The notes under the pieces: model-generated | What the model saw: the letters and a program-made list of their open reading frames with translations, nothing else | Told to the model about the DNA's origin: nothing | Databases searched by the model: none | Translations under genes and position numbers: made by a program | Shown: positions 1 to 64,000 of the stretch, piece after piece | How the letters are laid out: each line of letters begins with the position of its first letter | Numbering within the stretch: position 1 is the first letter of the stretch | From: Haloprofundus halophilus | GTDB taxonomy: Archaea > Halobacteriota > Halobacteria > Halobacteriales > Haloferacaceae | Direction: 5' to 3' | Assembly: GCF_003439925.1 (NCBI RefSeq) | Contig: NZ_QQRR01000001.1 | Span: 868,001-932,000, forward strand | DNA: 64,000 nt

Positions 1-62
1 ACAGAACCCGTCGACTGCGGGAGGTTTTGTCGCCGCTCGACGAACGAAGCGGGAACTCGTTC

Positions 63-2768
63 TCAGCCGAACTGGCCGAGTCCGGTCTGCTGTTGGCCGC
101 TTTTGACCTCGTCCCACGAGAGGCCGAGCGCCTCGATGATTCGGGCGATGGGCCCTTCGAGCGTCTTTTCGAGCATCTTGTCCCAGTCCACCTCGAACTC
201 CTCGGGGACCTGGTCGGCGTACTCGAAGCAGATAACGTCGGGGTTTCGTTTGAACTCGCCGTACAGCGGGTCCGTCCGCGCGTCGAAGCCGCGCTCCTCC
301 TCCATCCGGCGGAAGAACGCCGGATGAACCTTCTTCAGGTAGAGGCGTTTGGGCTTCGACCCGCGCTGGAAGTTCGTCCCCAACAGGAGGTTCGCGTACT
401 TCGCACCCCGTACTTGGGCCGTGTCGGTGTCGTAACTCTCCAGCCGCTTGCCGATACCGCTCGGGATGCCTATCTCCTCGAGGTTCGCGTCCTCGTCCTG
501 GAAGTCCCGAATCACGTCGCGGACGTACTCTTTGATGTCGTCAGTGTCGCTCCCGGTGACGATCATCTCGATGACCTGCTTCTGCACCCGCTTCGTGATC
601 GGCGCGATGTCGGAGCGCTTGTACTCGAAGCCGGTGATGTCGATGTCGTCGACGTCCTTGCCCTCCTTCCAGACGATGTGTCCGGCGTAGCGTTTCTTGC
701 GACCCGCCTGGAAGAACCGCCGGTAGAGCTTCTCGAACTCGATCTGGAACCGGTGTTCGTCGGCGTCGAGTTCCTCGCGCGCGAAGTCGTCGTACCGCTC
801 GTTGATGTGTTCCTCTATCTCGAACGACTGCTCGATGGCTTCGTCCTTCGACACGTCGGGACCGAGGCTTATCATCACGCTGTCGGTGTCGCCGTAGGCG
901 ACCTCGTAGTCGATCTCGTTCGCGGCGGTCTGCGTGAAGTCGATGACCTCCCGACCCGTCGCGGTGATGGCCGCGGCGTTCTCCTTGTCGTAGAGGCGGA
1001 ACCGGTCCCACCCCGAGACGCCGTAGAGGGAGTTCATGATGACCTTCACCGCCGCCTGCTGGCGGTCGTACTGCTCGTACGCCGGAGAGCCGGGTTTGTA
1101 GTCGTTCCGGAGCGCCTTCTTCTCCTCGCGCTCGGTCAGCAGGTCGTCGATCATCTCGCGCATCATCCCGTCGGGTTCGCGGCGGAAGCGCGTCCCGTTC
1201 GGTGCGCGGTACGTTTCGCCCTCGTAGTCGGGGCCGACTTTCGTCTCCGGCGAGGCGTTGATGGTCACCATGCACATCGGGTACAGCGACTTCAGGTCGA
1301 GCACCGTGACGTTCTCCTTGACGCCCGTGATGGGGTCGAACACCGCGCCGCCCTCGAAGTCCTCGGACTCCTGTTGGCCCTTGGTCGGCAGGACGAACTC
1401 GCCGTGGGCTTTGTGCAGCACGTAGACGTCCACCGCATCGCCCGCCGTCGGGGCGTCTTCGAGCAGACAGCCGACGAACGTCCGCACCTCGTCCCAGAAG
1501 GGGATGACCTCCTGCTTGCGGTCGATTTCGACGCAGAGCTCCACGTCGCGGACGTTGTACTCCAGGAGCCGAGTGGGGTCCTGCTCCCAGAGGTCGCCGA
1601 TGCTGCCCGCGTAGCGTTCCTTGCCCACGTCGAGTTCGAGTTCGCCGACGGCGTCGAGGCGATAGGACTCCAGTTCGCTGAACTGCGTCTTCTTGTACGC
1701 GTACAGCAGGTCGAACACCACGCGGCCCTTGACGTTCGGTCCGCCCCACCCGCTGCGCCACACTTCGTTCACCCGCGAGAGGCGGTCGATGCGGAGGTCG
1801 TAGTCGGTGAACGCGTCGAGTTTCTCCAGTCGGTCGAGGAAGTACGGCGCGTCGAAATCCTCGAAGTTCCAGCCGGTGAGCACGTCGGGGTCGGTCTCTT
1901 CGACGTATGTGACGAACGCGTCGAGCATCGCCTCCTCCTCGTCGAAGATACGCACGTCGACGTCGGTGTCGTCGCGGTACGGGGCGTACTCGTCCAGCGC
2001 GCTCGGACTCTCACCGTCGCCGTCGGGAGCCTCGTACAGCCACGCGACGTACTCGTCGCGGTAGCTGTCGTGGCTCGTCAGGCAGATGATGGGCTCCTCG
2101 CCCTCTTCGGGGAAGCCGTTCCTGTCGTCGACTTCGATGTCGAACGTGTTCACGCGGAGGTCGGCGTCCACGTCGGCGGCGACGACCTCGTCGTGCGCGA
2201 CCTGGACGACGTTGTCGTCGAGGCGGCGGTCCGGGACGCGGATTCCGCCGTTGATGTCCTTGTCGATGAGAAACCGGTTCGGGAAGAGGATGTCCGCCTC
2301 GAAGTGGTCGAACTCGTCGCGCATCTGCCCCACGTCGCGGGGGGTGCGGCCGACGATCTTCGTCAGTTCCTCGCCGCGGATGCTCTCGTAGCCGGCTTCG
2401 GTTCGGAGGATGGTGTCGCGGGCGAGCAGTTCGTCGGTGAGCGTCTCCGTCGGCGCGTAGAAGTACGGTTCGAAGCCGAGCACGCGGACGTGCATCGGGT
2501 CGTTGTCGGGCGTTCGCCCGAACACGTGGACGACCGGATACTCGTCGCGGCCCTGTCCCTCGACGGTGTAGTTCACCTGCGACACCATCAGTTCCAGCGT
2601 CCCCTCGGCGTCGGGGTATCTGAGTTCGTGTCGGTCGACGATCTCGTTCACCCGCTGGCTCACGTCGCCCGCGACGGCGGCCGCCTCGGTCGTCGGTCGG
2701 TCGCCGTCGTCGCCCGCGTCGCCGTCTCCACCCCCGCTACCGTAGTCGGAGAGCCCAGCCTGAGTCAT
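63..2768 (-). CDS. polB: Family B DNA polymerase (PolB1)
   Basis: DNA-directed DNA polymerase with 3'-5' proofreading, expected to act in chromosome replication and repair. In the 901-residue product the exonuclease I motif DIE lies near 210-212, ExoII (GWNFEDFD) near 299-306 and ExoIII (YNVRD) near 404-408. Polymerase motif A (SLYP) is at about 494-497, motif B (NSLYG) at about 579-583 and motif C (YGDTDS) at about 625-630. The frame stays open further upstream, but the ATG at 2768 opens the acidic Gly/Asp-rich leader typical of haloarchaeal PolB, so I chose it. Many haloarchaeal PolB genes carry inteins at motifs A to C; none is present here. The gene runs divergently from the small gene at 2911. 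Confidence 0.97.
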   Translation of the reverse strand: MTQAGLSDYGSGGGDGDAGDDGDRPTTEAAAVAGDVSQRVNEIVDRHELRYPDAEGTLELMVSQVNYTVEGQGRDEYPVVHVFGRTPDNDPMHVRVLGFEPYFYAPTETLTDELLARDTILRTEAGYESIRGEELTKIVGRTPRDVGQMRDEFDHFEADILFPNRFLIDKDINGGIRVPDRRLDDNVVQVAHDEVVAADVDADLRVNTFDIEVDDRNGFPEEGEEPIICLTSHDSYRDEYVAWLYEAPDGDGESPSALDEYAPYRDDTDVDVRIFDEEEAMLDAFVTYVEETDPDVLTGWNFEDFDAPYFLDRLEKLDAFTDYDLRIDRLSRVNEVWRSGWGGPNVKGRVVFDLLYAYKKTQFSELESYRLDAVGELELDVGKERYAGSIGDLWEQDPTRLLEYNVRDVELCVEIDRKQEVIPFWDEVRTFVGCLLEDAPTAGDAVDVYVLHKAHGEFVLPTKGQQESEDFEGGAVFDPITGVKENVTVLDLKSLYPMCMVTINASPETKVGPDYEGETYRAPNGTRFRREPDGMMREMIDDLLTEREEKKALRNDYKPGSPAYEQYDRQQAAVKVIMNSLYGVSGWDRFRLYDKENAAAITATGREVIDFTQTAANEIDYEVAYGDTDSVMISLGPDVSKDEAIEQSFEIEEHINERYDDFAREELDADEHRFQIEFEKLYRRFFQAGRKKRYAGHIVWKEGKDVDDIDITGFEYKRSDIAPITKRVQKQVIEMIVTGSDTDDIKEYVRDVIRDFQDEDANLEEIGIPSGIGKRLESYDTDTAQVRGAKYANLLLGTNFQRGSKPKRLYLKKVHPAFFRRMEEERGFDARTDPLYGEFKRNPDVICFEYADQVPEEFEVDWDKMLEKTLEGPIARIIEALGLSWDEVKSGQQQTGLGQFG

Positions 2769-2910
2769 GGCAACCGCTTGGTCACACCCGGGTAAAAAGC
2801 TCGGCTTTTCGCCCGGTACCCGCGAATTTCGGGCGCGCCGGGACGGCGTCTGCAAATCCGGTCAGGACGGAAAGACCTATACCGTGCCATGTTATACCAT
2901 GGACGTAGCA

Positions 2911-3099
2911 ATGTCCGACCGGATAGAAGACGAGTGGTGGGACAGCGCAGATACTACGCAGCAGTCGCTGCAGGCGCCCGACGGCGTCGAGAACGTCGAG
3001 ACGTATCGGGACGACGACGCCGTCGTCTTCTACGACGCGCAGAACCCCCTCGCGTGGATGCAGACGACGCGGGCCGTCACGTTGCGAGAGCAGGCGTAG
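2911..3099 (+). CDS. Small acidic haloarchaeal protein
   Basis: A 62-residue protein with no recognisable catalytic motif. It starts MSDRIEDEWW and carries the ending QNPLAWMQTTRAVTLREQA, which I recall as typical of a widespread haloarchaeal small-protein family of unknown function. An in-frame ATG lies 12 bases upstream at 2899; I prefer 2911 because the MSDR start fits the family. It has no membrane segment and no cysteines. It sits between the divergent polB gene and a membrane protein gene on the same strand. Function is not known. Confidence 0.7.
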   Translation: MSDRIEDEWWDSADTTQQSLQAPDGVENVETYRDDDAVVFYDAQNPLAWMQTTRAVTLREQA

Positions 3100-3144
3100 C
3101 CCGAACACCGAACGCTTATTCTCGACGCCCGCTTCGGCTGTTCT

Positions 3145-3750
3145 GTGCCTTTCGACCTCCGGTCCGACGATTCCGAGGACGACGAGTCCGACCCCGAGGA
3201 CCGCTGGGGCGACCCCGAAGCGGAACTGAACCGGTGGGACGACCCGGAGGAGAAGTGGAACCGGTGGGGCGACCCCGAACGCGACCTTCCGAACGTCCCC
3301 GAAGCGCCGAAACCGTCGACACCCGAGGGCGAGGTGGACTCCGAACTCGCCACGGCGTTCTGGGTGAGCGTCGTCCTCGTGAACGTCGGCGTCGGCGCGC
3401 TCTCGCTCGGCGCGATGTTTCTCTACTTCCGCGGGCAGTGGCGACTCGGCGGGGGGCTCTTCGTCGTCGGTCTGTTCCTGCTCCTCCGAACCTACCAGCG
3501 GTACAGACAGTTCCGCGAGGGCCGGACGGCGGACGACGAGGTCCCCCCGATGGAGACGGCAGGGACCGAGACAGACGACGAGGGCGGCGGAATCGGCGGG
3601 AACGACGGAAGCGACGGAAGCGAGACAGACGACGAGGGCGACGGAAGCGATGGAAGCGAGACAGACGGCGGAAACAACAAAAGCGGCAGAACGGCGAAAG
3701 CGACGAGAGCGCAGAGCTCCTCTGAAAGCCCCGAGAACACCGACTCGTAG
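3145..3750 (+). CDS. Two-TM membrane protein with acidic repeat tail
   Basis: A 201-residue haloarchaeal protein of unknown function with a GTG start at 3145. The first 65 residues are very acidic and repeat a RWGDPE/RWDDPE module three times (about residues 20-48). Two hydrophobic segments follow at about 70-95 and 100-117, then a basic YQRYRQFREGR stretch. The last 60 residues are low complexity, with repeats of (S)ETDDEG and GSDGSE, so the tail is probably disordered. The topology suggests both ends lie on the same side of the membrane. It resembles domain-of-unknown-function families known only from halophilic archaea. Confidence 0.72.
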   Translation: MPFDLRSDDSEDDESDPEDRWGDPEAELNRWDDPEEKWNRWGDPERDLPNVPEAPKPSTPEGEVDSELATAFWVSVVLVNVGVGALSLGAMFLYFRGQWRLGGGLFVVGLFLLLRTYQRYRQFREGRTADDEVPPMETAGTETDDEGGGIGGNDGSDGSETDDEGDGSDGSETDGGNNKSGRTAKATRAQSSSESPENTDS

Positions 3751-3833
3751 GCCGCACGTCCGCGACCCGTCGAGTATCGGACCACCGTGCCGCGGTCGGA
3801 ATCGCTAACCCGCTCGACGCCGACTATCGACGC

Positions 3834-4259
3834 ATGCAGACCGTCCGCGACGAAGACGGACGACGGTATCTTCTGTTGAAACGGTCGAGCGAATCGAGTC
3901 GGGTCCGCGACCCCGAGACCGGCGAGGAGCGGTACCTCTCCAACGACGCGTTCGAGGTCGTCGACGGCGAACCGCCGCTGGTCGCCGCCGCGTCGGGCGT
4001 CCCCGAGTCGGTCCGTCGCGTGCTCTCGGCCACCCACAACGACCGCTCGCTCGGGCTGCTCGTCGAACTCGCCGACCGCGGGCCCCTGTCGGTGCTCGAA
4101 CTGCTGGACTCCTACGACCTCTGCGAGAGCGACCTCCTCGGGCTGCTCACCGAGTTCCGAGCGGCGGGCCTCGTCGACGAGGCCGACAGCTACGGCGAAC
4201 GCGGCTACGACGCGACAGAACTGGCCCGCGAGGGCGTCGCACGTATTCGAGACGACTGA
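3834..4259 (+). CDS. Predicted winged-helix protein next to rad50
   Basis: A 141-residue soluble protein. The N-terminal half (residues 1-45) looks like a short beta-rich domain (RYLLLKRSSESSRVRDPETGEERYL). The second half (about 60-141) has the helical pattern of a winged-helix DNA-binding domain: a stretch resembling LLVELADRGPLSVLELLDSYDL followed by LLGLLTEFRAAGLV and a terminal wing. It is convergent with rad50, whose stop codon lies 16 bases away. The regulator role is an inference from the helix pattern; no target is visible. Confidence 0.65.
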   Translation: MQTVRDEDGRRYLLLKRSSESSRVRDPETGEERYLSNDAFEVVDGEPPLVAAASGVPESVRRVLSATHNDRSLGLLVELADRGPLSVLELLDSYDLCESDLLGLLTEFRAAGLVDEADSYGERGYDATELAREGVARIRDD

Positions 4260-4274
4260 GTCGCCGAGTCGCGC

Positions 4275-6968
4275 TCAGTCGTCGGCGACCGACTCGACGG
4301 CCGAGAGCCCGGCCGCCTCCTCGTGACGAACCGTCGACCGGTTGCTCGTCGGGTTCTTCTCGACCGTCACGAGGTCGTCCGCCGCGCCGACGAGTTCGTC
4401 GTCGTGGCTCACGATGATTATCTGGCGGACGCCGAAGCCGCGCATCTCCTGGACCAGATCGACGAGGCGGCCGACGTGGCCCGAGTCGAGGAAGACGGTC
4501 GGTTCGTCGAGGATGAGCGGCGGCGTCGGAGCCGCGCCCTCGATTCCCTCCGCCAGCAGACGGTAGATGGCGCAGCGAAGCGAGAGGTTGAACAGCGCGC
4601 GTTCGCCGCCGGATAGCTGCTCGGGGTCGAGCGCCTGCCCGTCTTTTTGGTACACTGTCAACGCGTACTCGCCGTCGAGGCGGATGCGCGCGTAGGCGTC
4701 GTTGGCGTAGACGAGGTCGAACGTCTCGTTGAGCATCCGTTCGAGCGTCTCCACGTTCCGCTGGCGGAGTTCAGCGCGCAGGTCGCCGTACATCGCCTCC
4801 AGCTCCTCGGTCTCCTTGTGGAGCGATTCGAGCGCGTCGACGCGTTCTTCGACGTGGTCGCGCTTCTCCTGCAGTTCTTCGAGGCGCACGATATCGGTCT
4901 TCGCGCCGCCGATGTCGTTGTCGAGCTTCGTTCGTTTTTCGGCGAGCGACTCCAGTTCGGGTTCGACCTGCTCGAGGTACTGTTCGGCGTTCGACCGCTG
5001 CTCTTTGGCCTGTCGAATCTGGGACTCGTCGACGTCTTCGCGGAGTTCGCGGCGGCGGCGCTGTTTTTCGGCCAGTCGCTCCCGCCGTTCGTCGTTGAGT
5101 TCGTCGAGGTCCGAACGCCGTTCCGAGAGACGGTCGAGTTTCGATTCGGCATCCGAAATCTCGTCGCGGAGCGACTGGATTCGTTCGAGGCGTTCCTCGC
5201 TCGATTTTACCCCCTCCCGTTCTTCTTCGAGTTCCGCGATTCGGTCGCGGGTCTCCTCTGCACGCGACGCCGTCTGTTCGGCGGCCTCGCGGAGTTCCTC
5301 GGCTTTCTCCTCGTGCTCTTCCGCCGCGGTTCGGGCCGCCTCGGCCTGCTCGGCTTTCTCGGCGAGCGTGCGCTCGCGCTGGTCGACGAGGGTGGTGACG
5401 CTGTCGCGGCGTTCGCGCAGCCGTTCGAGTTCGTTCTCGGCGTCGACGAGTTCTGCTGCGGTGTCGATGTCGTCGTCGAGCGACGCGACCTCCGCTTCGA
5501 GCTCCTCGCGTTCGTCGTCGAGGTCGTCGACGCGGGCGCGGTCCTCGTCGAGGGTGTCGACGTGCGGCGACTCGTCGACGGGCTGTCCGCACTCGGGGCA
5601 CTTCCCCTCGTCCAGCAGCCGCCGAGCCTCTTCGACGCGCTGACGGGTCGACCGGAGTTTCGTCCGGACCGTCTCGAGTTCGTCGCGCAGCGACGACTTC
5701 TGTTCGCGGAGGTCGGCGAGGTGTTCCGAGGCGTCGCCGCGGTCGACGGGGGCCTCCTCGAACGTCGCGTCGAGGTCGTCTATCCGCGCGTCGAGGTCGT
5801 CGAGCGCCTCCCGACGGTCGTCGAGTTCGGCTTCGGCCGTCTCGCGTTCGGCTTCCAGTTCGTCGGCCCGCGTTCGCTTCTGTTCGGCGCGCGATTCGAG
5901 GTCCGTCGCTTTCTCCCCGAGGTTCGAAGACTGGTTCTCGAACCCCTGCGCCTTCTCGCGCAGCTCCTGTATCGACTCGGTGAGTTCCTCGTGACGCGTC
6001 GACAGTTCGGTCAGTCGTGCGGAGACGGCGTCGCCGTCGTCGGCATCTAACTCGCTCCCGGCGACCGCGTCGGCGACGGCCGACTCCAGTTCGTCGATTC
6101 GCTCTCGAACCTCTCGGGCGTTCTCGCGGAGCGACTCCCGTTTCTCCTCCGTCTCGGCGATGGCCGACTTCAGCGACTCGATGTCGTCGTCGAGGTCGTC
6201 GAGTTCGGTCCGTTTCTCCTCGTAGTCGTCGAGCGTCTCGATGGCCTCGTCTCGGCTCTTCTCGGCCCTCTCGCGCTGTGTCTCGTACCGCTCGATAGCC
6301 GCCTTGACTTCGCTCAGCTCCGTCCGTAGCGCGCTCAACCGCTCGTAGGGGTTCGCCGCCTCCTTCGCTTCGACCTGGGAGTCGAGTTCGTCGAGTCGGC
6401 CCCGCTTGTTTTCGAGCACGTCCTCGACGCCGAGCCGGGCGTTCCGCGCCCGTTCGCGGTACTCCTCCAGTTTGCCCAACTGGAGCAGGTCGTCGATCAT
6501 GTCCTGCCGCTCTCCCGGCGTCGCGTTGATGAGCTTGTTCACCTCCCCCTGGCGGACGTACGCGCAGTTGACGAACGCGTCCGCGTCCATCCGGAGCAGG
6601 TCGACGACGAACTTTCGGACGTCGCGTGCGCCGTCGACGCTGCCGTCGGGGACCGCCGACCCTTCGAGCACGCACTTCGCCGTCGTCGCCCGCTCACCCG
6701 AGAGCCGAATCCGTCGCTCGATGCGGTACTTCTCGCCCGCGTGGGTGAACCAGAGCTCTATCTCGGACTCCTCCTCGCCGTTCGTCACCACGTCTTCGAG
6801 CGTGCCGTCGAGCGCCTTCGCCCCGTAGAGCGCGAAGAAACACGCCTCCAGGAGCGACGACTTCCCGCTGCCGTTGAGGCCGTGGATGACGGTGACGCCC
6901 TCGCCGAGTTCGAGGTCGGTGTCGGCGTACGGCTTGAAGTTCTTCAGCCGGATGCGGTCGAATCTCAC
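4275..6968 (-). CDS. rad50: DNA double-strand break repair ATPase Rad50
   Basis: An SMC-like ATPase of 897 residues that works with Mre11 in sensing and processing DNA double-strand breaks. The N-terminus has Walker A (GLNGSGKS, about residues 30-37). Two long acidic coiled-coil arms flank the zinc hook CPEC at about 456-459 (sequence [12 protein letters not shown]). The C-terminal lobe carries the ABC signature [14 protein letters not shown] and Walker B with the D-loop ([14 protein letters not shown]). Its ATG overlaps the mre11 stop by four bases (ATGA), so the two genes are translationally coupled in an mre11-rad50 order. Confidence 0.98.
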
Positions 6969-8485
6969 GAGTAGTCCTCCATGGAGAGTTGGCCGTCGGT
7001 CGACGTCTCCTCCGCGGCCGCCGTTTCAGCCGCCTCCGCGGTGTCGGCGGTCTCTTCGGCTTCCGCCGATTCGTCGTTCTCGGTCGACTCGGCGGACTCG
7101 GTCGATTCGTCGCTCCCGGTCGATTCGTCGGACTCGGAGGCGGACGCGGAGGAGGGTTCGACCGCGTCGGCGCTCACTCTCTCACCGTTCGTCGTCGGCT
7201 GCGACGCGTCGACACCGACGTCGGTTCTACCGGCAGCCCCGCCGATATCCGGGTTCGACTCGGGGACTCGCTCCGCCTCACTCGCGGCGGTCTGTTCCGC
7301 TTCGCGCTCGGCCTGTTCTGCTTCGTTCTCGGCCTGTTCCGCTTCGCTCTCGCCGTCTTCGCGCGCCTCCGCGCGCGAGAAGTTGTCGAGTCCGTCGTCG
7401 ACGAGCGTCGCGACGCGTTGTTTCACCTCCTCACGGACGTTCGAGTCAGCCGTTTTGCTGGCGCGCACCGTCTCGTCGACGTCGATTGCGGCGGCCGAGA
7501 GACCGAGGTCGGCGATGCGCTCTCGCACCGCGTCGTCGGGGTCGGCGAAACTCACAGAGAGGTCGGATTCGACCTCGACCTCCCGGCGGTCGGTGACGCG
7601 GGCGACCAGCGCGCCGCGCTCGGCGGCGAACTCCTCGACGCTCGCGGGTGTGACCGGCTCGCCGTCGCCGGTCACCTCGACGACGACGACGGCGTCTTCG
7701 AGGTCGTGTTGGCGGACCTGCTCGCGGACCCGCGCCTCACCCTCGCCTTCGTTCAGTTCCACGGAGACGAAGACGAACGAGCGCGTGTCGAGCGCCCGTT
7801 GGCGGATGTCCACCCCGCCGTCGTCGTCGAACTCGACGATGTTGTAGCCGCGACCCTCGCGTTCGCTCGTGCTCGCGCGCTCGGTCGACCCGCAGTAGGT
7901 GACGGGCGTCTCCCGCACCTCGGCGGTGCCGGCCTCGTGGTTGTCGCCGAGCAGTACGACGTCGAAGTCGACGTTGGAGCCGTCGAGCACCGCTTCGGTC
8001 TCCCAGTCGGCGTGAGCGAAGGGGGTGAAGAGACCGTGACTGACGAGCGCCGAGTGGGCGGCGTCGTGCGGCTCGAACTGGTAGTCGAGGTCGTCGCGGC
8101 GCGACTTCGGGACGTGGTCGAGGCCGTAGAACGCCGTGTCGCCGACGATACGGGGTTCGGCTCCGAGGCGCGTCGCGAGGCCGAGTCGCTCGAAGAGGTC
8201 GAGCCACTGCCCGCCTCGGGTCGACTCGTGGTTACCGACGACCGCCAGAAACGGGACGCCGGCGTCTTGGAGGGTCCGAAGCGCCGAGAGCGTTCCGAGG
8301 AGGTCCCGCAGTTCGGGGCGGCGGTCGTGAAACAGGTCGCCGGCGTGGACGACCGCGTCCACGTCGTCGTCGACGGCGTCCGCGAGCACCTGCTCGAACG
8401 CCGCCAGAAAGTCCCGTCGTCGCGCCGGCGAGTGGTACTGCTGATACCCGATGTGGGTGTCGCCGGTGTGTATCACCCGTGTCAT
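6965..8485 (-). CDS. mre11: DNA double-strand break repair nuclease Mre11
   Basis: A Mn-dependent calcineurin-type phosphoesterase, the nuclease partner of Rad50. The metal-binding motifs are in order: GDTHIGY (about 8-14), GDLFHDRRP (about 49-57), GNHEST (about 85-90), SHGLF (about 149-153) and GDNHE (about 181-185). The catalytic and capping region ends near residue 370. Beyond it is a long acidic, low-complexity tail of about 130 residues, with repeated AEQAE/AEREAEQ blocks and a run of [13 protein letters not shown] repeats, ending GQLSMEDYS. The total of 506 residues is longer than usual, owing to this tail. The gene overlaps its neighbours by four bases on each side. Confidence 0.96.
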
Positions 8486-8907
8486 CTGTCCGCCCGTTGG
8501 CTGTCCCCTCCTAAATGCGTACCGACGCGTGACGTTTCAACGTCCCCGCTCCGCTCGGCGCAGAGTTCTCCGTCCTGTCCGAACTGCGAGGCGGTCCCGG
8601 AGTTCGAGTCGACGCCGGCCGCGCGACGGTAGCGTTCGACGAGAGCCAGCACTCGTTCTCCCTCGCGGCGAACTGCCAGGTCACCCGCGCGCGACGAGAC
8701 GTCGACGGCATCGCGCAGCCGTTCGACGCCCCCGTCGGCGAAAAACGTCGCCGCGGACTCGACGTCGTCCGACGCTTCGACGGCCTCCCGTATCGTCTCG
8801 CGCGCTTCGGCGACCGCTTCGCCGGCGCGAGGCAGACGGCCGTCGTCGCGTCGCTCCCCGGCCGCAAGCGTCCGAAGCGCACGCCTGACCTCGTTCGGTG
8901 TTGCCAC
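8482..8907 (-). CDS. Haloarchaeal protein coupled to mre11-rad50
   Basis: A 141-residue soluble protein starting at a GTG (MATPNEVRRAL); a TTG three codons upstream is the alternative. It is helical and charged, with no recognised catalytic residues and two cysteines at most. Its stop overlaps the mre11 start by four bases (ATGA), so it is the first gene of a three-gene operon with mre11 and rad50. That position makes a role in DNA repair or in regulating the complex plausible, but this is only inference from context. I cannot name a family function. Confidence 0.72.
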   Translation of the reverse strand: MATPNEVRRALRTLAAGERRDDGRLPRAGEAVAEARETIREAVEASDDVESAATFFADGGVERLRDAVDVSSRAGDLAVRREGERVLALVERYRRAAGVDSNSGTASQFGQDGELCAERSGDVETSRVGTHLGGDSQRADR

Positions 8908-9020
8908 GCGGCGCAACTGGTTCCGTCCTCGGTGAAAAAGATTCGCGGAGAGCGACGGAGCGGAGAGACGAAGAGCAGGCGATGGTCTCGGCCGCGGCTT
9001 CGAACGACGGCGTCGTCGGT

Positions 9021-9080
9021 GTCGTTCAGACCGTCATCGCGTCGTTCAGGCCGTCGGCGTGTACTTCAGACCGTCAGCGT
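9021..9080. repeat. Three 20-bp tandem repeats overlapping a gene end
   Basis: Three 20-bp units lie at 9021-9040, 9041-9060 and 9061-9080. They share a core of GTTCAG(A/G)CCGTC with a few mismatches. The third unit contains the stop codon and last codons of the minus-strand regulator gene ending at 9066, so the repeats look like duplications of that gene's 3' end into the intergenic region. The rest of the 8908-9065 gap shows nothing else. Confidence 0.75.
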
Positions 9081-9323
9081 GTACAGCCGTTTCCGCGCGT
9101 CCGAGAACGAAAAGCGCGAGTCGACGACGTCCTGTTCCTCGAGTCTCGTCAGCGCGTACCGAACCGTCCGCGGCGGCAACAGCGTCTCCTCGGCGAGTTG
9201 GCTCTGCGTCATCGTCTCGTTGTAGTCGAGAACTTTCGCGACGAGTTTCGCGCTCGGGGGGAGGTCACGAATCGACTCCCACCGGTCGGTCGAATCGGTG
9301 GCGGTTACCTCGGTGCAACTCAT
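9066..9323 (-). CDS. MarR-like winged-helix regulator
   Basis: An 85-residue DNA-binding protein. A winged helix-turn-helix spans about residues 22-80: LPPSAKLVAKVLDYN, then MTQSQLAEETLLPPRTVRYALTRLEEQDVV and a beta wing ending in RLYTLTV. The family is common in haloarchaea, acting as small MarR/TrmB-like transcription regulators. A TATA-like AATATTAT lies about 30 bases before the start codon on this strand, consistent with a near-leaderless transcript. The gene is divergent from pan with 128 bases between, so it may control itself and possibly pan; this is not shown. Confidence 0.85.
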   Translation of the reverse strand: MSCTEVTATDSTDRWESIRDLPPSAKLVAKVLDYNETMTQSQLAEETLLPPRTVRYALTRLEEQDVVDSRFSFSDARKRLYTLTV

Positions 9324-9351
9324 GGATAGCTACTGCTCTGGCATACAGCCA

Positions 9352-9360
9352 GATAATATT
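9352..9360 (-). promoter_or_regulatory. TATA-like box of the MarR-like regulator
   Basis: On the minus strand the AT-rich AATATTAT block lies about 30 bases upstream of the ATG at 9323, in otherwise GC-rich DNA. This is the usual spacing for a haloarchaeal leaderless promoter. The same AT-rich stretch sits in the divergent promoter region shared with pan. Confidence 0.6.
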
Positions 9361-9423
9361 TGCTATGTTTAGATATTACTGTCAGAAATCTGCGGCGGCG
9401 AGTCGCCCCGCGACCCGAAGCCT

Positions 9424-9431
9424 CTTATGAA
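9424..9431 (+). promoter_or_regulatory. TATA-like box of pan
   Basis: CTTATGAA lies about 27 bases upstream of the pan ATG at 9452. The spacing predicts a transcript starting at or near the start codon, typical of haloarchaea. Confidence 0.55.
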
Positions 9432-9451
9432 CTTGTGACCTAATCCGTCCG

Positions 9452-10672
9452 ATGACCGATACTGTGGACGACGTCGACTTACCCTACGACGAGGAGGCGG
9501 CGTCACAGCAGGAGAAAATCGAGGCGTTGGAAGAACGCCTCGAGGTCCTCGAAGCGCAAAACGAGGAGATGCGTGACAAGCTCCTCGACGCGAACGCCGA
9601 GAACAACAAGTACCAGCAGAAGTTGGAGCGACTGACCCACGAGAACAAGAAGCTCAAGCAGTCGCCGCTGTTCGTCGCCACCGTCCAGGAGATAAACGAG
9701 GACGGCGTCGTGATCAAACAGCACGGCAACAACCAAGAGGCCCTCACCGAAGTGACCGACGAGATGCGGGACGACCTGGAACCCGACGCCCGCGTCGCCG
9801 TCAACAACTCTCTCTCCATAGTCAAGAAACTCGAAAAGGAGACCGACGTGCGCGCACGCGTAATGCAGGTCGAACACAGCCCCGACGTCACCTACGAGGA
9901 CATCGGCGGCCTCGAAGAGCAGATGAACGAGGTGCGCGAGACGGTCGAGATGCCGCTCGACCGCCCGGAGATGTTCACCGACGTCGGTATCGACCCGCCG
10001 TCCGGCGTGCTCCTCTACGGGCCGCCGGGCACCGGTAAGACGATGCTCGCCAAAGCCGTCGCCAACCAGACCGACGCCACCTTCATCAAGATGGCCGGCT
10101 CCGAGTTGGTCCACAAGTTCATCGGCGAGGGCGCGAAACTCGTCCGCGACCTCTTCGAGGTCGCGCGCGAGAACGAACCCGCCGTCCTCTTCATCGACGA
10201 GATAGACGCCATCGCCTCCAAGCGAACCGACTCGAAGACCTCCGGCGACGCCGAGGTCCAGCGGACGATGATGCAGCTGCTCAGCGAGATGGACGGCTTC
10301 GCCGACCGCGGCGAGATTCGCATCATCGCGGCGACGAACCGCTTCGACATGCTCGACCCCGCCATCCTCCGACCGGGGCGGTTCGACCGCCTCATCGAGG
10401 TGCCGAAACCGAACGACGACGGCCGCGAGATCATCTTCCAGATCCACACGCGCAACATGAACGTCTCCGACGACGTGGACTTCGCGGAGCTCGCCGAGAT
10501 GGCCGACGACGCCTCCGGTGCCGACATCAAAGCCGTCTGCACCGAGGCGGGGATGTTCGCCATCCGCGACGACCGCACCGAGATATACATGCAGGACTTC
10601 GTCGACGCGTGGGAGAAGATTCAGGCCGAAGACGCCGACGTCGACGCCGACGTGTCGCGCGCGTTCGCCTGA
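9452..10672 (+). CDS. pan: Proteasome-activating nucleotidase PAN
   Basis: A hexameric AAA+ ATPase of 406 residues that unfolds proteins and feeds them to the archaeal 20S proteasome. The N-terminal coiled coil spans about residues 20-75, followed by an OB-fold region. The AAA module has Walker A GPPGTGKT (about 190-197), Walker B LFIDEIDAIA (about 246-255), the second region of homology with the arginine fingers (ATNRFDMLDPAILRPGRFDR) and a C-terminal helical lid. The protein ends in AFA, whereas the classical proteasome-docking tail is hydrophobic-Tyr-any residue. A TATA-like box precedes the gene by about 27 bases. Confidence 0.97.
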   Translation: MTDTVDDVDLPYDEEAASQQEKIEALEERLEVLEAQNEEMRDKLLDANAENNKYQQKLERLTHENKKLKQSPLFVATVQEINEDGVVIKQHGNNQEALTEVTDEMRDDLEPDARVAVNNSLSIVKKLEKETDVRARVMQVEHSPDVTYEDIGGLEEQMNEVRETVEMPLDRPEMFTDVGIDPPSGVLLYGPPGTGKTMLAKAVANQTDATFIKMAGSELVHKFIGEGAKLVRDLFEVARENEPAVLFIDEIDAIASKRTDSKTSGDAEVQRTMMQLLSEMDGFADRGEIRIIAATNRFDMLDPAILRPGRFDRLIEVPKPNDDGREIIFQIHTRNMNVSDDVDFAELAEMADDASGADIKAVCTEAGMFAIRDDRTEIYMQDFVDAWEKIQAEDADVDADVSRAFA

Positions 10673-10805
10673 GCCGACCCCTCCTTCCGACGTTCTCGTC
10701 GGCTTCGACCGACGACGCTCTCTTTCGACCCTCTCCGTCGCAGAGCGACCCGGCTATCGATGAGTCGAGCGAGTCGAAGAACGGACACGGACCGGTCGCA
10801 GGAGA

Positions 10806-10841
10806 GACCGCAACCGCCGGGCGGACCGCAACCGCCGGGTG
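10806..10841. repeat. Two 18-bp tandem repeats downstream of pan
   Basis: Two adjacent 18-bp copies (GACCGCAACCGCCGGGCG and a copy with one change) lie in the 212-bp gap between the convergent pan gene and a small membrane protein gene. Nothing else is recognisable in this gap. Confidence 0.7.
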
Positions 10842-10884
10842 GACGGCTCACCGACGAGCGGTTCGGGCAGCAGCTACGGCGACG

Positions 10885-11031
10885 TCACGGCGAGATGAAC
10901 GTGCCGAACGCGGCGAGCGGGACGAGAAACAGGAGGACGAACATCACCAGGAGAATCGCGCCGTAGCCCGCGCCGACGCCCGCGACGGTCAGCCACGCCG
11001 GGTGGTCGAACTGGTCGAAATCGAGGCTCAT
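10885..11031 (-). CDS. 48-residue single-TM membrane protein
   Basis: A very short frame starting MSLDFDQFDHPAW, followed by one hydrophobic helix of about 30 residues (GAGYGAILLVMFVLLFLVPLA). It has no cysteines and no signal-peptide cleavage site. The frame is in the right place between convergent pan and divergent nth, and its amino-acid composition looks like a real haloarchaeal membrane peptide. Similar small proteins are annotated in haloarchaea at this locus as I remember it. Function unknown. Confidence 0.65.
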   Translation of the reverse strand: MSLDFDQFDHPAWLTVAGVGAGYGAILLVMFVLLFLVPLAAFGTFISP

Positions 11032-11172
11032 ACCCCCCACTCCGGACGGCGGTGACATAAACGTGGTCGTCGGAATCACGGCGAGTCGGGGAGGCGACCG
11101 TCGGACCCCGCTCGGCGACGAGCGCCGACGCCGAACCACAGTACTCAATTTCGCCCGCCCGCAGGGGTGGAT

Positions 11173-11856
11173 ATGGGAGAGCCACTGCCGTCGCGCGAGG
11201 AGCAGGCGTTGGAAGTCCTCGACCGCCTGTACGACGAGTACCCTGACACCACGATTTCGCTGAACTTCTCGAACCGCCTCGAACTGCTCATCGCCGTGAT
11301 GCTGTCGGCGCAGTGCACCGACGAGCGCGTCAACAAGGTGACCGCCGACCTCTTCGAGACGTACCGCACGCCCGAGGAGTACGCGAACGCGCCGCAGGAG
11401 GAGATGGCCGAGGCCATCTCGTCTATCACCTACTACAACAACAAGGCGAAGTACATCCGCTCGGCGGCCGCCGACATCGTCGAGAAACACGGCGGCGAGG
11501 TGCCCGACACGATGGACGAACTCACGGAGTTGGCGGGCGTCGGTCGGAAAACGGCGAACGTCGTGCTCCAGCACGGCCACGACGTCGTCGAGGGTATCGT
11601 CGTCGACACGCACGTCCAGCGCATCAGTCGCCGACTCGGCCTCACCGAGGAGGAGTACCCCGAGCGAATCGAGGAAGACCTGATGCCCGTCGTCCCCGAG
11701 GAGGACTGGCAGCAGTACACCCACCTGCTCATCAGCCACGGCCGAGCGGTCTGTACGGCCCGCAACCCGACGTGTTCGGACTGCGTGCTCGAAGACGTCT
11801 GCCCCTCCTCGAAACTCGACCACGAGGTCGACCTCGCCAGCGGCGACGCGTGGTGA
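11173..11856 (+). CDS. nth: Endonuclease III (base-excision repair glycosylase/AP lyase)
   Basis: A DNA glycosylase/AP lyase that removes oxidised pyrimidines, 227 residues. The helix-hairpin-helix LAGVGRKTANVVL (about residues 118-130) contains the catalytic lysine, and VDTHVQRISRRLGL (about 142-155) contains the catalytic aspartate. The C-terminal cysteines have the spacing C-X6-C-X2-C-X5-C, the [4Fe-4S] cluster signature of the family. A GTG two codons earlier (11167) is an alternative start; the ATG at 11173 is preferred. It is divergent from the small membrane protein gene. Confidence 0.95.
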   Translation: MGEPLPSREEQALEVLDRLYDEYPDTTISLNFSNRLELLIAVMLSAQCTDERVNKVTADLFETYRTPEEYANAPQEEMAEAISSITYYNNKAKYIRSAAADIVEKHGGEVPDTMDELTELAGVGRKTANVVLQHGHDVVEGIVVDTHVQRISRRLGLTEEEYPERIEEDLMPVVPEEDWQQYTHLLISHGRAVCTARNPTCSDCVLEDVCPSSKLDHEVDLASGDAW

Positions 11857-11971
11857 CACCGCGACCCCGCAACCAAGACCCCGCAACCAAGACTGAGCGT
11901 ACTGTTTGCGTGACGTATCAACGCTCGTGATGTCCAACACCACTATTTGACTGTCGGGCGTACGCGGAGAC

Positions 11972-12208
11972 ATGGCCAAAGACGAACACGGCATCGACCT
12001 CGAGGAGGACACCGAACTCGACGTTCAGAGCGACGACGAGGACGAGGAAGAGGCCGAAGCGGAGGCCGAACAACGGGAGGCGCAGGAGGCCGCCGAGGAA
12101 GCCGACCGAGAGCAGGACGTCGAGCAGCAGTCCACCGACCGCGAGACCGACGCCCAAGAGCAGGAGAACGTCGACAACCACCGCGACGAAGAGCCGTTCA
12201 ACAGCTAA
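11972..12208 (+). CDS. Highly acidic small protein
   Basis: A 78-residue protein made almost entirely of Asp, Glu, Ala and Gln (for example DDEDEEEAEAEAEQREAQEAAEEA), so it is predicted to be helical or disordered. It has no cysteine and no hydrophobic core. It starts MAKDEHGIDLEEDTEL. The ATG at 11972 is preceded by an AT-containing stretch (CACTATTTGACT at 11939-11950) at leaderless-promoter distance. Function is not recognisable. Confidence 0.6.
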   Translation: MAKDEHGIDLEEDTELDVQSDDEDEEEAEAEAEQREAQEAAEEADREQDVEQQSTDRETDAQEQENVDNHRDEEPFNS

Positions 12209-12256
12209 CTCGGTCGTCCGGTTCCGGGTCGGCGGTCGGCCCCGCCGTGATTTCTC

Positions 12257-12733
12257 TCAGAAATACATCGTCACGTAGCGTGCGATACCGACCAGATACG
12301 CCGCAATCCAGAACAGCACGTACCCGAGGACGCCGAGGCGGAGTCGGCCGCGCCACGCGCCCATGTTCTCGTGGAGGTCGTTCAGGTCGAGCTCCTGGTC
12401 GGGGTTCCGGTACAGGTCGGCGTTGCGCTTGGCCTGAAAGATACGGGCGATGCCCGTGAGCGCGAAGATCAACATCGCGTACGCCTGTAGACCGAGGATG
12501 GCGTGTAGCGCGGACAGACCGCCGAGTTGGTCGAGCAGCCGCGGAACCATCCAGACGACGACCGGAATCGTGTTCAGCGCGAGGCCGGCGAAGATGAACT
12601 TCAGGTGGTAGACGAGCACGTCCCACGTGACCGTCTCGGTGTCGATCATGATCCACGCGCCGTAGAGGTAGAACGGGAAACTCGCGGTCACCATCGACGC
12701 GGCGAGCGTCGCGATGGCGGTATCGCTTACCAT
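12257..12733 (-). CDS. Four-TM membrane protein near the cytochrome b locus
   Basis: A 158-residue integral membrane protein with four predicted helices (about residues 5-25, 40-62, 72-92 and 132-155). There is a charged cytoplasmic-looking loop AKRNADLYRNPDQELDLNDLHENMGAWRGRLR between helices three and four. Some histidines sit in or near helices (YHLKFIF, LHAILGL), but no known haem motif is complete. It is divergent from the gene at 12886 that precedes the halocyanin-cytochrome b operon, where similar proteins occur in other haloarchaea as I recall. A role in that respiratory complex is an inference. Confidence 0.7.
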   Translation of the reverse strand: MVSDTAIATLAASMVTASFPFYLYGAWIMIDTETVTWDVLVYHLKFIFAGLALNTIPVVVWMVPRLLDQLGGLSALHAILGLQAYAMLIFALTGIARIFQAKRNADLYRNPDQELDLNDLHENMGAWRGRLRLGVLGYVLFWIAAYLVGIARYVTMYF

Positions 12734-12885
12734 CGTCTCGACTAAGTCGGGTGTCGTCCTAAATGACCCGACTTCCGCCCGCGACGGCTGGCGGGGGTGG
12801 AGACGGCGACGCGGGCGACGACGGCGAGCGACGGGCGTCGGTCGGTGTCGGAAAGCTAAAACCGTTGTATCGACTACTGTGAGTG

Positions 12886-13758
12886 ATGTCCGACCCGTCA
12901 TCCGCGTCGGCGGACGGTCCCGACGACGAGCCGAGCGACCGGCGGCCCGAGGCCGGGACCGACGCCGACGAGTTGGACGCGCTTCGCCGCGAAGTCGAGT
13001 CCAAGTACGACTTCGACAACTTCGGTCCCAGAGAGATGGCGGAGATGTCGCTCGAAGAGTGGGAGGTCGCCTTCGACAGCGACTCGTGGATAACGGGCCG
13101 GGAACTGCTCGACAGAGTCGAGAAGGAGCTTCGCTCGCGCGTCGCCAGCCGCGAGGTGTTCGCCGTCGTCGAGCGCGTCCGCGAAGACGGCGAAGACCGG
13201 GTCGTCGCCTACTCCGACGAAGGGTTCGCCGTCGTCTACGACGACGGCAGCGTCGAGGGCCGCGGCACGGTGCTCAGAGACGTGAAACCGACGGTCGCGC
13301 TCTGCTCGATGGACGATTACGAAGTCGAGGAGCCGCCGCTCGACGCCTCGCTGCCGAACCCCGAGGACGTGTCCGAGGGGACGGGCCAACTCGGCAACAA
13401 CATGCTGCAGGTCGTCGCGGGCGTCCAGATTATCGCCGCGCTCGGTCTGCTCGTCCTCTGGTCGCCGTTGACCTCGCTCATCCCGTTCTCGTCCGCCGGT
13501 CAGTTGAACTTCGCCCCGCCGGTAGTGGCGTTCTTCTTCCTGCTCGTCGGGCTGTTCCTGTTCATGACCGTCGCCAACGCGCGGCTCTCGGACCGGTTCC
13601 GCGCCGAGGAGTACCGAAACCGACTGCGGGCGCTCGACCCCGAGCAGGTCGAACGCCCGGAGTTCCTCCCGGGTAGCGGCGAGTCGGAGTCGACTCCCTC
13701 GGAAGCCGGCGGCGGGAGGCGGAACGAACGTCCCGATAACTCCACCGGAAACGAGTAG
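12886..13758 (+). CDS. Membrane protein preceding the cytochrome b operon
   Basis: A 290-residue haloarchaeal protein of unknown function. The first 40 residues are acidic and low complexity. A soluble domain follows (about 40-165) with EVESKYDFDNFGPREMAEMSLEEWE and DRVVAYSDEGFAVVYDDGSVEGRG. Two hydrophobic helices occur at about 180-202 and 208-230, and the tail is polar. An ATG at 12886 is chosen; a GTG directly before it is the alternative. It ends 73 bases before the halocyanin gene on the same strand, suggesting association with that respiratory locus. Confidence 0.7.
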   Translation: MSDPSSASADGPDDEPSDRRPEAGTDADELDALRREVESKYDFDNFGPREMAEMSLEEWEVAFDSDSWITGRELLDRVEKELRSRVASREVFAVVERVREDGEDRVVAYSDEGFAVVYDDGSVEGRGTVLRDVKPTVALCSMDDYEVEEPPLDASLPNPEDVSEGTGQLGNNMLQVVAGVQIIAALGLLVLWSPLTSLIPFSSAGQLNFAPPVVAFFFLLVGLFLFMTVANARLSDRFRAEEYRNRLRALDPEQVERPEFLPGSGESESTPSEAGGGRRNERPDNSTGNE

Positions 13759-13798
13759 AGATACCGCCGCGTATCGCGGTACGACGGCCAGTCGGAGG

Positions 13799-13805
13799 CT
13801 TTAAG
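13799..13805 (+). promoter_or_regulatory. TATA-like box of the halocyanin-cytochrome b operon
   Basis: CTTTAAG lies 27 to 33 bases before the halocyanin ATG at 13832 in GC-rich surroundings. The position fits a leaderless operon transcript beginning with the halocyanin gene. Confidence 0.55.
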
Positions 13806-13831
13806 CGCGTCCCTTCCTGACTCCCACGTGT

Positions 13832-14449
13832 ATGAAAAGGCGGGACTTTCTGAGAGCGGCCGGTGGCTCGGCTGCCGCCGCAGCCGCCGCATCCGGCACC
13901 GCCGCCGCGCAGGAAGAAGGCGGACAACAACCCGATTTCGGGAGTTGGCTCTCCGGCGTCGACGGTGGCTATCAGGACATGCGGGGACAGAGCGAGGTGA
14001 CCGTGCAGGTCGGTGCAGACGGCAACGGCGGGGCGTACGCCTTCCAACCCGCCGGCATCTGGGTCGACTCGGGTACGACGGTTATCTGGGAGTGGACCGG
14101 CGAAGGCGGCGGCCACAACGTCGCCAATACGGGCGGTCCCGGCGACTACACCTCCGAGACGACCGAAGAGGCGGGCTTCACGTTCGAGTACACCTTCGAG
14201 GAGAGCGGCATCAGCGAGTACCAGTGTGAACCGCACGCCGGCCTCGGGATGAAAGGCGCCGTCGCCGTCGGCGAGGACGTTCCGACGACCTCCGCGGGCG
14301 GCGGCGAGAAGGAACTTCACGAACTCGGCGTGCCGGTGCAGGCGCACTGGGTCGGCTCGGCGACCCTCCTCGGCATCGTCGTCACTATCATCTACTCGTT
14401 CTACATCCTGAAGTACGGCGAGTCCGCTAACACCGGGAGGGGTCGATAG
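13832..14449 (+). CDS. Membrane-anchored halocyanin (blue copper protein) of the cytochrome b operon
   Basis: A 205-residue type I copper protein, a mobile or tethered electron carrier outside the membrane. The start MKRRDFLRAAGG is a twin-arginine (Tat) signal. The cupredoxin domain (about 50-150) shows the copper ligands: a His in GGGHNV, then Cys and His in CEPHAG and Met in LGMKG. A C-terminal helix (about 172-193, TLLGIVVTIIYSFYIL) anchors it. Its stop abuts the next gene, so it is co-transcribed with the cytochrome b genes and probably takes the place of cytochrome f or c1 as electron acceptor. Confidence 0.92.
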   Translation: MKRRDFLRAAGGSAAAAAAASGTAAAQEEGGQQPDFGSWLSGVDGGYQDMRGQSEVTVQVGADGNGGAYAFQPAGIWVDSGTTVIWEWTGEGGGHNVANTGGPGDYTSETTEEAGFTFEYTFEESGISEYQCEPHAGLGMKGAVAVGEDVPTTSAGGGEKELHELGVPVQAHWVGSATLLGIVVTIIYSFYILKYGESANTGRGR

Positions 14450-14836
14450 ATGTCCTCCTCCGGCAGTACCTACGGCGACATCCACCGGTACGAACCGGCG
14501 CGCGAGAGCACCGCCGCGGCCATCGCCATCGTCCTCCTGACGATATTCGAGGTGTTGTTCGTGTTCCTGTTCACGTACGGGCTCGTCTCCGGTTGGGGAC
14601 TCACCGACACCGGGAACATGTTCCTCGGCGGCGTTCTCACGGTCATCTTCGTCGATTTGGCGTTCATCCTCGCGCTGTACCGCAAGGAGTTCTTGCCCGA
14701 CGTGATGATCGTAAAGAAGCGCCGTCGCAAGTGGGAGGACCTCTACGTCCGCGAAGAACAGGCAGACGGCGAAACCATCGGGACCGACGCGTGGGACACG
14801 CTCAAACGCGCGGTCTACCCCTACTACAAGAGGTAA
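14450..14836 (+). CDS. Two-TM accessory protein of the cytochrome b complex
   Basis: A 128-residue protein whose ATG directly follows the halocyanin stop. Two hydrophobic helices lie at about 22-48 and 58-80, followed by a basic-acidic C-terminal domain (VKKRRRKWEDLYVREEQ) ending AVYPYYKR. There is no cysteine, so it is not a Rieske protein or haem-c protein. It belongs to a haloarchaea-only family of unknown function that I associate with this operon. A structural role in the membrane complex is inferred from the tight spacing (3 bases to petB). Confidence 0.78.
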   Translation: MSSSGSTYGDIHRYEPARESTAAAIAIVLLTIFEVLFVFLFTYGLVSGWGLTDTGNMFLGGVLTVIFVDLAFILALYRKEFLPDVMIVKKRRRKWEDLYVREEQADGETIGTDAWDTLKRAVYPYYKR

Positions 14837-14839
14837 CGA

Positions 14840-15634
<795 letters not shown>

Positions 15635-15647
15635 TCGAGGTAACACA

Positions 15648-16409
15648 ATGACAAACAACGACAACACGACCGCGGAAACCGACGGCGGCACGGGCATCGT
15701 CGCCCCCGACGACGAGACGCCGACGTGGAGCGAGCGCAAGGCTCGCAAGACCGGCCTCTCTCGGCTCACGTACGAGTATTTCGAGCGCTCGCGCCGCGAA
15801 GACCAAGACCTCCGAACGGAGTCCGACTACGTCGAACGCGACGTGCTCGGCTTCCCGACCTGGCCGCACGAGACGGTGCGCAACCTCTCTATCGCCAGTT
15901 TCTTCGTCGGGATGATTTTCTTCCTCTCGGCGACGCTGCCGCCGCACATCGGCTCGCCCGCGAACCCGAGTTCGACGCCCGCCATCATCCTACCCGACTG
16001 GTATCTGTACTGGTCGTTCGGCCTGCTGAAACTCAGTCCGGTCAACCCCGAACTGTCCATCCTCGGCGGGCAGAAACTGATGGCCGACCGGACGTACGGT
16101 GTGCTGGCGAACGTCGTCGTCGTCGGCTTCATCGCGATGGTGCCGTTCCTCAACAAGGGGAGCGCCCGGCGTCCCGTCGAACAGCCGTTCTGGGCGGCCG
16201 TCGGCGTCGGCGGCGTCGTCTTCGCGTTCACCATCAGCGTCCTCGCGGTGCAGAACCTGATGCCGATGAACATCGACCTGCTGTTCGACCTCACGTTCCT
16301 CCTGCCCATCGTCGCGGGTATCGTCACCTACGCGGTGCTCAAGACGATGCGCGAGGGGTACATGTACGACCTCAACCGCCGGTACTACCGGCTTCGACCG
16401 CCGCGGTAG
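15648..16409 (+). CDS. petD: Cytochrome b C-terminal half (subunit IV-like)
   Basis: The second half of split cytochrome b, 253 residues, forming the quinol-oxidation site with the first half. The Qo-site motif is PDWY at residues 116-119 instead of PEWY. PDWY-type motifs occur in organisms that use low-potential menaquinone, which fits haloarchaea. Three to four membrane helices follow (about 80-100, 150-170, 185-205 and 220-240). An acidic N-terminal extension of about 70 residues precedes them. The gene is 13 bases after petB. Confidence 0.92.
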   Translation: MTNNDNTTAETDGGTGIVAPDDETPTWSERKARKTGLSRLTYEYFERSRREDQDLRTESDYVERDVLGFPTWPHETVRNLSIASFFVGMIFFLSATLPPHIGSPANPSSTPAIILPDWYLYWSFGLLKLSPVNPELSILGGQKLMADRTYGVLANVVVVGFIAMVPFLNKGSARRPVEQPFWAAVGVGGVVFAFTISVLAVQNLMPMNIDLLFDLTFLLPIVAGIVTYAVLKTMREGYMYDLNRRYYRLRPPR

Positions 16410-16432
16410 CGGCGTACCGCCGTCTTTCCTCT

Positions 16433-16903
16433 ATGAGTTCAGATACGAACAGTGATACCGCCGACGGGCGCACGACCTCCGACAGCGACGCGACCACCGG
16501 CAGCGACGCGGCCGACGATCCCGACGCGAACGATGGCCCAGAGACGACCGGAGGCGGGCCGCGCAGGTCCGACTCGGGCCGACGCGACGTCGTCGTCCCG
16601 ATGCGACTGTACAAGACGATAACCGTGTTCTCGACGCTCATCGCCGTCGTCTCCGTCGTAATCGGCTTCGTTCTCATCGACGCGGCGACCATCCAGTTCA
16701 GTTTCCTTCGACGGGCCATCACCGGCGCGCTGGCGGCGGTCGGTCTCGGCGTCGCGCCGGGGGTTCTCAGCGCAGTGCTCGCGCTCGTCGGTATCACGAT
16801 CATCGGCCTCGGCGCGGGCGTCTACGTTCTCGGGACCCGATTCCGCGCCCGCGGAATGGGAAACTCTCAAGAGGACTCCGACGAACTCTCGGATAATGGC
16901 TGA
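16433..16903 (+). CDS. Two-TM protein with acidic leader, cytochrome b operon
   Basis: A 156-residue protein. The first 55 residues are an acidic Ser/Thr/Asp-rich leader, then VVVPMRLYKTITVFSTLIAVVSVVIGFVLIDAAT gives one helix and residues 108-132 a second. There are no cysteines or histidine haem ligands. It starts 23 bases after petD and its end overlaps the next gene by eight bases, so it belongs to the operon. Similar proteins are known only from haloarchaea as far as I recall; role unknown. Confidence 0.75.
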   Translation: MSSDTNSDTADGRTTSDSDATTGSDAADDPDANDGPETTGGGPRRSDSGRRDVVVPMRLYKTITVFSTLIAVVSVVIGFVLIDAATIQFSFLRRAITGALAAVGLGVAPGVLSAVLALVGITIIGLGAGVYVLGTRFRARGMGNSQEDSDELSDNG

Positions 16904-17171
16904 CGAGTTCATCAAGGGGTTGACCATCGCCACCGCCGCCGGACTCGGTTGGATGGTGCTGGCGGGCTGGTACCGCACGAGCAGTTTCGAGAGCGCCGCG
17001 CAGTTGGTCGAACCCGTGACGGTCGAGGGACCCGACCTGTTCAACGGCATCGCCATCGCGCTGATGGACGTGCTGCTCTGGTTCGCGATTCTCGGCGCGC
17101 TCACGTTCTGGGTGCTCATCCCGGTCGGCCGCGAACTCCGCGCGTCCTACAGCGAGCGCCGCTCGCAGTAA
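16896..17171 (+). CDS. Small two-TM protein, last gene of the cytochrome b operon
   Basis: A 91-residue membrane protein starting MADEFIKGLTIATAAGLGWM, with helices at about 7-24 and 50-77 and a basic tail (GRELRASYSERRSQ). It overlaps the previous gene by eight bases, indicating translational coupling. No cofactor-binding residues are evident. Probably a small structural subunit or assembly factor of the halocyanin-cytochrome b complex; this is inference from operon position. Confidence 0.75.
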   Translation: MADEFIKGLTIATAAGLGWMVLAGWYRTSSFESAAQLVEPVTVEGPDLFNGIAIALMDVLLWFAILGALTFWVLIPVGRELRASYSERRSQ

Positions 17172-17507
17172 TCGCCTCGGCCGACTCTCTCGGGCATCCG
17201 TTTCTGTCTTCTCTGCGACCGCCGCGAGCCGTCGGTCTCCCGTTCGCGCGTCTGTCGCTCACCCGCCGGGTCCGCCGCACCCGTTCACACGACGTTTTAC
17301 CTCCAGCAGTCGGCAGAGAAGAAGCGCCGGTCGGTTCGTACCGACACCCGCTTCGGTCGTGAGCGTTCGCTGTCTCGTCAGCGAGTACGGGCGAGCGCTG
17401 AGCGAGCGCTGCCCCGGGACGCTCTCGGTTCCCGAGTGTCGACGACCGAGACGCCACCGTCGCCGCGTCGAGGACCGTGAGAGCCCTCGCAGGCTACAGC
17501 GGCCGCC
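17172..17507. other. 336-bp gap between convergent genes, no gene seen
   Basis: The gap lies between the end of the cytochrome b operon and a convergent membrane-protein gene. It is GC-rich, and the possible frames lack haloarchaeal acidic composition. A short direct repeat of GAGCGCTG appears near 17394-17410. I see no RNA gene, terminator T-run or conserved peptide. Confidence 0.6.
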
Positions 17508-17945
17508 TCAGATGATCTGCGTCCAGACGTCGGCGATGAGGAAGAAGAGACTCTGGAACGCCGCGTACAGCAGCACCAGCACGGACGCCGCGAGGCCGCC
17601 CTTCGGCCGCTCGACGTCCATCCCGTTTCGCGCTTCGACCTGACGGGCCTCGAACTCGAAGAAGTCGGTGACGAACATCCCGAGCACGAGGACGGACATG
17701 ACCATCCCGCCGTGCGGCGCGACGACGAGGTACAGGAGCGACGCGACGACGAGCGCACCGCTCGTGAGCGTGTGCGGCGTGTATCGAGTGATCTCCTCGT
17801 CCTCGCGGGCTTGGCGGGCGTGCGCGCGGTGGCCGAGGAAGCGCGTCGCCATGTTTGCCAGCACGAACACCAGGATAACGGCCGGCAGCGCCGGGGCGAT
17901 AGCCTCGAGAACGTCGAGGGGCACGATGAACTGCAGCGGTTGCAT
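17508..17945 (-). CDS. Three/four-TM membrane protein flanking the cytochrome b operon
   Basis: A 145-residue protein starting MQPLQFIVPLDVLEAIAPALP, with hydrophobic helices at about 15-32, 58-75, 80-95 and 118-140 and a His/Arg-rich loop (GHRAHARQAREDEE). No metal or haem motif is complete. It faces the cytochrome b operon convergently. Homologues are, to my knowledge, confined to haloarchaea and occur beside the same operon. Function unknown. Confidence 0.72.
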   Translation of the reverse strand: MQPLQFIVPLDVLEAIAPALPAVILVFVLANMATRFLGHRAHARQAREDEEITRYTPHTLTSGALVVASLLYLVVAPHGGMVMSVLVLGMFVTDFFEFEARQVEARNGMDVERPKGGLAASVLVLLYAAFQSLFFLIADVWTQII

Positions 17946-18013
17946 ACCCGAACATCGGAAGGTGACTCATTAGAGTTTTTCCAATCCCGCGCGCTATCTC
18001 GCCGGACCGGTAC

Positions 18014-18112
18014 ATCGACCGACCGGCGCGACTGGCAATCGACCAATCGGCACGACTGGCAATCGACCGACCGGCGCGACTAGTGCAACGACCAATCGGC
18101 GCGACCGGTGCA
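18014..18112. repeat. Four 24-26-bp tandem repeats
   Basis: Units lie at 18014-18037, 18038-18061, 18062-18087 and 18088-18112, with a partial fifth. The core is ATCGACCGACCGGCGCGACT, alternating with a variant containing CAATCGG. They fill the intergenic region between the NAD-kinase-like gene stop (18160) and the start of the membrane-protein gene at 17945. All frames through them are open but look artefactual. Confidence 0.8.
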
Positions 18113-18159
18113 ACGACCAGACCGGGCGTGTCGGCTGACTCGCTCCGACGCCGACGGGT

Positions 18160-18873
18160 TCACTCCGGCGTCGGCGGCCGAAGCAGCGTCGCTTCGGCGC
18201 TGGGTTCGATTCGGACGGGCACGTGGGGGTCGACGGTCGTCGCCCGGTCGCCGTCGACGACGAGCGAGACGGCGCCCTCGTCGCGTTCGACCGACAGCGA
18301 GACGACGCCGTCGACGACCCACGAGTCCCAGCGCGTCGAAAACGGCGAGACGGGCACGACGCCGAGGCCGGTGCCGGGGGTGAGTACCGGACCGCCCGCC
18401 GCCCGCGCGTATCCGGAACTGCCGAGCGGCGTCGCGACGACGACGCCGTCGGCCCGAAACGCGTCGAGCGGGTCGTCGCCGCTCCGGACGGCGTACTCGG
18501 AGATGCGCGCCGGTTCGTTCGTGACGAGCATCGCGTCGAAGACGGCGTCGGCCACGCGCTCGTCGCCGACGGCGACCGACAGCAGCGGGTGGTCGACGGT
18601 CCGGCGGTCGGTTTCGGCGAGCGCGGCGAACGCGTCGTCGAGTGCCGACGGCGACACCGAGTGTTGTCCGCCGACGTCGACGGGGAGAATCGGGCCGTTC
18701 GGCCGCTCGCGGACGGCGTCGACGAGGGCGCGTTCGCCGACGGCGACGACGAACGAGGCCTCCTCCGGGTCGGAGAACGCGAACTCGGCGGCGCGGAGCG
18801 CGCGCTCGACTCGGCCGTCGTCGTCGCCGCGAAGCGAAACCGCCGTCGCCGTGTCGTCGCGCGCGCCACTCAT
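18160..18873 (-). CDS. NAD kinase-like protein lacking the GGDGT motif
   Basis: A 237-residue homologue of ATP-NAD kinase. The C-terminal part is clear: the NE motif (VTNEPARISEY, about 118-128), the conserved TPLGSSGYARAAGGP (148-162) and the following PVSPFSTR region. The N-terminal catalytic motif GGDGT, which holds the essential aspartate, should lie near residues 44-50, but the protein reads AVGERALVD there. The family normally phosphorylates NAD to NADP; without the Asp this copy may bind nucleotide without kinase activity. A functional NAD kinase would have to be encoded elsewhere. Confidence 0.8.
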   Translation of the reverse strand: MSGARDDTATAVSLRGDDDGRVERALRAAEFAFSDPEEASFVVAVGERALVDAVRERPNGPILPVDVGGQHSVSPSALDDAFAALAETDRRTVDHPLLSVAVGDERVADAVFDAMLVTNEPARISEYAVRSGDDPLDAFRADGVVVATPLGSSGYARAAGGPVLTPGTGLGVVPVSPFSTRWDSWVVDGVVSLSVERDEGAVSLVVDGDRATTVDPHVPVRIEPSAEATLLRPPTPE

Positions 18874-18934
18874 TGTCCAATCGTTACTCGCCGGCCGCTA
18901 AAAGTCTGCGCGGTTCGGCGACGGAGAGACGTGG

Positions 18935-19007
18935 CCGTCCCCCGCTGGACCTCCGCTCGCCTCGGAACACGGGTGCTCCGCTCGCCCCGGAAGTGCGAGT
19001 GCTCCGC
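18935..19007. repeat. Short repeats downstream of the M28 peptidase
   Basis: The element CTCCGCTCGCC(T/C)CGGAA followed by a G-rich spacer occurs about two and a half times, about 26 bp apart. The last partial copy runs into the minus-strand stop codon at 19008-19010. It lies in the 134-bp gap before the NAD-kinase-like gene. Confidence 0.6.
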
Positions 19008-20315
19008 TCAGTACGGCCAGTCACCGGTTATCTTCATCCCGGGGGCGTGGTCCTCGGCTTCGAGGCGCTCGGCTATCTCCTCGGGTGCTTTGTGCTCGAC
19101 GACGGTGTCGGCGTCGGCGAGGTCGACGACCAGCTCGGCGAGCAGCACCGCCTGCTCGCGGAACGTCCGCACTTCGAGTTTGTCGAGCGTGTCGGCGTAG
19201 GTGTGTCCCCACCCGCGACCGCGGCCCTGCGTCTCGCTGCCGACCATGTAGCCGGGGACGCCCCACTGGACGAACGGCCAGTGGTCCGAGTGCGGTAGCT
19301 GCTCGGGAACGACGCTCACGGGGTGACCGAAGCGCTCGCCGACGCCTTCGGCGGCGGCCTCCAGTTCGTCGAAGTCGTGGGTGTGGAACCGCAGCGTCCG
19401 CCCGTTGGCGACGCCGTCGAAGTTCACGACGGCCTCGATGGACTCGAAGTCGGCCCGCTCGGCCTCGTGTGCGGAGCCGACGAGTCCGACCTCCTCCGCG
19501 CCGAAGGGGACGAACCGGACGCGAGTGTCGAGTTCGTCCTCCCGGTCGGCGAGGATGCGCGCGAGTTCGACGACCATCGCCGTCCCCGTCCCGTTGTCGG
19601 CGGCCCCCTCGGCGATGTCGTGGGCGTCGAGGTGGCTGGTGACGAGTATCTCCTCGTCCGTATCGGGACCGACGACGGCGTGGACGTTCCCGCTCGTCGC
19701 GTCGGGGGTGTCGCAGTCGACGCTGACGGTGACGGTCTCCCCCTCGAACCGGCGGGCGAGACGCGCACCGACCTCGGCGCTCACGCCTACCGCGGGGATG
19801 TCGCCGATGGGCGCGTCGGGCGTGCCGACGCTGCCGGTCGGCGGGAGACAGCCCTCGACGTGGTTTCTGAACACGAACGCGGCCGCGCCGGCCTCGACGG
19901 CGTAGTAGTACTTCTCGCGGCGGTGGATGAACCGGTCGTAGTGGTCCGGCACCGTCGACGAGACCACGACGACTTTCCCGTCGAGGTCGGCGTCGAAATC
20001 CTCGGGGAGGCCGTAGCCGAGGTCGACGAGTTCGCCGCTCGCGGCGTCTGCCGGGCTTCGCGGCAGCGCGATGCAGTCCTGCGTCGTGTCGCCCGCCTCG
20101 ACGGCGCTGTCGCCGCGTACCCAGCCTTGGATGTCGAACTCGTCGATACGGGCGTCGCGCGCGCCGACGTCGCTCAGCGCGTCCCGGGTTCGCTCCATCG
20201 CCGCTCGTTCGCCCGGACTGCCCGCCATCCGGTCGCCGATGTCGACGAGCGTTTCGAGGTGGTTCCACCCGGTGTCGCTCGTGAACGTCTCGCCGATCCA
20301 GTCGGTGTCTTCCAT
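19008..20315 (-). CDS. M28 family zinc metallopeptidase with PA domain
   Basis: A 435-residue aminopeptidase-like protein. An inserted protease-associated domain occupies about residues 100-215 (GKVVVVSSTVPDHYDRF to FEGETVTVSVD). The di-zinc site follows the M28 order: HLDAHD (about 229-234), GAADNGTG with the bridging Asp, the catalytic Glu pair in GAEEVG, a later Asp in VVNFDGV and a His in HSDHWPF/WGHTYADT. There is no signal peptide, so it probably acts in the cytoplasm. A short acidic N-terminus starts MEDTDWIGE. Substrate is not predictable. Confidence 0.9.
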   Translation of the reverse strand: MEDTDWIGETFTSDTGWNHLETLVDIGDRMAGSPGERAAMERTRDALSDVGARDARIDEFDIQGWVRGDSAVEAGDTTQDCIALPRSPADAASGELVDLGYGLPEDFDADLDGKVVVVSSTVPDHYDRFIHRREKYYYAVEAGAAAFVFRNHVEGCLPPTGSVGTPDAPIGDIPAVGVSAEVGARLARRFEGETVTVSVDCDTPDATSGNVHAVVGPDTDEEILVTSHLDAHDIAEGAADNGTGTAMVVELARILADREDELDTRVRFVPFGAEEVGLVGSAHEAERADFESIEAVVNFDGVANGRTLRFHTHDFDELEAAAEGVGERFGHPVSVVPEQLPHSDHWPFVQWGVPGYMVGSETQGRGRGWGHTYADTLDKLEVRTFREQAVLLAELVVDLADADTVVEHKAPEEIAERLEAEDHAPGMKITGDWPY

Positions 20316-20504
20316 GGTCTCGGCTGACGCGGTGTCGCGGTAACCGTTGCGGTCCCCGTGGTCGCTCTCCGGTTCGTCGCCGTCGCCGTTTTCGCCGTTT
20401 TCCCCCGGTTTCTGTCGGCTCGGTGTTCACTACTTTCGTACGCAAAACCGAACGCAGACGCCGGATTCGGCAGGTCTTTACCGGAACATCATCTACGTTC
20501 GTGC

Positions 20505-21671
20505 ATGACTTCCGTACGAGTCGCCGGTGTCGGTCTCACGCAGTTCGGCCGCCACCCCGACCGAACCGGTCGGGACCTGTTCGCGGAGGCCGCATTCGCC
20601 GCCCGAGCGGACGCGGGCGTTCCCCGTCAGGACATCGAAGCCCTCCACTACGGAAACTTCATGGGGGCGCTCGCGGAGCACCAGGCCCACCAGGGACCGC
20701 TCGTCGCCGAGGCGGCGGGGCTCTCCTGTCCGGCGACCCGCTACGAGCAGGCGTGCGCCTCGGCGGGCGTCGCCGCCCGGCAGGCGATAAAAGACGTCCG
20801 AAACGGCGAGAGCGACGTCGTCCTCGTCGGCGGCATGGAGCGGATGACGAACCTCGAAACCGCGGAAGTGACCGAGTCGCTCGCTATCGCCGCGGACGAA
20901 CTGTACGAGGTTCGCGCGGGCATCACCTTCCCCGGCGCGTACGCGCTGATGGCGCAGGCGTACTTCTCGAAGTTCGGCGGCGAACGCGAGGACCTCGCGC
21001 ACATCGCCGCGAAGAACCACCACAACGCCGTGAACAACGAGTTCGCCCAGTACCAGCGCGAGGTGTCGGTCGAGGAGGCGCTCGACAGCCCGCCGGTCGC
21101 CGAACCGCTGCACCTGTTCGACGCCTGTCCCATCACGGACGGGGCGAGCGCGCTCGTCCTCGTCAGCGACGAGTACGCCGAGGAACACGACGTCGACGCG
21201 CCCGTCGAAATCACCGGCACCGGACAGGGCGGCGACAAGATGGCGTTGCAGGACCGCGAACACCTCGCGCAGACCCCCGCCGCGACGAAAGCCGCCGAGG
21301 AGGCGTACGCCGACTCCGGTCGGCGCCCCGAGGATATCGAGGTCGCGGAGGTCCACGACTGCTTCACCATCGCCGAGGTGCTCGCGCTCGAATCGCTCGG
21401 CTTCTACGACCCCGGCGAGGCCATCGGCGCGGCCCGCCGCGGCGAGACCACCCGAGACGGCGACAGACCCGTCAACCTCTCCGGCGGGCTGAAGGCGAAA
21501 GGCCACCCGGTCGGCGCGACGGGCGGCAGCCAACTCGTCGAGATGACGCGACTGCTCCGCGGCGACCACCCCAACAGCGACGTCGTCGCCGACGCCGAGG
21601 TCGGTCTGACGCACAACGCGGGCGGTACCGTCGCCAGCGCCGTCGTCCACGTGCTGGAGGTGGTGAACTGA
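20505..21671 (+). CDS. Archaeal thiolase-family protein (acetyl-CoA acetyltransferase-like)
   Basis: A 388-residue thiolase-fold enzyme. The nucleophilic Cys lies in YEQACASAG (about residue 86), with catalytic His residues in VHDCFTIAE and GLKAKGHPVGATG. The classical second Cys near the C-terminus is replaced by NAGGTVASAV, as in many archaeal SCP2-like thiolases. Its stop overlaps the start of a DUF35 protein gene (TGATG). In archaea thiolase and DUF35 pairs form a complex, sometimes with HMG-CoA synthase, for acetoacetyl-CoA transfer. No HMG-CoA synthase gene lies here, so the exact substrate is open. A TTTAC box lies 28 bases before the ATG. Confidence 0.9.
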   Translation: MTSVRVAGVGLTQFGRHPDRTGRDLFAEAAFAARADAGVPRQDIEALHYGNFMGALAEHQAHQGPLVAEAAGLSCPATRYEQACASAGVAARQAIKDVRNGESDVVLVGGMERMTNLETAEVTESLAIAADELYEVRAGITFPGAYALMAQAYFSKFGGEREDLAHIAAKNHHNAVNNEFAQYQREVSVEEALDSPPVAEPLHLFDACPITDGASALVLVSDEYAEEHDVDAPVEITGTGQGGDKMALQDREHLAQTPAATKAAEEAYADSGRRPEDIEVAEVHDCFTIAEVLALESLGFYDPGEAIGAARRGETTRDGDRPVNLSGGLKAKGHPVGATGGSQLVEMTRLLRGDHPNSDVVADAEVGLTHNAGGTVASAVVHVLEVVN

Positions 21672-22045
21672 TGGCCGACTCCGGCTACGACGAGTGGATA
21701 GCCGCCGTCGAAGCGGGCGAGGGGTACTACCTCGAGTGTCCGGAGGGTCACGGGTCGCTGCCGCCGCGGCGCACCTGTCCGCACTGCGGCGCGCTGGAGT
21801 TGGGAGAGGAACCGCTCCCCGAATCGGGGACTGTCGAGACGTACAGCGTCGTCCACGTCGCCGCGCCGTCGTTTCAGGGCGATACCCCGTACGCGACGGC
21901 CGTCGTCGACTTCGGTCCGGTGCGACTCACGGGCGTCGTCCGCGGCGTCGAGTTCGACGACCTGGAGGTCGGGACGGCCGTCGGCGTCACCGTCGAAGAA
22001 CACGAGACGACCGGTGACCCCGTCGTCGTGTTCCGACGGCGGTAG
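21671..22045 (+). CDS. DUF35 zinc-ribbon/OB-fold partner of thiolase
   Basis: A 124-residue protein. A rubredoxin-like zinc ribbon (YLECPEGHGSLPPRRTCPHCG, about 20-40) has three Cys and one His-Gly replacing a fourth Cys. An OB-fold follows (about 55-124), with VETYSVVHVAAPSFQGDTPYATAVVDF. It is translated from a start codon overlapping the thiolase stop by one base. The known role of the family is to bridge or chaperone acyl-CoA intermediates between thiolase and its partner. Confidence 0.9.
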   Translation: MADSGYDEWIAAVEAGEGYYLECPEGHGSLPPRRTCPHCGALELGEEPLPESGTVETYSVVHVAAPSFQGDTPYATAVVDFGPVRLTGVVRGVEFDDLEVGTAVGVTVEEHETTGDPVVVFRRR

Positions 22046-22088
22046 GTCGCCAGCGGCCGGCCCGTCGACGCTACCCCCCGCGACTCGT

Positions 22089-22130
22089 TCTCTCGCGCCT
22101 ACGACACAGTCTCTCGCGCCTACGACACAG
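22089..22130. repeat. Exact 21-bp tandem duplication at a gene end
   Basis: Two perfect copies lie at 22089-22109 and 22110-22130. The second copy contains the stop codon (22120-22122) and last codons of the minus-strand bactofilin-like gene. It fills most of the 74-bp gap between two convergent genes. Confidence 0.85.
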
Positions 22131-23253
22131 CACCGACATCCGGTGTAGCGGTGCGTTCGGCCCGGCGACGCCGATACCCCGACGTGAACGCGAGCAGCAG
22201 CGCGCCGAGACCGACGAGTCCGACCGCGAGATTCACCACCCACCCGAGGAACGGAATCTGGACGACGAGCGCGACGGCGACGATGCCGACGACGAGTGCC
22301 GCCCACTCGCCCTCCCTGTCGGTGTAGGCGAGAATCACGGCACCGACGGCGAACCGGCCGTACACGCCGCCGACCCAGACGAGCAGTCCGAACAGCACTG
22401 ACCCGATCAGTGCGAGGGGGATGCCGACGAGCGTCACGACGAGCAGCAGCAACACGAGCGGCACGACGACGAGCGAGAGGACGCCGACACCGCCCGACAG
22501 ACCGGGGCTCCGCGCGGCCTCCAGAACCACGCGCTGGGAGAACGACGGGAAGACGAACAGCAGAACCGCCCCCAACAGCAGGTTCATCAAGAGGCCGTAG
22601 ACGACTGACGCCCAACCGGGCACGAGCGGCCCGTCGGTTCCCGCCGGTGCGGCGGTCACGAGGTCGTCGTCGCGCTCGACTGTCCCGCCGACGACGGCCC
22701 CGTCGGCGCGCTGGAGCGTCCCGTCGTACGTGAGGTCCCCTTCGATGACGGCCGACGGTCCGAGGCGAATTTCGTCCGCGCCGATTTCGGCGTCGCCCTC
22801 GACGGTTCCGTCGATACTGGCGGTCTGTGCACCAGCGCTGAGGTCGCCGCCGACCGTCGCGCCCTCGGCGACGGTGAGGCTTCCGGTCCCCGCGGCGACG
22901 TCGCCGCCGACGGTCGAGCCCTCTTCGAGTGTGAGACTGCCCGAGGCACCGGCAACGTCGCCGTCGACGACCCCGGCGATACGAACGCTCCCCGCCGCGC
23001 CGGCGACGTTGCCGCCGACGCGACCCGTCTCGGCGACGTACACGTCACCGGCGAACGCGGACACGTCCCCGTTTACCGTCCCGTGTACGACGACCGACCC
23101 GCCGAACGCGTCGAGTTCGTCGACTGTCTCGTCCTCGGCGACGACGACCGTATCGCCCGAGCGGGTCACCGCCGTGGCGACGCCGGGCAGGACCCCCAGA
23201 ACTACGGCGGCCACGAGGACCACTACTACCACTGACCGAGCGTCTCGTCTCAT
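22120..23253 (-). CDS. Bactofilin-like polymer-forming protein with membrane domain
   Basis: A 377-residue protein. A signal-like helix (about 6-28) ends in ATAV. A bactofilin-type right-handed beta-helix follows (about 45-200), visible as regular G-X-V-X-G-D-V and S-L-T-V repeats such as GSLTLEEGSTVGGDVAAGTGSLTVAEGATVGGDL. From about 215 there are four to five hydrophobic helices. Bactofilins assemble into filaments; this arrangement places the helix domain outside or at the membrane with a multipass anchor. The 3' end is duplicated just downstream. Confidence 0.82.
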   Translation of the reverse strand: MRRDARSVVVVVLVAAVVLGVLPGVATAVTRSGDTVVVAEDETVDELDAFGGSVVVHGTVNGDVSAFAGDVYVAETGRVGGNVAGAAGSVRIAGVVDGDVAGASGSLTLEEGSTVGGDVAAGTGSLTVAEGATVGGDLSAGAQTASIDGTVEGDAEIGADEIRLGPSAVIEGDLTYDGTLQRADGAVVGGTVERDDDLVTAAPAGTDGPLVPGWASVVYGLLMNLLLGAVLLFVFPSFSQRVVLEAARSPGLSGGVGVLSLVVVPLVLLLLVVTLVGIPLALIGSVLFGLLVWVGGVYGRFAVGAVILAYTDREGEWAALVVGIVAVALVVQIPFLGWVVNLAVGLVGLGALLLAFTSGYRRRRAERTATPDVGAVS

Positions 23254-23568
23254 CGAGGAGAATAATGAATGCTACGCTACAAGTAACTGCGGTCAGTTTC
23301 CGGTGTATCGGACGGTAGGCGGACTGTGAAGGTCACGTAGCGCGTCTCGTATGTGAGCCGTCGCCCCGCGTCGCTCTCCGACAGATGAAAACGAGAGGTA
23401 GTCGACGTGATTCGACTCGAAGCGAGTCGAACGACCCGAGACGCTTCGGTCTGGCTCGGTTTGGTCCGGCTCGGTTTGGTTTAGTCCGGCTCGGTTCGGT
23501 TCAGTCCGGCTCGGTTCGGTTTAGCACAGTCTGCTTCGCGTTCTCTCCGCTCGACGTTCCCTCGGCGG
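23254..23568. other. 315-bp gap holding only a tandem repeat
   Basis: Between the bactofilin-like gene start and the hydrolase stop. The first part (23254-23290) is AT-richer and may hold the promoter of the bactofilin-like gene (TTATTCTCC region on the minus strand). The second half contains the 20-bp repeat array noted separately. No conserved frame or RNA is visible. Confidence 0.6.
23465..23524. repeat. Three 20-bp tandem repeats
   Basis: Units TCCGGCTCGGTTTGGTTTAG, then two near-identical copies with TTCGGTT, at 23465-23484, 23485-23504 and 23505-23524. A degenerate copy precedes them at about 23450-23464. The array ends about 45 bases downstream of the minus-strand hydrolase stop codon. 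Confidence 0.8.
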
Positions 23569-24498
23569 TTACGCCGCCTCCGCGAGTTCTTCTCGAACGG
23601 TCCGGAGGAACGACTCGAGGTGTTCGACGTGCGGCAACAGCATCGCGTCGTCGAAGACGACCAGGCGCGCGTCGGCCTCGTCGGCGAGCGCCCGGCCGTC
23701 CGACAGCGGCGTCACGTCCGCTTCGCGGCCCCAGACGAGTGTCACGGGCACGTCGAACTCCGAAAGCGTCCCGCCGAGGTCGATGTCGGAGTTGAGGTAG
23801 CCGCTGACGAACGAGGCGGGCGCGAAGCGGGCGTTCTTCTGGTGGGTCGTCCGCCACTGGTAGTCGACCCACTCGTCGGAGAGGTTCGAGGTGTCGTAGT
23901 AGCCGTGGTCGGCGCTGAAGTAGCGCAACGCGCGACGCGAGGTGATGGTGTTGTACGCCGCCGTGCCGAGAAGCGGCGCGCGGAACAGTTCGCGAAGCGC
24001 CTGCTTCGGTTCGGGGCCGGCTTTCGTCGTCGGACAGACGAGAATCAACTGCGACACGTCGGCGTCGCGGGCCGCGGCGGCGGCGTACGACGCCGTCAGC
24101 GACGACGCGAGTACGGCGGGTTCGTCGAACTCCGCGAGGAACTCCGCGACGAAGTCCTCGTACAGCGCCGCCGAGTAGCGAAGCGGCGGGCGGTCCGACC
24201 GGCCGAATCCGGGGAGGTCGGGCGCGACGACGTGGTACTCCGAGGCGAGTTCGGTGAAAATCTCGCGGAACTCGCCGCTCGACCCGGCGGCGTTGATGCC
24301 GTGTAAGAGCACGAGGTCCGGGTCGTCGGGGTCGCCCGCCTCGGTGTAAGCGACGTTCATCCCGCGCCAGCGATACGTCCGCTGCTCGCCGATGAGCGCC
24401 GGTTCGAGTTCGCCCGCGCCCTGCGTGAGCATCCGGTTCGCGGCCGCGACCGCGCCGATGCCGAGCGCAGCGCCGCCGACGGCTCGTCGGAGTTTCAT
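23569..24498 (-). CDS. Alpha/beta hydrolase with N-terminal anchor
   Basis: A 309-residue alpha/beta-hydrolase-fold protein. A hydrophobic helix at about 6-22 may anchor it in the membrane. The oxyanion region is LLHGINAAG (about 64-72). The nucleophile elbow is atypical, ASSLT instead of G-X-S-X-G (about 132-136). The acid is probably the Asp in WGREADVTPLSDG and the His is in LLPHVEHLESF near the end. Substrate unknown. The coding strand has no close operon partner; meaB lies about 70 bases upstream on the same strand. Confidence 0.85.
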   Translation of the reverse strand: MKLRRAVGGAALGIGAVAAANRMLTQGAGELEPALIGEQRTYRWRGMNVAYTEAGDPDDPDLVLLHGINAAGSSGEFREIFTELASEYHVVAPDLPGFGRSDRPPLRYSAALYEDFVAEFLAEFDEPAVLASSLTASYAAAAARDADVSQLILVCPTTKAGPEPKQALRELFRAPLLGTAAYNTITSRRALRYFSADHGYYDTSNLSDEWVDYQWRTTHQKNARFAPASFVSGYLNSDIDLGGTLSEFDVPVTLVWGREADVTPLSDGRALADEADARLVVFDDAMLLPHVEHLESFLRTVREELAEAA

Positions 24499-24570
24499 AC
24501 GGGAGCGACGGGGGCGAGAGACTTGATAGCTACGCCCGACTCACGTGGAGAGTTCCGGGGCGAGTCGAAC

Positions 24571-25656
24571 TCAGCCGTCGCGTTCGAGACACTCTCGCAG
24601 CGGTTCGACCAACTCGTCGGCGACGGTGTAGGGGTCGGTCTCGCGGGCGACGACGGCGTCGACGAACGACTCCATGCCGCCGCGGCGGTCGATCTCGTCT
24701 TCCAACAGTTCGCCGGTGTCCTCGCGGAGGAGCGTCCGAATCTCCTCGGCGTAGCGCGTCCGCGCTTTCTCGGTGAGACGCCCCGAGCGTTCGAGGTACG
24801 CGCGGTGCTCCGAGAGCGTCTCGATGAGCTCGTCGACGCCGTCGCCGGAGGTGGCGACGGTCTCGACCACGTCCGCGGTCCACCCCTCCTCGCCGTCGCC
24901 TCTCTCGCCGTTCTTCTCGCTCTCGTCGGGACTGTCGGCGACCTCGGGTTTCTCGAACCCGCCGCCCGCGCCGTGGTGGCCCAGGTCGAGGTTGGTGGTC
25001 GGGTCGCCCTGGAGGTGGATCATCTCTTCGAGGTCGGCGACCGTCTTGGAGGCCCCGCTCATGTCGGCTTTGTTGACGACGAACACGTCGCCGATCTCGA
25101 GAATTCCGGCTTTGAGCATCTGTACGTCGTCGCCGCTGCCCGGTTGGACGAGGACGACGACGGTGTCGGCGGTCCGGACGACGTCGATTTCGTTCTGCCC
25201 CGCCCCCACGGTTTCGATGATGATCTTGTCCTTGCCGAACGCGTCGAGGGCTTTGACGGCGTCACCCGTCGCGGTCGAGAGGCCGCCGAGGGTGCCGCGG
25301 GCGCTCATCGACCGGAAGAACACGTCCATGTCGCCGACGTTCGACGCCATCCGGATTCGGTCGCCGAGGACTGAGCCGCCGGTGTACGGCGAGGAGGGGT
25401 CGACGGCGATGACGCCGACGGTCTCGCCGCGGTCGCGGTAGCTCTTGGCGAGTTTGTCGACGAGCGTCGATTTTCCGGCACCGGGACTACCGGTGACGCC
25501 GACGACCTCGGCGTCGCCGGTGTGTTCGTGCAGCGCCGAAACGAGTTCTCTGTAGCCCGACGAGCGGTTCTCTATCTTCGTGATGGTCCGCGCGAGCGCG
25601 CGGTGGTCGCCGCCGAGCAGGCGCTCGACGAGGTCGACTTCTTCCGCTCGACTCAT
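24571..25656 (-). CDS. meaB: Methylmalonyl-CoA mutase-associated GTPase MeaB
   Basis: A G-protein chaperone (361 residues) that protects and reloads the adenosylcobalamin of methylmalonyl-CoA mutase. P-loop GSPGAGKST is at about 56-64, a DPSSP(Y)TGGS switch motif at about 88-97, the ETVGAGQNE switch at about 150-158 and NKAD for guanine specificity at about 197-200. An acidic insertion near 230-255 (DSPDESEKNGERGDGEEG) is a halophilic elaboration. Its ATG overlaps the stop of the B12-binding subunit gene by four bases, linking it to that enzyme. Confidence 0.95.
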   Translation of the reverse strand: MSRAEEVDLVERLLGGDHRALARTITKIENRSSGYRELVSALHEHTGDAEVVGVTGSPGAGKSTLVDKLAKSYRDRGETVGVIAVDPSSPYTGGSVLGDRIRMASNVGDMDVFFRSMSARGTLGGLSTATGDAVKALDAFGKDKIIIETVGAGQNEIDVVRTADTVVVLVQPGSGDDVQMLKAGILEIGDVFVVNKADMSGASKTVADLEEMIHLQGDPTTNLDLGHHGAGGGFEKPEVADSPDESEKNGERGDGEEGWTADVVETVATSGDGVDELIETLSEHRAYLERSGRLTEKARTRYAEEIRTLLREDTGELLEDEIDRRGGMESFVDAVVARETDPYTVADELVEPLRECLERDG

Positions 25657-26072
25657 GCGCGGTCGGGCGCGTTCTGTCTGACGAACTCGATGGTGTCGGC
25701 CATCGGCGTCCCCGGGCCGAACACCTCGGCGACGCCCATCGCTTTCAGCTCTTCTTTGTCGTCGTCGGGGACGATGCCGCCGACGAGGATGAGCGTGTCC
25801 TCGAACGCGCCGTACTCCTTCAGGCCCTCGATGACTTTCGGGACGAGCGTGTTGTGCGCCCCCGAGAGGATGGAGATGCCGAGAACGTCGACGTCCTCCT
25901 GCACCGCGGCCTGGACGATCTCGTCCGGCGCGCGGTGGAGTCCCGAGTAGATGACCTCGAATCCGGCGTCGCGGAAGGCGCGGGCGATGACGTGGGCCCC
26001 GCGGTCGTGACCGTCGAGTCCGACCTTCGCCACGAGACACCGAACCGCTCTCTGGTCTGCGTCTGCGCTCAT
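25653..26072 (-). CDS. Methylmalonyl-CoA mutase B12-binding subunit
   Basis: A 139-residue cobalamin-binding subunit of methylmalonyl-CoA mutase. The base-off/His-on motif DGHDRG lies at about residues 18-23 (LDGHDRGAHVIARAFRDAG), with the SGAH and VGGIVP elements further on. The ATG at 26072 (MSADADQ) is chosen over a longer frame because the sequence upstream is not family-like. The large catalytic subunit is not in the window; haloarchaea encode it separately. It is followed by meaB with a four-base overlap. Confidence 0.94.
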   Translation of the reverse strand: MSADADQRAVRCLVAKVGLDGHDRGAHVIARAFRDAGFEVIYSGLHRAPDEIVQAAVQEDVDVLGISILSGAHNTLVPKVIEGLKEYGAFEDTLILVGGIVPDDDKEELKAMGVAEVFGPGTPMADTIEFVRQNAPDRA

Positions 26073-26160
26073 GGGGCGAAATTCGCCATCCGTCGCTTTG
26101 ACTCTAACGGATAATCCGGACAAACTACGCCGCGTTCCCCGGTGACGACATCACCACACT

Positions 26161-26172
26161 TATATAAAATAT
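26161..26172 (+). promoter_or_regulatory. TATA-rich promoter of the RDD gene
   Basis: TATATAAAATAT lies 21-32 bases upstream of the ATG at 26193. It is the strongest TATA-like element I see in the window and predicts a very short leader. Confidence 0.7.
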
Positions 26173-26192
26173 AGATACAGTCTTTCTCACAG

Positions 26193-26618
26193 ATGAAAAG
26201 ACCGATAGCACAACTCGGAACGCAGAAGAAAACGTTCGGACCACGGCTGGAGGCGTTCGTCATCGACGTCGTTCTGCTGGCGGTCATCGCCGGTGCGTTC
26301 GCCGGCGTCGGCGCGGCGATCAGTATGGACATCCTCGTACTCGTGATGGTCGGCGCGTTGCTCCTCCCACCGTTCTACTTCGTCTACATGGAGGCCGCCT
26401 ACGGGCAGACGTACGGGAAGAAGTACTCGAACATCGTCGTCGTCAACAAAGACGGCAGCGATGTCGGCTTCGTCGGTTCGTTCGTCAGAAATCTGCTCCG
26501 GGTCGTCGACAGCCTCCCGTTCTTCTACCTGCTGGGCATCGCGCTCATCTACTTCACCGACGACGCCCAGCGCGTCGGCGACATGCTCGCGAAGACGGTC
26601 GTCGTGGAGACGGAGTGA
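26193..26618 (+). CDS. RDD family membrane protein
   Basis: A 141-residue protein of the RDD family. The family signature residues are present in RLEAFVIDVVLL (Arg and Asp, about 18-29), and a central GQTYGKKYSNIVVVNKDG matches the family's GxTxGK motif. Four hydrophobic helices lie at about 23-40, 48-70, 95-108 and 108-120. Family members are membrane proteins of mostly unknown function, some linked to ion exchange. A strong TATA box precedes it. Confidence 0.85.
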   Translation: MKRPIAQLGTQKKTFGPRLEAFVIDVVLLAVIAGAFAGVGAAISMDILVLVMVGALLLPPFYFVYMEAAYGQTYGKKYSNIVVVNKDGSDVGFVGSFVRNLLRVVDSLPFFYLLGIALIYFTDDAQRVGDMLAKTVVVETE

Positions 26619-26661
26619 CGAGGCGGAACCGCCGATAGTCGTTTTTCGACGTTTCGTAGCA

Positions 26662-26760
26662 GTTCGCATCACCGGACGTTCGCATCTCTGGCGTTCGTAT
26701 CACGGACGTTCGTATCACGGACGTTCGCATCTCTGGCGTTTGCATCTCCGGACGTTCGTG
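26662..26760. repeat. Six to seven 15-16-bp tandem repeats
   Basis: Units of the type GTTCG(C/T)ATC(A/T)C(C/G)GGAC repeat six and a half times without spacers across the gap between convergent RDD and ZIP genes. Two sub-types, GTTCGCATCTCTGGC and GTTCGTATCACGGAC, alternate in pairs, suggesting growth by duplication of a pair. Confidence 0.85.
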
Positions 26761-26773
26761 CCCGCACGCCGAC

Positions 26774-27577
26774 TCACCCGAGCGTCACGTCCAGATACAG
26801 CATCACCACCACGCCGAGCATCGTTCCGAGCGTCGCTATTCGCTCGTGTCCGCGGGCGTGGGTCTCCGGGACGATCTCGTCGCTGATGACGAACAGCATC
26901 CCACCCGCGGCGAAGCCCATCGCGTACGGGAGAATCGGCTCCGCGATGCCGACCGCCCACGCGCCGAAGACGGCGAGCGGAATCTCGACCAGTCCGGCGC
27001 GGACGCCCGCCAGCGCCGCGTAGAAGTACCGGCCGAGTCCGGCGTTCAGCGCGGCGACGGAGACGGCCAACCCTTCGGGGATGTTCTGCAGGCCGATGGC
27101 GAGCGTCAGCGCGAGCGCGTTGCCGAGGTTCTCGGAGCCGAACGAGACGCCCACGGCGAGGCCCTCCGGCATGTTGTGCAGCGTGATGGCGACGATGAAC
27201 AGCAGGACGGAGGCCGTCCGCGGGTTCCCGCGGCCGGGGTCCTCGCGGACGCGGCCGGTGATGACGACGTGGACGTGCGGCACCCAGTCGTCGGCCCTAT
27301 CGAGGACGGCGACGCCGGCGAGGATGCCGACGACGACCGGCAGAATTCCGCCGATGGCGATGCCGGGGAGGATGAGACTCGTGAAGCTCGCCGAGAGCAT
27401 CACGCCCGCGGCGAAGCCGAGCGCGCCGTCGAGCGCGCGCTCGCTCGGGTTGCGCCAGACGAGCACGACGAGCGCCCCCAGCGTGTTGAGCACGGCGATG
27501 ACGACGCCGCCGGCGAACCCCTGTACGACGGGGTTCGTCCCGACGAGGCGGACGAACAGTTCCTCGGCTGCGACCAT
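26774..27577 (-). CDS. ZIP family divalent metal transporter
   Basis: A 267-residue membrane protein. The ZIP metal-binding helices show HNMPEG (TM4) and QNIPEG (TM5), and a His-containing loop (WVPHVHVVITGR) lies between TM3 and TM4. Eight hydrophobic segments are visible. The family imports zinc, iron or manganese. The ATG at 27577 (MVAAEELFVRL) is chosen over an upstream extension lacking conserved features. No metal-responsive operator is recognisable in the short gap to the S9 peptidase gene, which ends about 65 bases away on the same strand. Confidence 0.9.
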   Translation of the reverse strand: MVAAEELFVRLVGTNPVVQGFAGGVVIAVLNTLGALVVLVWRNPSERALDGALGFAAGVMLSASFTSLILPGIAIGGILPVVVGILAGVAVLDRADDWVPHVHVVITGRVREDPGRGNPRTASVLLFIVAITLHNMPEGLAVGVSFGSENLGNALALTLAIGLQNIPEGLAVSVAALNAGLGRYFYAALAGVRAGLVEIPLAVFGAWAVGIAEPILPYAMGFAAGGMLFVISDEIVPETHARGHERIATLGTMLGVVVMLYLDVTLG

Positions 27578-27641
27578 CTCGAATCGTCTCGTGTGAGAGA
27601 ACGACGGGGTGGAGGATAAGTTCGAGGCCGATTCGGGGCGC

Positions 27642-29507
27642 TCAGGTCGACTCGTTTGGCTTCCCTGGCTCACCTGGCTTGCCGACGTGTTCGTCGAGGA
27701 ACTCCACGATGGACGCGTACGCGGTCTTTCGGTTTTCGAGCTTCGAGAAGCCGTGGCCCTCGTCGTCGAAGACGAGTTCGCGCACCGGGACGCCCCGCTC
27801 GCGCGCCCGCTCGACTATCTGGTGGGCTTCGCCGACGGGCACCCGCGGGTCGTTCTCGCCGTGGAGGACGAACAGCGGACACTGGATTCGGTCGATGCTG
27901 TGGATGGGCGAGATGGATTCGAGGAACTCCCTGTCCTCTTCGAGGCTGCCGTACTCGGCCTCGCGGAGTTCGCGCCGCCACTCGCCGGTGTTCTCGAGGA
28001 ACGTGACGAAGTTGGCGATACCCACGATGTCGACGGCGGCGGCCCACAGCTCGGGGTACTCGGTCACCGACGACAGCACCATGAACCCGCCGTAGGAGCC
28101 GCCCATGGCGACGATTCGGTCGGGGTCGACGGAGGGGTGGTCGTGGAGCCACTCGACGGCCGCTTTGATATCCTTCACCGAGTCCATCCGCTTCTCCACG
28201 TCGTCGAGGTGGCCGTACGCCTTCCCGTAGCCCGCCGACCCGCGGACGTTCGACTCGAAGACGGCGTAGCCGTGGTTCAGCAGGAACTGTTTGACGCCGT
28301 TGAACGAGGGGCGGCGCTGCGCTTCGGGGCCGCCGTGGATATCGACGACGACGGGCGTCTTCGACTCGTCGCCGGCGCGTTCGGGCAGCGAGAAGAACGC
28401 CGGGATGTCGCGGCCGTCGAACGTCGGGTAGTGGACGAGTTCGGGTTCGACGAACGTGTCGCGGGGGATGCCCGCCGTCGACGCGCGGGTCCACCGCTCG
28501 GTCTCTCCGGTCTCCACGTCGACGACGTGGACGTTCGTGTTGTCGGTGCTCCGCGTCGCCGTGACGGCGAACCGCTCGGCGTCGGGGCCGAAACTCACGC
28601 CGCCGGCGACGCCCTTCGGCAGGTCCGGGTCCGGCAGCGGGTCGATGCTATCCGGGCCGTCCAAGGTGCCGACCGACAGCTCGGTATAGCCGTCGACGTT
28701 GCGCGAGTAGACGATTCGTCCCGTCTCGTCGTCGATAGCGACGCCGTCGATGTTCCACTCCTCGTCGCGTTCGACGGTGGTGAACTCGCGGGTTTCGAGG
28801 TCCAACCGGGCCAGGTCGAGCGTGTCGCTGTCGCGGTCGGTGACGAGGTAGAGGCTCTCTCCGTCCGGCGACCACTCGACGCTCTGGTAGCGGACGTTCC
28901 CCTCGTGCGGCGTCACGTGTTCGAGGTCGCCGGTCTCGAGGTCCAACACGGAGACGTCCATGTCGAAGTTCGAGTACGCCTCGTGGACGACGAGTCGGTC
29001 GTCGTCGGGCGACCACCCGCCGACGTTGAGCCAGCCGCTACCCTCGTGGACGAGCGTCGCGTCGTCGCCGGTCTCCTCGCGGCCCTGGACGTAGACGTCG
29101 AAGACGGACTCGTCGCGGCGGTTCGAGGTGAACGCGAACCGCTCGCCGTCGTGGCTCCACCCGCCCCAGCGGTGTTTGGCTTCGGGCGTCGCGGTGAGGT
29201 CCGTGATACGGCCGCTGGCGACGTCGAGCAGGTGGAGCTGTTGGCGCTCGTTGCCGCCCTCGTCCATCCCGAAGACGAGTTCGGGGCGCTCGGGTGACCA
29301 CGAGACGAACGTGACGCGTTCGTCGTAGAACGTGTGCTGTTCGGGCCACTCGCCGGGTGCGCCGACGCTCCACACTTGGGGGGTTCCGGTCGTGTCCACG
29401 AGGAAGGCGATGCGCGCTTCGTGCTCGTCGAAAACCCCGCCGGGACCGAACGACGCGCCCCCGGCGCTACGGACGTTGAGATACCGCTCGATGTCGTACG
29501 TTTCCAT
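27642..29507 (-). CDS. S9 family prolyl-oligopeptidase-like serine peptidase
   Basis: A 621-residue serine peptidase. The N-terminal part (about 20-370) is a WD/TolB-like beta-propeller with repeats such as WSPDGESLYLVTD and FSPD-type motifs. The C-terminal hydrolase domain has Ser in GGSYGGFM (about 470), Asp in HGENDPRVP (about 551) and His in DEGHGFSK (about 584). There is no signal peptide, so it probably trims peptides in the cytoplasm. The start METYDIERYL is typical of haloarchaeal S9C peptidases. Confidence 0.93.
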   Translation of the reverse strand: METYDIERYLNVRSAGGASFGPGGVFDEHEARIAFLVDTTGTPQVWSVGAPGEWPEQHTFYDERVTFVSWSPERPELVFGMDEGGNERQQLHLLDVASGRITDLTATPEAKHRWGGWSHDGERFAFTSNRRDESVFDVYVQGREETGDDATLVHEGSGWLNVGGWSPDDDRLVVHEAYSNFDMDVSVLDLETGDLEHVTPHEGNVRYQSVEWSPDGESLYLVTDRDSDTLDLARLDLETREFTTVERDEEWNIDGVAIDDETGRIVYSRNVDGYTELSVGTLDGPDSIDPLPDPDLPKGVAGGVSFGPDAERFAVTATRSTDNTNVHVVDVETGETERWTRASTAGIPRDTFVEPELVHYPTFDGRDIPAFFSLPERAGDESKTPVVVDIHGGPEAQRRPSFNGVKQFLLNHGYAVFESNVRGSAGYGKAYGHLDDVEKRMDSVKDIKAAVEWLHDHPSVDPDRIVAMGGSYGGFMVLSSVTEYPELWAAAVDIVGIANFVTFLENTGEWRRELREAEYGSLEEDREFLESISPIHSIDRIQCPLFVLHGENDPRVPVGEAHQIVERARERGVPVRELVFDDEGHGFSKLENRKTAYASIVEFLDEHVGKPGEPGKPNEST

Positions 29508-29745
29508 ATCTCGGTGTGTCTCGCCCGTACCAAAACGATTCGCCTCGCGGAACCGTAACGGAAAATTTCCGGGCGAGCGCCGATAATCCGACGGGGTCCG
29601 CCAGTCTAACGCGGCTCCGTACGCGAGTCTCTCGCGGCGCCGAACGTCGCCGCCTCGAAACTCTCGGGACTGCTATCGGGACTATGCCGCGGTTTCCTGT
29701 GTGTTGTTAACGAATAACAATCTCCCGGATTATCGTCCACCACCT

Positions 29746-32700
29746 ATGCTCACATCCCGACAACGGCGGGCGTCGAGGTACGTCGTCGGTGCGGTCGTCC
29801 TCGCACTCCTCGCCGGCACGGTTTTCGCGGGCGTCGGCCCCCTCGCCGCGCTCGGGGCACAACCGGACGAAGCGGCGGTCGAGACGACACAGGCACAGAC
29901 ACAGCAAACGGACGACCCGTTCGGCGGAACCGTCGAGGGAGACCGGAATCTCTCGGCGGCGAACACCAGCATCGTCGGACAGAACGCCACCGACCGCGCC
30001 GGGTGGCGCGTCGTGCCCGCGGGCGACGTGAACGGCGACGGCGAAGGAGACGTGCTCGTCAGCGCGCCGCGCGCCGACCGAGGGAACGCGACGAATGGGA
30101 CGCCGAACGTCGGCCCCGACGCCGGCGCGGTGTACCTCTTCTACGGCCCCGTCGACGCCGAGCGACTGAACGTCTCGGAGGCGAACGCCACCTTCGTCGG
30201 GAGCGAAGGCGGCGACCTCGCCGGGTCGAGCGTTACCGCGGGCGACGTGAACGGCGACGGGCTGAGCGACGTGGTCGTCGGCGCGCCGGGCGTCGACGGC
30301 GGTACCGGGGCGGTCTACGTCCTGTTCGGCTCCGAGGACCGCTCGGGCGTCGTCTCGCTGGCCGACGCGAACAGCACCGTCACGGGCCCGGCGACCGGCG
30401 ACGAGTTCGGTCGCTCGCTCGCGGTCCTCGGCAACGGGAGCGACGAGTTCGCCGACGCGACGAACGCGACGACCCTGCTCGTCGGCGCGCCGTACAACGA
30501 CAGTACCGGGACCGACGCGGGTGCAGCGTACGCGTTCGACGCCACCGCGCTCGCGGCGGACGCGTTCGAGAACGCCACGAACGCGAACGCCACCTACGTC
30601 GGCGAGGGGACGAACGACCGCGCGGGCTGGTCGCTCTCGTCAGCGGGCGACTTCGACAACGACAGCCGAGTCGACTTCCTCGTCGGCGCTCGCGGCAACA
30701 ACAGCAGCGACGGCGCTGTCGACGCCGGCGCGGCGTACGTCGTCACCGACGCCGCCGACGCACTCGACGCCGACGCGGGCGAGCGCTCGCTCTCGAACGC
30801 GACGCTGAAACTCGGCGGCGTGGGCGAAGGCGACAACGCCGGCTTCGCCGTCTCCGACGCGGGCGACGTGAACGCCGACGGGTACGACGACGTGCTGGTC
30901 GGCGCGCCCGGCAACGACACGAACGGGTCGAACGCCGGCGCCGCGTACCTCGTCTACGGGGGAGGCGACGACGACGACGGTGACGACAGTGACGGCGCAG
31001 AACCGGAGACGCGCTCGCTGAGCGACGCGAACGTGACGCTGTACGGCGTCGGCGCCGGCGACCAGGCCGGATGGTCCGTCTCGGGCGCCGGTTCCGGCGA
31101 CGTGAACTGCGACGAGTTCGATGACGTGCTCGTCGGCGCGCCGCGCAACGGCACCGACGGCTCGAACGCCGGCGCCGCGTATCTCGTCTACGGCGGCGAC
31201 GCGCTCGCCGGCCCGCAGAGTCTCGCCGACGCGAACGCCACGTTCCGCGGCGCGAATCCGAACGACCGCGCGGGCTTCTCGGTCTCGGACGCGGGCGACC
31301 TCAGCGGCGACGACAGGGAGGATATCCTCGTCGGCGCGCCGTACGCCGATAACGACGAACCGGGTGCGGGCGCGGCGTACCTGATTCAGGGCCGCTGCGA
31401 TGTCGAGCAGCCACCGGAGCCCTCCGACGGCGACGGGGCCGACGGGCCCGGTGGCCCGAGCGACGGCGACGGGGACGACCGGCAGGACGGTCCGAGCGAC
31501 GGGGACGGCCCGCGCGACGCGCCGACCGAGCGGCCGGAGCCGGCGGCGCAGCCGGTGTCCGCGGAGTCGCTCGACTGCGAACAGCTCAGATTCGCCAACC
31601 CGAACGAGTTCGCGGTGAACCTGAGCTACACCGTCGTCTACGACACCGAGGGCATTCCGGACGCGGAGACGGAGTACGTCGTCCTCGAACCGGGAGAGAC
31701 GCGCCTCGTCAACGACTCGGCTATCGGTGCGGACTCCTTCAACCAGTCGACGATACGCGTCAGCGCCGAACGCGAGGGCGGCGACGCCGAGCAGGTGCCG
31801 GTGAACGACGGTCCCAGCGCGAGCCTCGACGGCATCCGCTGCGGCGGTGACCCGAACATCAACGCGACGGCGGCCGACTGCGGGGAGTTCGTCCTCGAAA
31901 ACTCGAAGCCGTACGCGGTGAACGTGACCTACGACGTCGTCGTCGAGAACGAGTCGGTGGCGACCCGGAACGTCACGCTCGCGCCGAACGAGACGCGCGT
32001 CGTCAACGACAGCGAACTTTCGCCGTCGAATCCGGACCTGAACGTCTCGGTCGAACTGACGGCCGAACGGGTCGACAACGGGGCGGTCGTCTTCGTCAAC
32101 GGACAGCAGTTCGAGACGCTGCAGATAACGCCGTGCCCGCCCGACCCGTCCGAGATTCAGTCGGTCACCGTCGTCTCGGAGGCCTGCGAGCAGTACACCA
32201 TCACGAACCCGAACGAGTTCTCGGTCAACGTCTCGGTCGTCCCGAACCTCGACGGGCCGCCGAACCAGTTCGTCGAGCTCGGACCGAACGAGTCGGTCAC
32301 GGTGGAGAGCGCCGAACCGACGGACACGCGGTTCGCGGCGTACTCGGACGAGATCGACGCGCGCGTCCCGGTCAACGGCGTCGAGCAGGCGGACGTCGAA
32401 ATCGCGCCGTGTCCGGAACCGCAGGATATCGAGGTGACGTCGGCCGACTGCGAGGCCGTGACCGTGACCAACCCCAACGAGTTGAACGCGACCGTCAGCT
32501 ACCGACTCTCCAACTCCGAGGTGGTTCGCTCCGTCGAACTCGCACCGGGCGAGACGCGAGTCGTCGAAGACGAGACGTTCGGCGGCGAGACGGTGGTGTT
32601 CTCGGCGGTCCGCGGCGACGGTTACCGACTGCAGGTCGACGGCGCGGACACCGCCGAGATAGCGGTAGCGGAGTGTCCGGCGACCGAGACGCCGACTGAG

Positions 32701-33072
32701 ACGCCGACCGAAACGCCAACCACGACACCGACCGAAACGCCAACCGCGACGCCGACGGAGACACCGACCGAAACGCCAACCGCGACGCCGACGGAGACAC
32801 CGACCGAAACGCCGACCGAAACACCGACCGAGACTGCCACGGACACTCCGACAGAAACGGCGACCGAGACGGAAACGGACACTCCGACAGAGACAGCCAC
32901 GGAAGAGGAGACCGAGACGCCGACCGAGACGGAAACGGAGGCGCCGACGGAGACCGACACGACCACAGTCGAACTGCTCGCCGGTTCGGTGACCACGTCC
33001 GCGAACGCCTTCCCGCTGATGGCGGCGCTCGCGCTTCCGCTGTTGGCGTTGCGGCGCTACTACCGCCGCTGA
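29746..33072 (+). CDS. Surface protein: seven-bladed FG-GAP propeller plus Cys-bounded repeats
   Basis: A 1108-residue exported protein. A signal helix (about 10-30) is followed by seven FG-GAP (integrin-alpha-like) repeats between about 90 and 545, each with a D-x-N/D-x-D calcium loop and VGAP or similar ending; the third is degenerate. An acidic Asp/Gly linker follows (about 550-605). Then come four repeats (about 610-975), each opening with (D/A)C, containing NP(N)EF/VN(V)S(Y), an APGETRVV-type strand, and ending with a second Cys. A TETPTETPT stalk of about 95 residues and a C-terminal hydrophobic helix with YYRR end the chain. There are many N-X-S/T sequons. It is a predicted cell-surface adhesin or scaffold; function unknown. 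Confidence 0.85.
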   Translation: MLTSRQRRASRYVVGAVVLALLAGTVFAGVGPLAALGAQPDEAAVETTQAQTQQTDDPFGGTVEGDRNLSAANTSIVGQNATDRAGWRVVPAGDVNGDGEGDVLVSAPRADRGNATNGTPNVGPDAGAVYLFYGPVDAERLNVSEANATFVGSEGGDLAGSSVTAGDVNGDGLSDVVVGAPGVDGGTGAVYVLFGSEDRSGVVSLADANSTVTGPATGDEFGRSLAVLGNGSDEFADATNATTLLVGAPYNDSTGTDAGAAYAFDATALAADAFENATNANATYVGEGTNDRAGWSLSSAGDFDNDSRVDFLVGARGNNSSDGAVDAGAAYVVTDAADALDADAGERSLSNATLKLGGVGEGDNAGFAVSDAGDVNADGYDDVLVGAPGNDTNGSNAGAAYLVYGGGDDDDGDDSDGAEPETRSLSDANVTLYGVGAGDQAGWSVSGAGSGDVNCDEFDDVLVGAPRNGTDGSNAGAAYLVYGGDALAGPQSLADANATFRGANPNDRAGFSVSDAGDLSGDDREDILVGAPYADNDEPGAGAAYLIQGRCDVEQPPEPSDGDGADGPGGPSDGDGDDRQDGPSDGDGPRDAPTERPEPAAQPVSAESLDCEQLRFANPNEFAVNLSYTVVYDTEGIPDAETEYVVLEPGETRLVNDSAIGADSFNQSTIRVSAEREGGDAEQVPVNDGPSASLDGIRCGGDPNINATAADCGEFVLENSKPYAVNVTYDVVVENESVATRNVTLAPNETRVVNDSELSPSNPDLNVSVELTAERVDNGAVVFVNGQQFETLQITPCPPDPSEIQSVTVVSEACEQYTITNPNEFSVNVSVVPNLDGPPNQFVELGPNESVTVESAEPTDTRFAAYSDEIDARVPVNGVEQADVEIAPCPEPQDIEVTSADCEAVTVTNPNELNATVSYRLSNSEVVRSVELAPGETRVVEDETFGGETVVFSAVRGDGYRLQVDGADTAEIAVAECPATETPTETPTETPTTTPTETPTATPTETPTETPTATPTETPTETPTETPTETATDTPTETATETETDTPTETATEEETETPTETETEAPTETDTTTVELLAGSVTTSANAFPLMAALALPLLALRRYYRR
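32690..32965 (+). repeat. Low-complexity repeat coding for the Thr/Pro/Glu stalk
   Basis: Degenerate 12-bp units of the ACGCCGACCGAA type repeat through this stretch and encode (P/A)TET or PTAT modules. It lies inside the surface protein gene just before its C-terminal anchor. Such stalks are typical of haloarchaeal cell-surface proteins and are O-glycosylated in known cases. Confidence 0.8.
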
Positions 33073-33151
33073 GGGCGGTTCCAGCCGTCTCCGCCGCGGC
33101 GTATCAATCGAATGGCATGGATTTTTATCACCGCCCGACATTCCGCTTCGT

Positions 33152-34207
33152 ATGCGTGTCGCGTTCGTCTCGATGCTCACGACGCATCACGAGGAGACGC
33201 CGGTAACTCGGCGAACGCGACGAATCGTACGATATCTGTCGGAGCGCGGCCACGAGGTGGTCGTGCTCTGCGCGAAGTGGTGGGGCGGCGACGTCCACGA
33301 GTTCGAACACGAGGGAATCACCTACCGACGGGTGACCGACGAACCCGCTGCGCGCGGGTTCGCCTCGAAACTGCCGTTCGCGCTCCGGAAGGTGGGCGCG
33401 GACGTGATTCACGCGACGAACACGCCGCCCGGACAGGTCGCCGCCGCGAAGACGGCCGGGCGGTTCCTCCGGACGCCCGTCGTCGTCGACTGGTGGGACG
33501 ACGTCGACTACGCCCCCTCGGGGTACCGCCGCGCCGCCAAGCGCGCGGATCTGGTCGTCGCGCCGTCGCAGACGGTGAAGACGCGGGTCAGAGAGCACGG
33601 CGCGTCCGAGAGCGACATCGAAGTCGTCCCCGAGTGCATCGACACGTCGCTCGTCCGCGACGCCGACAGCGACGAGCGAGCGCAGTTGGTTTACGCGCGA
33701 CACCTCGACGAGCACGCCAACGTCGAGTCGTTTCTGCTCTCGCTGGCGGAGCTCCGGGACAGGGACTGGTCGGCCGCCGTCGTCGGCGACGGCCCCGAGC
33801 GAGAACGCGCCGAGCGAACGGCGCGCGACCTCCGCATCGACGACCGGGTGACGTTTCTCGGCGCACTCTCGGACGCCGAACTCGTCTCCGTGCTCAAAGG
33901 CGCGCACGTGTTCGTCCAGACTGCAGAGCGCGAACCGTTCGCGCGGAACCTTCTGTGGGCGCTCGCCTGCGGCTGTGTCAGCGTCGTGGAGTATCAGGTC
34001 GGGTCGAGCGCGCACGAACTCGTCGAAGGCCGCGAGCGGGGGTCGCTGGCGACCAGCCCCCAGGAGATAGCCGAGCGCATCGCCGCCGCCGGCGCGTTCG
34101 ACCACTGGACGGACGACGAGGCGTACCGCGAGTACGACTGCGAGAACGTGCTCGACCGGTACGTCGACTGCTACGAACGCGTCGTCGCAAACTACGGGCT
34201 GTTCTGA
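33152..34207 (+). CDS. Glycosyltransferase family 4 (GT-B)
   Basis: A 351-residue GT-B glycosyltransferase. The N-terminal domain starts MRVAFVSMLTTHHEETP and has a glycosyltransferase-4 type ALRKVGADVIHATNTPP segment. The C-terminal Rossmann domain has AAVVGDGPERE (about 209-219) and the nucleotide-sugar-binding segment with E-X7-E: TAEREPFARNLLWALACGCVSVVEYQVG. It directly follows the surface protein gene on the same strand (79-bp gap), so a role in glycosylating surface structures is plausible but inferred. Confidence 0.88.
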   Translation: MRVAFVSMLTTHHEETPVTRRTRRIVRYLSERGHEVVVLCAKWWGGDVHEFEHEGITYRRVTDEPAARGFASKLPFALRKVGADVIHATNTPPGQVAAAKTAGRFLRTPVVVDWWDDVDYAPSGYRRAAKRADLVVAPSQTVKTRVREHGASESDIEVVPECIDTSLVRDADSDERAQLVYARHLDEHANVESFLLSLAELRDRDWSAAVVGDGPERERAERTARDLRIDDRVTFLGALSDAELVSVLKGAHVFVQTAEREPFARNLLWALACGCVSVVEYQVGSSAHELVEGRERGSLATSPQEIAERIAAAGAFDHWTDDEAYREYDCENVLDRYVDCYERVVANYGLF

Positions 34208-34217
34208 GTCCGAGTAC

Positions 34218-34259
34218 CGAAACCCGCGAAGCCCGGGAAGCCGGGGAAGCCGGGTTTCG
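34218..34259. terminator. Hairpin between convergent genes, possible terminator
   Basis: A perfect 9-bp inverted repeat, CGAAACCCG at 34218-34226 and CGGGTTTCG at 34251-34259, encloses three 9-bp direct repeats (34225-34251). It lies in the 66-bp gap between the convergent glycosyltransferase and halocyanin genes, a natural site for bidirectional termination. There is no following T-run on either strand, so the role is uncertain. Confidence 0.4.
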
Positions 34260-34273
34260 CCGCGGTACGTCGA

Positions 34274-34939
34274 CTACTCCTCGTAGTCGCCGCCGTACTT
34301 GATGAAGAAGTAGCCGAGACCGAGCGTCGCGACCATCGAGAACGTCGTCGCGACGCCGATGGACATCGCGCTCTCGGGGACCTGGGGAACGCTCGAACCA
34401 CCGCCGCCACCGCCGCCGCCGCTACCCGCGTCCTCGGAGACTTCGATGGTGCCGACCATCCCGGCGCTCTCGTGGGGTTCGCAGACGTACTCGTACGTCG
34501 CTTCCTCCTCGAACGTGTACTCGTACGTGTGGCCCTCGTCGTAAATTTCGGTCTCTCCCCAGTCGCCCTCGTTCGGGACGACGTTGTGGCCGTCGGAGGC
34601 CCACTCGAAGACGACCGTCGTTCCGGGGGGAATCGAGAGCTCCTCGGGGTCGAACGCGAGCCCGTCGCTTCCGGCACCGACCGTGACGGTCTCGGTGCCG
34701 CCGCCACCGCCGCCCGACCCGCCCGCGGACTCGTTGCCCGACGACTCGTTTCCGGCGGACTCGTTGCCTGCGGTTTCGTTGCCGGCCGTCTCGTTGCCTG
34801 CGGTTTCGTTGCCCGAGGACTCGTTTCCGGCCGTACCGTTGCCCTCTTGGGCGGCCGCGGTCGTCGCCCCCGCCACTGTCGCGGTCGCACCGGCCGTCGC
34901 CCGGAGGAACGTGCGCCGCGAGATAGCGTCCTTACTCAT
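34274..34939 (-). CDS. Halocyanin with sequon-rich linker and C-terminal anchor
   Basis: A second halocyanin-type copper protein, 221 residues. A Tat signal (SRRTFLRATAG, about 7-17) precedes a linker of repeated (A/S)GNE(T/S) units holding eight potential N-glycosylation sites (about 33-73). A Gly run follows, then the cupredoxin domain (about 83-170) with ligands in DGHNVV, CEPHES and AGMVG. After a poly-Gly hinge a membrane helix (about 192-213) anchors the C-terminus. It is an electron carrier outside the membrane. It is convergent with the GT4 gene and monocistronic as far as visible. Confidence 0.92.
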   Translation of the reverse strand: MSKDAISRRTFLRATAGATATVAGATTAAAQEGNGTAGNESSGNETAGNETAGNETAGNESAGNESSGNESAGGSGGGGGGTETVTVGAGSDGLAFDPEELSIPPGTTVVFEWASDGHNVVPNEGDWGETEIYDEGHTYEYTFEEEATYEYVCEPHESAGMVGTIEVSEDAGSGGGGGGGGSSVPQVPESAMSIGVATTFSMVATLGLGYFFIKYGGDYEE

Positions 34940-35139
34940 GGTGGCGAGTTAGAAACGGTCGGTAGTGAATACTTTGGTTCGTACCCGCCCGACGTGCGGA
35001 AGTTCATATACGGTGAGGGGACCATCGCGGCCGTGCGCTGAGAACCGCCGCGGTTCGGCACAGCGGGTGTGCGGCCGACCGACCGCGGAGACGACGCTGC
35101 GGCCGCCTGTACGCCAACGACCGGTACTCATCGGGTGGT

Positions 35140-35187
35140 CCGTCGAGGCGGCTATTCGTCGAGGTGGTCGTCCGTCGAGGTGGCTAT
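35140..35187. repeat. Three 16-bp tandem repeats
   Basis: Units CGTCGAGG(C/T)GG(C/T) plus four variable bases at 35140-35155, 35156-35171 and 35172-35187. They lie about 35 bases past the stop codon of the minus-strand M42 peptidase. The rest of the 282-bp gap to the halocyanin start shows no gene. Confidence 0.75.
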
Positions 35188-35221
35188 CCGTAGAGAACGA
35201 CCGTCTGCCGAGCGGCCCCGT

Positions 35222-36268
35222 TCAGAGCGTGTAGTCGTGTTCGCCCGTCTCGGTCTCCAAGAACGCCGTCAGGAGGTCGATGGTCGCCGACACGTCGTCG
35301 ACGTGGGCGCTCTCGGTCACCGTGTGGAGGTAGCGCGTCGGTATCGAGAGCGCGCCGACCGGCTTCGCGCCGCGGGTGTTCTGAAAGCCCGCGGTGTCCG
35401 TCCCGCCCGCGGGTAGAATCTCTAACTGGTACGGGATCTCCTCGTCCTCGGCCACCGACCGGAGTCGACGGTGGACCTTCGGGTTCGTAATGACGCTCGA
35501 ATCCTTGAGTTTGATCGCCGTCCCGTCGCCGAGTTCGGTGACGTAGTCGGCGTCGTCGAACTCCGGCACGTCGTTCGCGACGGTGACGTCGAGCGCGACG
35601 GCCAGGTCGGGGTCGAGGTCGCCGCCGAGAGCCGTCGCGCCGCGGAGGCCGACCTCCTCTTGGACCGTCGCCGCGAAGTGAATCGTCACCTCGGGGTTCT
35701 CGATGCGGCGGGCCGCCTCCAGCATCGCGAACACGCAGATTCGGTCGTCGAGCGCCTTCCCCGTCACGTGGTCGCCGAGTTCGACCGTGGTCTGGTCCAT
35801 CGTCACGAGGTCGCCGCGGGAGACGCGCTCGCGGACGTCGTCGCCGGAGCGACCGAGGTCGACGTGGACGTCCTCGACTCTGTCCTTCTTCTCGCGCTGC
35901 TCCTCCGAGAGCGTGTGCGGAGGGACGGACCCGATGACGCCCGGGAGGTCGCCGTCTTCGGTGTGGACGGTGACGCGCTGGGCACGGAGCACGCGGGCGT
36001 CGAACCCGCCGAGGGGGTCGAGCTGAAGGAACCCCTCGTCGGTGATGTGTCGGACCATGAAGCCGATCTCGTCCATGTGCGCCGCGACGGCGACGCTGTA
36101 GTCGCTCTCGCCCTCGATAGTGCCGACGACGTTCCCCATGGCGTCGGAGGTGACGCGGTCGGTGCTCGCTTCGAGTTCGCGGCGGACGAGTTCTCGGATT
36201 CGGTCCTCGTACCCGGGGACGCCGCTCGTCTCCGTGAGTTCCTGTAGAAGTTCGAAGTCGAAATCCAT
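35222..36268 (-). CDS. M42 family aminopeptidase (tetrahedral TET type)
   Basis: A 348-residue di-zinc/cobalt aminopeptidase. Metal ligands are visible: His in AAHMDEIGFM (about 66-75), the bridging Asp in KALDDRICV (about 170-178), catalytic Glu pair in VQEEVGLRG (about 202-210), Asp in ALDVTVAND and His in RYLHTVTE near the C-terminus. The start MDFDFELLQELTETSGVPGYE at 36268 is typical of the family; a longer frame upstream is rejected. The family forms large complexes that degrade peptides released by the proteasome. Confidence 0.92.
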   Translation of the reverse strand: MDFDFELLQELTETSGVPGYEDRIRELVRRELEASTDRVTSDAMGNVVGTIEGESDYSVAVAAHMDEIGFMVRHITDEGFLQLDPLGGFDARVLRAQRVTVHTEDGDLPGVIGSVPPHTLSEEQREKKDRVEDVHVDLGRSGDDVRERVSRGDLVTMDQTTVELGDHVTGKALDDRICVFAMLEAARRIENPEVTIHFAATVQEEVGLRGATALGGDLDPDLAVALDVTVANDVPEFDDADYVTELGDGTAIKLKDSSVITNPKVHRRLRSVAEDEEIPYQLEILPAGGTDTAGFQNTRGAKPVGALSIPTRYLHTVTESAHVDDVSATIDLLTAFLETETGEHDYTL

Positions 36269-36392
36269 GCTGAGTGGTGGCCGACCCGGGGGAAAAACGC
36301 ACGGGTCCCGGCGGTCGGTACCGGAAAACAACTCACAACTCGTTCTTCATGGTTCCGGAACGTTTTTGCGCCGGATACGTCCATGGATAGCT

Positions 36393-36656
36393 ATGGCAGA
36401 CGAATCTACCGAAGCGGAACTCCGTGCACAGCTACAGGAAGCTTTCGAGGGCGCAGACTACCCGGTCAGCAACCAGATGGACCTCGTTCCCGCGCTCCCG
36501 AACGGGCCGGGCACGCGCTTCGAGGCGGGCGACGTGAGCTTCACCGCGATGGAGATGGCGGCGAAACTCGGTAGCCACCAGGACTTCCCGTACGAAGACG
36601 CCGACACCCTCGTCGACGACGTGATGGAAGGCCTGCGCGCCGAAGGGATGCTCTAA
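36393..36656 (+). CDS. MTH865-like family protein
   Basis: An 87-residue protein of the MTH865-like family, a small all-alpha fold with no known function. Matching features are LRAQLQEAFEGADYPVSN near the start, LPNGPGTRFEAGD in the middle and ADTLVDDVMEGLRAEGML at the end. No cysteines or catalytic residues are seen. It is divergent from the M42 peptidase; the short gap holds an A/T-containing GTTTTTGCG that may be a promoter element. Confidence 0.85.
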   Translation: MADESTEAELRAQLQEAFEGADYPVSNQMDLVPALPNGPGTRFEAGDVSFTAMEMAAKLGSHQDFPYEDADTLVDDVMEGLRAEGML

Positions 36657-36710
36657 GCTCCGAGAGTTTCTTCCGACTTTCTCCCCCGCGACCAGCGGCG
36701 CGTGGCGCGT

Positions 36711-36959
36711 TCAGTCGCCGCGTCGCTCCCGGCCGTGTTCGTCGCAGAGCACCGCTCCCGCCTCGGAGTCGAGATAGAACGGCTCACCGGCCTCGACAGC
36801 GCGGCCGCAGACCGCACAGCCGTCTCCGTGCCGGAGAAAGTACTTCCCGTCCGCGCGACCGGTCTCCAGTCGGTCGGCCTCGACGGCGGGACGCGTGAGT
36901 CCCTCGCCGATTTGGGTTCGCTCCGAGCCGTCCGCGGCCTCGAATCGGATGATCGGCAC
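36711..36959 (-). CDS. Small zinc-finger protein
   Basis: An 82-residue protein with a GTG start (MPIIRFEAADGSERTQIGEG). The second half has Cys-X2-Cys (CAVC, about 51-54) and C-X2-H (CDEHG, about 73-77), spaced as in a treble-clef or LIM-like zinc site. The N-terminal half is beta-like. It may bind nucleic acid or protein; nothing more specific is visible. It is divergent from the J-domain gene, with 73 bases between. Confidence 0.7.
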   Translation of the reverse strand: MPIIRFEAADGSERTQIGEGLTRPAVEADRLETGRADGKYFLRHGDGCAVCGRAVEAGEPFYLDSEAGAVLCDEHGRERRGD

Positions 36960-37032
36960 GGTGTCGTTACGACCGCGGCCGACAAAGCTTCCGGGGCGAG
37001 CGATTCTTAATCGTTCGCGTCCAACCACGACT

Positions 37033-37632
37033 GTGCTTTCGGAGTGGCTCGCCCTGTTTCCCCCGTGGCTGCTCGTCGGTCTCTTCTTCGGAGCGGTGGC
37101 GTCGGTGTTCGCCGCCGGGGTGTTCGTCGTCGGGGGCCGACTGTTCCCGACGGCCCCTGTCGACGAGAGCGAGAGAGTCGACGGAACGACTCGACGACGC
37201 GCCGAGATTCGAGAGTATCTCGCCGCCATCGGCGAACCGTTCGCCGAGGACCACCCGGTCCACGGGCAGACGGTCGCGTTCTACCTCCCGTCGCGGGACG
37301 TCGCCATCACGTTCGACGCGCAGGCGTACTTCCGCATCGAACGCGCCGGAACCTACGCCGTGCTCTGCGAACACGAGATGCCCGGCGCGCAACTGGGTCG
37401 GCGACTCCCATTCGAGGTGCCGGAACTCGAACCCGAACTGGCCGACCTCGACGACCCCATCGCCGAGGCGTTCGAGCGTCTCGGTCTCCCGGCGACGGCC
37501 AGTGCCGACGACGTGAAGGCGGCGTATCGCGCGCAGGTCAAGCGCGCCCACCCCGACCACGGCGGCGACGAGGTGGCGTTCAAACGCGTCCGCGAGGCGT
37601 ACACGACGGCGAAAGACCACGCCGAAGCGTGA
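37033..37632 (+). CDS. Membrane-anchored J-domain protein
   Basis: A 199-residue protein with a GTG start. A single N-terminal membrane helix (about 10-38) is followed by a beta-rich domain (about 55-135) and a C-terminal J domain (about 140-199) with the HPD motif at 173-175 (KRAHPDHGG). J domains stimulate DnaK/Hsp70 ATPases. The TM-first, J-domain-last order resembles Pam18/DjlA-type co-chaperones rather than DnaJ. It has no zinc-finger or G/F region. It may recruit DnaK to the membrane; this is inferred. Confidence 0.82.
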   Translation: MLSEWLALFPPWLLVGLFFGAVASVFAAGVFVVGGRLFPTAPVDESERVDGTTRRRAEIREYLAAIGEPFAEDHPVHGQTVAFYLPSRDVAITFDAQAYFRIERAGTYAVLCEHEMPGAQLGRRLPFEVPELEPELADLDDPIAEAFERLGLPATASADDVKAAYRAQVKRAHPDHGGDEVAFKRVREAYTTAKDHAEA

Positions 37633-37646
37633 ACGCGGTGAAGAGC

Positions 37647-38435
37647 TCAGCGGCTGGCGAGTTCGGTGACCTCGTGAGAGATGTCCTCGTCCCGGAGTGC
37701 GTCGGTGACACGGCCGACGGCGTCCATCGTGGCGACGACGAGAACGGACTGTCCGCGCGCTGCAGCGCCGGCAGCGACTTCGCCCGCGGCGACGGTGACC
37801 GCGGGTTCGACGCCCGCCGAACGGAGCGCGACGGTCGCTTCGACGCCCGCGGCGACGACGATGTCGGCGTCGGCGCAGCGGTCGGCGAGCGCGTCCGCGT
37901 CGACGACGCGACTGCCGCCCGTCCGAACCGCCGGGACCTGGACGACGGTGACGCTCCCGGTGTCCATCTCGATGACGCCCTCGAACCCGGTGACGCCCAC
38001 GTCGGTCCCCGCCCCGGCGTCGGTCGTCGCGACGCCCGTCGCCGGCCCCTCGTCGCCCGGCGTCGCGTGCAGTAGCCCCCCGCGGATGGACAGCGAGACG
38101 GGGTCGCCGGCTTCGACGTCGGCGGTGGCGATGGCGGCGTCTTCCTGGACGCTCTCGAGGACGTCCTCGGTCACGTGTTCGGCGTAGCGTCGCAGCGATT
38201 TCGCCTCCCGAAAGAGCCAGTCGACGCCCTCCTTCGTCACGCGGTAGCGCGACCGACCCTCCTTGTCGACGAGTCCCTCGTCGACGAGTTCGCGGATGTA
38301 CTCGGAGACGGCTTGGCTGGTGACGCCGACCGCCGAGGCGATCTCGCCCTGGCTCACCGCCGGTTGCCGGTCCGCGATTTCGGCGAGGATTCGAAATCGC
38401 GTGGCCGTGCGTTTGTCCCGCAGGGCGTCGCTCAT
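37647..38435 (-). CDS. Winged-helix regulator with large C-terminal domain
   Basis: A 262-residue protein. The N-terminal winged helix-turn-helix is clear (about 12-75): ILAEIADRQPAVSQGEIASAVGVTSQAVSEYIRELVDEGLVDKEG. A linker helix (RRYAEHVTEDVLESV) leads to a C-terminal domain of about 160 residues with alternating hydrophobic strands and GAG motifs, looking like a Rossmann-like sensor domain. The family is typical of archaea and probably represses or activates in response to a ligand. It is convergent with the J-domain gene and divergent from the phosphoesterase gene. Confidence 0.82.
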   Translation of the reverse strand: MSDALRDKRTATRFRILAEIADRQPAVSQGEIASAVGVTSQAVSEYIRELVDEGLVDKEGRSRYRVTKEGVDWLFREAKSLRRYAEHVTEDVLESVQEDAAIATADVEAGDPVSLSIRGGLLHATPGDEGPATGVATTDAGAGTDVGVTGFEGVIEMDTGSVTVVQVPAVRTGGSRVVDADALADRCADADIVVAAGVEATVALRSAGVEPAVTVAAGEVAAGAAARGQSVLVVATMDAVGRVTDALRDEDISHEVTELASR

Positions 38436-38457
38436 GTCGCCAGGGTAGACCGGAGGC

Positions 38458-39267
38458 GTGAAAAAGTCACCGTCGCGGCGGCGCCGTCGAGCGGAGAACA
38501 GCACCGATTTGGCGACCGGGGTCCTCCCCGCTCACGTGTCCGAGTTCGTCGTCGGCGACCGCGCCGTCTTCCTCCCGGCGAGCGGGACGCTCGTCGTCGC
38601 CGACCTCCACGTCGGGCGCGACGAGGCCTCCGACGTGGAGGTCCCGCTGGGCGAGCGCGCGGACCTCCGAGACAGACTCGCCGCGTCGCTCGACCGGTTC
38701 TCCCCCGCGGAAGTCGTCTTCGCGGGCGACGTGCTCCACTCGTTCGGTCGCGCGTCGGCGGCGACCGAAACGAGCCTGAACGGACTGACCGCCGCCTGCC
38801 GCGACCGCGGCGCTCGGCCCGTCCTCGTCGCCGGGAACCACGATACGATGCTGTCGTCGGTGTGGGACGGACCGGTTCACGACGAGTATCGACTCGTCGG
38901 AAAGCCGGGAGACGACAGCGGCGGCGGTGGCGAGGAGAGCGAAGTGCTCGTCTGCCACGGCCACGAGGAACCCGACGGGGTCGTCGACTGCTACGTCGTC
39001 GGCCACGACCACCCGACCATCACCATCGAGGGGCGACGCCGACCCTGTGTCCTCTACGGACCCGGAACCTACCGCGGCGGCGACGTGCTGATGCTCCCGG
39101 CGTTCAACCGTCTCGCGCCCGGCGTCGAGATAAACGGGATGCGGACCCGCGATTTCCAATCGCCGCTCGTCACCGACGCGGAGGCGCTCCGCCCGCTCGT
39201 CTACGACGAAGCGGCGGACGAGGCGCTGCGATTCCCGCCGCTCGGGAAGCTTCGGCGGCTGCTCTGA
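38458..39267 (+). CDS. Calcineurin-like metallophosphoesterase
   Basis: A 269-residue phosphoesterase. Motifs are in order: VADLHVG (about 47-53), GDVLHS (about 89-94), GNHDTM (about 124-129), VCHGHEE (about 164-170) and VGHDHPT (about 179-185). Archaeal proteins of this type are often encoded beside helicases of the Lhr group, but none is here. The GTG start at 38458 gives a basic leader (KKSPSRRRRRAE); a GTG at 38536 (MSEFVVGDRAV) gives a shorter, more family-like N-terminus and may be the true start. Confidence 0.85.
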   Translation: MKKSPSRRRRRAENSTDLATGVLPAHVSEFVVGDRAVFLPASGTLVVADLHVGRDEASDVEVPLGERADLRDRLAASLDRFSPAEVVFAGDVLHSFGRASAATETSLNGLTAACRDRGARPVLVAGNHDTMLSSVWDGPVHDEYRLVGKPGDDSGGGGEESEVLVCHGHEEPDGVVDCYVVGHDHPTITIEGRRRPCVLYGPGTYRGGDVLMLPAFNRLAPGVEINGMRTRDFQSPLVTDAEALRPLVYDEAADEALRFPPLGKLRRLL

Positions 39268-39344
39268 GCCGAACCCACTTCCGAATCGGAACGTCGTTTC
39301 GCGCGGAGCGAACTGGTTTACGACGTTCCGTTGGCCCCTCACTC

Positions 39345-40442
39345 ATGGCACGAGTGTTCAAATCCCCGGCCAGCTACGTACAGGGAGCGGGCGTCGCCGA
39401 CCAACTCGGCGAGCACACCGCAGCGTTCGGTGAGTCGGCACTGTTGCTCGCCGACGAAATCGTCCTCGACATCGTCGAAGAGACGGTCCGGTCGAGCCTC
39501 GAATCGGCCGATATCGAGCTGTCGACCGTCACCTTCGAGGGCGAAGCCTCCGACGCGGAGATCGAGCGCGTCACCGACGAAGCCGAAGAGCAGGGAGTCG
39601 ACTTCATCGTCGGCGCGGGCGGTGGAAAGACGCTTGACACCGCGAAGGCCGTCAAGGAGGACGCGACCATCCCCGTCGTCTCGATGCCGACCGTCGCCTC
39701 GACGGACGCGCCGACGAGCAGCCTCTCGGTCATCTACAGCGAACACGGCGAGTTCGAGCGCTACCGCTTCTACTCGTCGCACCCCGAACTCGTGCTCGTC
39801 GACACCGCGCTCGTCGCGTCGGCCCCGACTCGGTTCTTCACCTCCGGCGTCGGCGACGCGCTCGCGACGTGGTTCGAAGCCGACGCAACCTACCGGTCGA
39901 CGGGGACGACTATCTTCGGTGAGCGGCCGACGCGCAGCGGTCACGCGCTCGCGGAACTCTGTTACGAGACGCTCCGCGAGCACGCGCTCTCGGCGGTGCA
40001 GGCCGTCGAGCGCGACGCGGTCACGGAGAGCGTCGAAGCCGTCACGGAGGCGAACACGCTCCTGAGCGGGTTGGGCTTCGAGAGCGGCGGTCTCGCGGCG
40101 GCGCACTCGGTGCACAACGGCCTGACGCAGTTGGAGGCGACCCACGACGCGACCCACGGCGAGAAGGTGAACGTCGGGACGCTGACGCAACTGGTGTTGG
40201 AGGGCAAGGACGACGCGTTCGTTCGCGACATCTTCGAGTTCTCGGAGGCGGTCGGCCTCCCGGTGACGCTCGCGGACATCGGCCTCGAAGACCCGAGCCG
40301 CGACGACCTCGACCGCGTGGCCGAGGCCGCCTGCGTCGAAGACGAGACAATCCACAACGAACCGTTCCCGGTCGACCCTGCGATGGTCCGCGACGCGTTG
40401 CTGACCGCCGACGCGCTGGGACGACAGGTTCGCGAGCGGTAA
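39345..40442 (+). CDS. gldA: Glycerol dehydrogenase (iron/zinc-type alcohol dehydrogenase fold)
   Basis: An NAD-dependent dehydrogenase of 365 residues that oxidises glycerol to dihydroxyacetone. The nucleotide-binding GAGGGKTLDTAK lies at about 95-106, then PTVASTDAPTSSLSVIY. Metal ligands are Asp in GVGDALATWFEAD (about 170), His in LAAAHSVHNG (about 250) and His in DATHGEKV (about 268). GLGFESGGLAAAHSVHNGL is a glycerol dehydrogenase signature, distinguishing it from G1P dehydrogenase (present at 49935). The gene stands alone on its strand. Glycerol is a common halophile substrate, since Dunaliella accumulates it. Confidence 0.9.
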   Translation: MARVFKSPASYVQGAGVADQLGEHTAAFGESALLLADEIVLDIVEETVRSSLESADIELSTVTFEGEASDAEIERVTDEAEEQGVDFIVGAGGGKTLDTAKAVKEDATIPVVSMPTVASTDAPTSSLSVIYSEHGEFERYRFYSSHPELVLVDTALVASAPTRFFTSGVGDALATWFEADATYRSTGTTIFGERPTRSGHALAELCYETLREHALSAVQAVERDAVTESVEAVTEANTLLSGLGFESGGLAAAHSVHNGLTQLEATHDATHGEKVNVGTLTQLVLEGKDDAFVRDIFEFSEAVGLPVTLADIGLEDPSRDDLDRVAEAACVEDETIHNEPFPVDPAMVRDALLTADALGRQVRER

Positions 40443-40468
40443 CGGCAAACGAGAGCCGCGTCAGTGCG

Positions 40469-41314
40469 TCAGTCCGCGCCTTCCGCCTCGCGCGCACGCT
40501 GACGTTTTCGGGACTCGTGTAGTTGCGCGCAGACGCCGCCCTGTCCGCGCATGTTCACCGACGCCAAGCGACCGCGGCGGCGGACGAGGTCGAACTGGTC
40601 GACCGAAATCGGGTCTCCTTCCGGCGTGCGGAACAGCGGACCCGACTCGAAATCGACGCCGACCGACTCGGCTTTTTCGACGTAGTCGACGAGCGAGTCG
40701 TGCGGGACGCAGAGCCGTATCGCGCCGTCGGCGACCGAGACAATGGCTCGCTCGCTTTCGGGGCCGAGAGGGTCGAACGTCACGTCGGCGGCCGAAAGCG
40801 AAACGAGTTGTTCCGGGGTCGCCCCCGCGTCGAGCAGCGCGTCGAGGGCACGGTGCTGACGGACGATTCGCGCCTTCTCGTCGAGCTCTCGGCGCACTGC
40901 GTCGAGGTCGCCGTCGGCGTCGTCGAACGCCTCGGCGAACGGGCGGTCGTCGTTTATCCCGTCGGTGAGTTCCGTCTCGTGGACGTGGTCTTCGAGGACG
41001 ACCCGAGTTCGGGCGACGCCGGGGAGCGACTCGACGGCCGCGCGTGCATCGCTCATCATGAGCCACGCGAACGCGGGCGAACACCACGCCGTCGGCAGCG
41101 AGAGGCGGACCGTCACCGACTTGCCGCGGCGGTCGCCGTCGGCGGCGACGCTGCCGCCCTCGTCGTCAAGGTCGATGTCGGTGACGTAGTCGAGGTCGAC
41201 GATGGAGCGGTCGAGCTCCGGGTCGGTGACGCCGTCGAGCGCGTTCAGAATCGCACTGCGACGTGGTGTGACCGCACTCGTCGGGGGGTCGCTCCGCAGA
41301 CGTTTACCCGCCAT
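40469..41314 (-). CDS. DUF59/MIP18-like iron-sulfur assembly-type protein
   Basis: A 281-residue protein whose N-terminal part (about 18-110) is a DUF59 (PaaD/MIP18) domain: ILNALDGVTDPELDRSIVDLDYV followed by SVTVRLSLPTAWCSPAFAWLM, with the conserved Cys. DUF59 proteins help mature Fe-S or di-iron oxygenases. The rest (about 130-281) is a helical region plus VPHDSLVDYVEKAE and a short basic tail, family unknown. Its ATG overlaps the amidohydrolase stop by one base (TGATG). In actinobacterial propane-monooxygenase clusters, a protein like this sits between the amidohydrolase and adh genes. Confidence 0.82.
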   Translation of the reverse strand: MAGKRLRSDPPTSAVTPRRSAILNALDGVTDPELDRSIVDLDYVTDIDLDDEGGSVAADGDRRGKSVTVRLSLPTAWCSPAFAWLMMSDARAAVESLPGVARTRVVLEDHVHETELTDGINDDRPFAEAFDDADGDLDAVRRELDEKARIVRQHRALDALLDAGATPEQLVSLSAADVTFDPLGPESERAIVSVADGAIRLCVPHDSLVDYVEKAESVGVDFESGPLFRTPEGDPISVDQFDLVRRRGRLASVNMRGQGGVCAQLHESRKRQRAREAEGAD

Positions 41315-42369
41315 CAGTCTGCGGCCGCGTCCGCGGCGTAATGGTCGCCCAGTCCGAACTGCTCGGATATCTCGTCGGACTGGAGTTCCTTCTTCTTCTC
41401 CTCGATGTCGATGTCGTAGAGGCGGGCGGCGTTCTCGCCCATCACCTTCTTCATCACCTCGGTCGAGAGTTCGACGCCGTACTCGTCGCGCTGCTCGGGG
41501 GTGAGCTCGGCTTCCATCACCAGTTCGACGAGCCAGTCGGGGTTCCACAGCGCGTAGTCGCTGCCGAACAGCAGGCGGTCCTCTCCGAGCCAGTAGAGCA
41601 GTTCACCCATTATCTCGCCGAACTTCCGTGGTCGGTTCTGCACCATCGGCGCGGCGACGGCGAGGCCGCCGTAGACGTTCGGTTCCTGCGCGGCGATCCA
41701 GCAGAAGTCGTCGAGTCGAGGGAGACCCACGTGTTCGACAACGAAGTTGAGTTCGGGGAAGGAGGTGGCCGCGTCGTCGACGTCGGCCACGTCGAAAGCG
41801 TCGCGGTTCAGCGGTCGAATCGTCGGCCCCTTGTGCGGGTGGACGTTCTCGATGCCCAGTTCGCTGCACTTCTCGAGGAACTCGAACGTCTCGGGGTCGT
41901 CGAGTCGCCACCCCTTCGAGTCACCTTTCCACTCGGCGGTGTAGAGCTTCACGCCGTCGACGTCGTACTCCTCCTTCTGTCGCTCCAGTTCCTGCTTACC
42001 CGCCTCGCCGTCGCGCGGGTCGAAGCGGCCGTTGACGATGAACCGTTCGGGGTACCGGTCGACGAGTTCGGCGTTGTCGTCGACGGTGTTGAACCCCTCC
42101 TCGTAGAACTCGTGCAGGTGCGTCGGCTGGAAGATGGCCATGTCGACCGCACCGTTGCCGAACAGGTCCTCGACCATCCGGTCGGCGCTGTACGTTCGGT
42201 ACTCGTCGAGCGTCCACTGTCGGTCCTCGGGGGTGAAGCCGGTGTGGTAGTCGTAGAAACAGCGGATGAACTGCTCGCCGCCGTCGTGCTTGATGTTCTC
42301 CTCGCTGGCGTCCCAGTGGTGGACGTGCGCGTCGACGACGAACACGTCCTCACCGCGTTGACGGTACAT
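41314..42369 (-). CDS. Amidohydrolase-2 family protein (propane-monooxygenase cluster type)
   Basis: A 351-residue TIM-barrel metal-dependent hydrolase of the amidohydrolase-2 group. The first metal motif is VDAHVHHWD (about 12-20), a His follows in VHPHKGP, a further His in FVVEHVGLPRLDDFCW and the Asp in FGSDYALWNP (about 288). The blocks FDVADVDDAAT, EHVGLPRLDDFCWIA and GELLYWLGEDR match, as I remember it, the amidohydrolase of bacterial propane monooxygenase (prm/mim) clusters. The first gene of a two-gene operon with the DUF59 protein; divergent from the alcohol dehydrogenase gene. Chemistry is not established. Confidence 0.85.
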   Translation of the reverse strand: MYRQRGEDVFVVDAHVHHWDASEENIKHDGGEQFIRCFYDYHTGFTPEDRQWTLDEYRTYSADRMVEDLFGNGAVDMAIFQPTHLHEFYEEGFNTVDDNAELVDRYPERFIVNGRFDPRDGEAGKQELERQKEEYDVDGVKLYTAEWKGDSKGWRLDDPETFEFLEKCSELGIENVHPHKGPTIRPLNRDAFDVADVDDAATSFPELNFVVEHVGLPRLDDFCWIAAQEPNVYGGLAVAAPMVQNRPRKFGEIMGELLYWLGEDRLLFGSDYALWNPDWLVELVMEAELTPEQRDEYGVELSTEVMKKVMGENAARLYDIDIEEKKKELQSDEISEQFGLGDHYAADAAAD

Positions 42370-42476
42370 GTCGGGCTGATGTTTGGGAACATACTACATT
42401 ATCTTTCGTTATGTTGTCGGCGAGAGAAACACTGTGTCGGAGGAGAGTCTCTCGCGATACTGTAAATCCGAGAACA

Positions 42477-42484
42477 GTTATACA
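42477..42484 (+). promoter_or_regulatory. TATA-like box of the alcohol dehydrogenase gene
   Basis: GTTATACA lies about 27-33 bases before the ATG at 42510 in the 140-bp divergent region shared with the amidohydrolase operon. That region is AT-richer than its surroundings (for example CATACTACATTATC near 42391) and could hold operators for both directions. Confidence 0.6.
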
Positions 42485-42509
42485 GTCGCAAGTGACAGTA
42501 GCTACCACG

Positions 42510-43547
42510 ATGCAAGCTGCGAGATTACACGAGTACACCGACGACATGGAGCACGCGCTGTCGATAGACGAAGTCGACCGACCGGAGCCGGGACACGGCG
42601 AAGTCGTCGTCGAGGTCGAAGGCGCGGGCTGGTGTCAGACGGACAACCACATCATCGAGGGGATGTGGACCGACTACGTCGAACAGGAGCTTCCGATGAC
42701 GCTCGGCCACGAGAACGCCGGTACCGTCGTCGAAGTCGGCGACGGCGTCGAGACGGTCTCGGAGGGCGACTCCGTCATCTGTCACCCGGTGATGACCTGC
42801 GGCGTCTGTCGCGCCTGCCGGATGGGCGAGGACATGTACTGCGAGAACCTCAAGTTCCCCGGCCTCACGACCGACGGCGGCTTCGCCGAGTATCTGCTCA
42901 CCTCACAGCGGTCGGTGATTCCGCTGCCCGAGGGGACCGATACGACGGACATCGCCCCGCACGCCGACGCCGGAATCACGGCGTACCACGCCGTCAAGAA
43001 GGCCGTCAGAGAGCTGAACCCCGGCGACCACGCCGTCGTCATCGGCGTCGGCGGCCTCGGTCACATCGGCCTGCAGTGTCTGAACGCGATGAGCGCGACG
43101 AACATCGTCGCCGTCGACCTGAAAGACGAGGCGCTGGACCTCGCGACCGAACTCGGCGCGCACGAGACGGTGAACCCGACGAACGTCGACGTCGCCGACG
43201 CCGTCGATGACATCACCGACGGCGCGGGCGCGCGACAGGTACTCGACTTCGTCGGGGCCGACCAGACCACGGAACTCGCCCCCGACATCGTCTCCGCCGG
43301 CGGCGACCACCACATCATCGGCTACGGCGGCCACATCCACGAACCGTCGCAGGCGCTCGTCGACGGCGAGTTCAGCTTCGTCGGCAACATCGTCGGCAAG
43401 TACACCGAACTGCAGGAACTCGTCTCGCTCGTGGACCGCGGCGACGTCGAACTGCGCACCTCGCGGTACGGACTGGACGACGTGAACACCGTCGCAGAGA
43501 AGCTCGAACACGGCGAGATAGAGGGTCGCGCGGTCATCACGCCGTAG
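42510..43547 (+). CDS. Zinc-dependent medium-chain alcohol dehydrogenase
   Basis: A 345-residue NAD(P)-dependent dehydrogenase. Catalytic zinc ligands are Cys in GAGWCQTDNH (about 42) and His-Glu in LGHENAG (about 68-69). The structural zinc loop is CGVCRACRMGEDMYC (about 98-112; Cys spacing 2, 2, 7). The Rossmann motif is GVGGLGHIG (about 178-186) with an acidic residue VDLKDE favouring NAD. Frame begins MQAARLHEYTDDME. It is divergent from the amidohydrolase/DUF59 operon, so the three look like one functional unit, probably oxidising a secondary or short-chain alcohol. Confidence 0.93.
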   Translation: MQAARLHEYTDDMEHALSIDEVDRPEPGHGEVVVEVEGAGWCQTDNHIIEGMWTDYVEQELPMTLGHENAGTVVEVGDGVETVSEGDSVICHPVMTCGVCRACRMGEDMYCENLKFPGLTTDGGFAEYLLTSQRSVIPLPEGTDTTDIAPHADAGITAYHAVKKAVRELNPGDHAVVIGVGGLGHIGLQCLNAMSATNIVAVDLKDEALDLATELGAHETVNPTNVDVADAVDDITDGAGARQVLDFVGADQTTELAPDIVSAGGDHHIIGYGGHIHEPSQALVDGEFSFVGNIVGKYTELQELVSLVDRGDVELRTSRYGLDDVNTVAEKLEHGEIEGRAVITP

Positions 43548-43563
43548 GTCGGTTCGACACCAC

Positions 43564-44850
43564 CTACTGCAGGTCTTCGGCGACCGCCCGCGCCGCCTTC
43601 CGTCCGCTCTCCATCGCGCCCTGAATCGACGACCACTCGGTGTAGTCGCCCGCGAGGTACACCCAGCCGTCGGGGTCGTCCACGTCCGGGAGCGTCTCGT
43701 GGATGCCCGGCGGTTGGACGAACTGCGCGAACGGGACGCGCGTCGTCTTCAGCAGCCGAAGGCCGTCGAACGTCCGGTCGGGGTACCACGCCGACAGCTC
43801 CTCGCGCGTCCGCTCGAACAGCGTCTCCTCGTCGGCGTTCTGCGCGTTCCTGCCGAGGAACGTCGCGTTGAGGAACACCGTGTTCTCCGGCGCGTACTCG
43901 GGGGCGACCTCCGAGAGCGGGACGACCGTGTTGGGCGTGGCGTCGCCCGCGTTGAGCAGGAGTTTGCGGTCGGTTCCGAGCGACGCACCGCCGCGAATCG
44001 CGTAGTACTGGGTGACGCAGCCGGTCCCCTCCGTGGGAATCGACTCGACGCCCGTGAGGTCGCGCGCCGCCTTCGGGTCCGCGGCGACGACGACGGCCTC
44101 CGAGTCGATCTCCTCGCCGTCGACGGTGACCGTGGCGCTCTCGTCCTCGTCGGCGCCTTCGACGGCCTCGACCGTCTCGCCCAGTCTGATCTCCGCGCCC
44201 GCCTCGCGCGCCTTCGCCGCCAACTGCTCGGGGATGGCCTGCATTCCGGCGGCAGGGACGCCGATTCTCCCCCGCGAGAGCGCTCGGAACGTGTACTCGA
44301 AGACGGATTTCGAGGTGCCGAGCGACCGGTCGAGCGTGATGCCGCCGTAGAAGGGGGCGACGAAGTTCTCGACGTACCCGTCGGAGAAGCCCCAGTCTTC
44401 GAGGTACTCGCGGATCGACGGCTCCTCGCCGGTGAAAAACTCCGACTCCCGGCGACTGGTGACGTGCTGGCGGAGCGCGAGCGTCCGCGCCTTGTCCCAG
44501 AGCGTCACCTCGTCGTTGCGAAGCGACTCGGTAAGCGAGCCGGGGTCCCGGAACGGGTCCGACAGCACCGAGCGCTTGCCGGGTCGCGCGATGACCGCCC
44601 CGGGCGAGAACGTCCGGAGATTCAGCGCGTCGAGGTCGAGTTCGCGCTGCACCGCCGGATACGCGGTGAACAGCACCTGGAACCCGCGGTCGAACGTGTA
44701 TCCGTCCTCGCGTTCCGTCCGGACGCGGCCGCCGACTTCCTCGCGCTCCTCGTACACTGTGACGTCGAACCCCGCGTCGGCGAGGTGGCGGGCGGCGACG
44801 AGGCCCGCGAGACCCGCGCCGACCACGGAAACGGCTGTATCGTCTGGCAT
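43564..44850 (-). CDS. FAD-dependent amine oxidase/phytoene desaturase-like oxidoreductase
   Basis: A 428-residue flavoprotein. The FAD-binding motif GAGLAGLVAARHLADAGFDVTVYE (about 11-34) and the following EEREEVGGRVRTE arginine-containing motif are typical of protoporphyrinogen oxidase/phytoene desaturase-type NAD(P)-binding Rossmann flavoproteins. The C-terminus carries the second FAD element YLAGDYTEWSSIQGAMESGRKAA. ATG 44850 is chosen over a basic upstream extension. Substrate unknown; a carotenoid or isoprenoid role is possible but not shown. It converges on adh with a 16-bp gap. Confidence 0.87.
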   Translation of the reverse strand: MPDDTAVSVVGAGLAGLVAARHLADAGFDVTVYEEREEVGGRVRTEREDGYTFDRGFQVLFTAYPAVQRELDLDALNLRTFSPGAVIARPGKRSVLSDPFRDPGSLTESLRNDEVTLWDKARTLALRQHVTSRRESEFFTGEEPSIREYLEDWGFSDGYVENFVAPFYGGITLDRSLGTSKSVFEYTFRALSRGRIGVPAAGMQAIPEQLAAKAREAGAEIRLGETVEAVEGADEDESATVTVDGEEIDSEAVVVAADPKAARDLTGVESIPTEGTGCVTQYYAIRGGASLGTDRKLLLNAGDATPNTVVPLSEVAPEYAPENTVFLNATFLGRNAQNADEETLFERTREELSAWYPDRTFDGLRLLKTTRVPFAQFVQPPGIHETLPDVDDPDGWVYLAGDYTEWSSIQGAMESGRKAARAVAEDLQ

Positions 44851-44978
44851 ACACCACCGTTGGGTGGCGCGATACAAAGCATCACCTGACGGTCGGGTCG
44901 GGAATCGGCCCTCCCGCCTCGCTCCGGGCGACTCCGACCAACGGGAAGCGATTAGTCGCTTCCCTCGCAACGGCCGGT

Positions 44979-46172
44979 ATGCAGAGCAACGAGGCGTTCT
45001 CCGGACTCGCGTGCGTCGACTGCGGGACGGTCCACGGCGCGGACGTTCCCGGTCGGTGCCCCGACTGCGGCGGCTTTCTCGACGCGCAGTACGATTACGA
45101 CGCGGTCGACCCCGACTGGGAGTCGTTCGCGGGTGAGAAACGGGGGCTGTGGTCGTTCGAGTCGCTCCTCCCGTTTTCGGCGAGCGACGCCGTCAGCGCC
45201 GCCGAGGGGCGGACGCCGCTCGTGGACGCGCCCCGACTCGCCGAGGAACTCGGCGTCGGCCGCGTCGTCGTGAAAGACGAGGGTCGCAACCCGACCGGGA
45301 CGTTCCTCGACCGGGGGATGAGCCTCGCGCTGACCGCCGCGAGCCAGCACGCCGAGAGCGACGATATCGAACCGCTCGCGCTGGCGACGCCGGGTAACGC
45401 CGGCCAGTCGGCGGCGGCGTACGCCGGGCGCGTCGGTCTCCGCTCGTACTCGTTCGTCCCCTCGCGGTCGGCCTTCTCGAACAAGGCGATGATAAACGTC
45501 CACGGCGGCGAGATGCGCGTGGTCGGCGGGCGCTACCCGCAGGCGAAAGACGCCGTCGACGAGCAGCTGGCGACCGACTACTACTCGCTGCAGGAGTTCA
45601 CCACGCCGTATCGCCACGAGGGCGCGAAGACGCTCGCCTTCGAGGTGGTCGCGGACCTCGACGGCGAGATTCCCGACGCCGTCGTCGTCCCCGCCTCGAC
45701 GGGCGAACTCGTCGTCGGCCTCGAAAAAGGATTCCGCGAACTCCGCGAAATCGGACTCGTCGACGACGTGCCGCCGTTGTACGCGGTTCAACCCGAGAAC
45801 TGCGCACCCATCGTCGCCGCCGTCGAACGCGGTGCGGACACCATCGAACCGTGGGAGGTGCCCGACACCATCGTCGGCGAACTCGAAGTACCCGACCCCG
45901 AGGGTGGCGAACTCGCGCTCGCCGCGCTCGACGAGGCCGGCGGCGACGCCGTCGCCGTCTCCGACGACGACATTCTCGCGTCCGCCGTCGCCGCCGCGCA
46001 GCACGAGGCCATCGAGGTCGGCGTCGCCGGCGGTGCGGCCCCGGCAGGCGCGTGGAGCCTCGCGGAGGAAGGTCGGTTCGGCGACGACGACACCGTCGTC
46101 CTCGTCAACACCGAATCGGGACTGAAGACGCCGGACGTGCTCCGAAGCCACCTGATGGGACAGGGCATCTGA
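44979..46172 (+). CDS. Threonine synthase-like protein with PLP lysine replaced
   Basis: A 397-residue protein of the fold-type II PLP family. An N-terminal zinc ribbon (CVDC...CPDC, about 12-30) is normal for archaeal threonine synthases. The PLP-binding motif should read NPTGSFKDRG but reads NPTGTFLDRG, with Leu110 (codon CTC at 45306-45308) in place of the Schiff-base lysine. The phosphate-binding loop is TPGNAGQSAAAYA, also altered from SGNTG. The C-terminal Ser/Thr-Gly segment (NTESGLKTPDVL) is kept. It is probably not a threonine synthase; it may be a pseudoenzyme or use a different chemistry. Confidence 0.85.
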   Translation: MQSNEAFSGLACVDCGTVHGADVPGRCPDCGGFLDAQYDYDAVDPDWESFAGEKRGLWSFESLLPFSASDAVSAAEGRTPLVDAPRLAEELGVGRVVVKDEGRNPTGTFLDRGMSLALTAASQHAESDDIEPLALATPGNAGQSAAAYAGRVGLRSYSFVPSRSAFSNKAMINVHGGEMRVVGGRYPQAKDAVDEQLATDYYSLQEFTTPYRHEGAKTLAFEVVADLDGEIPDAVVVPASTGELVVGLEKGFRELREIGLVDDVPPLYAVQPENCAPIVAAVERGADTIEPWEVPDTIVGELEVPDPEGGELALAALDEAGGDAVAVSDDDILASAVAAAQHEAIEVGVAGGAAPAGAWSLAEEGRFGDDDTVVLVNTESGLKTPDVLRSHLMGQGI

Positions 46173-46267
46173 GTGGCGGACGACCGAGCGCGCATCCGCC
46201 CACCCCGCGCTTATCTGACCGACAGTCGTAGTCTCGTCCGCACGGAAAACCGAGGTCAGGAGACCAG

Positions 46268-47590
46268 ATGACTGCGAACACGACTCCCGAATCAGAGGGA
46301 ACACAGCGACTCACCCCCGACGTGGTCGTCGTCGGGGCCGGCCCCGCCGGTTGCGTCCTGAGCTACCTGCTCGCCCGGAGCGGCGTCGAGACACTCCTCT
46401 TGGAACGCAACGCGACGCTCGACCGGGAGTTCCGCGGTTTCGGCTTCCAACCGTACGTGGCGTGGGCGTTCGACCAACTCGGGCTCCTCGACGACGTGCT
46501 CGACCTGCCGCACGAACGAGTGCGGAAGGCGCACGCCTCAGTGTACGGACGGCGGTACCGGCTCCTCGACTTCACGGACGTCTCGCCGCGGGAGGACTAC
46601 CTCCTGCTGATGGACCAACCGCCGCTCCTGGCGCTGCTCGTCGAGCGGGCGAACGAGTTCGAGACGTTCTCGTTTCGGCCGGCGACGGCGGTGACGGACG
46701 TCCGGAGAGAGGACGGACGGGTCGTCGGCGTCGAGGCGCGCGACCGAGGGGCCGGCGTCGACCTCGAAGTCGAGAGCCGCCTCGTCGTCGGCGCGGACGG
46801 TCGCTACTCGACGGTTCGAGAGGCGGCGGGAATCGACGCGGGGCTGTTGGAGTCGGAACTCGAAATCGTCTGGTTCAAACTCGAAGACGCCAGCATCGAC
46901 GTGACGACGCAATTGCGCGTCGGCGAGTCCGGTATCCTCGTGTACGCGCCACTCAGCGACTCGGTCGCACAGTGCGGGTGGCCCATCGAGAAGGGACGCT
47001 ACAGCGACCTCCGAGAGCGGGGCATCGAGGCGTTCCGCCGCGACCTCGTCTCCGTCGACCCCGACCTCCGGGGGACGGTCGAGACCCAGCTCGGGGGCTT
47101 CGAGGACTGCTCGCTGCTGCACGTCGAGCCGGGGCTCTGCGACCGCTGGGTCGACGACGGCGTGCTGCTCCTCGGCGACGCCGCGCACGTCGCCTCACCG
47201 TTCGGCGGACAGGGAAACAGTCTCGCCGTGCAGGACGCGGTCGTCGCCCACGAGGTGATTGCGACGGCGCTCTCCGACGCGAAGCGAAGCGACGGCGCGC
47301 TTCCCGCCGAGCGACTCGGACGATTCGAGGAGCGGCGGTATCCGGCCGTCGAGCGGGTGCTTCGACTGCAACGCCGGACCGAGTCGTTCGTGACGGGGCT
47401 GCTCCTGTACGGCTCCCGCGTTCCGCGGCGGCTTCGGGCTCCCGCGTTGCGCGCGACGTTCGGCGCGCTCTCGCTCGTCGGGTCGTCGCCGCTCGCCCGC
47501 CGTCAGCGACGGTTGCTCGCGTACGGGCCCGACCCGCCGCGAGTCGACACGAGTCTCTTCGTTGCCGACGAGTCGGCGACGGTCGACTAA
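46268..47590 (+). CDS. FAD-dependent oxidoreductase (PHBH/UbiH type)
   Basis: A 440-residue flavoprotein of the aromatic hydroxylase/geranylgeranyl-reductase type. The N-terminal GAGPAGCVLSYLLARSGVETLLLER (about 21-45), the central DG motif RLVVGADGRYSTVREAAG and the GD motif LLGDAAHVASPFGGQGNSLAVQDA (about 298-321) are all present. A C-terminal helical region with many Arg follows. No membrane helix is clear. Substrate unknown; in archaea such proteins hydroxylate aromatics or reduce isoprenoid double bonds. Confidence 0.88.
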   Translation: MTANTTPESEGTQRLTPDVVVVGAGPAGCVLSYLLARSGVETLLLERNATLDREFRGFGFQPYVAWAFDQLGLLDDVLDLPHERVRKAHASVYGRRYRLLDFTDVSPREDYLLLMDQPPLLALLVERANEFETFSFRPATAVTDVRREDGRVVGVEARDRGAGVDLEVESRLVVGADGRYSTVREAAGIDAGLLESELEIVWFKLEDASIDVTTQLRVGESGILVYAPLSDSVAQCGWPIEKGRYSDLRERGIEAFRRDLVSVDPDLRGTVETQLGGFEDCSLLHVEPGLCDRWVDDGVLLLGDAAHVASPFGGQGNSLAVQDAVVAHEVIATALSDAKRSDGALPAERLGRFEERRYPAVERVLRLQRRTESFVTGLLLYGSRVPRRLRAPALRATFGALSLVGSSPLARRQRRLLAYGPDPPRVDTSLFVADESATVD

Positions 47591-47611
47591 CGACTCGCTT
47601 TGCCACGCCAG

Positions 47612-47619
47612 ATATAATA
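47612..47619 (+). promoter_or_regulatory. TATA-like box of the DtxR-type regulator
   Basis: ATATAATA lies about 24-31 bases before the ATG at 47643. A 5-bp inverted repeat (CGCCG, CGGCG) flanks CGTCTAATT just before the start codon and could be part of an autoregulatory site. Confidence 0.6.
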
Positions 47620-47642
47620 GTTCGCCGCGTCTAATTCGGCGC

Positions 47643-48335
47643 ATGTTGAGCGACGTGATGGAGGACTACCTGAAGGCCATCTACACCCTCCAGACCGAAC
47701 ACGGACCGCCGGTTTCGACCTCCGCCGTCGCGGAGTATCTCGACAAGACCGCGCCGACGGTGACGAGCATGCTCGGGAAACTCGAAGACCGCGGCCTCGT
47801 CGACCGCGAGAAGTACAAGGGCGTCGAGTTGACCGACGAGGGGGAGACGGTCGCACTGGAGGTGCTCCGCCACCACCGACTGCTGGAGGCGTACCTGACG
47901 GAGCATCTCGACTACTCGTGGAGCGAGGTCCACGACGAGGCCGACGCGCTCGAACACCACATCAGCGAGGCGTTCGAACGGCGCGTCGCCGAGGCGCTCG
48001 GCAACCCGGAGTTCGACCCCCACGGCGACCCGATTCCGAACGTCGACCTCGACCCCGTCGAGGACGAGACGACCCGGCTGAGCGAGTACGGCGAGGGTGA
48101 CCGCGTCGTCGTCGCGCGCGTCTCCGACCGCGACGAGGAGGAACTGAAGTACCTCGCCGAGGCCGGACTCACCCCCGGTACCGAGGTCGAGATAGTCGAC
48201 GTCGCGCCGTTCGGGATGGTGACCGTCCTCGTCGGCGGTCACGAACAGAGCCTCCCCGAGTCGGTCGCGCACTCGATCCGCGTCGAACCGGTCGGCGAAC
48301 CCGAATCCGCCCCCGCAGGGGTGGGTGGTGCGTGA
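47643..48335 (+). CDS. DtxR/MntR-type metal-dependent transcription regulator
   Basis: A 230-residue regulator. An N-terminal winged helix (about 1-60: MEDYLKAIYTLQTEHGPPVSTSAVAEYLDKTAPTVTSMLGKLEDRGLVD) is followed by the metal-binding/dimerisation domain with HHRLLEAYL (about 80-88) and DEADALEHHISEAFE (about 99-113). A C-terminal FeoA/SH3-like domain (about 150-222) has LTPGTEVEIVDVAPFGMVTVLVGGHEQSL. Such proteins repress metal-uptake genes with Fe or Mn bound. The gene overlaps the downstream TMEM165/GDT1 gene by four bases, so this regulator may control that transporter. Confidence 0.92.
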   Translation: MLSDVMEDYLKAIYTLQTEHGPPVSTSAVAEYLDKTAPTVTSMLGKLEDRGLVDREKYKGVELTDEGETVALEVLRHHRLLEAYLTEHLDYSWSEVHDEADALEHHISEAFERRVAEALGNPEFDPHGDPIPNVDLDPVEDETTRLSEYGEGDRVVVARVSDRDEEELKYLAEAGLTPGTEVEIVDVAPFGMVTVLVGGHEQSLPESVAHSIRVEPVGEPESAPAGVGGA

Positions 48336-49102
48336 ACTGGTCGGAGCTACTCGTCGTCGCGTTCGTCACCCAACTGGCCGTCCTCCCCGGCGAAAAAGTA
48401 CAGTTCATCATCGCGGGCCTCTCGACGCGCTACCGACCGCTGGTGGTCGTCGGAGCCGCCAGCGCAGCGTTCGCCGGGTGGACCGCGCTGGAGATTCTGT
48501 TCGGGAGCGCGCTGCAGGCGGCGCTGCCGGGCGTCGCCCTCGACGCGTTCACCGCCGTCCTGTTTCTCGCCTTCGCCGTCCTGCTGTTCCGGTCGGCACC
48601 CGAGGCCGACGCCGGGGACCCGACGCGGGCGGCGCGAAGTGACGGCGGCGAGTCGAACGGAGTGAACCGAACCTCGTCACGAGCGAAGCGAAGTGACGGC
48701 GGCGAGTCGAGCGTCTCCTCGCTCGCGCCGGAGCTCGACACGAAACTGTTCGGCTACGACGTCGGCGGTCGGTTCGGCGGCTTCCTGCCCATCTTCGCCA
48801 TGATGGTCGCCGGCGAGTTCGGCGACAAGACCCAGCTCGTCACCATCGGCCTCGCCGCCCAGTACGGGGCGAGTAGCGCCATCTGGTTCGGCGAGATGCT
48901 CGCAATCGTCCCGGTGAGCCTCGCGAACGCCTACTTCTTCCACAAGTTCGCGCACGCGGTCGACATGCGAAAGGCGCACTTCGCCGGGGCGGCGCTGTTC
49001 CTCCTGTTCGGCCTCGACGTCCTCCTCTCGGTCGCCACCGGCTTCTCGGCGTGGGACGTACTCGTCGCCGCCGTCGCCGACGCGGTGACGGGACTCGCCT
49101 GA
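48332..49102 (+). CDS. TMEM165/GDT1-family (UPF0016) cation transporter
   Basis: A 256-residue membrane protein of the UPF0016 family, which moves Mn/Ca across membranes. The family has two E-x-G-D-(K/R)-(T/S) motifs. Here only the second is intact (GEFGDKTQ, about 168-175); the first half has LPGEKVQ, lacking the Asp. A central loop (about 95-135) is low complexity with RSDGGES duplicated. It starts at a GTG overlapping the DtxR-type regulator stop by four bases, linking it to metal control. Six to seven membrane helices are predicted. Confidence 0.85.
   Translation: MNWSELLVVAFVTQLAVLPGEKVQFIIAGLSTRYRPLVVVGAASAAFAGWTALEILFGSALQAALPGVALDAFTAVLFLAFAVLLFRSAPEADAGDPTRAARSDGGESNGVNRTSSRAKRSDGGESSVSSLAPELDTKLFGYDVGGRFGGFLPIFAMMVAGEFGDKTQLVTIGLAAQYGASSAIWFGEMLAIVPVSLANAYFFHKFAHAVDMRKAHFAGAALFLLFGLDVLLSVATGFSAWDVLVAAVADAVTGLA
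48634..48710 (+). repeat. 23-bp direct repeat inside the transporter gene
   Basis: An exact 23-bp repeat (core GCGAAGTGACGGCGGCGAGT) occurs at 48634-48656 and 48688-48710. Both copies are in the same frame and encode A/K-R-S-D-G-G-E-S in the loop between the two halves of the TMEM165-like protein. Between them is a segment rich in GTCAC/GAGCGAAGCG like haloarchaeal intergenic spacers. Confidence 0.85.
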
Positions 49103-49176
49103 GGCGGCGGAGTGCGAACCGAACCTCCGACGACGGAACCGCGGCGTTTTTCGGGGCCTGTCGCCCATCTCTCGAC

Positions 49177-49854
49177 GTGTTCGATGCGTTGACCACCGGA
49201 CTCGCGGGCGTCGTCTTCGGACTGGCGCTGGCCGCGCCGCCGGGACCGATGAACGCCGTCATCGCCGAGGAGAGCGTCGTCCACGGCTGGAAATCGGGAT
49301 TTCGGGCGGGGCTCGGCGCGTTCTCGGCCGACTTCGTCTTCTTCGTGCTCGCACTGCTCGGCGTCGTCGGCTTCGTCGAACGCTTCCCGACGGTTCGGGC
49401 TGCGATGGTCGGCGTCGGCGGCCTGCTGATGCTCTACTTCGCCTACGGCGCGGTCCGCTCGGTCTCCGACTCGTTCCGCGGCGGGACGCTCCCCGACGAC
49501 AGCGCGGGCTTCAGAAAGGCGTTCGTGCTCGCGCTGACGAACCCGTACCAGGTACTGTTCTGGCTCACCATCGGCGTCGGCCTCCTCGAAGCCGGCACCG
49601 TCGACGTGCTCTCGCAGACGCCGTACGTCGGCGGGGAACTCGCCGGACGGCTCGTCGTCGAGACCGGGAGCCCGGCGCTCGTCGCGGGGTTCTTCGGCGG
49701 CATCCTGCTCTGGGTCTCGGGGTTTCCGGCCGCCCTCGTCACCGCCGAGCGCCGCGTCGAGTCGCTCGCGCCCGTCGTCGCCGGGGTGAGCGCCGTCGTC
49801 CTCGGCGGGTTCGGCGTTGCGTTTCTGTACGATGCGGCGACGCAGTTGCTGTGA
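49177..49854 (+). CDS. LysE-family transporter
   Basis: A 225-residue membrane protein with a GTG start. The conserved PPGPMNAVIAEESVVHGWKSGFRAGLGAFSADF (about 22-54) with the GxG and FxxD elements is typical of the LysE/RhtB exporters, and NPYQVLFWLTIGVGL (about 125-139) is the second signature. Six membrane helices are visible. The family exports amino acids or related small molecules. It ends 80 bases before egsA on the same strand. Confidence 0.88.
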   Translation: MFDALTTGLAGVVFGLALAAPPGPMNAVIAEESVVHGWKSGFRAGLGAFSADFVFFVLALLGVVGFVERFPTVRAAMVGVGGLLMLYFAYGAVRSVSDSFRGGTLPDDSAGFRKAFVLALTNPYQVLFWLTIGVGLLEAGTVDVLSQTPYVGGELAGRLVVETGSPALVAGFFGGILLWVSGFPAALVTAERRVESLAPVVAGVSAVVLGGFGVAFLYDAATQLL

Positions 49855-49934
49855 CCGGTGGAGGCGCGCCCGTTCTGCGGCACACGGCCGCCGTATGGCA
49901 CAAACGGTTTCTACGCGGAGGGTGATTTCCGCGT

Positions 49935-50981
49935 ATGTTCGACAAAACGACGTGGATAAAGCTCCCGCGCAACGTCCTCGTCGGGCACGGCGTCGTCGAC
50001 CAGTTGGCCGACGCGGTGGCGGAACTACCCTTCTCGGGCAGTCCGCTCATCGTCACGAGTCCGACACCGAAGCGACTCGTCGGCGACCGCGTCTGCGCGC
50101 AGTTCGACGACCCGGCGACGGTCACCGTCTCGGAGGCGAGCTTCGCGGCCGTCGAGCGCGTCATCGACGCCGCCCGCGAGACTGAAGCGGGCTTTCTCGT
50201 CGGTCTCGGCGGCGGCAAACCCGTCGACATCGCCAAGATGGCCAGCGACCACCTCGGCCGAGGGTTCGTCTCGGTGCCGACGGCGGCGAGCCACGACGGC
50301 ATCGTCTCCGGTCGGGGCTCGGTGCCCGAGGGCGACACCCGCCACAGCGTCGCCGCCGACCCGCCGCTGGCCGTCGTCGCCGACACCGAACTGCTGGCGG
50401 AAGCGCCGTGGGAGCTGACGACGGCGGGGTGTGCGGACATCATCTCGAACTACACCGCGGTGCAGGACTGGCAGCTCGCGAACCGCCTCAAGAACGTCGA
50501 GTACTCCGAGTACGCGGGTGCGCTCTCGCAGATGACCGCCGAGATGCTCGTCGACAGCGCCGACTCAATCAAGCCCGGACTGGAGGAGTCCTGCTGGATA
50601 GTCGTGAAGGCGCTGGTCTCCTCCGGCGTGGCGATGTCCATCGCGGGTTCGTCGCGGCCCGCGTCGGGGGCGGAACACCTCTTCTCGCACCAGCTCGACC
50701 GTATCGCGCCCGGGCGGGCGCTCCACGGCCACCAGGTCGGCGTCGGCTCCATCATCACCGCCTACCTCCACAGCGGCCCGAAGGGGCAGTGGCGCAACAT
50801 CCGCGACGCGCTGGAGAGCATCGACGCGCCGACGACGGCCTCCGACCTCGGTCTCACCGCCGACGAGGTGCTCGAAGCGCTCACGACCGCCCACGAGATC
50901 CGCGACCGGTACACGATTCTCGGCGACGGCGTCGACGAGCGAGCGGCCGAGGAGGTCGCCAGCGTCACGGGCGTCATCTGA
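49935..50981 (+). CDS. egsA: sn-Glycerol-1-phosphate dehydrogenase
   Basis: The 348-residue NAD(P)H-dependent enzyme that makes the G1P backbone of archaeal ether lipids from dihydroxyacetone phosphate. The NAD-binding GLGGGKPVDIAKM is at about 92-104. Zinc ligands are Asp in GCADIISNYTAV (about 167), His in SGAEHLFSHQL (about 244) and His in LHGHQVGVG (about 262). It shares a fold with gldA at 39345 but has PTAASHDGIVSGRGSVPEG, typical of G1PDH. Essential in archaea; no operon partner is evident. Confidence 0.96.
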   Translation: MFDKTTWIKLPRNVLVGHGVVDQLADAVAELPFSGSPLIVTSPTPKRLVGDRVCAQFDDPATVTVSEASFAAVERVIDAARETEAGFLVGLGGGKPVDIAKMASDHLGRGFVSVPTAASHDGIVSGRGSVPEGDTRHSVAADPPLAVVADTELLAEAPWELTTAGCADIISNYTAVQDWQLANRLKNVEYSEYAGALSQMTAEMLVDSADSIKPGLEESCWIVVKALVSSGVAMSIAGSSRPASGAEHLFSHQLDRIAPGRALHGHQVGVGSIITAYLHSGPKGQWRNIRDALESIDAPTTASDLGLTADEVLEALTTAHEIRDRYTILGDGVDERAAEEVASVTGVI

Positions 50982-51070
50982 TTCTCGAGAGGTCGCCCGC
51001 CGGCCGAGTCGCTGCGAGGTTTGACGAGCGAACCCGAACGCAAATAGTCGGGCCGCGCTAACCGTCGGCT

Positions 51071-51688
51071 ATGGCAACTGCCAGCGCCAGCGGGGTCGCA
51101 AAGCAACACCCCGCGGCCATCACCGCGGTTCTCAGCGTCGTCGGCTACGCCGTCGTCATCGGGACGTTTCTCGGTGTCGTCCCGGCACGGGTGTTCCCGG
51201 AACTCACCCTCCAACAGGTCAACCGACTCGCCGACGCCATCGCGCTCGTCAACACCGTCAACACCGGCGTGCTCGTCGCCGGTTGGTACTGGATTCGCAA
51301 CGACGAGGTGAAGAAGCACGCGACGGCGATGGTCTCCTCCTTCGCGCTCATCCTGTTCTTCCTCGTGCTCTACCTGACGAAGATCGGCGGCGGCGGGACC
51401 AAGGAGTTCGTCGGCCCGGAACTGGTGTACTACGCGTACCTGGCGATGCTGGCGATTCACATTATCCTCTCCATCGTCTCGGTGCCGGTGGTGTTGTACG
51501 CGCTGGTGTTGGGGTTGACCCACACCCCGAGCGAACTCCGGACGGAGACGCCGCACAAGCGCGTCGGGCGCATCGCCGCGGGGTCGTGGATTCTCTCGCT
51601 CTCGCTCGGCGTCGTGACGTACCTGCTGTTGAACCACGTCTACGACTGGGAGTTCGTCGCCGCCTTCGTCGGCGTGCCGCTGTGGTGA
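51071..51688 (+). CDS. DUF420 family membrane protein (haem-copper oxidase assembly-type)
   Basis: A 205-residue protein with five predicted membrane helices (about 18-38, 53-73, 83-105, 123-145 and 175-195). It has the DUF420 features NTVNTGVLVAGWYWIRNDEVKKHATAMVSS and the His-containing MLAIHIILSIVSVPVVLYALVLG. In bacteria DUF420 proteins (CtaM-like) help assemble haem-copper cytochrome oxidases; haloarchaeal members may do the same. No oxidase genes are in the window. Followed closely by a small soluble protein gene. Confidence 0.85.
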   Translation: MATASASGVAKQHPAAITAVLSVVGYAVVIGTFLGVVPARVFPELTLQQVNRLADAIALVNTVNTGVLVAGWYWIRNDEVKKHATAMVSSFALILFFLVLYLTKIGGGGTKEFVGPELVYYAYLAMLAIHIILSIVSVPVVLYALVLGLTHTPSELRTETPHKRVGRIAAGSWILSLSLGVVTYLLLNHVYDWEFVAAFVGVPLW

Positions 51689-51701
51689 CCGGGTGAGTCG
51701 G

Positions 51702-51995
51702 ATGTCGGAGCCTCTCGACGCGCTACTCGACGAGCTGCACGCCGAACTCGAAGCGACGGCCGAACTCCCGATTGCGCCGCGCGCGAACGCGTGGCTCGGC
51801 GAGGCGGAAGCCGTCGCCGCCGACCTCGCGGAAGGTGACGTCGACGACGACGTGGTCTCTCGCCGCACCGCACACGTCGAACGACTGCTCGACAGCGTCG
51901 GCGAGACGGAGAACGCCGACGCCGACGCGCGCGTCGCTACCGCTCGCGCGCTCGTCGAACGTATCGAAAAACGGGTCGAAAGCTCCGGTTCCTGA
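51702..51995 (+). CDS. Small helical haloarchaeal protein
   Basis: A 97-residue acidic protein starting MSEPLDALLDELHAELEATAE, predicted wholly helical with repeated EAEAVAADLAE and ARALVERIEKRVESS stretches. It has no cysteine and no membrane helix. It starts 13 bases after the DUF420 gene on the same strand, so they probably share a transcript. Function is not recognised. Confidence 0.68.
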   Translation: MSEPLDALLDELHAELEATAELPIAPRANAWLGEAEAVAADLAEGDVDDDVVSRRTAHVERLLDSVGETENADADARVATARALVERIEKRVESSGS

Positions 51996-52000
51996 ACGCC

Positions 52001-52132
52001 TCAGAGTCGCGGAGTCGAGACGGACCGACCGCAGTCGTAACAGGCGTCCGGGAGCCACGGCTTGTTCTCGACGACGCGACACGTCTCGTCGCAGCGAGGG
52101 CAGTATGCCGTTTGTTGGTAATGTGTCGCCAT
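52001..52132 (-). CDS. 43-residue zinc-ribbon protein
   Basis: A very short frame on the minus strand starting MATHYQQTAYCPRCDETC and ending CYDCGRSVSTPRL. It has two CxxC pairs (CPRC at 11-14, CYDC at 31-34), typical of a zinc-ribbon microprotein. AT-rich DNA at 52150-52185 upstream (TTATAG, ATATAT) could serve as a promoter. The CxxC pairing and composition argue it is real despite its length. It probably binds nucleic acid or a partner protein; no specific role can be given. Confidence 0.75.
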   Translation of the reverse strand: MATHYQQTAYCPRCDETCRVVENKPWLPDACYDCGRSVSTPRL

Positions 52133-52224
52133 ACCAGATGGGCAACGCGCAGCGTTATAGTATCCACTATGTGTGATATATCGTGAACAATCCAGTTCGG
52201 ACGCTGGACGAGTGGCCGCCGTTT

Positions 52225-52274
52225 CGGAGCGTTCGGCCGGAGCGTTCGGCCGGAGCGTTCGGCCGGAGTGCGGC
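52225..52274. repeat. Three 13-bp tandem repeats
   Basis: CGGAGCGTTCGGC repeats exactly at 52225-52237, 52238-52250 and 52251-52263, then a degenerate copy to 52274. The array lies about 30 bases past the stop codon of the minus-strand PAC2 gene. Confidence 0.8.
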
Positions 52275-52300
52275 GAGTACAGCCTCGCTCCCCGTCGGTC

Positions 52301-53056
52301 TCAACCGATGTAGCGCAGGTCGTCGTCGGTCGGGAGGCTCTGTTGCTGTTGCATCTCCTGAATCTTGCCGACGACCTCCTCCATCTCCTCGGCGCGCTCT
52401 TCGAGCGAGGCGAAGTCCACCTCGAAATCGAGAACGTGTTGGAGCACTTCGATGACCGCTCGCGCGCTCTTGGGGTCGACGAGGTAGCCGCTCGTCTCGC
52501 CCATCAGACACGCGGCGTCGAGGCCGCGGCGCTTGCCGAGACCCAAGATGAGCCCGGAGACGCCGACGATGCCGCCCGCGGGTTCGTCGGGGCGGAACTC
52601 GACGCCGGCGTCTTCGAGTTCCTCCTTCCCGTCGGCCCCGCTCACCGCGCCGAGGACGGTGTACTCCTCGACGAGTTCGCCGGTCGGCACGCCGCCGAGT
52701 GCGAACGCGCGGGAGACGCCGAACTCCTCGGCGATGTCGAGAAACGCGTCGGTGAGGCGGTAGTGGCCCGCGTTGCTCTGCGCCTGGTGGTCTCCCGTCA
52801 GAATGAGAAGATCCGTCCCGTCGACGGTGACGGCGTGCAGTTCCGCGCACGTGAGGTCGGCGACGCCCTCGTCGTCGACGCTCACCTGCGGCGGGAAGTC
52901 CGAGGAGTAGACGCGACGCACCAGTTCGCCGTCGAACTCGTCGCGGAGGTGTTCGGCGGCGAGTTTCCCGACGTGACCGACGCCCGGCAGCCCTTCGACG
53001 AGAACCGGGTCGTCGAGTTCGGGGTCGGCGACCGCCTCGATGTCGATGTCGTCCAT
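52301..53056 (-). CDS. PAC2 family proteasome assembly chaperone-like protein
   Basis: A 251-residue protein of the PAC2/proteasome-assembly-chaperone family. The N-terminal LVEGLPGVGHVGKLAAEHL (about 19-37), LLILTGDHQAQSNAGHY (about 84-100) and central GGVPTGE and ILGLGKRRGLDAACLMGETSGY (about 171-192) are family features. A C-terminal coiled-coil (DFASLEERAEEMEEVVGKIQEMQQQQ) follows. The role in archaea is not proven. It lies directly upstream of the nop10-aIF2alpha run in a conserved archaeal arrangement. Confidence 0.88.
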   Translation of the reverse strand: MDDIDIEAVADPELDDPVLVEGLPGVGHVGKLAAEHLRDEFDGELVRRVYSSDFPPQVSVDDEGVADLTCAELHAVTVDGTDLLILTGDHQAQSNAGHYRLTDAFLDIAEEFGVSRAFALGGVPTGELVEEYTVLGAVSGADGKEELEDAGVEFRPDEPAGGIVGVSGLILGLGKRRGLDAACLMGETSGYLVDPKSARAVIEVLQHVLDFEVDFASLEERAEEMEEVVGKIQEMQQQQSLPTDDDLRYIG

Positions 53057-53060
53057 GGCT

Positions 53061-53243
53061 TTATTGCCGACTGCGCCGCTTAAGAGCGCGTCGGTACTCG
53101 CCGTAGGGGTCCTCGGGGTTGAACGGGGCCGGCGCGCTGTTCTCGGCTGCGGCTCCGCACTCGGGACACGTCTCGGAGAGGGTGTACACCGGGCGGGAGT
53201 GACGCTCGCGCCACGTCGAGCAGACCCGGATGTCGGACTTCAT
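53061..53243 (-). CDS. nop10: H/ACA ribonucleoprotein Nop10
   Basis: A 60-residue protein of the H/ACA RNP that guides pseudouridylation of rRNA. It has an N-terminal Cys (RVCSTW) and the C-X2-C of CPECG (about 26-30), followed by [18 protein letters not shown], a Nop10 signature that contacts Cbf5. The usual second N-terminal Cys of the zinc knuckle is absent (reads RVCSTW), as in some haloarchaea. It overlaps the aIF2alpha stop by four bases. Confidence 0.92.
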
Positions 53244-54040
53244 TCGGTCTCTTCGTCGCGCTCGCGGTGGTACACCGCGGTCCCGCCGGCGGCCTCGATG
53301 GACTGACGGGCGCGGCCTGCGCTCGCCTCCAGTTCGGCTTCGGCGGTCTTGTAGTCGGGCGCGCGCACCTTGATGCGGTACTCGGGCGACCCGACGTAGG
53401 AGACCGACAGTTCGATTTCGTCGCGGACGTCGCCGTTTCCTTCGGCGGCGCGGAGCGCCTCCTTGATGTCGTCGACCCCGTCGCCGGTCGGACACTGGAT
53501 GTCGACGTAGCCGGTGACGTTGACGTACGGCACCGAGACGTTCTCTCGGGCCGTCTCCACGATAGCCGAGGTCTCATCGTCGGAGAGGTCGACGTCTTCG
53601 AGCGCCTCCGCGCCGTGGATCGCCGCCTGCTCGAAACCGTCGTAGAGGCTTCCGAACTCGCTGTAGAGGGCGTTGGCGACGGTCTCGTACTGCTCGTCGT
53701 CGACGTCCTCGCCGAAGGCCAGCGACATCCACTTGTCGGCCTTCTGCTCGTTCTTCCACTCCTGTATCTTCTCCTTGCGCTGGTGCTCGTTGACGTCCTT
53801 CAGCGAGAGGTCGATCTGCTGGGAGGACTGATTGACGTCGAGCACCTTCGCGACGACCGTCTGTCCCTCCCGGACGTGGTCGCGGACGTTCTTGATCCAC
53901 CCGCTGGCGACCTCGCTGATGTGGACGAGACCGCGTCTATCCTCGTACTCTTCGAGGTCGACGAACACGCCGAAGTTGGCGATTTCGTCCACCTTGCCGA
54001 CGACGAGTTCGCCGTTGTCTGGCCAGCCGCGAAATTTCAT
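53240..54040 (-). CDS. eif2a: Translation initiation factor aIF2 subunit alpha
   Basis: The 266-residue alpha subunit of archaeal initiation factor 2, which delivers initiator tRNA. An N-terminal S1 OB-fold (about 8-83) has [23 protein letters not shown] and [10 protein letters not shown], followed by a helical domain and a C-terminal alpha-beta domain (about 170-260) with [13 protein letters not shown]. Its stop overlaps the nop10 ATG; rps27e ends 17 bases upstream of its start. The order L44e-S27e-aIF2alpha-Nop10 is conserved in archaea. Confidence 0.96.
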
Positions 54041-54056
54041 GGGAAGAGTGAGGCGT

Positions 54057-54230
54057 TTACCGCGCCTCGACGGTTTCGGTCACTTCGCCTTCGAAAGCCG
54101 CTTTGCCGCCCGTCGGTCGGGCGAGCGTGCTGCCGCAGACGACGCAGTTGACGGGCGTCGCGGCGCGGTCGAAGACGACCTGTTCGTTCTCGCAGTCCGG
54201 GCAGACGACGCGGTAGAAACTTCCCGCCAT
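54057..54230 (-). CDS. rps27e: 30S ribosomal protein S27e
   Basis: A 57-residue ribosomal protein starting [20 protein letters not shown]. The zinc site is formed by CPDC (10-13) and CVVC (29-32), as in all archaeal S27e. It is between the L44e and aIF2alpha genes with three and 16 bases of spacing, in the standard archaeal order. The frame is too short to stand out by length but is supported by sequence and context. Confidence 0.96.
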
Positions 54231-54233
54231 CGT

Positions 54234-54518
54234 CTACTCCTGGAACTCCAGTCGACCGGCGCGCCAGCCCTCGCGCATGTGCGCTTTCCCGCAGCTCGAA
54301 CAGCGGTACTTGAGGTTCGTCTTCTTCGTGGGCTTGTCACCGCCGGGCACCTTCGAGAACTTGCCGGCGTTGCCGATGTGCGACGTCTGGCGTCGGCGCT
54401 GTCGGTGCTGGACCTTCTTCATCCCGGTGCTGCGTCCGCTGCGTACCTTCTCGACCTCCACTTCGTGGTGGCCGTTGCAGTGCGGACAGTACGTGTTGAA
54501 ACGGCGTGGCATCTGCAT
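54234..54518 (-). CDS. rpl44e: 50S ribosomal protein L44e
   Basis: A 94-residue ribosomal protein starting [28 protein letters not shown]. It has the two zinc-ligand pairs CPHC (11-14) and CSSC (about 73-76) of haloarchaeal L44e, and the [22 protein letters not shown] segment. The sequence is almost identical in layout to the known haloarchaeal protein. It is the first gene of the L44e-S27e-aIF2alpha-nop10 run. Confidence 0.97.
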
Positions 54519-54653
54519 AGCTATCTACCTTGCCGACTCTTTGCCGTCGCCCGTTAAAACGCGTTTGGTTCCGACTCGCCGAACGCCCCTCGATGCGGCG
54601 GCGACTGCTCGGTTACCGAAGTCGTTAAGCCCGAACCTTCCAAACGCACGACT

Positions 54654-54920
54654 ATGCAACAGCTCATCGTCCACGGAGACCCCGGCATCCGCAAGGACGC
54701 GGTCATCAACTACGACGGGAAAGAGCAGATCTGCTTCTCGATTCAGCGCCAAGGTGACTGGCACGGCCCCGACGAGGTGCAGCTGTGGTGTACCATCGGG
54801 ACCGCCGAAGAGCGCGAAGCGTACGAGAAGCGCGAGTACGTCCCCCACTGGCTCACCGTCGAGTCCATCGACGCCGAGGCGCTCGACGTCGTGAAAGCGC
54901 GCAGCGAGCTCTCGGTCTGA
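54654..54920 (+). CDS. HAH_0734-type small haloarchaeal protein
   Basis: An 88-residue protein starting MQQLIVHGDPGIRKDAVINY, a family restricted to haloarchaea and known only by genome-name label. It contains EQICFSIQRQGDWHGPDEVQLWCTIG and VPHWLTVESIDAE. It is predicted beta-rich. It is divergent from the L44e operon with 135 bases between. Function unknown. Confidence 0.85.
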   Translation: MQQLIVHGDPGIRKDAVINYDGKEQICFSIQRQGDWHGPDEVQLWCTIGTAEEREAYEKREYVPHWLTVESIDAEALDVVKARSELSV

Positions 54921-54938
54921 GTTCTCTTCTTCCGCCGA

Positions 54939-57407
54939 TTACGACCCGCCGCTACCCGGCAGTTCGTCGCGGTCGACCTCGTAGATTGTCACCGTCTCGG
55001 TCCGATACGCCACGGAGACGCCGGACACGTCGCCGACGGACGTCTCGCCGTAGCGCTCCCGCTCCGCAGGCCCGACCCAGACGTACCGGACGTCGTACTC
55101 GCGGAGCACGTCCACGAGCGCCGCGTCGTCGGTGAACGCGGCGTCGACCTGTTCGACGCGGTGGATGTAGGTGTCGAAGCCGCGATAGCCGATCTCGTGG
55201 CCCCAGCCGGCGACGGTCGGGATGCCGGTCAGCGTCGACGCCGGGTTCGAGTTCCAGCCGTAGCGACCCGGCGGGTACGGGTACGACCCCGACTCGGCGT
55301 TCGGGTAGTGGTACGTCCCCGGTGCGGACAGCAACGTCGGACGACTGGGCTTCTCGTCGAGCCACGCGATAGCTTTCGCCTCCTTCGGATGGTCCGTCTC
55401 GGCGAACTGCGTCGCGTCCAGCGTCGGCTCGCCGGCCCCCTCGAAGTGGTTACCGAGCGCGAGCGGCGCGTAGAAGCCCGTCGAGACGACGAGACAGAGC
55501 GTGAGACCGAGCGCGAGCGTCCGCGCCGTCGCCGTCGCCGCCTCCGACGCGCGGACGGGAGACGACTTCGTCTCCGCGTTAGCCCCGGTGCCGCCGTCGG
55601 CCCCGGCGCGGTCGCCGGTCTCGGTGCCGCCGTCGGTCGCGGTACTGCCGTCGGTCGCGGAGACGGCCCGCCGGATGCGCGTCGGCAGCGGGCGGGCGAG
55701 CAGGAGCGTCAGCGCCGGGCCGAGCGCCGTCGCCCACAGCACCCACACCTGGATGTACGTCTTGAACACGGTGTTCATCCGGAGCGGTCCCGCCTGCTCG
55801 TTGACGTAGAGGAACTCGACGAGCAACACGAGTCCGGCCCCGGCGACGACGAGCACCGTCTCGAACCCGACGTCGCGGTCGAACGCGAGCGCGACCCAGC
55901 CGAAGACCAGAAGCGGGAGGATCAGCGCGACGGCCGCCATCCCCTGTCCGACGGCGACGACGACCACGCCGACGACGGCGGCGGCGAGCAGCCACGTGTC
56001 GCCCTCGGCCAACCGCGAGAGGAGGTAGGCGGCGAAGCCGGCGACGAACGCGCCGTGGACGAGCAACAGCGCGCCGAGGCCGCTCCGATTCGCCGGGCCG
56101 AGGAGCGCCACTTCGCGGCCGGACGCACCCGTGAGCAGGAACGGAGCCCCGAGCGCCGCGCCGACTACCCCCGCGACGGCGACGAGGCCGACGGCGACGA
56201 CGAGACGCCCGGCCTGTGCCGGCAACAGGTCGTCGTCGTCGCTGTACCGCACCGCCGAAGCGACGCGGTCGGGAAGCAGGGTTTCGGGTCGCGCGGGCGC
56301 GAACACGAGTGCGAGCGCCGCGACGCCGAACAAGGAGGGGAAACTCCACGTGTCGAGAACGAGCTGGAGACCGCCGAGCGCCGGCAGCGCGACGAACAAC
56401 AGCGTTCGACGAAGCGGCCGCTCCGACTGCGGCGTCTCGAAGTACGCGAACGCGAGCGCCGCTCCGAGGAGCAGAAACGGCGTTCCCATCATGTGGCCGT
56501 GCAGGTCGCCGTTGAGCCACGCGAAGAACGGGAACTCGTTTATCGTCCCCTCGATGACGCGGCTCGCGGTCCAGTAGCTGAACGAATCGGTGCCGGCCAG
56601 CAGTTCGTCCGGCGAGTACTGCGTCGTCTCGGCGGCGATAAGTCCGGCGAGCGGGCGCCGCACCGGTTCGGGGAGCAACGTCAACGCGACGCGACCCCCG
56701 GTGACGAGGTTGCTGGCGAGACCGACGAAGAACGCGGACAACAGCCCGGCGGGCCGACGCGCGCCGCCGCGACTCGACGCGACCGACCCCGCGAGGTCGA
56801 ACGTCGCAGTGACGAGCATCGCGTAGAAGCCCGCGAGCGAGAGGTTGTAGGCGAATCTCGCGGGCGTGTCGGTGAGCATCGCCAGAAGCACCGTCAGCAG
56901 GTGCCCGCCGTAGTAGTACTGGACGGGCTCGCCCGCGAACCAGAAGTCCTCCGGCGGGAGCGCGTCGGCGCGGAGCAGCGCCTTCAGCAGGCCGAAGTCG
57001 AGGAACTTCTCGCCGCCGGCGGCGTGGACCGCGGGGTCGACGGCGCGAATCGAAAGCAGGAACGCGAACGCGACGACGAAGACGACCGCGGTGTCTGCGA
57101 CCGCGCGCCTGTCGACGTCGAATCCGGACGCGAGAACGAGACGGCGTTCTCGGAGCGCCGCGAGGTCGAACGCCGTCGCCGCCGAGAGCGAGAGCAGGAC
57201 GGCGACGGCGACGACGACGGTTCCGAGGCCGAACGAGAACTGGCCGACCCAGTGGGCGACGAGCGTCGAGACGAGAAGCGACAGCGGGAGCGCGAAGCCG
57301 GGCCCGCGGCCGGGGACGTGTCGAAAGAGCCGCGCCGCGAGCGGGAGCCCGAGGACCGCCAGCACGGCGTAGAGGACGAGCCAGACGGCGACGTACAGAT
57401 ACTCCAT
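54939..57407 (-). CDS. DUF2298 large membrane protein
   Basis: An 822-residue multispanning membrane protein of the DUF2298 (Chlor_Arch_YYY) family, with about 14-16 helices. The family's Tyr motif YYYGGH lies at about 164-169 (PVQYYYGGHLLTVLLA). After a long soluble segment around 620-660 rich in Gly/Thr/Ala, the C-terminal periplasmic part has LSAPGTYHYPNAESGSYPYPPGRYGW and HEIGYRGFDTYIHRVEQVD. Members resemble GT-C glycosyltransferases in topology; activity is unproven. It is divergent from the GT2/GtrA genes, which supports a glycan-related role. Confidence 0.87.
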   Translation of the reverse strand: MEYLYVAVWLVLYAVLAVLGLPLAARLFRHVPGRGPGFALPLSLLVSTLVAHWVGQFSFGLGTVVVAVAVLLSLSAATAFDLAALRERRLVLASGFDVDRRAVADTAVVFVVAFAFLLSIRAVDPAVHAAGGEKFLDFGLLKALLRADALPPEDFWFAGEPVQYYYGGHLLTVLLAMLTDTPARFAYNLSLAGFYAMLVTATFDLAGSVASSRGGARRPAGLLSAFFVGLASNLVTGGRVALTLLPEPVRRPLAGLIAAETTQYSPDELLAGTDSFSYWTASRVIEGTINEFPFFAWLNGDLHGHMMGTPFLLLGAALAFAYFETPQSERPLRRTLLFVALPALGGLQLVLDTWSFPSLFGVAALALVFAPARPETLLPDRVASAVRYSDDDDLLPAQAGRLVVAVGLVAVAGVVGAALGAPFLLTGASGREVALLGPANRSGLGALLLVHGAFVAGFAAYLLSRLAEGDTWLLAAAVVGVVVVAVGQGMAAVALILPLLVFGWVALAFDRDVGFETVLVVAGAGLVLLVEFLYVNEQAGPLRMNTVFKTYIQVWVLWATALGPALTLLLARPLPTRIRRAVSATDGSTATDGGTETGDRAGADGGTGANAETKSSPVRASEAATATARTLALGLTLCLVVSTGFYAPLALGNHFEGAGEPTLDATQFAETDHPKEAKAIAWLDEKPSRPTLLSAPGTYHYPNAESGSYPYPPGRYGWNSNPASTLTGIPTVAGWGHEIGYRGFDTYIHRVEQVDAAFTDDAALVDVLREYDVRYVWVGPAERERYGETSVGDVSGVSVAYRTETVTIYEVDRDELPGSGGS

Positions 57408-57442
57408 CTACCGGTGGAACGCGAGCGCGCCAATAAACCGTT

Positions 57443-57505
57443 TCTGGTTGCCGGGGCGGGCATTCTGGTTACCGGGGCAGGCGCTCTGGTTGCCGGAGCG
57501 GGCAC
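57443..57505. repeat. Three 21-bp tandem repeats
   Basis: TCTGGTTGCCGGGGCGGGCA(T) and two variants repeat at 57443-57463, 57464-57484 and 57485-57505. The array lies in the divergent gap between the DUF2298 and GT2 genes, so here it is upstream of both, unlike the other arrays. Confidence 0.8.
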
Positions 57506-57591
57506 GTTCCCCGGGGCCGCCGACCCGGCCGCGCCCGGCGGCTCGGGTTCGAGTCAAATACTTTTTTATCGCTTGAAAGAAATCGCGGCCC

Positions 57592-58377
57592 ATGTCACGT
57601 TCCGTCGGTGTCGTCGTCCCCGCGTATCGGCCGGACGTCGACCGGCTCGCGGCCTACCTCGAGGCGCTGACGGAGCGGCTGGACCCGGAGGCGGTCCGCG
57701 TCGAACTCGACGCACCGACGCCGGAGTCGGTCGACGAGCTCTCGTCGCTCCCGGCGACGGTGAACGTGTCGCCGGTCCGTCGCGGGAAGGGGGCGGCGAT
57801 AACCGCCGGCTTCGAGGCGCTATCGACGGACGTGCTCGCGTTCGTCGACGCCGACGGTAGCACGCCGACCGACTCGTTCGCAGAGGTTCTCGCGCCGGTG
57901 CTCGCCGGCGAGGCCGACCTGAGCGTCGGGTCGCGTCGACACCCCGACGCGACGGTGACCGCCCACCAGACGCTCGCCCGCCGCCGCCTCGGCGACGGCT
58001 TCGCGTGGCTCGCAAAGCGACTACTCGACACGGAGCTGTACGACTACCAGTGCGGCGCGAAGGCGATGACCGCCGAGGCGTGGGCCGACGCTCGGAGCCA
58101 CCTCTACGAACCGGGCTTCGCGTGGGACGTCGAACTCGTCGCCGTCGCCGCCGCGTTGGACCACGCGGTCGTGGAGGTGCCCGTCGAATGGGAGGACAGA
58201 CCGGGGTCGACCGTCTCGCCGATTCGGACGAGTCTCGACCTCGGGCTGAGTCTGCTGTCGGCGCGCCACCGCGCGAAGCTCATCCGCGAAGACCGACTGC
58301 ACGCGATGCTCGACGCCCGCCGGTCGACGACGCCGTCGCTCGTCGAACGCCTCGGGCCGGACCCGATAGAGGAATGA
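57592..58377 (+). CDS. Family 2 glycosyltransferase (dolichol-phosphate sugar synthase-like)
   Basis: A 261-residue GT-A enzyme. It starts MSRSVGVVVPAYRPDVDRL, with the nucleotide-binding strand, then GKGAAITAGFEALSTDVLAFVDADGSTPTDSF including the D-X-D motif (about 84-88) and a later YDYQCGAKAMTAEAW. It lacks a C-terminal membrane helix. It overlaps the GtrA gene by four bases (ATGA), a pairing that usually moves sugars across the membrane on a lipid carrier for glycan synthesis. Possibly part of S-layer or surface-protein glycosylation. Confidence 0.9.
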   Translation: MSRSVGVVVPAYRPDVDRLAAYLEALTERLDPEAVRVELDAPTPESVDELSSLPATVNVSPVRRGKGAAITAGFEALSTDVLAFVDADGSTPTDSFAEVLAPVLAGEADLSVGSRRHPDATVTAHQTLARRRLGDGFAWLAKRLLDTELYDYQCGAKAMTAEAWADARSHLYEPGFAWDVELVAVAAALDHAVVEVPVEWEDRPGSTVSPIRTSLDLGLSLLSARHRAKLIREDRLHAMLDARRSTTPSLVERLGPDPIEE

Positions 58378-58826
58378 GGCTGAATCGCACGGCGACCGAA
58401 CTGCTGTCGGGCAAGCGATTCGGGCAGTTCGTCTCCGTCGGCGCGCTCGGCGCGGTCTTCGACCTGACCGTCAGCGCCGTGTTGACCGTCTGGTTCGGCG
58501 TGCTCGCGGAGGTGGCGAAACTGGTCGGCGCGGAAGTCGCCATCGTGGTCATGTTTCTGATCAACGACCGCTGGACGTTCGCCGACGAGGGCGCGTCGGG
58601 AGCGTTCCCGGCGGCGCGGCGACTGCTGAAGTCGAACCTCGTCCGCAGCGGCGGTCTCGCGCTGCAGTTCGTCGTCGTCCGCGTGCTCCGCCAACAGGAC
58701 GTGAGCGTCGTCGTCGCCGGCTTCGACTTTTGGCAGGTGATTCCGCTCCCGGTGGCGATTCTCGCGTCGATGCTGCTCAACTACGTCGCGGAGAGTTTAC
58801 TGACGTGGCGCGTGGCCAGCGAGTGA
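58374..58826 (+). CDS. GtrA-family membrane protein
   Basis: A 150-residue protein with four membrane helices (about 15-40, 45-68, 85-105 and 120-145). It has the GtrA signature RFGQFVSVGALGAVFDLTVSAVL near the N-terminus and FLINDRWTFAD (about 62-72). GtrA proteins act in transfer of lipid-linked sugars across membranes. Its ATG overlaps the GT2 stop, indicating translational coupling. Confidence 0.9.
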   Translation: MRLNRTATELLSGKRFGQFVSVGALGAVFDLTVSAVLTVWFGVLAEVAKLVGAEVAIVVMFLINDRWTFADEGASGAFPAARRLLKSNLVRSGGLALQFVVVRVLRQQDVSVVVAGFDFWQVIPLPVAILASMLLNYVAESLLTWRVASE

Positions 58827-58911
58827 GCGGCGGCGAACGATACCACGGCGGAAACTGACATACGGCGTCGGAATCACAACCCTTAACCGAGGGCATCCTG
58901 TTGTCAGAAGT

Positions 58912-58986
58912 AGCGGGATGGGATAGCCAGGAGATTCCGCCGGGCTCATAACCCGGAGATCGGTAGTTCAAATCTACCTCCCGCTA
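58912..58986 (+). tRNA. Initiator tRNA-Met (CAT)
   Basis: A 75-nt tRNA without encoded CCA. The acceptor stem is AGCGGGA pairing with TCCCGCT plus discriminator A. The anticodon arm CCGGG-CTCATAA-CCCGG has anticodon CAT and the three G-C pairs (GGG/CCC) next to the loop that mark initiator tRNAs. The first pair is A-T, another initiator feature in archaea. The T arm is GGTAG-TTCAAAT-CTACC. A C/T-rich, CTTAAC-containing sequence about 35 bases upstream could be its promoter. Confidence 0.94.
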
Positions 58987-58992
58987 TCTTCT

Positions 58993-59043
58993 GTGGCGCA
59001 CACAACGAACGACGAGCGAAGCGAGTCGTGAGATGTGCGCCAC
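58993..59043. repeat. Inverted repeat downstream of the initiator tRNA
   Basis: GTGGCGCACA at 58993-59002 and its reverse complement TGTGCGCCAC at 59034-59043 form a 10-bp perfect stem. A shorter inner repeat ACGAC/GTCGT around GAGCGAAGCGA nests within it. It begins seven bases after the tRNA end. It could be a terminator hairpin or a remnant of an integration site. Confidence 0.75.
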
Positions 59044-59102
59044 GACGATAGCTTAGTGGTCGTTTGAACGAGAGGACGAGCGAACAGCGTGAGCGAGTCC
59101 GC

Positions 59103-59127
59103 GTAGTTCAAGTCTACCTTCCGCCAC
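59103..59127 (+). pseudogene. Decayed 3' fragment of the initiator tRNA
   Basis: The sequence from 59103 to 59127 matches the T arm and 3' acceptor strand of the tRNA at 58962-58986 with five or so mismatches: GTAGTTCAAGTCTACC is followed by TTCCGCCA. No matching 5' acceptor or anticodon arm precedes it, although 59048-59060 has D-arm-like TAGCTTAGTGG. This looks like a partial tRNA copy, as left by integration at a tRNA 3' end. Confidence 0.55.
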
Positions 59128-59145
59128 TCCCTGCCGACGGACCGC

Positions 59146-59328
59146 TCACTGCCGCTCTGGTGGCTCTGCTCCGTCGGAGAGGAAGATGCTGTCCTGCGTC
59201 GGGTCGAAGTACACTTCCAGCGCACGCAACGTCCCGGCGTACGCCGCGGTCATGACGAAGGTGAAGCCGATGAGGGCGGGGAGGAGGAGTTCGACGACCA
59301 TCGTCCGAACGTCGTTTTCGGCCGACAT
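59146..59328 (-). CDS. 60-residue single-TM protein
   Basis: A small protein starting MSAENDVRTMVVELLLPALIG, with one hydrophobic helix (about 9-35) and a polar tail LRALEVYFDPTQDSIFLSDG. It has no cysteines. It follows the Rieske gene on the same strand, with 32 bases between. The acidic tail and composition look like real haloarchaeal coding sequence. Function unknown; pairing with the Rieske protein is only positional. Confidence 0.65.
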   Translation of the reverse strand: MSAENDVRTMVVELLLPALIGFTFVMTAAYAGTLRALEVYFDPTQDSIFLSDGAEPPERQ

Positions 59329-59360
59329 AACGTATCCGGTAAGTGCGTCGGCCCTGACTC

Positions 59361-59780
59361 TCACGTCCCCGTGAAGTCGATTCGACTGCCCGACGAGAGG
59401 TCGTGCTCGCCGGAGGGGCCGAGATGCTCGAACCGAAGCGAGTCGTCGGCGAGGTACGCCGCGTCGCCCTCGACGGCGACGTCGACTTCGTCGAGCGTCG
59501 CGCCCTCGCAGGGGCCGAAGTCGCAGTAGCCGGTCGCCTGGCCGAACGTCGCGCCGTGTTTCTGACAGACGATGTCGCCGTTTCTGACGAGCGCACCCGA
59601 CCCCTTGTCGAGGCGCACGTCGGTCCAGTGCTGACAGTAGTTCCGGAAGGCGACGACGGTTCCGTCGTCGAGTTTCGTCAGAATCGCCTCGCCGCGCTCG
59701 GTCCCCTCCCGGAACGTGAACAGCAGCGTGCCGTCCGTCGGGACCTCCGAGAGTGCGGCGATTCGCTGGTCGTCGTCCAT
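59361..59780 (-). CDS. Soluble Rieske [2Fe-2S] protein
   Basis: A 139-residue Rieske-type ferredoxin. The cluster ligands are C-X-H at 49-51 (YCQH) and C-X2-H at 72-75 (CQKHG). There is no membrane helix or Tat signal, so it is soluble, unlike the Rieske subunit of a cytochrome bc complex. An acidic C-terminus follows. The typical role is electron transfer to an oxygenase or, in some enzymes, a regulatory subunit. No oxygenase gene is adjacent. Confidence 0.9.
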   Translation of the reverse strand: MDDDQRIAALSEVPTDGTLLFTFREGTERGEAILTKLDDGTVVAFRNYCQHWTDVRLDKGSGALVRNGDIVCQKHGATFGQATGYCDFGPCEGATLDEVDVAVEGDAAYLADDSLRFEHLGPSGEHDLSSGSRIDFTGT

Positions 59781-59849
59781 ACCGTCTCTCGTCGCGCCGC
59801 CTTTGAACGTCTTTCCGTCCGCGGTTTCCGCACTCCGACTCGTGCAACT

Positions 59850-60779
59850 CTACGACTCGTACAACTCCTCGACTCGCGTCTCGTACAACCGAGAGAGCAG
59901 CCGCGTCACCGGCCCCGTCTCGACGTCGATACCGTCGACGGTGCCGACGGGGCGAATCTCGCGGGTCGAACTCGTGACGAACACCTCGTCGGCCCCCCGG
60001 ACGTCGTCGGGCGTGAAGAAGCCCTCCCGAACCGGGATGCCCTCCGACTCGGCGAGTTCCAGGACGATGTCGCGGGTGACGCCCGGGAGCACCGGACCGT
60101 CGAGACTCGGCGTGCAGAGGCGCTCGCCGTCGACGAAGAAGACGTTGCTCGTCGCCCCCTCGGCGACGTAGCCCTCGTCGTCGAGGACGAGCGCCTCGTC
60201 GGCGCCCGTGACGCGGAGTTCGAGAAGCGCCAAGATGCCGTTGAGGTAGTTGTGCGTCTTCGCTTTCGACGGGAGCGCCCGATTCGAGGGGCGCCGCGTC
60301 TTCACCGTCTGCAACGTCGCCGGGCCGTCCCACGGTTTCTCGCCGCCGACGCCGCCGCGACCCAGCGGCGAGAGGGTGACGACGACGGTGGGGTCGACCT
60401 CCGGCGAGGGGGTGAGTTTCCCGGGTTGGACGCCGCGACTGATGGAGAGTTTCACCGAGGCGTCTCCGAGTTCGTTCGCCGCGAGCGTCTCCTCGATTCG
60501 CCCGCGGAGCGACTCGTCGGAGAGGCCGTGGTCCAACTGGAGAATCTCGCACGACTCCGCGAGTCGGTCGGCGTGGGCGTCCCACTCGAACAGGTGGCCG
60601 CCGTAGACGCGGAGCGTCTCGAAGGCGGCGTCGCCGTACATGAACCCCCTGTCGCGGACGTTCACCGTCGCCTCCGAAGCGGGAACGAGTTCGCCGTTCA
60701 CGTGGTAGACGAGTTCCGCGTCGCTCGCGGAACTCGCTCCGCCGGTTCCGCCATCGTTGGGTGTCTCTCGTTCACTCAT
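59850..60779 (-). CDS. pabC: Class IV aminotransferase-fold aminodeoxychorismate lyase
   Basis: A 309-residue PLP enzyme of the branched-chain aminotransferase fold. The PLP-lysine lies in KAKTHNYLNGILA (about 166-178), and RDRGFMYGDAAFETLR (about 41-56), GYVAEGATSNVFFV (about 208-221) and the C-terminal VTSSTREIRPV are typical of class IV. Its position as the last gene of pabB-pabA-pabC argues for conversion of aminodeoxychorismate to p-aminobenzoate for folate. It overlaps the pabA stop by eight bases. A branched-chain aminotransferase role is the main alternative. Confidence 0.87.
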   Translation of the reverse strand: MSERETPNDGGTGGASSASDAELVYHVNGELVPASEATVNVRDRGFMYGDAAFETLRVYGGHLFEWDAHADRLAESCEILQLDHGLSDESLRGRIEETLAANELGDASVKLSISRGVQPGKLTPSPEVDPTVVVTLSPLGRGGVGGEKPWDGPATLQTVKTRRPSNRALPSKAKTHNYLNGILALLELRVTGADEALVLDDEGYVAEGATSNVFFVDGERLCTPSLDGPVLPGVTRDIVLELAESEGIPVREGFFTPDDVRGADEVFVTSSTREIRPVGTVDGIDVETGPVTRLLSRLYETRVEELYES

Positions 60780-61368
60780 CGTCGACGTACTCCTTCAGGA
60801 AGTTCGCTACCATCTGTTTACCGCTCTCGGTGAGGATGCTCTCGGGGTGGAACTGGACGCCGACGTGCGGGCGCGTGCGGTGCCGAACCGCCATCACGAC
60901 CCGACGCTCGTCGTCGGTCCACGCCGTCTCGACCAGTTCGTCCGGAAGGTCGCCGCGCTCGACCGCCAGCGAGTGGTACCGCCCGACCGAGAGCCGTTCG
61001 GGAAGGTTCGAGAAGATGCCTTCGCCGTCGTGGACGACGGTCGAGGGTTTCCCGTGGACGACGTCGGGCGCGTGGCCGACCGGCGCGCCCGCGGCCGCAC
61101 AGAGCGCCTGATGACCGAGGCAGACGCCGAGCGTCGGGTAGTCGAGGTCGCGGAACACCGCCATCGAGATGCCGGCGTCCTCGGGCGTGCCGGGGCCGGG
61201 CGAGACGACGATGGCGTCGGGGTCGAGTTCCCGAATCTCCTCGACCGTGACGGCGTCGTTCCGGCGGACGACGACGTCCGCGAGTTCGCCGACGTACTGG
61301 ACGAGGTTGTAGACGAACGAGTCGTAGTTGTCGACGACGAGCACCGTGGGGAGGGTCTCCGCACTCAT
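60772..61368 (-). CDS. pabA: Aminodeoxychorismate/anthranilate synthase glutamine amidotransferase
   Basis: A 198-residue class I glutamine amidotransferase providing ammonia to the PabB partner. Triad: Cys in GVCLGHQ (about 83-89) and His-Glu in QFHPES (about 174-179). The N-terminal [15 protein letters not shown] and SPGPGTPED are typical of the TrpG/PabA branch. It overlaps pabB by four bases and pabC by eight, so the three are one operon. Confidence 0.93.
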
Positions 61369-62939
61369 CTCTCGGTCCTCGAATCGCCGGACTCGCCCGC
61401 GTCGTCGACGCCGAGCGCCGTTCCGTCGAGCGCCTCGTCCATCGCTTCGACGAGCGCCTGGGCCTTCGCCAACGTCTCGTCGTACTCGCGTTCGGGATCG
61501 GAGTCGTGGACGATGCCCGCGCCGACGCGGAGGTGGTACTCGTCGCGGTAGCGGACCAGCGTTCGGATGACGATGTTCAGCGTCGCCCGGTCGTCGAAGC
61601 CGAACGCGGCGATACTGCCGGTGTACGGCCCGCGTCTGGTCGCCTCGACCTCCTCGATGAGTTCCATCGTCCGCGGTTTCGGCGCGCCAGTGATGGTGCC
61701 GCCGGGGAACACCGCGGCGACGGCGTCGGCGAGCGTCGCGGACTCGCGAATCCGGCCTTCGACGACCGAGACGAGATGCATCACGGCCGCGTAGCGGTCG
61801 ACCCGGCGGTACTCGGTCACGTCGACGCTGCCGTACTCGCACACCTTCCCGAGGTCGTTGCGTTCGAGGTCGACGAGCATCGCGTGCTCGGCGCGCTCTT
61901 TCTCGTCGCCGAGCAGGTCGGCTTCGAGTTCGGCGTCCTCCCCGTCGGTCGCCCCCCGTCGCCGGGTTCCGGCGATGGGTTCGGTGACGAGTCGGTCGCC
62001 CGCGCGTTCGACGAGCAGTTCGGGACTCGCGCTCACGAGGTCGACGGAGTTCGGGCCGCGCGCGCCGGAGAACTCCAGCAACCCGGAGTACGGCGCGGGA
62101 TTCACCCGGCGGAGCGCCGCGTACGCCGTCACGGGGTGAACCGCAGCGGGGGCGACGAGGCGCTGGGAGACGTTCGCCTGAAACGTGTCGCCGTCGCGGA
62201 TGTACCGCTTGATGGTCCGCACGCGGTCGGCGAACGCCTCGCGGCCGCAGTCGCTCTCGAACTGTCCTCGTTCGATTCCGGCGGCGAGCGGTTCGACGCT
62301 CGGGTCGCCGGTCGTCGCGCGCTCGGCGAGCGAACTCGCCCGCTCGACGGCCGTCTCGTACTGTTCGTCGAGGTCGGTTTCGGGGTCGATTCGGGGGCAA
62401 GCGGTCACGCGGAGCGTCGTCCCTTCGCCTCTCGGTTCTCGCCACGCGGCCACGCAGTCGTAGACGCCGAGTTGCAGATGCGGGAGCCGCCGGTCGTCGA
62501 CCGCCGATTCGGGCAGCGTTTCGAGTTCGCGGGCGAGGTCGTAGGAGAGCCAGCCGAACGCGCCGCAGGGGTACGGCACCTCGCAGTCGCCGCGGGCGAG
62601 CGTCTCCGAATCGAGCAGCGCGGACAGCGCCGACAACGACGGCGACCCGGCGGCCGGTCCGGCGTCGTCCGCGTCCGTGCGCTCGGGACCGTCGCGGACG
62701 ACTGCGTCGGCGCTCACCTGCAGTCGCTCGACGGGGTCGACGCCGAAGTACCCCCACCCCGACTGGCCGCCGGTCGTCTCCAGGAAGAATCCGCCGGGGC
62801 CGTCCCGCGCGCGTCGGTACGCCTCGAACGGGTCCGACACCGAGAGTCGGAGTTCGACCGGAACGCGAGCGCCCGGCGGCGCGTCCGTCGCCGTCGCTCT
62901 GAACTCGCGTCGAGAGGTCCGCACAACGGGTTCGGTCAT
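61365..62939 (-). CDS. pabB: Chorismate-utilising synthase component I (PabB-type)
   Basis: A 524-residue chorismate-binding enzyme. The signature [10 protein letters not shown] is at 321-330, followed by [19 protein letters not shown] and [20 protein letters not shown]. True PabB enzymes usually have Lys (PIKGT) where this has Ala, as in anthranilate synthase TrpE. The operon with pabA and a class IV aminotransferase nevertheless points to p-aminobenzoate synthesis. An acidic insertion ([10 protein letters not shown]) lies near 90-100. ATG 62939 is chosen over an upstream frame. Confidence 0.87.
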
Positions 62940-62982
62940 CGGCGTCGAAGCGGCCGCGGGCGGTCCGCGCGTCCGGCAGCTT

Positions 62983-63858
62983 TCACTGCTCCCGAGCGCG
63001 CGCAATCCACGTGTCGACGCGCTTCTCGGAGACGTCTATCTGCTCGCCGAGTTCGGCGGCGTCGGCGGCAGCGAGGTCGGCGACGGTCTCGACGCCCGCG
63101 TCGGCGAGCCGCTGCGCGTAGGCCGGCCCGATTCCTTTGACCGTATCGACGGAGTCCGAAGACTCCGACGCCGGTTCGTCCGCGTCGGGCTCGGCCTCGG
63201 CGGTGTCGGCCTCGGCGGTGTCGGCTTCTGCTCGGTCATCGTCGATGTCTATCTCGTCGCTCTCGGGACCGGCGGCCTCCGACGGCTCCGCTGCGGTCTC
63301 GTCCTCGGCGTCCTCGTCGACCATCGACTCCGTCGACGCCGTCGCGTCGGTATCCGCCGCGACCGGTTCGTCCTCGGTGGGCTCTTCCGCCTCGCTAATC
63401 GGCTCCGCCTCCTCGACGACGGGTTCGTCGGCGTCTTCGACGGCCCTCTCGTCTGTCTCGTCGGACTCGGAACCGTCGGCCTCGTCTGCCTCGTCGAGTT
63501 CCGTCTCGAGGTCGGTGTCCATCTCGTCGCTCTCGGGGCCGGCGGCCTCCGCCGGTTCCGCCGCGGTCGTCTCCTCGGTATCCTCGTCGACCAACGTCTC
63601 CGTCGACGCCGCGGCGGCACTGTCGGCGGCGGGGTCGGCGGATTCGGCGGCGGGGTCGGCGGATTCGGCGGCGGGGTCGGCGGATTCGGCGGCGTCGTCT
63701 GCCTCGACGGACTCGTCGGTTTCTTCGACTGCGGCTTCCGTCTCCGTACTCGCCTCCGTTCGCGTGTCGCGTTCGACCGTCACGGACGGGTCGCGCTCAC
63801 GCTCGTCGGTCGACCCGTTGAGGCCGAGCAACGACTTGAGCTTGTCCAAGAGTGCCAT
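62983..63858 (-). CDS. Helix-hairpin-helix protein with acidic duplicated linker
   Basis: A 291-residue protein. The N-terminus [16 protein letters not shown] is amphipathic. Residues about 20-235 are acidic low-complexity: AESADPA occurs three times, and a block of about 30 residues (ASTE(T/S)(L/M)VDEDxE...AAGPESDE(M/I)D) occurs twice. The C-terminal 50 residues form an HhH motif ([36 protein letters not shown]), found in DNA-binding and scaffold proteins. It may bind DNA through the HhH; the linker looks disordered. Confidence 0.8.
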
Positions 63859-63880
63859 TGGCCGGTAGTATGATGCCTCC

Positions 63881-63890
63881 GTATTTAAAA
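63881..63890 (-). promoter_or_regulatory. TATA-like box of the HhH protein gene
   Basis: TTTTAAATAC on the minus strand lies about 23-32 bases upstream of the ATG at 63858, with G-rich flanks. It is a good match for a haloarchaeal promoter. Confidence 0.6.
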
Positions 63891-63902
63891 ACCCCCGACA
63901 GG

Positions 63903-64000
63903 TCACAGCCGCGACCGGAGGGCGGCGTCCATCTCGTCGACCGGCGCGTCCCGACCGGTCCACCGCTCGAACGCGACGACGCCCTGGTACAGCAGCATCC
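63903..64000 (-). CDS. aroE: Shikimate dehydrogenase, 3' end (partial)
   Basis: The last 31 codons and stop of a minus-strand gene cut by the window edge. The visible peptide [31 protein letters not shown] matches the C-terminal helix of shikimate dehydrogenase (MLL-Q-G--AFE-WTG pattern, with the Gln that contacts shikimate). The enzyme reduces dehydroshikimate in the chorismate pathway, which fits the neighbouring pab operon that consumes chorismate. Confidence 0.78.

Follow-up and report, generated by a model that had tools for sequence, protein, structure and literature searches.

Genes for a metal-dependent hydrolase, a metal-sulfur cluster biosynthetic enzyme, an alcohol dehydrogenase (ADH) and GroEL have been described downstream of the propane monooxygenase genes prmABCD (PMC4428276, PMC6849523). 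In a 64,000-nucleotide stretch of the genome of the haloarchaeon Haloprofundus halophilus (the window), homologues of the amidohydrolase, DUF59 protein and ADH of such prm/mim clusters adjoin one another. Do these three proteins serve a soluble di-iron monooxygenase (SDIMO) encoded elsewhere in the genome, or do they serve another process?

Organization of the locus

The amidohydrolase gene (41314..42369, reverse strand; 351 aa; PF04909, E = 5e-47) is followed on the same strand by the gene for a DUF59/FeS_assembly_P (MIP18-like) protein (40469..41314; 281 aa; PF01883, E = 2.5e-12). The two genes have one base in common, the stop of the first and the start of the second forming TGATG (41312..41316, reverse strand, read from 41316 to 41312), an overlap that suggests translational coupling. 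A Zn-dependent medium-chain ADH gene (42510..43547, forward strand; 345 aa; PF08240/PF00107) lies opposite, across a divergent promoter region of exactly 140 bp (42370..42509), as the sequence-only reading had described. The divergent spacing is conserved in haloarchaea, and when haloarchaeal loci are compared only basal promoter-like elements are prominent in the region. One example is the 8-mer AAACGTTC, which many loci of Halorubrum and Natrialbaceae have toward the ADH; it does not occur in the window's own divergent region.

The proposed homology to prm/mim-cluster proteins holds, with identities to the bacterial versions of 27-60%: 53-60% for the amidohydrolase (against SDIMO-linked homologues), 44-53% for the ADH, and 27-37% for the DUF59 protein. 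The three conserved blocks that had been quoted from the amidohydrolase all occur in the window protein, and SDIMO-linked homologues from bacteria have them too; their counterparts in Rhodococcus aetherivorans are FDVSDIDKVAT, EHVGLPRLEDFCW, and GELLYWIGEDK.

The three proteins

The window amidohydrolase has the metal/catalytic HxH, H, H, D set (H15, H17, H177, H179, H213, and D271), whose residues are kept in 45-48 of 48 homologues. Invariant in the alignment are D13, H15, K141, H179, H213, and D271, as well as C37 and C223, while three Bacillota proteins have lost H17, part of the canonical HxH metal motif. The AlphaFold model (pLDDT 91) matches a TIM-barrel fold, which supports the Amidohydro_2 assignment. 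The nearest solved structures are mostly decarboxylase/hydratase-type amidohydrolases, and assignment of a function from them was rejected because identities of only 13-18% cannot fix the chemistry. In the amidohydrolase tree, the haloarchaeal proteins form a clade of their own (100/100), outside every sampled bacterial one, SDIMO-linked or not; they are therefore not nested in a prm-associated clade, and the sequence-only reading had named placement outside such clades as a result that would speak against it. The root of this tree is not established, because one outgroup row lies on a very long branch.

The DUF59 protein (AlphaFold model, pLDDT 92) has an N-terminal domain that matches CIAO2/MIP18 and DUF59 structures, and it has in common with CIAO2/MIP18, SufT, and PaaD the fold and the conserved cysteine region of that domain. 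Unlike them, it continues into an additional C-terminal domain, which is helical and contains an invariant cysteine; C78, H110, and C262 are the invariant residues in the alignments. Its scores fall far below the cut-offs of the NCBIfam SUF-associated (21 vs 143.4 bits) and PaaD (20.6 vs 180 bits) equivalogs. The C-terminal domain also has weak matches to tyrosine recombinases (E about 0.1), and one family member gives a Phage_integrase match at 0.14; we treat that relationship as unproven.

In the ADH, the ADH_N and ADH_zinc_N domains span the full length of the protein, as in the MDR family. The best solved relative, for it as for the ADH of a Mesorhizobium prm cluster, is the Aeropyrum pernix ADH (1h2b), a hyperthermophile enzyme characterized in vitro that accepts 2-pentanol (PMC6257473).

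Conservation in haloarchaea

Of 292 haloarchaeal genomes, 87 (about 30%) have the amidohydrolase, and precisely these have the DUF59 protein; the ADH accompanies the pair in 86 of the 87, and the remaining genome has a frameshifted ADH copy (raw counts, which ignore relatedness). The ADH is also present in 71 of the other 205 genomes. The dependence is thus one-way: the pair goes with the ADH, and the ADH, which many genomes keep without the pair, is independent of it. At all 39 haloarchaeal loci examined the DUF59 gene comes after the amidohydrolase gene, and 31 of these loci have a divergent ADH gene no more than about 255 bp away, an arrangement that excludes chance juxtaposition; at five the ADH is not adjacent to the pair. 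Amidohydrolase and DUF59 are likewise always paired in 80/80 named loci and in 17/17 plasmid records with a close amidohydrolase. In a congeneric genome, both flanks are syntenic, the ADH is kept, and exactly the amidohydrolase-DUF59 block is missing. The sequence-only reading had staked its proposal on conservation of the trio in related haloarchaea, and since that conservation is strong the proposal survives on this point.

Beyond the trio, no neighbor is conserved across haloarchaeal genera, as judged with a crude picking of genes. A downstream ketone pathway was sought with acetone carboxylase gamma as the candidate and none was found: the gene is missing from the H. halophilus genome, and only 6 of the 87 genomes with the pair have it, about the background rate. 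Acetone carboxylase was rejected as the downstream step for this lack of association.

Search for an oxygenase and a chaperonin

The SDIMO profile PF02332, which detected the positive controls, finds nothing in the H. halophilus genome, and nothing in the 87 haloarchaeal genomes with the pair. It matches in only 3 of the 292 haloarchaea, and none of the three has the trio or the pair. The suggestion that an SDIMO lies elsewhere in the genome thus fails, and of the two options left by the sequence-only reading the other, that the proteins serve another process, is favored. A copper membrane monooxygenase is not found in the H. halophilus genome either, and no match exceeds the cut-off across the haloarchaeal class. 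The GroEL-like partner that had been looked for fared no better: the genome has no prm-type GroEL, only thermosome-like local matches at 29-36% identity.

Bacterial relatives with and without an oxygenase

The gene neighborhood that the sequence-only reading gave for prm/mim clusters is confirmed by the literature and by Aminobacter and Paracoccus plasmids, where the genes run SDIMO alpha, reductase, beta, coupling protein, amidohydrolase, DUF59, and GroEL; on the Paracoccus plasmid, the ADH adjoins this cluster. In Mycobacterium AT1, the three genes are located away from the monooxygenase (PMC6849523). The prm/mim clusters of Gordonia TY-5, Rhodococcus BCP1, and Mycobacterium smegmatis have homologues of all three window proteins. 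However, prm/mim clusters include an SDIMO and a prm-type GroEL, both missing from the haloarchaeal genome, their ADH gene is co-directional rather than divergent, and their amidohydrolases belong to clades apart from the haloarchaeal one.

The pair is also found by itself in Bacillota, Rubrobacter, and Chloroflexota. Co-occurrence with SDIMO in bacteria was tested on 18 genomes holding named loci. Whole-genome searches find no SDIMO in the isolates Jeotgalibacillus soli, Alteribacillus, Paenibacillus validus, and Rubrobacter taiwanensis, nor in several bacterial MAGs with the pair or trio. Eight SDIMO-free loci were compared, and those of Bacillota, Acidiphilium, Rubrobacter, and Thermoflexus have the same three-gene core with no adjacent oxygenase; most of their genomes have no SDIMO at all, and Acidiphilium has one elsewhere. 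Their gene order and orientation differ from those of the haloarchaeal trio, a DJ-1/PfpI gene is added in some Bacillota, and sigma-54 or IclR-type regulators are close by in some. The earlier description of the trio as standing alone in a haloarchaeon was therefore too narrow, because SDIMO-free versions exist in several bacterial phyla.

In a Centralia MAG, the pair comes directly after amoC/amoA/amoB-type copper monooxygenase genes, and it therefore renders no particular service to di-iron centers. A parallel is the C3 (2-propanol/acetone) cluster of Methylacidiphilum with PMO3, where C3-alcohol and ketone catabolism is built around a non-SDIMO oxygenase. Its published gene list mentions no amidohydrolase or DUF59 protein, and has instead a GMC oxidoreductase, a glyoxalase, and GlcDF (PMC12235487).

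A possible function of the trio

Because the trio occurs in about 30% of the sampled haloarchaea without a propane oxygenase, it is probably a self-contained pathway rather than a set of oxygenase accessories. We put a probability of roughly 0.5 on its being a monooxygenase-independent, self-contained module for the catabolism of a short-chain alcohol or ketone (or for the clearing of carbonyls). The NAD-dependent Zn-ADH would, judging from its family, oxidize a small, probably secondary, alcohol (2-propanol, 2-butanol, or acetol are candidates) to a ketone or other carbonyl. The metal-dependent amidohydrolase, with its active site intact, may then convert this product or a derivative of it. 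The DUF59 protein, which no sampled haloarchaeon has without the amidohydrolase, would serve that enzyme alone, in metal handling or maturation, with C78, H110, and C262 as candidate ligands. In alkane-oxidizing bacteria, the same module would come after a monooxygenase of the SDIMO or copper type, which makes the alcohol in the cell, and in haloarchaea the alcohol or ketone would be taken from outside or from another reaction. A bolder version is speculative: that the amidohydrolase and DUF59 protein together catalyze a reaction not described before, in which a small ketone or alpha-hydroxyketone is converted without oxygen, and that this would be both the true role of the prm-cluster "accessory" genes and a widespread, unrecognized haloarchaeal pathway. 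Our literature searches found no assigned substrate of the amidohydrolase or function of the prm accessory genes, and nothing on small-alcohol use by haloarchaea.

The pair might instead remove a reactive carbonyl compound, be it methylglyoxal or some other short aldehyde or ketoaldehyde, with the ADH interconverting the related alcohol. A DJ-1/PfpI protein is encoded before or after the pair in SDIMO-free Bacillota, GlcD/GlcF-type genes come after it in Jeotgalibacillus and Paenibacillus, and in Rhizobium N324 it neighbors a glyoxalase and a 2-hydroxyacid-dehydrogenase-like gene. The Methylacidiphilum C3 cluster also has a glyoxalase and glcD/glcF, with a proposed route from methylglyoxal through lactate to pyruvate (PMC12235487). 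However, no such neighbor is conserved in haloarchaea, most SDIMO-linked clusters have no glyoxalase-like neighbor, and DJ-1 proteins are functionally diverse, so that detoxification seems unlikely.

It is also rather improbable that the amidohydrolase and DUF59 protein form a metal-assembly or chaperone complex for another protein, be it the ADH or an unlinked enzyme. Their strict pairing in every genome, the invariant cysteines in both (C37/C223 and C78/C262), and the loss of H17 in the three Bacillota proteins would suit such a complex, but the rest of the amidohydrolase active site is intact in the 48 homologues and the ADH does without the pair in many genomes. In Actinomycetospora grown on 2-hydroxyisobutyrate, the amidohydrolase makes up 3.2% and Adh1 6.1% of the proteome, with no large shift on acetone (PMC7176365). 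Such abundance is enzyme-like, although the chaperone MimG is as abundant as the amidohydrolase (PMC7176365).

The H. halophilus genome has P450 genes, so an internal oxygenase could still supply the alcohol, and the trio would then be the lower part of a short-alkane or ether pathway, in keeping with the bacterial linkage of its genes to alkane/acetone oxygenases; but these P450s are not near the trio and P450s are widespread among microbes, and we regard this as very doubtful. Least probable of all is an accessory or maturation set for an SDIMO encoded elsewhere, which for PF02332-type enzymes is refuted. In its favor, SDIMO and GroEL genes are bordered by these genes in Actinobacteria and many Proteobacteria, DUF59 proteins have been connected with the assembly of metal centers, and one DUF59 relative, PaaD, acts together with a di-iron epoxidase (the PaaD match here is weak and below cut-off). 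However, the trio genomes have no SDIMO, the haloarchaea with one have no pair, and elsewhere the pair occurs by itself (Bacillota, Rubrobacter, Chloroflexota) or, in one MAG, behind a copper monooxygenase operon.

Implications

In the haloarchaeal trio, a known gene association takes a new form that is widespread and has no oxygenase. Published clusters draw the amidohydrolase and DUF59 genes beside propane and acetone monooxygenases, with no tested function in the literature we found. A strictly paired module that occurs without SDIMO in some 30% of the haloarchaea sampled and in bacteria of several phyla, once next to a copper oxygenase, is, we argue, a metabolic unit in its own right. In culturable haloarchaea with the trio, among them Haladaptatus, Natrinema pallidum, and Halorubrum sodomense, the phenotype is not obscured by such an oxygenase; there the trio may reveal a DUF59 protein dedicated to one enzyme and an unrecognized path that short-chain alcohols or ketones take in hypersaline environments.

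Gene organization and conservation in haloarchaea

The trio consists of a DUF59 gene (40469-41314, minus strand; Pfam FeS_assembly_P, E=2.5e-12) and an amidohydrolase gene (41314-42369, minus strand; Pfam Amidohydro_2, E=5e-47), together called the pair, and a zinc alcohol dehydrogenase (ADH) gene (42510-43547, plus strand; Pfam ADH_N and ADH_zinc_N). These positions and gene types, proposed in the sequence-only reading, are borne out by the sequence, with Pfam in agreement. The two genes of the pair overlap by one base, within TGATG, and a divergent region of 140 bp separates the amidohydrolase gene from the ADH gene. Past DUF59, the next gene is convergent and encodes a glycolaldehyde reductase/glycerol dehydrogenase-type iron ADH (39345-40442, plus strand; NF053832, 653.7 bits vs a cut-off of 550). 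Among the loci compared, this neighbor adjoins the trio within the genus only.

In all 39 haloarchaeal loci examined, the amidohydrolase gene is followed by DUF59. Of these loci, 31 have a divergent ADH gene no more than about 255 bp away, one has it divergent and farther off, two have it co-directional and five lack it nearby. Among 43 named haloarchaeal loci, a set that overlaps with the 39, the pair is always intact and the divergent ADH is found in 40. Orthologues of the amidohydrolase (70% identity or more) and of DUF59 occur in the identical set of 87 of 292 haloarchaeal genomes. An ADH orthologue is present in 86 of the 87 and in 71 of the 205 others (Fisher value 1e-28, uncorrected for relatedness). 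The dependence is one-way: the pair implies the ADH, and the ADH does not imply the pair. In haloarchaea, the trio is conserved as a unit; the sequence-only reading had staked its case on such conservation in related haloarchaea, and the locus and genome counts uphold it. Signs of decay are also seen: the divergent ADH gene of the 87th genome is frameshifted (locus L122), and locus L193 has a second, stop-containing DUF59 copy (G014:C3:2410874-2411500).

Pair and ADH can be separated: a congeneric genome (locus L190) is collinear with the window on both flanks at 89-91% identity and retains the ADH (91% identity), and what it lacks is precisely the amidohydrolase-DUF59 segment (window about 40439-42490). 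The likelier direction of change is loss, because other genera share the neighbors and have the pair.

Relation to propane monooxygenase clusters

The tie of the trio to bacterial propane monooxygenase (prm) clusters is real, as plasmid gene orders and published clusters show. Amidohydrolase homologues on bacterial plasmids are 50-58% identical, and a DUF59 homologue accompanies the amidohydrolase in 17 of 17 plasmid records (two of them haloarchaeal). On Aminobacter pAA02 and Paracoccus pAMI4, the genes run from soluble di-iron monooxygenase (SDIMO) alpha through reductase, beta, coupling protein, amidohydrolase and DUF59 to GroEL; in pAMI4, an ADH gene is next. The same accessory genes lie 3' of the oxygenase genes prmABCD in Rhodococcus, Mycobacterium and Gordonia (PMC4428276, PMC6849523). 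The chromosome of Mycobacterium AT1 carries the amidohydrolase, unknown-function and ADH genes at one site and the monooxygenase at another (PMC6849523).

Of the 37 named bacterial loci in GTDB genomes, 22 have SDIMO beside the pair and 15 do not, the named loci being the best-scoring 80 and not chosen at random. In a tree of 55 amidohydrolases, SDIMO linkage switches at least four times among bacteria, and a 100/100 branch sets haloarchaea apart on one side; the tree is not reliably rooted, the sole outgroup being too distant. Several bacteria carry the pair and have no SDIMO, among them the isolates Jeotgalibacillus soli, Alteribacillus, Paenibacillus validus and Rubrobacter taiwanensis, and MAGs of Bacillota, Thermoflexus and others, although such calls include drafts and MAGs that are possibly incomplete. 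In a proteobacterial Centralia MAG (L146, 4626-11038), amoC/amoA/amoB-like genes matching AmoC, AMO and Monooxygenase_B are directly upstream of the pair, and an ADH gene and a sigma-54-type regulator are farther upstream of these copper membrane monooxygenase genes. The pair is not tied to di-iron enzymes in particular. L146 may represent a copper propane/acetone monooxygenase cluster in an organism other than the known methanotrophs. The trio is a conserved, oxygenase-free variant of an already known gene association.

Search for an oxygenase

The sequence-only reading had allowed either an oxygenase elsewhere in the genome or another process. The first option does not hold for SDIMOs: a PF02332 search finds no SDIMO in the host genome (3.47 Mb, haloarchaeal, 99% complete). 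This negative is meaningful because the same search succeeds on positive controls, namely four plasmid records and bacterial genomes known to have SDIMO. In this genome, a prm-type GroEL query gives nothing but thermosome-like matches; P450s are present, unlinked to the trio. Across the haloarchaeal class, nothing exceeds the cut-off for the copper membrane monooxygenase (PF02461). SDIMO looks rare in haloarchaea (3 of 292 genomes by PF02332), and none of the three genomes carries the pair. Their hydroxylase subunits (L072 in G063, 6993-11517; L073 in G216; L074 in G094) score well above the PF02332 cut-off, share just 24-26% identity with prm alpha and have no trio alongside; in L072, the alpha-like one includes a YHS domain. 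These SDIMOs may merit separate study.

Protein features

The amidohydrolase is modeled as a TIM barrel (pLDDT 91). The solved structures nearest to it share 13-18% identity and belong mainly to Amidohydro_2 enzymes of the decarboxylase and hydratase types. In 48 homologues, D13, H15, K141, H179, H213 and D271 are invariant, as are C37 and C223, and H17 and H177 are nearly so. In the DUF59 model (pLDDT 92), the N-domain resembles MIP18/CIAO2, and the C-domain is helical and gave no convincing match; across 46 homologues, C78, H110 and C262 do not vary. A weak likeness to tyrosine recombinase catalytic domains is possible for the C-terminal domain (residues 137-281 of the protein encoded at 40472-41314; Foldseek E about 0.1, whole model), a likeness that finds no support in the sequence. 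The solved structure closest to the window ADH, by a wide margin, is Aeropyrum pernix ADH (338 vs 225 bits), which is also closest to a Mesorhizobium prm-cluster ADH (314 vs 183 bits). The Aeropyrum enzyme accepts 2-pentanol (PMC6257473).

Possible function

We favor a putative role of the trio in small-alcohol/ketone catabolism, because several lines of evidence point that way. The ADH is the constant partner of the pair, and the oxygenases that sometimes join them belong to types with known small-alcohol or hydroxyketone products. When Actinomycetospora grows on 2-hydroxyisobutyrate, the amidohydrolase makes up 3.2% and Adh1 6.1% of the proteome, a level for the amidohydrolase that fits an enzyme, though a chaperone, MimG, is equally abundant (PMC7176365). 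DJ-1/PfpI or glyoxalase genes adjoin the pair in SDIMO-free Bacillota and in Rhizobium N324, and two of the Bacillota have GlcD/GlcF-type genes after it. A similar set is seen in the Methylacidiphilum C3 cluster, where acetone monooxygenase is combined with glyoxalase and glcD/glcF (PMC12235487).

The pair occurs with a DJ-1/PfpI gene at four Bacillota loci (L159, 10862-15502; L165, 5341-10153; L033, 10868-11440; L162, 8373-8966), in two of which a sugar-diacid-type regulator and GlcD/GlcF-like genes come after. The Bacillota neighbors hint at a methylglyoxal/lactate or glycolate route. Acetone carboxylase as the linked next step was rejected, there being no association. The main rival is that the trio serves in carbonyl detoxification. 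In small-alcohol/ketone catabolism, the ADH product or a derivative would become the substrate of the amidohydrolase, which the DUF59 protein would serve. The alternative raised from the sequence, that the trio belongs to another process, is the one favored, and it is now open to testing.
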